A stretch of 11,897 nucleotides of DNA from Phycisphaerales bacterium (GTDB lineage: Bacteria; Planctomycetota; Phycisphaerae; Phycisphaerales; SM1A02): assembly GCA_030748455.1 (NCBI GenBank), contig JASMLY010000008.1:1-11897 (forward strand), read 5' to 3'. Positions 1-11,897 of this stretch are shown here, in pieces; positions within the stretch are counted from its first letter, which is position 1, and every line of letters starts with the position of its first letter. Under the pieces are notes generated by a model. That model was not told where the DNA came from. It was given only the letters and a program-made list of their open reading frames with translations, and searched no databases. Made by a program: the position numbers and the translations under genes.

Positions 1-1536
1 GTTAGCCCTAACACATCTCCAAGTGAAGCACCTGCGCAGGAAGATGAATCACATACATACGAAAACGAAGATATAGACTGGCAAGGTCAAGCACCAAAAC
101 TGTTCGATGCAATCTACTACGATCATCTTGCACGGAGCCCACAGCGACAAGCGATGGCAGAAGAACTGAACGAAGGTGAACATACAAAAACATGGTGTGA
201 AGAAAACAATGTTGCTGTTCAAAGCATGATTTACAACGGTGCGGTTGATTGGTATGAAGACGGTGCATACGATGATGTCGACCGGGCCAAGTTTACTGAA
301 TGGCTTGATGCAAACGTACCTCTTGATTACGACGGACCTCTCTGCCTTGATATGGAAGGCGAATGGTGGAACATGTGGCACACAGAATCGCAAGTTGTGA
401 TGGATATCGTGATCGATTTTTATCTTGAAGGACTCGAGTTTGCGAAGTCAAAACGACCAAATGCCAAAATCGGATACTGGGGTTTACCAAGAAGGCGACA
501 CACGAGTCCAAATTACACAACAGCATCCGTTGACCGGTTGCTAAAAGCATGTACTGGTTTGTTCCCAGATGTGTATGAATGGAATCCAGGGCAAGACGAT
601 TCCGCTTGGATCAAACGTCACGTCACCAATACAATGGCACTCGTTGAAGGTCAAGTTCCAGTGTTTGTTCAAACATGCCCACGATTCAAAGAAACTGGCA
701 GAGGTATGAAACTTCACGCAGTAGAAGAATTCATCCATGACCAAGTGCAAGCATCGCTCGCAGCAGTATGGACAGATGAAGAAGGTAACGAACACAGAAT
801 CGCAGGCATATCGATGTGGGATGCATACTTATATTGCTGGCAAGGTACGTATAACTGGAGCTCATTAGGTGACGAAGATCGTAAAGCGTTGTTCAACGAA
901 CTTGATGAGTATCACAAGAACGCATTGGCTTGCATGAAATCATGCATAGATGCACTAACCAACGCTTCGCAACAAGAAGCAGCTTCTTCAGCGGAAGCAA
1001 TCGCACAAGCAGCGGAAGAAGAAGCAGCTCGCGTTGCTGCTGCTCGCGCCGAAGCATCCCGACTTCGTGCAGAACGTAAACGACAACGAAGCCGACTTGT
1101 TCGTCGCCTAAACAGCGAACGAACAAAGATACGCCGTGCGACTGCGAAATGGCGAACAACAGCGAGAGGATTCCGTTCTGCTCGATCTTCATACAAAAAC
1201 AAACGACGGTCGTATATAAACTCTCGAACAACATACCGTACCGCTCTTAAAGCTTGGCGAACCAAAGGCCGCAAGCAAGCACGTGGATCAAAAGCACGCA
1301 GTACAGCTTGGCGAACGTTCGCAAAGGCGCGAAAACAGTTTGTAAAATCACAAAGATCTTGGCGAAGCAACGTGAGAACATGGCGTGCTTCAGTAAAGAA
1401 TTTCCGAAGCCAACGCAATTCATACCGTGCTTCACGTACAAAGTGGCGAAGTACCGTCAAAACTTGGCGCACAGCAAATGCACGGTGGCGCCAAATGGCA
1501 CGAACAGCTTCAACGCTTGCAGCAGTTGGTAAATAA
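1..1536 (+). CDS. Hyaluronidase-like TIM-barrel protein with basic aromatic-heptad tail (5' partial)
   Basis: The reading frame is open from base 1 to the TAA at 1534-1536, so the true start lies outside the window; an ATG at 154 has no special claim to be the start. About 511 codons are visible. Codons 40-290 look like a TIM-barrel glycosidase: LDMEGEWW (codons 116-123, with acidic residues D117, E119, E121) and the following KIGYWGLP recall the catalytic DxE and the WGFYGFP-type strand of GH56 hyaluronidases. This is pattern resemblance only. Codons about 315-350 are an Ala/Glu/Arg-rich helix, followed by a strongly basic region (codons about 363-503) with W, F or Y every seventh residue and Arg usually next to it. 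The tail may bind a polyanion such as an acidic polysaccharide or nucleic acid; this is inference. A strong terminator follows. It could instead be another GH family; substrate is unknown. Confidence 0.8.
   Translation, partial: VSPNTSPSEAPAQEDESHTYENEDIDWQGQAPKLFDAIYYDHLARSPQRQAMAEELNEGEHTKTWCEENNVAVQSMIYNGAVDWYEDGAYDDVDRAKFTEWLDANVPLDYDGPLCLDMEGEWWNMWHTESQVVMDIVIDFYLEGLEFAKSKRPNAKIGYWGLPRRRHTSPNYTTASVDRLLKACTGLFPDVYEWNPGQDDSAWIKRHVTNTMALVEGQVPVFVQTCPRFKETGRGMKLHAVEEFIHDQVQASLAAVWTDEEGNEHRIAGISMWDAYLYCWQGTYNWSSLGDEDRKALFNELDEYHKNALACMKSCIDALTNASQQEAASSAEAIAQAAEEEAARVAAARAEASRLRAERKRQRSRLVRRLNSERTKIRRATAKWRTTARGFRSARSSYKNKRRSYINSRTTYRTALKAWRTKGRKQARGSKARSTAWRTFAKARKQFVKSQRSWRSNVRTWRASVKNFRSQRNSYRASRTKWRSTVKTWRTANARWRQMARTASTLAAVGK
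1087..1509 (+). repeat. 21-nt period coding repeat: basic aromatic heptads
   Basis: Within the tail of the first gene, hydrophobic or aromatic codons fall exactly 21 nt apart: L1108, I1129, W1150, F1171, Y1192, Y1213, Y1234, W1255, then Q1276 and R1297, then F1318, F1339, W1360, W1381, F1402, Y1423, W1444, W1465 and W1486. The phase is kept through the two non-aromatic positions. The usual heptad is aromatic-R-S/T-x-x-R/K-S/T. At DNA level the hexamer TGGCGA recurs. Acidic residues are almost absent from W1150 on. A continuous helix would place the aromatics along one stripe. Confidence 0.85.
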
Positions 1537-1571
1537 AACGAGGTTTCTGGGGTTTCGGGAAGCAGGGTGTT

Positions 1572-1604
1572 GCAGGATCGATCATTGATCGATCCTGCTT
1601 TTTT
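1572..1604 (+). terminator. Rho-independent terminator of the first gene
   Basis: Bases 1572-1584 and 1586-1598 are perfect 13-bp inverted repeats around a single base, in practice giving a stem of about 10-11 bp with a short loop, followed directly by six T (1599-1604). It lies 36 nt after the TAA at 1534-1536. The T tract overlaps the stop codon of the convergent gene (1603-1605 read on the minus strand). On the minus strand the hairpin is not followed by a T tract, so it is a classic terminator for the plus strand only. Confidence 0.9.
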
Positions 1605-2448
1605 ACGTGAGAGTTTTGAGCCGTTCGATTGCGGTTGCTTCATGTATCGCTGGTGAGCATTCAACTCCGATTGGTCCCTCATAGCCGAGTTTTTCTAATT
1701 CTTGGAATACTCGTTTGTACTGGATTTCACCAGTGGTTGGTTCGTGCCGACCGGGATGATCAGCTACTTGCACATAGCCTAGTTGGTCAATCCCTTCGCG
1801 TAGATGCCCACAAAGATCACCCTCACTAATTTGCATGTGGTACAAGTCCCAATTGATTTTTACCATTGGTGAACCAACTTCTCTGCAAATGCGTACAGCA
1901 TCTTCACTTCCATATAAACAATGCCCAGGATGATCAACTCGAATGTTCATTGGTTCGATGATGAGCATGATTTGTTCACGTTCTGCAATTGAAGAAGCAA
2001 GTTTGAGCCCTGTGATTATGTGCTCGTGCATCTCCTTTTGTGTCATCCCCTTTTGATCATTTCCACACACGACAGTCATGCGTTGACAACCAAGTGTATG
2101 AGCAACTTTACAACTTGCTTCAATTTCTTTTACAAAAGCTGCATGATTTTTCGGATTGTTCATGCCAGGAGTGAATCCCCAAGCAGTGAATTGTGCAACT
2201 TCAACACCGCGTTCTTTGCAAACTTTTGCAACTGCGTCAATATCCTTGCCTCTCCAAGGCCAAAATTCAATAGCGTCAAAACCAGCATCAGCCGCGGCGT
2301 GGATACGGTCTACAAATGGAAGTTTTCTCCACCACATTTCAATGTTTGCAGCGTATTGAACAGGAAATGAAGAGTCTGCTTTGGCAAGTTTTGACGTTGT
2401 TGCAGCGAGCGCGGTTGCGACTAAAAAGGATCTACGAGAGAGTGGCAC
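1603..2448 (-). CDS. Tat-exported hydroxypyruvate isomerase-like TIM-barrel protein
   Basis: 281 residues. The N-terminus SRRSFLVA followed by a hydrophobic stretch and AKA is a twin-arginine signal, so the protein probably acts outside the cytoplasm. The rest fits the xylose-isomerase-like TIM barrel (AP endonuclease 2 fold), Hyi family: E165 (IIEPMN), D201 (INWDLYH), Q227 (YVQVADHPGRHEP) and E263 (GVECSP) have the spacing of the metal and active-site residues of E. coli Hyi-type proteins. Hyi converts hydroxypyruvate to tartronate semialdehyde, but exported planctomycete members may act on another sugar; substrate is not decided here. The start is GTG at 2448: an in-frame TAG lies four codons upstream and no in-frame ATG fits, and the Tat signal begins here. 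There is no clear Shine-Dalgarno; the stop of the upstream gene is only 18 nt away, so translation may be coupled. Mature length (about 255) matches the family. Confidence 0.85.
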   Translation of the reverse strand: MPLSRRSFLVATALAATTSKLAKADSSFPVQYAANIEMWWRKLPFVDRIHAAADAGFDAIEFWPWRGKDIDAVAKVCKERGVEVAQFTAWGFTPGMNNPKNHAAFVKEIEASCKVAHTLGCQRMTVVCGNDQKGMTQKEMHEHIITGLKLASSIAEREQIMLIIEPMNIRVDHPGHCLYGSEDAVRICREVGSPMVKINWDLYHMQISEGDLCGHLREGIDQLGYVQVADHPGRHEPTTGEIQYKRVFQELEKLGYEGPIGVECSPAIHEATAIERLKTLT

Positions 2449-2466
2449 AGGGTCATACTACTCTGA

Positions 2467-3522
2467 TTATGCAGATATTGTGAGACCAACTGTTGCGACT
2501 CTTTCTTCTTCATCAGGTGGTCGATGCATCCATGAACGCAGGCCGTTTCTTTTCAATGCAATCCACCAAACCCAAAAAGCAGTTGTTACATATGGTAGAA
2601 CTTCGATAACAGCCTGAGGTATTGTGTTTGACAAATCAACAAGCATGCCGTTTCCTTCGAATTGGCTAAACCCCAGAAGCCATGGGATTCGGTACCAGTA
2701 GTAACAAGAGATTGCAGCAGCAGCAAAATATCTATCGATCGTTTTTCTTTTTTGAAGTGGGATCGAACTGATCAGCAGTGCGTAGAGTGCGAGTGTAACG
2801 GCACCACCGATGATCGGAATGGCAAAAGTATTTGTGATGTTCGCCATTCCTTCAGAGAGTGTTGCATAATCCTGAACTTGGAACCATCCCCAAACGTACC
2901 CAGGGAAACATCCAATAAGCCCGAATGCTGCCGCTCGTCTTGGCCAAGTCTTTCCACCAAGATGAGGGCTTGGCGAAGCGGTCGAGTCTGGGCAACCTGT
3001 TACACATTTGCTGCAATAATCACAGTGTGCATTTCCAACGACTGCAGCGGGCTTTTGCCCATACAATTTTTCAACTTGGTGCACAGGGCAGAGGCTCGCA
3101 CACCAACCGCTTTTTCCATCAAAGAAAAACGTGAAACCAATCGCAACAAGGGTCGAAATGATAAGGAACGTTCCGGTTGCAGGTCCATTGAGATCAAAGT
3201 ATGTATGGCGAAGAGGAATGATGAGGAGTAACAATATGACACTGACAAGGATGAACCAGCCTTGTGTTTCAACCGACATTTTCTTTCGCTTTGTCATCCC
3301 TCGATGTCTGGCAAATTGAGACATTGTTGCTGCGGGGCAAATATTTCTCCACACACCTGGGAATAATGCAACAAGAGCGGGAGCGACTGGGATCAGGACA
3401 TCCCAAAAGGCGTGAAGGCCAACAGTAGGCCAAAAAAATAACATGCCGACCATTACCAAGCAAAGGAACCAAACAATACATTGAACCCCCCCCCAGATAC
3501 GCAATTCGAGAGGACTTAGCAT
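2467..3522 (-). CDS. NapH/NosR-like membrane-bound 4Fe-4S protein
   Basis: 351 residues with about seven hydrophobic segments (roughly 11-31, 40-57, 88-104, 116-134, 197-213, 232-254, 301-322). A 4Fe-4S motif C167-x2-C170-x2-C173-x3-C177-P lies between membrane segments, and two further cysteine motifs, NICP (C62) and CASLCP (C141, C145), are typical of the NapH/NosR/RdxA-type polyferredoxins. Only one complete four-Cys cluster motif is visible, where NapH usually has two. The family passes electrons from the quinol pool or cytoplasm to periplasmic oxidoreductases; the partner is not in the window. The start ATG at 3522 has GGAG at 3534-3531, 8 nt upstream. It is the first gene of a two-gene unit with the isomerase-like gene 18 nt downstream. 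Codons 10-13 contain a run of nine G (see findings). Exact function is not assigned; it could serve nitrogen oxide metabolism or another redox process. Confidence 0.82.
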   Translation of the reverse strand: MLSPLELRIWGGVQCIVWFLCLVMVGMLFFWPTVGLHAFWDVLIPVAPALVALFPGVWRNICPAATMSQFARHRGMTKRKKMSVETQGWFILVSVILLLLIIPLRHTYFDLNGPATGTFLIISTLVAIGFTFFFDGKSGWCASLCPVHQVEKLYGQKPAAVVGNAHCDYCSKCVTGCPDSTASPSPHLGGKTWPRRAAAFGLIGCFPGYVWGWFQVQDYATLSEGMANITNTFAIPIIGGAVTLALYALLISSIPLQKRKTIDRYFAAAAISCYYWYRIPWLLGFSQFEGNGMLVDLSNTIPQAVIEVLPYVTTAFWVWWIALKRNGLRSWMHRPPDEEERVATVGLTISA

Positions 3523-3884
3523 AAACAGGACTCCGAGGTCATCATTATCTAGTCGGACGCATCAATACCCCAACTATTGCAAAAACATCCATTTCCACCA
3601 ACAAATCCCACTCCCCGTCTGAGCATACCTCAGACCATACCTCTGTGCATACCTCTGTGTATACCTCTGAGCATACCTCTGTGTATACCTCTGTGCATAC
3701 CTCTGTGTATACCTCTGAGCATACCTCTGTGTATACCTCTGAGCATACCTCTGTGTATACCTCTGAGCATACCTCTGTGCATACCTCAGAGCATACCTCA
3801 GACGTGGTGTCAGGCGAGGGTTGATAAAAAACACACCAGAAAGTGGGGTAATTGGCGTTTACGTCGAATTTGAGATTGATTGGT
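3523..3884. other. Non-coding gap with tandem array and weak promoter-like sequence
   Basis: 362 nt lie between the dockerin-tailed gene and the ferredoxin-like gene, both on the minus strand. The middle half is the 12-bp tandem array described separately. Close to the ferredoxin-like start, the minus strand reads TTGGGG (3573-3568), an 18-nt spacer, then GATAAT (3549-3544), a weak sigma-70-like promoter. No convincing terminator was found after the dockerin-tailed gene. Open frames across the array are a consequence of its 12-nt period and are not called as genes. Confidence 0.6.
3619..3804. repeat. 12-bp tandem repeat array (minisatellite), 15 copies
   Basis: The hexamer ATACCT occurs at exact 12-nt steps from 3625 to 3793 (15 copies), each followed by a variable hexamer: CTGTGT, CTGTGC or CTGAGC in the core, and CAGACC, CAGAGC or CAGACG in end units. 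A half unit CTGAGC precedes at 3619. Because 12 is a multiple of three, at least four of the six frames remain open through the array (minus strand as QRYT/QRYA or EVCS/EVYT, plus strand as IPLC/IPLS or TSVY/TSEH). It is not a CRISPR array: there are no unique spacers. Confidence 0.95.
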
Positions 3885-4556
3885 TTAGCAGGGACCCCAA
3901 GCAGCAACGATCTCAAGGAGATCCGTTACGTCAACGATACCGTCCCCGTTGACATCGCCTTCACCTGCATTGCCCCAGTTTCCGATCGTAGCAAGAACAT
4001 CCTCGACATCGATAATGCTGTCACCGTTAACATCTTGGGGGCAAGGATTGGAAAGGGGAGTTACATCCATGTAGCCATCCATATAAATGCGATCGATTTC
4101 CACGTTCTGCCAACCAAGTGGCCAGCCCATATCGACCATGACGTCTCCAAGAAAAACATTTGTTACATCAAATTGTCCAAAACCGTTCCCGTCAATCTGC
4201 ATAAAGATATCAGCAGCAACGTCTATTTCACCATCAGAATCCGCGTCTGCTTCAAGCGGCTCGTCCATCATGACTATGGGTGTGGGGCCATCGACAATAC
4301 CAAACCCAAACAATAACTCTGGATCGATTTGGTCGGTGACATCTTCGGGTCCAATTATTTGTCCAAGAAAAACAACATCAACTCCAACATAAGTAATTTC
4401 ATATTGATACTCGAATTGATCAGCATTTGGATCTACCGATGTAGGGCTCACCCAATGTACGTCGTTGCCGTTTGTGTTTTCGCTGAACTCCCAGTGTACG
4501 GTATCTGCGAAACATGGAAATGCAATTGATAATGACAATAATGATGCTAATTTCAT
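3885..4556 (-). CDS. Secreted protein with C-terminal dockerin-like double Ca-binding loop
   Basis: 223 residues from ATG 4556, chosen because AAGGAGAG lies 4 nt upstream and a signal peptide starts here (MKLASLLSLS..., probable cleavage after A17); a longer frame from a GTG at 4619 has no such support. Residues 18-168 are an acidic, probably beta-rich domain I do not recognise, with EADADSDGEID and IDGNGFGQFD segments that may bind calcium. Residues 172-223 form a dockerin type I-like tail: DVNGDSIIDVEDVL (175-188) and DVNGDGIVDVTDLL (201-214), each followed by a W-G pair, ending WGPC. C172 just before the first loop and C223 at the end are the only cysteines of the mature protein and could form a disulfide. 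No cohesin is visible, so docking is not implied; such tails are common in Phycisphaerae. It is divergent from the SGNH-like gene. Confidence 0.82.
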   Translation of the reverse strand: MKLASLLSLSIAFPCFADTVHWEFSENTNGNDVHWVSPTSVDPNADQFEYQYEITYVGVDVVFLGQIIGPEDVTDQIDPELLFGFGIVDGPTPIVMMDEPLEADADSDGEIDVAADIFMQIDGNGFGQFDVTNVFLGDVMVDMGWPLGWQNVEIDRIYMDGYMDVTPLSNPCPQDVNGDSIIDVEDVLATIGNWGNAGEGDVNGDGIVDVTDLLEIVAAWGPC

Positions 4557-4562
4557 TTTTCT

Positions 4563-4567
4563 CTCCT
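4563..4567 (-). promoter_or_regulatory. Ribosome binding site deciding the start at 4556
   Basis: On the minus strand AAGGAGAG precedes ATG 4556 with the AGGAG core 6 nt away, a near-consensus Shine-Dalgarno. It argues for the 223-residue form and against the longer open frame that begins with GTG at 4619. Confidence 0.8.
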
Positions 4568-4581
4568 TAGGGTTACCGTCT

Positions 4582-4609
4582 ATTATTGCTCTACGAGCGA
4601 ATAATGCAA
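4582..4609 (-). promoter_or_regulatory. Possible sigma-70-type promoter of the dockerin-tailed gene
   Basis: On the minus strand TTGCAT (4609-4604), a 16-nt spacer and AATAAT (4587-4582) lie about 25 nt before ATG 4556. The -10 matches 5 of 6 consensus bases, the -35 only about half. The 87-nt gap to the divergent SGNH-like gene must hold promoters for both genes; the other side is AT-rich (TATAAA directly before ATG 4644) without a clear pair. Confidence 0.3.
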
Positions 4610-4643
4610 TTGGATTCACTAATATTCTGTATCATTTTATAAA

Positions 4644-5480
4644 ATGCTTTCAAAACCCATAAAATCCTTTGTTTTTTCTCTTTTTATTGCACTTTCTGTA
4701 TTTGCAGATTCACAGCCCTGTGACATCCTTAATCGCGTTGTTGTGACTGGTGCGAGCGTTTCTTCTGGCTTTGGGGTGACCACGCCTCCAATCAAAGGCG
4801 ATTTTGGAGCCTATCCAATTAATATGAAACACATTATGGAGGGTGTTATTTCATCAGAACACGAAGAGGTGAAGTTCTTTGGTGACCTTTTGTTTTTTAA
4901 GAGATCAAAAGCAAACGCAAAAGCGTACATAAAAAAAATCAAAGAATATAAGCCCACTCTCATTGTGGGTGTTGACTTCTTGTTTTGGTTTGGACACGGA
5001 ACGCCGCCAGATGGCACAGATGTTTCGACATACAGAATGGAGAAATTAAACTTCGCTCTTGATTTACTCGGAGAGTTAAAAGTTCCAATTATTATTGGTG
5101 ATTTACCAAATGTTCGATCAGCAATTGGAAAAATGTTATCAGCGAATCAAGTTCCCTCAAAGGAACTGCTTCTCTTATTGAATAAGCGCATTCATGAGTG
5201 GGGTGAAGCGCACCCCAACGTAACAGTTGTTGATGTGTTCGACTTGAGCAACAAATTGATGAATGATGAAGCGATTACATTTTTGGGTCACACTTGGCCC
5301 GCGGGCAGCCAGTCAAAACTATTACAACAAGACATGCTTCATACAACGTTTGAAGGAACCGTTGCTGCGAGTATGATGGTTGCAGAAGAAATCAATGTTG
5401 GGTGCATAGAAACAGACCCAAAACTCATTATGAAAAACGCTTCCGCCACCGCACGCAAAGAAGCAAACCGGAAGGAATGA
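4644..5480 (+). CDS. Secreted SGNH/GDSL-like hydrolase
   Basis: 278 residues. A signal peptide spans about 1-21 (KPIKSFVFSLFIALSVFA). The mature part has an SGNH-hydrolase layout: VVVTGASVSSGFG (S38 as nucleophile in a GAS block I instead of GDS), GVDFLFW (109-115) where block III normally has GxND, IIIGDLPNVR (149-158), and D230-M-L-H233 followed by TFEG, the C-terminal DxxH of block V. The block III Asn appears to be missing or replaced by Asp, so enzymatic class (esterase, lipase, acetyl-glycan esterase) cannot be set. The start ATG 4644 is the only Met before the signal peptide; no clear Shine-Dalgarno precedes it. The last 20 residues are basic and likely disordered. It stands alone, divergent from the dockerin-tailed gene, and converges with rmuC at a distance of 2 bp. 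Confidence 0.75.
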   Translation: MLSKPIKSFVFSLFIALSVFADSQPCDILNRVVVTGASVSSGFGVTTPPIKGDFGAYPINMKHIMEGVISSEHEEVKFFGDLLFFKRSKANAKAYIKKIKEYKPTLIVGVDFLFWFGHGTPPDGTDVSTYRMEKLNFALDLLGELKVPIIIGDLPNVRSAIGKMLSANQVPSKELLLLLNKRIHEWGEAHPNVTVVDVFDLSNKLMNDEAITFLGHTWPAGSQSKLLQQDMLHTTFEGTVAASMMVAEEINVGCIETDPKLIMKNASATARKEANRKE

Positions 5481-5482
5481 TG

Positions 5483-6616
5483 TCACTCAATCGCGCGTGG
5501 CTCGATATCGATTGGTTCTGTTGGAGGTAATTCTTTTCCACCAGTTGAATGTAGTTCGCTTAATCGTTTTGCGCCTGGTTCAAGGCGGGTTGTAAAAGAA
5601 CCAACAGCTTTATTGTACGACTCTGTCGCCTGATGAAGTCGGTTCCCAACTTTGGCAAGGTGTTCTTGAAATATTGACAAACGATCATACAGTTCTTGTC
5701 CTGCTTTGGCAATTTCTTCAGCATTCTTCGCCATAGAATCCTGTCGCCACCCAAACGCAGCCGCTTGCAACAACGCGATGAGCGTCGTTGGTGAAGTTAA
5801 CAATACTTTTTTGGAAAGTGCTTTGTTATGCAAATCGGGATTTCGTTCAAGCGCGGCAACAAGGGCTGATTCTACATTTACAAACATTACAACAAATGCA
5901 GGAGAGTAATCAAACTGTTCCCAGTACGCCTTACTTGCAAGTGAATTTATATGTGTTTCAAGTGCTTTAACATGGTTGTCTAAATGTTCGGCGCGTTCCG
6001 CTTCTGGGTGTTCTAGTGCACTAAGGTAATGGTCCAGTGGTAATTTGGAATCAACAACAAGTCGACCGCCGCCCGGCATTTTTATCACCATATCAGGTCG
6101 ATACGACCGATCTCCGGAAGTCGAAACTTGTTCTTCAAAATCACATTTGTCTGTCATGCCAGCAAACTCAACGACATTACGCAATCCAACTTCTCCCCAT
6201 TTGCCGCGATGGTCAGGTCTTCGAAGAGCATTCTCAAGTTTTGATGTTTCTTCGATTATGTCCTTTGTCGCAGACTCAAGGTTGGTGTACGCTTTCTCTC
6301 GCTTAAGTTCTAAGTCCCTGACATGGGTTTTTGTTTCTTCAAGTAATTTTTCAAACGGCGCGAATTGTAGTTTCGCAGTTTGTAAAAACGACTCAGAGTT
6401 TTTCTTAATAGCTTCTTGACTGATGGCTGCAAAGGTTTCGCGTAACTGCTCCTCCATCTTTGTGAGGTATTTTTCCTTTTCATCAAGCTGCGTTTTAAGG
6501 CGAATGTTATCTATATTCACATCTCCATCCGTTTTTCGCCCAAAAAATGCAAAAACAGCGATTCCACCCAAAAAACATCCAATAAAAATTCCGAAAGCCA
6601 GACTTATGTAATCCAT
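5483..6616 (-). CDS. rmuC: DNA recombination protein RmuC
   Basis: 377 residues. An N-terminal membrane anchor (about 4-25) is followed by a coiled coil (about 38-130) and the conserved RmuC domain: RGKWGEVGLRNVVEFAGM (137-154), RPDMVIKMPGGGRLVVDSK (173-191) and FVVMFVNVESALVAAL (241-256). The E142, D175 and D189-x-K191 pattern fits the PD-(D/E)XK nuclease-like core proposed for the family. RmuC limits inversions at short inverted repeats and is linked to DNA recombination and defence against foreign DNA in E. coli. Length is somewhat shorter than the E. coli protein (about 475) but complete. ATG 6616 starts directly before the anchor, with an AGGA about 11 nt upstream. It appears to be a single-gene unit, divergent from the CTERM-tailed gene and convergent with the SGNH-like gene. 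Confidence 0.95.
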   Translation of the reverse strand: MDYISLAFGIFIGCFLGGIAVFAFFGRKTDGDVNIDNIRLKTQLDEKEKYLTKMEEQLRETFAAISQEAIKKNSESFLQTAKLQFAPFEKLLEETKTHVRDLELKREKAYTNLESATKDIIEETSKLENALRRPDHRGKWGEVGLRNVVEFAGMTDKCDFEEQVSTSGDRSYRPDMVIKMPGGGRLVVDSKLPLDHYLSALEHPEAERAEHLDNHVKALETHINSLASKAYWEQFDYSPAFVVMFVNVESALVAALERNPDLHNKALSKKVLLTSPTTLIALLQAAAFGWRQDSMAKNAEEIAKAGQELYDRLSIFQEHLAKVGNRLHQATESYNKAVGSFTTRLEPGAKRLSELHSTGGKELPPTEPIDIEPRAIE

Positions 6617-6673
6617 AGTGTTGGCATCCTACGTATTTTTTACTAGTTTTTCTCGGAAAACGATAGATTACCT

Positions 6674-6702
6674 TTGAAAAACCATTTTTTACGTGTTACA
6701 TT
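6674..6702 (+). promoter_or_regulatory. Possible sigma-70-type promoter of the CTERM-tailed gene
   Basis: TTGAAA (6674-6679, 5 of 6 to the -35 consensus), a 17-nt spacer and TACATT (6697-6702, 4 of 6 to the -10) lie about 43 nt before the GTG start at 6746. The 129-nt gap between the divergent rmuC and CTERM-tailed genes is otherwise AT-rich. This would drive the plus-strand cluster; it is a by-eye match only. Confidence 0.35.
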
Positions 6703-6745
6703 GCATGTACGGCTTTTATAGAGAGAAGCCAGATTAGGAGAGAAT

Positions 6746-7408
6746 GTGAAGAAGTTACCACTAATTGTGCTATCGTCGCTCGTAACACCTGTTGCAATGG
6801 GCGATATTTACATGGACCCAGTTGGCGACATTGCAACTGGAAACGCAAACCTTGATATTACACAGGTTGAAGTGACTGACAACGGAACCGATTTGATTGT
6901 TCGATTAACTGTTGACAATCTCGATGGGGATTGGGGCAAGTATCTTTTCTTTGGTGACTATTGGTCTGGTGGTTCAGGCGATAATGACAATCCTTGGTTC
7001 CGCGATATATCTGGTCTGAGTGGAACAGATCTCTTTGTTGGCACTTGGCTTGATGGTGGCGGCGGTGCAGATGCTCAGGAAAACACAGCCGGATCGTGGG
7101 GGCCATCAGCGTTTGCTGTTTCTGCTTGGGCTGACTGGGAAAACAACACTGTTCAGTGGAATTTTTACAACTTTGTTTCAGATCTTACGGCCATTGGCAT
7201 TACAGGTTTCGATTTTGAAGTTGCAACAACTGGTGGCAATGGGGGTGATCCAGCGATTGACCTACTTGGTGGTGAAGGAACGCAACCAGGCTGGGGTGGT
7301 GGTTCAACTTCAACAGATTGGCAGCACTATGAATTTTCAACAGTTCCAGCTCCAAGCGCACTCGCACTTTTAGCAATGGCTGGTCTTGCACGACGCCGAC
7401 GGTCGTGA
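6746..7408 (+). CDS. Beta-rich surface protein with PEP-CTERM-like sorting tail
   Basis: 220 residues. The start is GTG 6746 with AGGAG at 6736-6740 (5-nt spacer); an overlapping ATG at 6744 runs straight into TGA. A signal peptide covers about 1-19 (MKKLPLIVLSSLVTPVAMG). Residues 20-198 form a beta-rich, aromatic and glycine-rich domain that may be a DOMON/CBM9-like sandwich. The C-terminus VPAPSALALLAMAGLARRRR is a PEP-CTERM-type tail (Pro motif, hydrophobic segment, Arg cluster), which in other bacteria is processed by an exosortase; none is visible here. Both halves of the domain recur in the GH13 protein two genes downstream, in opposite order: residues 25-103 match its residues 150-225, and 132-199 match its 72-139. 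By that link the protein may bind glucans at the cell surface (inference). It is followed 76 nt later by the next gene, with a hairpin between. Confidence 0.85.
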   Translation: MKKLPLIVLSSLVTPVAMGDIYMDPVGDIATGNANLDITQVEVTDNGTDLIVRLTVDNLDGDWGKYLFFGDYWSGGSGDNDNPWFRDISGLSGTDLFVGTWLDGGGGADAQENTAGSWGPSAFAVSAWADWENNTVQWNFYNFVSDLTAIGITGFDFEVATTGGNGGDPAIDLLGGEGTQPGWGGGSTSTDWQHYEFSTVPAPSALALLAMAGLARRRRS

Positions 7409-7433
7409 TCAATCAAAATGAAAAGACTTGTAT

Positions 7434-7462
7434 CAACACCCATCGTTGTTCGGAGGGTGTTG
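7434..7462 (+). other. Intergenic hairpin between CTERM-tailed and dockerin-tailed genes
   Basis: CAACACCC (7434-7441) and GGGTGTTG (7455-7462) are perfect 8-bp inverted repeats with a 13-nt loop, placed 26 nt after the stop of the CTERM-tailed gene and 22 nt before the next ATG. The downstream sequence TGTATTTA is only weakly T-rich, so it may be a leaky terminator or a processing or stability element inside one transcript. Another short inverted repeat (CACGAC 7389-7394, GTCGTG 7402-7407) covers the end of the upstream gene. Confidence 0.5.
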
Positions 7463-7471
7463 TGTATTTAG

Positions 7472-7476
7472 AAGGA
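7472..7476 (+). promoter_or_regulatory. Ribosome binding site deciding the start at 7485
   Basis: AAGGA lies 8 nt before ATG 7485, directly followed by a signal peptide. It favours this start over the in-frame TTG at 7428, which would put a Cys/Arg-rich extension in front of the signal and run through the hairpin. Confidence 0.75.
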
Positions 7477-7484
7477 AGAAAGAG

Positions 7485-8561
7485 ATGAAATACATACTTA
7501 CAACTACAGTACTCTCAGCGACATCAATTTGTTTCGCCCAACCTGTTGTCGATGGCACGGTGGACGCAGCGTATGGTGCACCAAATGCTGTGCAAAACAC
7601 GCAAACTGGCTTTGGAAACTCCGACTTAGGGATGCCAGACTTTGCTAACGGATCTGAAATTGACGCTGGTTACGCAGTGATTGACAGTGGCTACTTGTAC
7701 ATCATGCTTTCAGGTAACTTGGAAAGCACATTTAACAAAATAGACATTTTTATTGATGCACGGAGTGGTGGCCAAAACACGCTGCGATCGGATAACCCCG
7801 ATGTTGACTTTAATGGTTTAAACAGAATGGGAGATGACGGAACAGGGAATGGTCTTACATTTGATACTGGTTTCGAAGCGGATATGTGGGTTGGTTTGAC
7901 ATGCGGCGGAGAAACGTTTGCGACTTACGCAAACTACGCAGAACTACACACCGAAGGCGCGGGCTTTGGTATGTACATCGGCGAAGGTGCTTCTGGCGGT
8001 GATGGCGCGATCTACGGGAAAACGGGATTCATTCTTGCACTCGATAATTCCAACACCGGCGGTGTTGGGTATGGTGAAGGGCTTGGTTGTGGCGAAGGTG
8101 TTACAACTGGAATCGAAATCGCTGTTCCTCTCTACCTTCTAGATTGGGATGGTGGAGCTGGTGATATTACTTCTGCAAAAGTTTGTGCGTTCATCAACAA
8201 CGGCGGTCATGACCACATGTCCAACCAAGTTATCGGTGGACTCGGTGGTAGCCCAAACCTTGGCGACCCTCGAAACGTGAATTTTGATTTGATTGCAGGT
8301 AATCAATATTTTGCAATTGGTGATAGCGCAGGTCCTTGCCCAGACCTTACTGGTGCTTGCTGTTTCGATACGGACTGTAGCGATTTAACAGAAACCGATT
8401 GTTCCTCCCTCGGTGGGGTGTACAACGGCGATGGGTCATTTTGTAATACAGAACCATCACCATGTGCCCCAGAACCATGCCAAGGCGATACAGATGGTGA
8501 TGGTGATGTCGACGTAGAAGATCTCCTTACGGTGATCGCAAATTGGGGTTGTGGACCATAA
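7485..8561 (+). CDS. Secreted protein with Cys-rich module and single dockerin-like loop
   Basis: 358 residues from ATG 7485. A signal peptide spans 1-18 (cleavage before QPVVDGTVDAAYG). Residues 19-285 are a beta-rich domain I do not recognise by name, with strands around GSEIDAGYAVIDSGYLYIML and FNKIDIFIDARSGGQN and a DNPDVDFNG segment; the layout recalls CBM9/DOMON-like sandwiches of planctomycete surface proteins. Residues 285-332 are Cys-rich (GACCFDTDC, TETDCSSLGG, GSFC, SPC, EPC), a small disulfide-stabilised module seen in other planctomycete secreted proteins as I recall. The tail GDTDGDGDVDVEDLLTVI (334-351) followed by NWGCGP is one dockerin-like Ca-binding loop, half of the usual pair. 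C332 before the loop and C356 at the end flank it. It sits 76 nt after the CTERM-tailed gene and ends at a strong terminator, so it may be the last gene of a two-gene unit. Function is unknown. Confidence 0.83.
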   Translation: MKYILTTTVLSATSICFAQPVVDGTVDAAYGAPNAVQNTQTGFGNSDLGMPDFANGSEIDAGYAVIDSGYLYIMLSGNLESTFNKIDIFIDARSGGQNTLRSDNPDVDFNGLNRMGDDGTGNGLTFDTGFEADMWVGLTCGGETFATYANYAELHTEGAGFGMYIGEGASGGDGAIYGKTGFILALDNSNTGGVGYGEGLGCGEGVTTGIEIAVPLYLLDWDGGAGDITSAKVCAFINNGGHDHMSNQVIGGLGGSPNLGDPRNVNFDLIAGNQYFAIGDSAGPCPDLTGACCFDTDCSDLTETDCSSLGGVYNGDGSFCNTEPSPCAPEPCQGDTDGDGDVDVEDLLTVIANWGCGP

Positions 8562-8585
8562 CTCTTGTTTAATCGATGATTCTTG

Positions 8586-8621
8586 GGCAGCTCGTCCTAA
8601 GGCGAGCTGCCTGTTTCCTTT
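8586..8621 (+). terminator. Rho-independent terminator after the Cys-rich dockerin-tailed gene
   Basis: GGCAGCTCG (8586-8594) and CGAGCTGCC (8603-8611) form a perfect 9-bp GC-rich stem with an 8-nt loop, followed by TGTTTCCTTT. It lies 24 nt after the stop codon and 24 nt before the GH13 start, so the GH13 gene needs its own promoter or read-through; no good promoter match was seen between them. Confidence 0.75.
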
Positions 8622-8645
8622 GTAAAAGACAATGATTGCAGTACT

Positions 8646-11222
8646 ATGGTCGTAATGAAACTCATCAGGAATAGATGGATGTTTGGAATCTCGATGTTTC
8701 TGACAATTGCTGTTTCGTATGCTGAGGATCGCGTTGATCCGTCCGCACATGCTGGTATGGGTGCAGTTCCCTATGGTGGTGCAGGTTGCCAAGTTTGGTT
8801 ACAAGGTGAAACTGCGTGGGCAAACTCTGGAACCATCAGACCCGACCTTACAAATGCATCGTCTGGTACAGTCAAATGGGGTGTTCCGTTGACGTCAATT
8901 GGAATTGCAAGCGGTGACACAGTTCGTTTTGATATTGCAACAAGTGGTAGTGGCACGAGTGATCCGGGAGTTGACCATCTGAGCCGGTCAGATCAAGCGA
9001 CAGATGGTTGGGCAACTCCTTCAGTTTCAGGAACTTTTTTGGAATATGTACTCGATGGGACATCAGGAAGTCTTGCAATTCCCGACAGTCTTGGCGATGT
9101 GTTTGATTTTGCCAATTTAGATATAGATTGGGTCGTTGTTTCGCACGATTCTCAAAATTTGTATTTCACAGTAAACGTAGATGACAACCTGACTGAAACG
9201 GATTGGACAAACTTTATGTTTTTCCTTGACACAAAAGAAGGTGGAACTTCAGATAATCCATGGGGAAGGCCGATTGACCTCGGTAGCGAAGAGATTGATG
9301 TTTTTCTTGGCAGTTGGGTAAACAATGCAGAGGCTGGTGTTAGTTTTAGAACGTGGGCACCAAATGCAAGCGCTGTTGCAGTCGTCGGAGACTTTAACAA
9401 TTGGTCAATGTGGTCAACGATGCTCGCAACAGAAGGTGACGGAAAATGGTCGGTGGACGTGTCGTACGCTGACATCGCCGACGAATATCAATATGTGATA
9501 ATAAATAATGGCGTGCAATATTGGCGAAATGACGCACACGCGAAACAACTTACGAACTCAATCGGCAACAGCGTGGTGTACGATCCAGACGCCTATTTGT
9601 GGAATACAACAGACTTTTCTCGTCCTGCTTGGAACGAGATGGTTGTGTATGAAATGCATGTTGGCACATTTGCGGGTGGTTTTTTACAAGCAGCAAGCAA
9701 ACTTGATTATCTCGTAGAACTCGGTGTGAACGCCATTGAACTGATGCCAGTTTGGGAGTTTGCAGGTGACCTTTCTTGGGGATACAACGCAGCGCATCCG
9801 TTTGCAGTTGAATCAAGTTATGGTTCGCCAAACGAATTGAAACGATTTATTGACGAAGCGCACGAGCGTGGCATCGCGGTGTTGCTTGATGTTGTTTACA
9901 ACCACTGGGGTCCATCCGATATGGATCTTTGGCAGTACGACGGTTGGAGTGAAAACAATTTGGGCGGGATTTACTTTTATAACGACGATCGTGCTTGGAC
10001 TCCTTGGGGAGATACAAGACCAAATTACAGTGTCGGTGAAGTGCGGACATTTATCCGAGATAGTGTGCTCTATTGGCTCGAAGAATATCGACTTGATGGA
10101 TTGCGAATTGATGGAACAAAATGGATACGCGCAACCGATGATGGTGGAACAGAAATACCAGAAGGTTGGACTCTGCTTCAGTGGATCAACGATGAAGTTG
10201 ATGCGCACGACAGTGGGAAAGCGATCATTTGTGAAGATCTCGCTGGAACTGATTGGATGACAAAATCAACAGGCGAGGGTGGGGCTGGTTTTGACTCACA
10301 ATGGGATGTCTATTGGATTCATCCGGTGCGTGGTCTTATTGAAACGGCCAACGATAGTGATCGCTCGATGTGGACAGTTCGTGATGCAGTCATGGCGGTC
10401 TACAACGGTGACCAAACCGATCGAGTGATTTATACAGAGTCACATGATGAAGTTGCTAACGGCCGCTCTCGTGTACCCGAAGAAATTGCTCCGGGCGACG
10501 CAGGCAATTGGTTTGCACGAAAACGCTCAACGCTTGGTGCAGCGATGGTGTTAACATCTGCTGGCATTCCAATGCTCTTCCAAGGGCAGGAGTTCCTCGA
10601 AGATGGGTATTTTGATGACGACGACCCCCTTGATTGGTCTAAAACGACGACCTATTCAGGGATTTTACAGTTGTACACAGATCTCATCGCCTTGCGGTTG
10701 AATACATATGGTAATTCAGGCGGGCTTTCTGGAGGGTCAACAAATGTTCATCATATTAATGACACGGCGAAGGTTGCTGCGTATCATCGATGGGGGGATG
10801 GTGGCATCGGTGACGATGTCGTTGTAGCTATGAACTTTACTGTTGATCCAAGAGAATCGTACCGAATTGGTTTCCCTCAAGAAGGTGAGTGGTATCTTAT
10901 ATTTAATTCAGATGACACTGCCTACGCAGATGATTACGGAAACGTGGGGCATGACGTAACTGCGACCAATTTCGGGTATGACGGGCTCCCTTACAGCGGG
11001 TTGCTCGATCTTGCTCCGTATTCGGTGCAAATTTTCTCACAAGTTCCAAATCCTGCTGAATCGTGCCCCGAAGATATTTCTGGTGATGGCGTCGTTTCAG
11101 TTGATGACTTGCTTACAATGATCAGCGGTTGGGGTACACCCGATTGGGATATCAATGGTGATGGCACCACTGATGTTTCTGACCTACTTGCTGTCATTGG
11201 AGCCTTTGGACCATGTCCTTAA
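8646..11222 (+). CDS. Secreted branching-enzyme-like GH13 protein with CBM48 and dockerin-like tail
   Basis: 858 residues from ATG 8646; ATG 8655 (MKLIRNRW) gives an equally good signal peptide, and no Shine-Dalgarno decides. Order: signal (to about A26); two half-modules shared with the CTERM-tailed protein (72-139 and 150-225); CBM48 (VSFRTWAPNASAVAVVGDFNNW, 232-253); GH13 barrel (330-690); beta C-domain (700-797); dockerin-like tail (807-858). GH13 regions are intact: I, D415VVYNH420; II, GLRID489 (nucleophile) with R487; III, ICE530 (acid/base); IV, SH600-D601EV. SHDEV and MNFTVDPRESYRIGFP followed by FNSDD resemble GlgB-type 1,4-alpha-glucan branching enzymes, while DVVYNHWGP is more like maltooligosyl-trehalose trehalohydrolases. 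It probably acts on extracellular alpha-glucan by hydrolysis or transfer; the exact reaction is open. C807 and C857 flank the two Ca-binding loops. The 3' end overlaps the next gene by 10 nt. Confidence 0.92.
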   Translation: MVVMKLIRNRWMFGISMFLTIAVSYAEDRVDPSAHAGMGAVPYGGAGCQVWLQGETAWANSGTIRPDLTNASSGTVKWGVPLTSIGIASGDTVRFDIATSGSGTSDPGVDHLSRSDQATDGWATPSVSGTFLEYVLDGTSGSLAIPDSLGDVFDFANLDIDWVVVSHDSQNLYFTVNVDDNLTETDWTNFMFFLDTKEGGTSDNPWGRPIDLGSEEIDVFLGSWVNNAEAGVSFRTWAPNASAVAVVGDFNNWSMWSTMLATEGDGKWSVDVSYADIADEYQYVIINNGVQYWRNDAHAKQLTNSIGNSVVYDPDAYLWNTTDFSRPAWNEMVVYEMHVGTFAGGFLQAASKLDYLVELGVNAIELMPVWEFAGDLSWGYNAAHPFAVESSYGSPNELKRFIDEAHERGIAVLLDVVYNHWGPSDMDLWQYDGWSENNLGGIYFYNDDRAWTPWGDTRPNYSVGEVRTFIRDSVLYWLEEYRLDGLRIDGTKWIRATDDGGTEIPEGWTLLQWINDEVDAHDSGKAIICEDLAGTDWMTKSTGEGGAGFDSQWDVYWIHPVRGLIETANDSDRSMWTVRDAVMAVYNGDQTDRVIYTESHDEVANGRSRVPEEIAPGDAGNWFARKRSTLGAAMVLTSAGIPMLFQGQEFLEDGYFDDDDPLDWSKTTTYSGILQLYTDLIALRLNTYGNSGGLSGGSTNVHHINDTAKVAAYHRWGDGGIGDDVVVAMNFTVDPRESYRIGFPQEGEWYLIFNSDDTAYADDYGNVGHDVTATNFGYDGLPYSGLLDLAPYSVQIFSQVPNPAESCPEDISGDGVVSVDDLLTMISGWGTPDWDINGDGTTDVSDLLAVIGAFGPCP

Positions 11223-11897
11223 CTACATACTCGAAAAAAGGTTTTACTCTTGTTGAACTTTTGGTTGTAATCGCAATCATGGGGATTTTGATGTCATTGG
11301 TAGTCGTAGGAATAGGTCTAATGCTAGTTAGAGCAAAAGCAACTAAAGATTTAACTAATCACAAAACTATCGGGGCGGCTAACTGGAGTTATTCTGTAGC
11401 GAATAATGGTCGATTACTTCATCCAAGAACTAAAATAGATGAGAACGACTCAACGGATGAACAGATCGAACGATTTTGGATAAAAAGTTTTGATGATGTA
11501 GGTGCAACTCGGCTGGAATATACAGATGGTCCCGAACTTGCACTTGCGCTTGAAGATGGCGCAGCATTTCCATTTATAGAAAACATAGATTCATATAGAT
11601 CACCCTTAGATCCCACAAAGCGAATGCGAAGTTACTCACTCAATTCATTTGTTGGAGTTGAATTTGGAATTGATGATACTCAGGTTTTCAATATTCCCGG
11701 ATTGAGCGAATTTTTTATGCCTGCCATGACCGCATCTCAGGTACCACAACCATCAAACACTATGAACAGCATTTCGGAAGACGATCGTCGAACAGGTGGT
11801 CCAAATTGGAACGGATGGTTGTTACACCCAAAAAACGACATGCCTTTCTTGGTGTGGTATGACATCCCAGCGTTTTGGGTACCAAATGAAGTAGGCA
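11213..11897 (+). CDS. Pseudopilin-like protein with prepilin N-terminal motif (3' partial)
   Basis: The frame from ATG 11213 stays open to the end of the window (228 codons visible). The N-terminus MSLTTYSKKG-FTLVELLVVIAIMGILM is a type IV prepilin/pseudopilin leader: basic part, cleavage expected after G10, F11 as new N-terminus, E15 at +5, then a long hydrophobic helix. The later part (RSPLDPTKRMRSYSLNSFVG, many Asn/Trp/Pro) resembles the planctomycete family of prepilin-like proteins with a C-terminal H-X9-DG region, which would lie past the edge. Its start overlaps the last codons of the GH13 gene (ATGTCCTTAA, 10 nt) and GGAG at 11199-11202 lies 10 nt upstream inside that gene, so translation is probably coupled. 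It could be secretion-system pseudopilin or an independent surface protein; the large family size in planctomycetes argues for the second. Confidence 0.88.
   Translation, partial: MSLTTYSKKGFTLVELLVVIAIMGILMSLVVVGIGLMLVRAKATKDLTNHKTIGAANWSYSVANNGRLLHPRTKIDENDSTDEQIERFWIKSFDDVGATRLEYTDGPELALALEDGAAFPFIENIDSYRSPLDPTKRMRSYSLNSFVGVEFGIDDTQVFNIPGLSEFFMPAMTASQVPQPSNTMNSISEDDRRTGGPNWNGWLLHPKNDMPFLVWYDIPAFWVPNEVG

Follow-up and report, generated by a model that had tools for sequence, protein, structure and literature searches.

An aromatic heptad tail, predicted to form a basic helical hairpin, on a GH56-like planctomycete protein with a mosaic gene

Introduction

What might a strongly basic protein tail do that carries a hydrophobic, mostly aromatic residue at nearly every seventh position? 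The question is raised by a 511-aa frame (1..1536, + strand) at the beginning of a contig of a marine Phycisphaerales bacterium (JASMLY010000008.1, positions 1 to 11,897; this stretch of 11,897 nt is called the window throughout), with the tail at the 3′ end of the frame. Because the contig begins inside the gene, the frame is open at its 5′ end and has no start within the contig. We followed the tail through its homologs, structure models and genomic surroundings, and a search of the open-licence literature returned no prior report of the finding. The features of the gene are collected in Table 1.

Table 1 Features of the GH56-like gene in the window
Feature	Position (nt)	Strand	Basis
Linker preceding the barrel	1..78	+	Frame open at base 1
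GH56-like (beta/alpha) barrel, aa 27-318	79..954	+	AlphaFold2 (AF2), Foldseek and VIA, PH-20 profile match, paralog above the PF01630 cut-off
Presumed catalytic Asp117-Met-Glu119 (GH56 D-x-E)	349..357	+	Column conservation, alignment to D-Y-E of L046
Tyr192 in FPDVY motif	574..576	+	Aligned with the YPSIY stretch of PH-20; Y in 54/56 rows
Trp273, invariant	817..819	+	56/56 rows
Ala/Glu-rich helical linker, aa 319-361	955..1083	+	AF2; pLDDT 53-74 over aa 331-360
Predicted hairpin helix 1, aa 334-423, heptad a-positions 370-419	1000..1269	+	AF2, whole protein and tail alone
Aromatic heptad row LIWFYYYWQRFFWWFYWWW	1108..1488	+	Phase count, shuffles, homologs
Predicted hairpin turn, aa 424-430	1270..1290	+	DSSP on the AF2 model; the 2-residue gap of nine long-form tails is located here
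Predicted hairpin helix 2, aa 431-509, heptad a-positions 440-496	1291..1527	+	AF2; model confidence drops past aa 500

Results

The tail carries an aromatic heptad row in a basic setting

The heptad row of the window protein (aa 370 to 496) has 19 positions, of which 17 are hydrophobic, as a sequence-only reading of the window had counted, and 15 aromatic. A single heptad phase holds 15 of the 16 aromatic residues of aa 345-511, which none of 20,000 shuffles of this region reached. At a spacing of seven residues there are 13 aromatic pairs where 1.5 would be expected, and lags of 14, 21, 28 and 35 give 11, 10, 9 and 8 pairs. The same reading had described successive heptad positions in one phase; the common phase stands, and the continuity does not, as the two off-pattern positions, Q426 and R433, sit in or beside the predicted turn, and there are therefore two heptad runs, one per helix, rather than one long helix. 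The claims that Arg mostly follows the heptad residue and that acidic residues are nearly absent proved correct: position b, right after a, is Arg in 12 of the 19 heptads, and the 142 residues from aa 370 to the protein end carry a net charge of +44, with Glu373 as the single acidic residue (counted by eye), the barrel of the same protein having a charge of −22. A 21-nt tandem repeat was not found in the tail DNA, which argues that the heptad is kept at the protein level and rules out a DNA tandem array as the origin of the tail.

Furthermore, the periodicity is conserved. Our homolog set comprised 56 proteins including the window's own, taken from 7992 scored candidates in a search of 5.8 billion proteins, and most of the complete members (539-618 aa) have a start that looks signal-like by eye, two dockerin-like Ca-loops, the barrel and the tail. 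Homologs without the 21-nt periodicity had been named beforehand as the sign of a tail that is not conserved; overall, the heptad is kept in 47/56, whereas eight homologs lack the tail and in P0037 it is disrupted. The heptad and charge statistics do not include these nine (P0037, P0040, P0041, P0048-P0052 and P0054). Tails were assigned by hand to a long, a short, a third and a tailless class; the heptad positions number 19 in long tails and at most 15 in short ones, with 13 in P0009. Length changes are mostly in register: in the locus alignment, six short-form tails are shorter than the long form by exactly 28 aa, or four heptads, and a seventh by 29. The third arrangement (P0023, P0025, P0026) has a longer middle. 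As read from run coordinates, 14/47 tailed homologs have a second arm whose heptad phase differs from that of the first, by −2 in nine (P0007, P0008, P0012, P0016-P0021), by −1 in two (P0027, P0032) and by +3 in three (P0023, P0025, P0026). The net charge of the tail is at least +15 per 100 aa in 40/47, with barrels at −14 to −32, and is weak or lost in the other seven. Two tails, those of P0022 and P0025, keep the aromatic heptad despite many acidic residues and are natural test cases for the role of the charge.

A search with the tail alone had been proposed as a way to find other catalytic partners, and none appeared in word-based protein searches: the long form gave 21 matches including the window, every one in the barrel-tail family, and the short form gave 10, none outside it, its sole new entry (P0057) carrying the barrel by sequence. 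Among 400 genomes of the order, a tail profile matched 42 at E ≤ 0.1, of which 12 are the family's own (G001-G012) and the remaining 30 reach a best E of 2.9e-9; two of these 30, G243 and G379, have matches in both orientations, and stops interrupt several matches, as is expected of low-complexity sequence. Among 382 genomes of the phylum, the profile found G003 alone at E ≤ 1e-6. A pattern search of viral contigs yielded nine stretches with no relative among them, and the NCBIfam search of the window protein gave sub-threshold matches only.

The tail is predicted to fold into a two-helix hairpin

AF2 models the tail as two helices joined by a turn, with a pLDDT mostly about 90 in the whole protein and of 89.6 for the tail alone (95-98 in the central blocks of the arms, 64 in the turn), and judging from these models the tail very likely forms a two-helix hairpin. 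Over the 47 tailed homologs, position d is Ala, Gly or Ser in 63% of cells and position a is aromatic or aliphatic in 96%, partly by construction of the runs. The least variable positions are a, e and d, with an entropy of 0.39 at e (the 21 long tails give a as least variable), and positive charge is high at b, f and e. Since d is small so often and a, e and d vary least, the aromatic residues of the modelled hairpin are most likely buried in the helix-helix core, with no exposed binding stripe. Of the helical aromatic/Arg stripe proposed by the sequence-only reading, which had asked for a structure prediction, the helical nature of the tail is thus supported, in the form of two helices and a turn, and the exposed stripe is not.

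This predicted arrangement of a hydrophobic a, a small d and two antiparallel helices with a tight turn is consistent with Alacoil-type packing. The tail shares the predicted antiparallel helices, the hydrophobic a and the Ala/Ser at d with the Alacoil and alanine-zipper coiled coils (ROP, Lac repressor) treated in passages of PMC3037368, and differs from them in its aromatic a (78% of cells, in rows of as many as 19 heptads), its strongly basic surface and its single-chain hairpin. In Foldseek, the top matches of the tail alone were colicin E proteins (2ysu_B, TMt 0.88, rmsd 1.8 Å over 128 columns), and the receptor-binding hairpin of colicins E2, E3 and E9 is, like the tail, a long two-helix hairpin. 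However, identity is about 10%, E values are 0.017-0.1, the protein context is another and many unrelated hairpins score nearly as well; the modelled hairpin fold is not distinctive. We know of no aromatic heptad in the colicin hairpin.

The barrel is very probably a divergent GH56 relative, and complete tailed homologs carry dockerin-like loops

The call of a hyaluronidase-like protein can now be put more narrowly as kinship with GH56. Compared by Foldseek and VIA, the AF2 model of the barrel has the (beta/alpha) barrel fold of GH56 hyaluronidases. A profile of the barrel family matched PH-20 weakly (E 0.35 and 0.054), the sole GH56 match in the PDB sequence search, and the window barrel alone matched no GH56 chain among PDB sequences at E ≤ 10. 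PF01630 is not among the seven Pfam families that match the window protein at E ≤ 10 (family-wide, the matches considered are 25 of 76); the paralog L047 passes it with 25.1 against a cut-off of 23.2 bits. The Asp-x-Glu pair is conserved, with D in 54/54 and E in 55/55 rows that have a letter there, and in the window it aligns with D-Y-E of L046, which in turn aligns with D-x-E of bee hyaluronidase and HYAL1. Together, fold, profile match, paralog score and D-x-E make it highly probable that the catalytic part is a divergent relative of the GH56 hyaluronidases. Compared with HYAL1, PH-20 and the bee and wasp venom enzymes (PF01630), the window barrel is bacterial, with 12-17% identity in structural alignments, the protein adds the predicted helical hairpin and its relatives a dockerin, and hydrolysis is putative.

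According to passages of PMC11669647, PMC7793863 and PMC12254123, GH56 is named for animals and venoms, and bacterial hyaluronan degraders are assigned to other families; a passage of PMC5352709 names the lack of GH56 genes as a reason for the failure of one planctomycete strain on chondroitin sulfate. In our data, PF01630 was above cut-off in 58/400 planctomycete genomes of one order and in 0/14 control genomes, and in some genomes two or three matches lie side by side (e.g. G021, G036 and G083; loci L046 and L073-L076). The barrel profile matched three of 392 genomes of the phylum, G003 itself and, weakly, G021, where the match led to PF01630 proteins, and G047, where it came without any Pfam family. 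A 560-aa planctomycete protein (L045:1276-2958, − strand) with a DVEHW motif and a GYWG stretch matches the barrel profile at 3.2e-5 and has no Pfam match.

Relatives with a full N-terminus have 93-162 residues ahead of the barrel; where a tail is present, these residues include dockerin-like loops. A Ca-loop motif, drawn up after inspection of the sequences, occurs at least once in 42/42 tailed rows with at least 93 residues ahead of the barrel and is missing in 7/8 tailless rows (P0041 retains it); as the tailless rows are close kin, they represent one or two joint losses of tail and dockerin, not eight. Dockerin type I (PF00404) matches 44/56 family members at E ≤ 10 (best 2.8e-9). The frame in the window lacks a dockerin because its contig starts inside the gene; judged from the relatives, about 80 aa of the complete protein, with the signal-like stretch and the dockerin, would precede the first base of the contig. 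The genomes of 12 relatives have 21-36 dockerin matches each and, at E ≤ 0.01, a Pfam cohesin (PF00963) in 0/12, these being draft MAGs in which a diverged cohesin could escape. The type I dockerin on enzymes is common to the family and to cellulosome-type systems or the 'planctosome' proposed in PMC6461901, whereas the relatives' genomes gave no Pfam cohesin. A further dockerin-like stretch, C-terminal and sub-threshold, is found in the window on an 858-aa branching-enzyme/TreZ-like amylase with CBM48 (8646-11222), which belongs to the group whose genomes gave no Pfam cohesin.

Genomic surroundings and tailless paralogs

From 62 candidate stretches we obtained 12 loci in species genomes, all from MAGs of Planctomycetota and 9/12 labelled Phycisphaerales or Phycisphaerae; in G011 the barrel-tail gene is split over two contigs. 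The position of the gene is conserved, with PqiA-, MlaD-, DHQ-synthase- and TatD-type genes on one side and a xylose-isomerase-like barrel protein on the other, and no functional operon around the gene is evident at the locus. A further GH56-type gene (frame 362-413 aa) occurs in 10/12 genomes, twice in G005 and not in G002 and G010; none of the seven such sequences inspected has a tail or dockerin. The surroundings of this paralog are largely alike in seven genomes (L066-L072, G003-G009): one sulfotransferase cluster and a flippase cluster are shared by 6/7, the seventh contig (L071) ending first, and 3/7 have a second sulfotransferase. By Pfam, the L066 locus encodes two sulfotransferases, two glycosyltransferases and a flippase; its tailless, dockerin-less GH56 paralog (8079-9227) thus lies in an exopolymer-type locus, near ribosomal-protein-like genes (by eye).

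The barrel-tail gene is a mosaic

A barrel tree of 55 rows (one of the 56 homologs was dropped by a length filter) places long tails in four places, with four changes that are all forced by well-supported branches; short tails need ten. P0002 and P0013 are 85% identical in the dockerin part, 49% in the barrel and 99% in the tail. Over 945 pairs, which are not independent and omit those with fewer than 40 shared columns, identities correlate at 0.64 for dockerin and tail, 0.25 for barrel and tail and 0.41 for dockerin and barrel.

The gene of L001, by sequence comparison, combines barrel pieces of two other lineages with ends of its own kind. Its dockerin part resembles L010 (77% of 35 aa), its barrel L009 over aa 27-250 (84%) and L004 over aa 251-318 (85%), and its tail that of the window (71%). 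Max-chi-square analysis placed breaks at window aa 28, 265 and about 339 (0/2000 permutations each, against 761/2000 and 180/2000 for control triplets, with triplets picked after the similarity pattern was known and permutations that treat sites as independent). The first break separates dockerin from barrel, the second divides the barrel, and the third, in the Ala/Glu-rich linker, separates barrel from hairpin. The mosaic structure is new here, and exchange of the barrel between relatives is its probable cause.

The exchange extends beyond the barrel gene, because five of seven flanking genes of L001 and the window (isomerase, RmuC, dockerin protein, amylase, pilin-like protein) are 76-86% identical and the other two only 50-52%. 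From sequence comparison, genes next to the barrel gene (window 2467-5480) appear to have been exchanged. In this region, a NapH-like gene has relatives in L008 and L009 and none full-length in the otherwise closer L001, the protein of 3885-4619 has relatives in L007-L009 and none full-length in L001, and that of 4644-5480 is 84% identical to L009 and 50% to L001.

Chimeric assembly is the main caveat on the mosaic gene. Contigs end inside it in 6 of 13 loci (window position 1, the starts of L001 and L012, the ends of L005, L010 and L011), and two G010 contigs (L010, L022) have an overlap of exactly 55 bases where barrel and tail meet, which, given the k-mer habit of assemblers, looks like a branch of the assembly graph. 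Against this, the same long tail type is found on four barrel groups and on many separate contigs.

Discussion

We suggest that the tail is a C-terminal antiparallel alpha-helical hairpin in which, layer by layer, the aromatic a of one helix would pack on the Ala/Ser d′ of the other. The result would be a rigid rod, roughly 11 nm long, whose outside is rich in Arg and Lys. This rod would be carried by a secreted GH56-type hydrolase, as complete relatives start with a signal-like stretch and a dockerin, and dockerin and hairpin together may tether the enzyme to the surface of the producing cell or within the cell's acidic, probably sulfated exopolymer. An acidic exopolymer is suggested because the GH56 paralog of L066 sits among sulfotransferases, glycosyltransferases and a flippase. 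That the hairpin anchors by its charge is conceivable but somewhat doubtful. (Beta/alpha) barrels usually have both termini on the side away from the active site, and the two ends could therefore hold the barrel with its active site outward. The barrel would cleave an N-acetylhexosamine polymer by the GH56 mechanism, and recombination would swap it between constant ends, so that the specificity would change and the address would not. We lean slightly towards hairpin and dockerin as constant anchoring ends on an exchangeable hydrolase, with partner and substrate assigned by inference. The fuller proposal, a glycosaminoglycan-type hydrolase whose recombining barrel cassette lies between a dockerin and a new class of aromatic-core cationic hairpin, fixed in the cell's own sulfated matrix, we put forward only tentatively. 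If true, small-genome marine planctomycetes would possess a modular system that alters the cutting specificity while keeping the address. A GH56-type fold is widespread in one planctomycete order, and one clade adds an unnamed hairpin domain whose aromatic row extends over up to 19 heptads; its core would lend itself to tests of big-small packing in antiparallel coiled coils, and with the mosaic gene, exchange of specificity between enzymes of uncultured bacteria becomes open to direct testing.

Two other functions are unlikely, to a similar degree, yet deserve weighing. The hairpin could be an oligomerisation domain: two hairpins would pair up as a four-helix bundle and thereby present several barrels at once. 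Alanine zippers and Alacoils are described in PMC3037368 as allowing very tight, usually tetrameric packing, and the conserved position e could serve as a second interface; however, the high positive charge at b, f and e would drive hairpins apart at low salt, and AF2 gives a confident lone hairpin. It could also be a mere rigid stalk that keeps the barrel off a surface, its charge being of little importance, as the persistence of the heptad core in P0022 and P0025 and the difference of whole heptads between long and short forms would allow. The basic charge looks selected, though, because 40/47 tails are strongly basic and the barrels acidic.

The direct binding of an acidic polysaccharide or nucleic acid by an exposed aromatic/Arg stripe on a single helix, as originally imagined, has become very improbable: aromatic and basic side chains suit such ligands and the substrate class may be polyanionic, but the predicted hairpin with small residues at d, the phase shift between the arms in 14/47 and the aromatics kept in weakly basic or acidic tails disfavour it. 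Still less credence is due to docking into a receptor or membrane of another cell, by which the protein would be an aggressive or adhesive factor like colicins E2, E3 and E9; the leading Foldseek matches point that way, but the low identity and unspecific scores do not, and in the protein, whose barrel is hydrolase-like, no killing or translocation domain was found. An origin of the tail as a mere by-product, through drift in codons or composition or through a DNA repeat, as its low complexity (Arg, Lys, Ser, Ala, Thr) might suggest, is next to impossible in view of the shuffles, the missing tandem array and the a-positions as the least variable ones among the 21 long tails.

An antisense frame across the tail (912..1682, − strand) was taken, by eye, as a codon-bias artefact. 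Elsewhere in the window, the intergenic stretch 3618-3799 consists of about fifteen copies of the 12-base unit TCTGTGCATACC, which may also be read as a 24-base unit.
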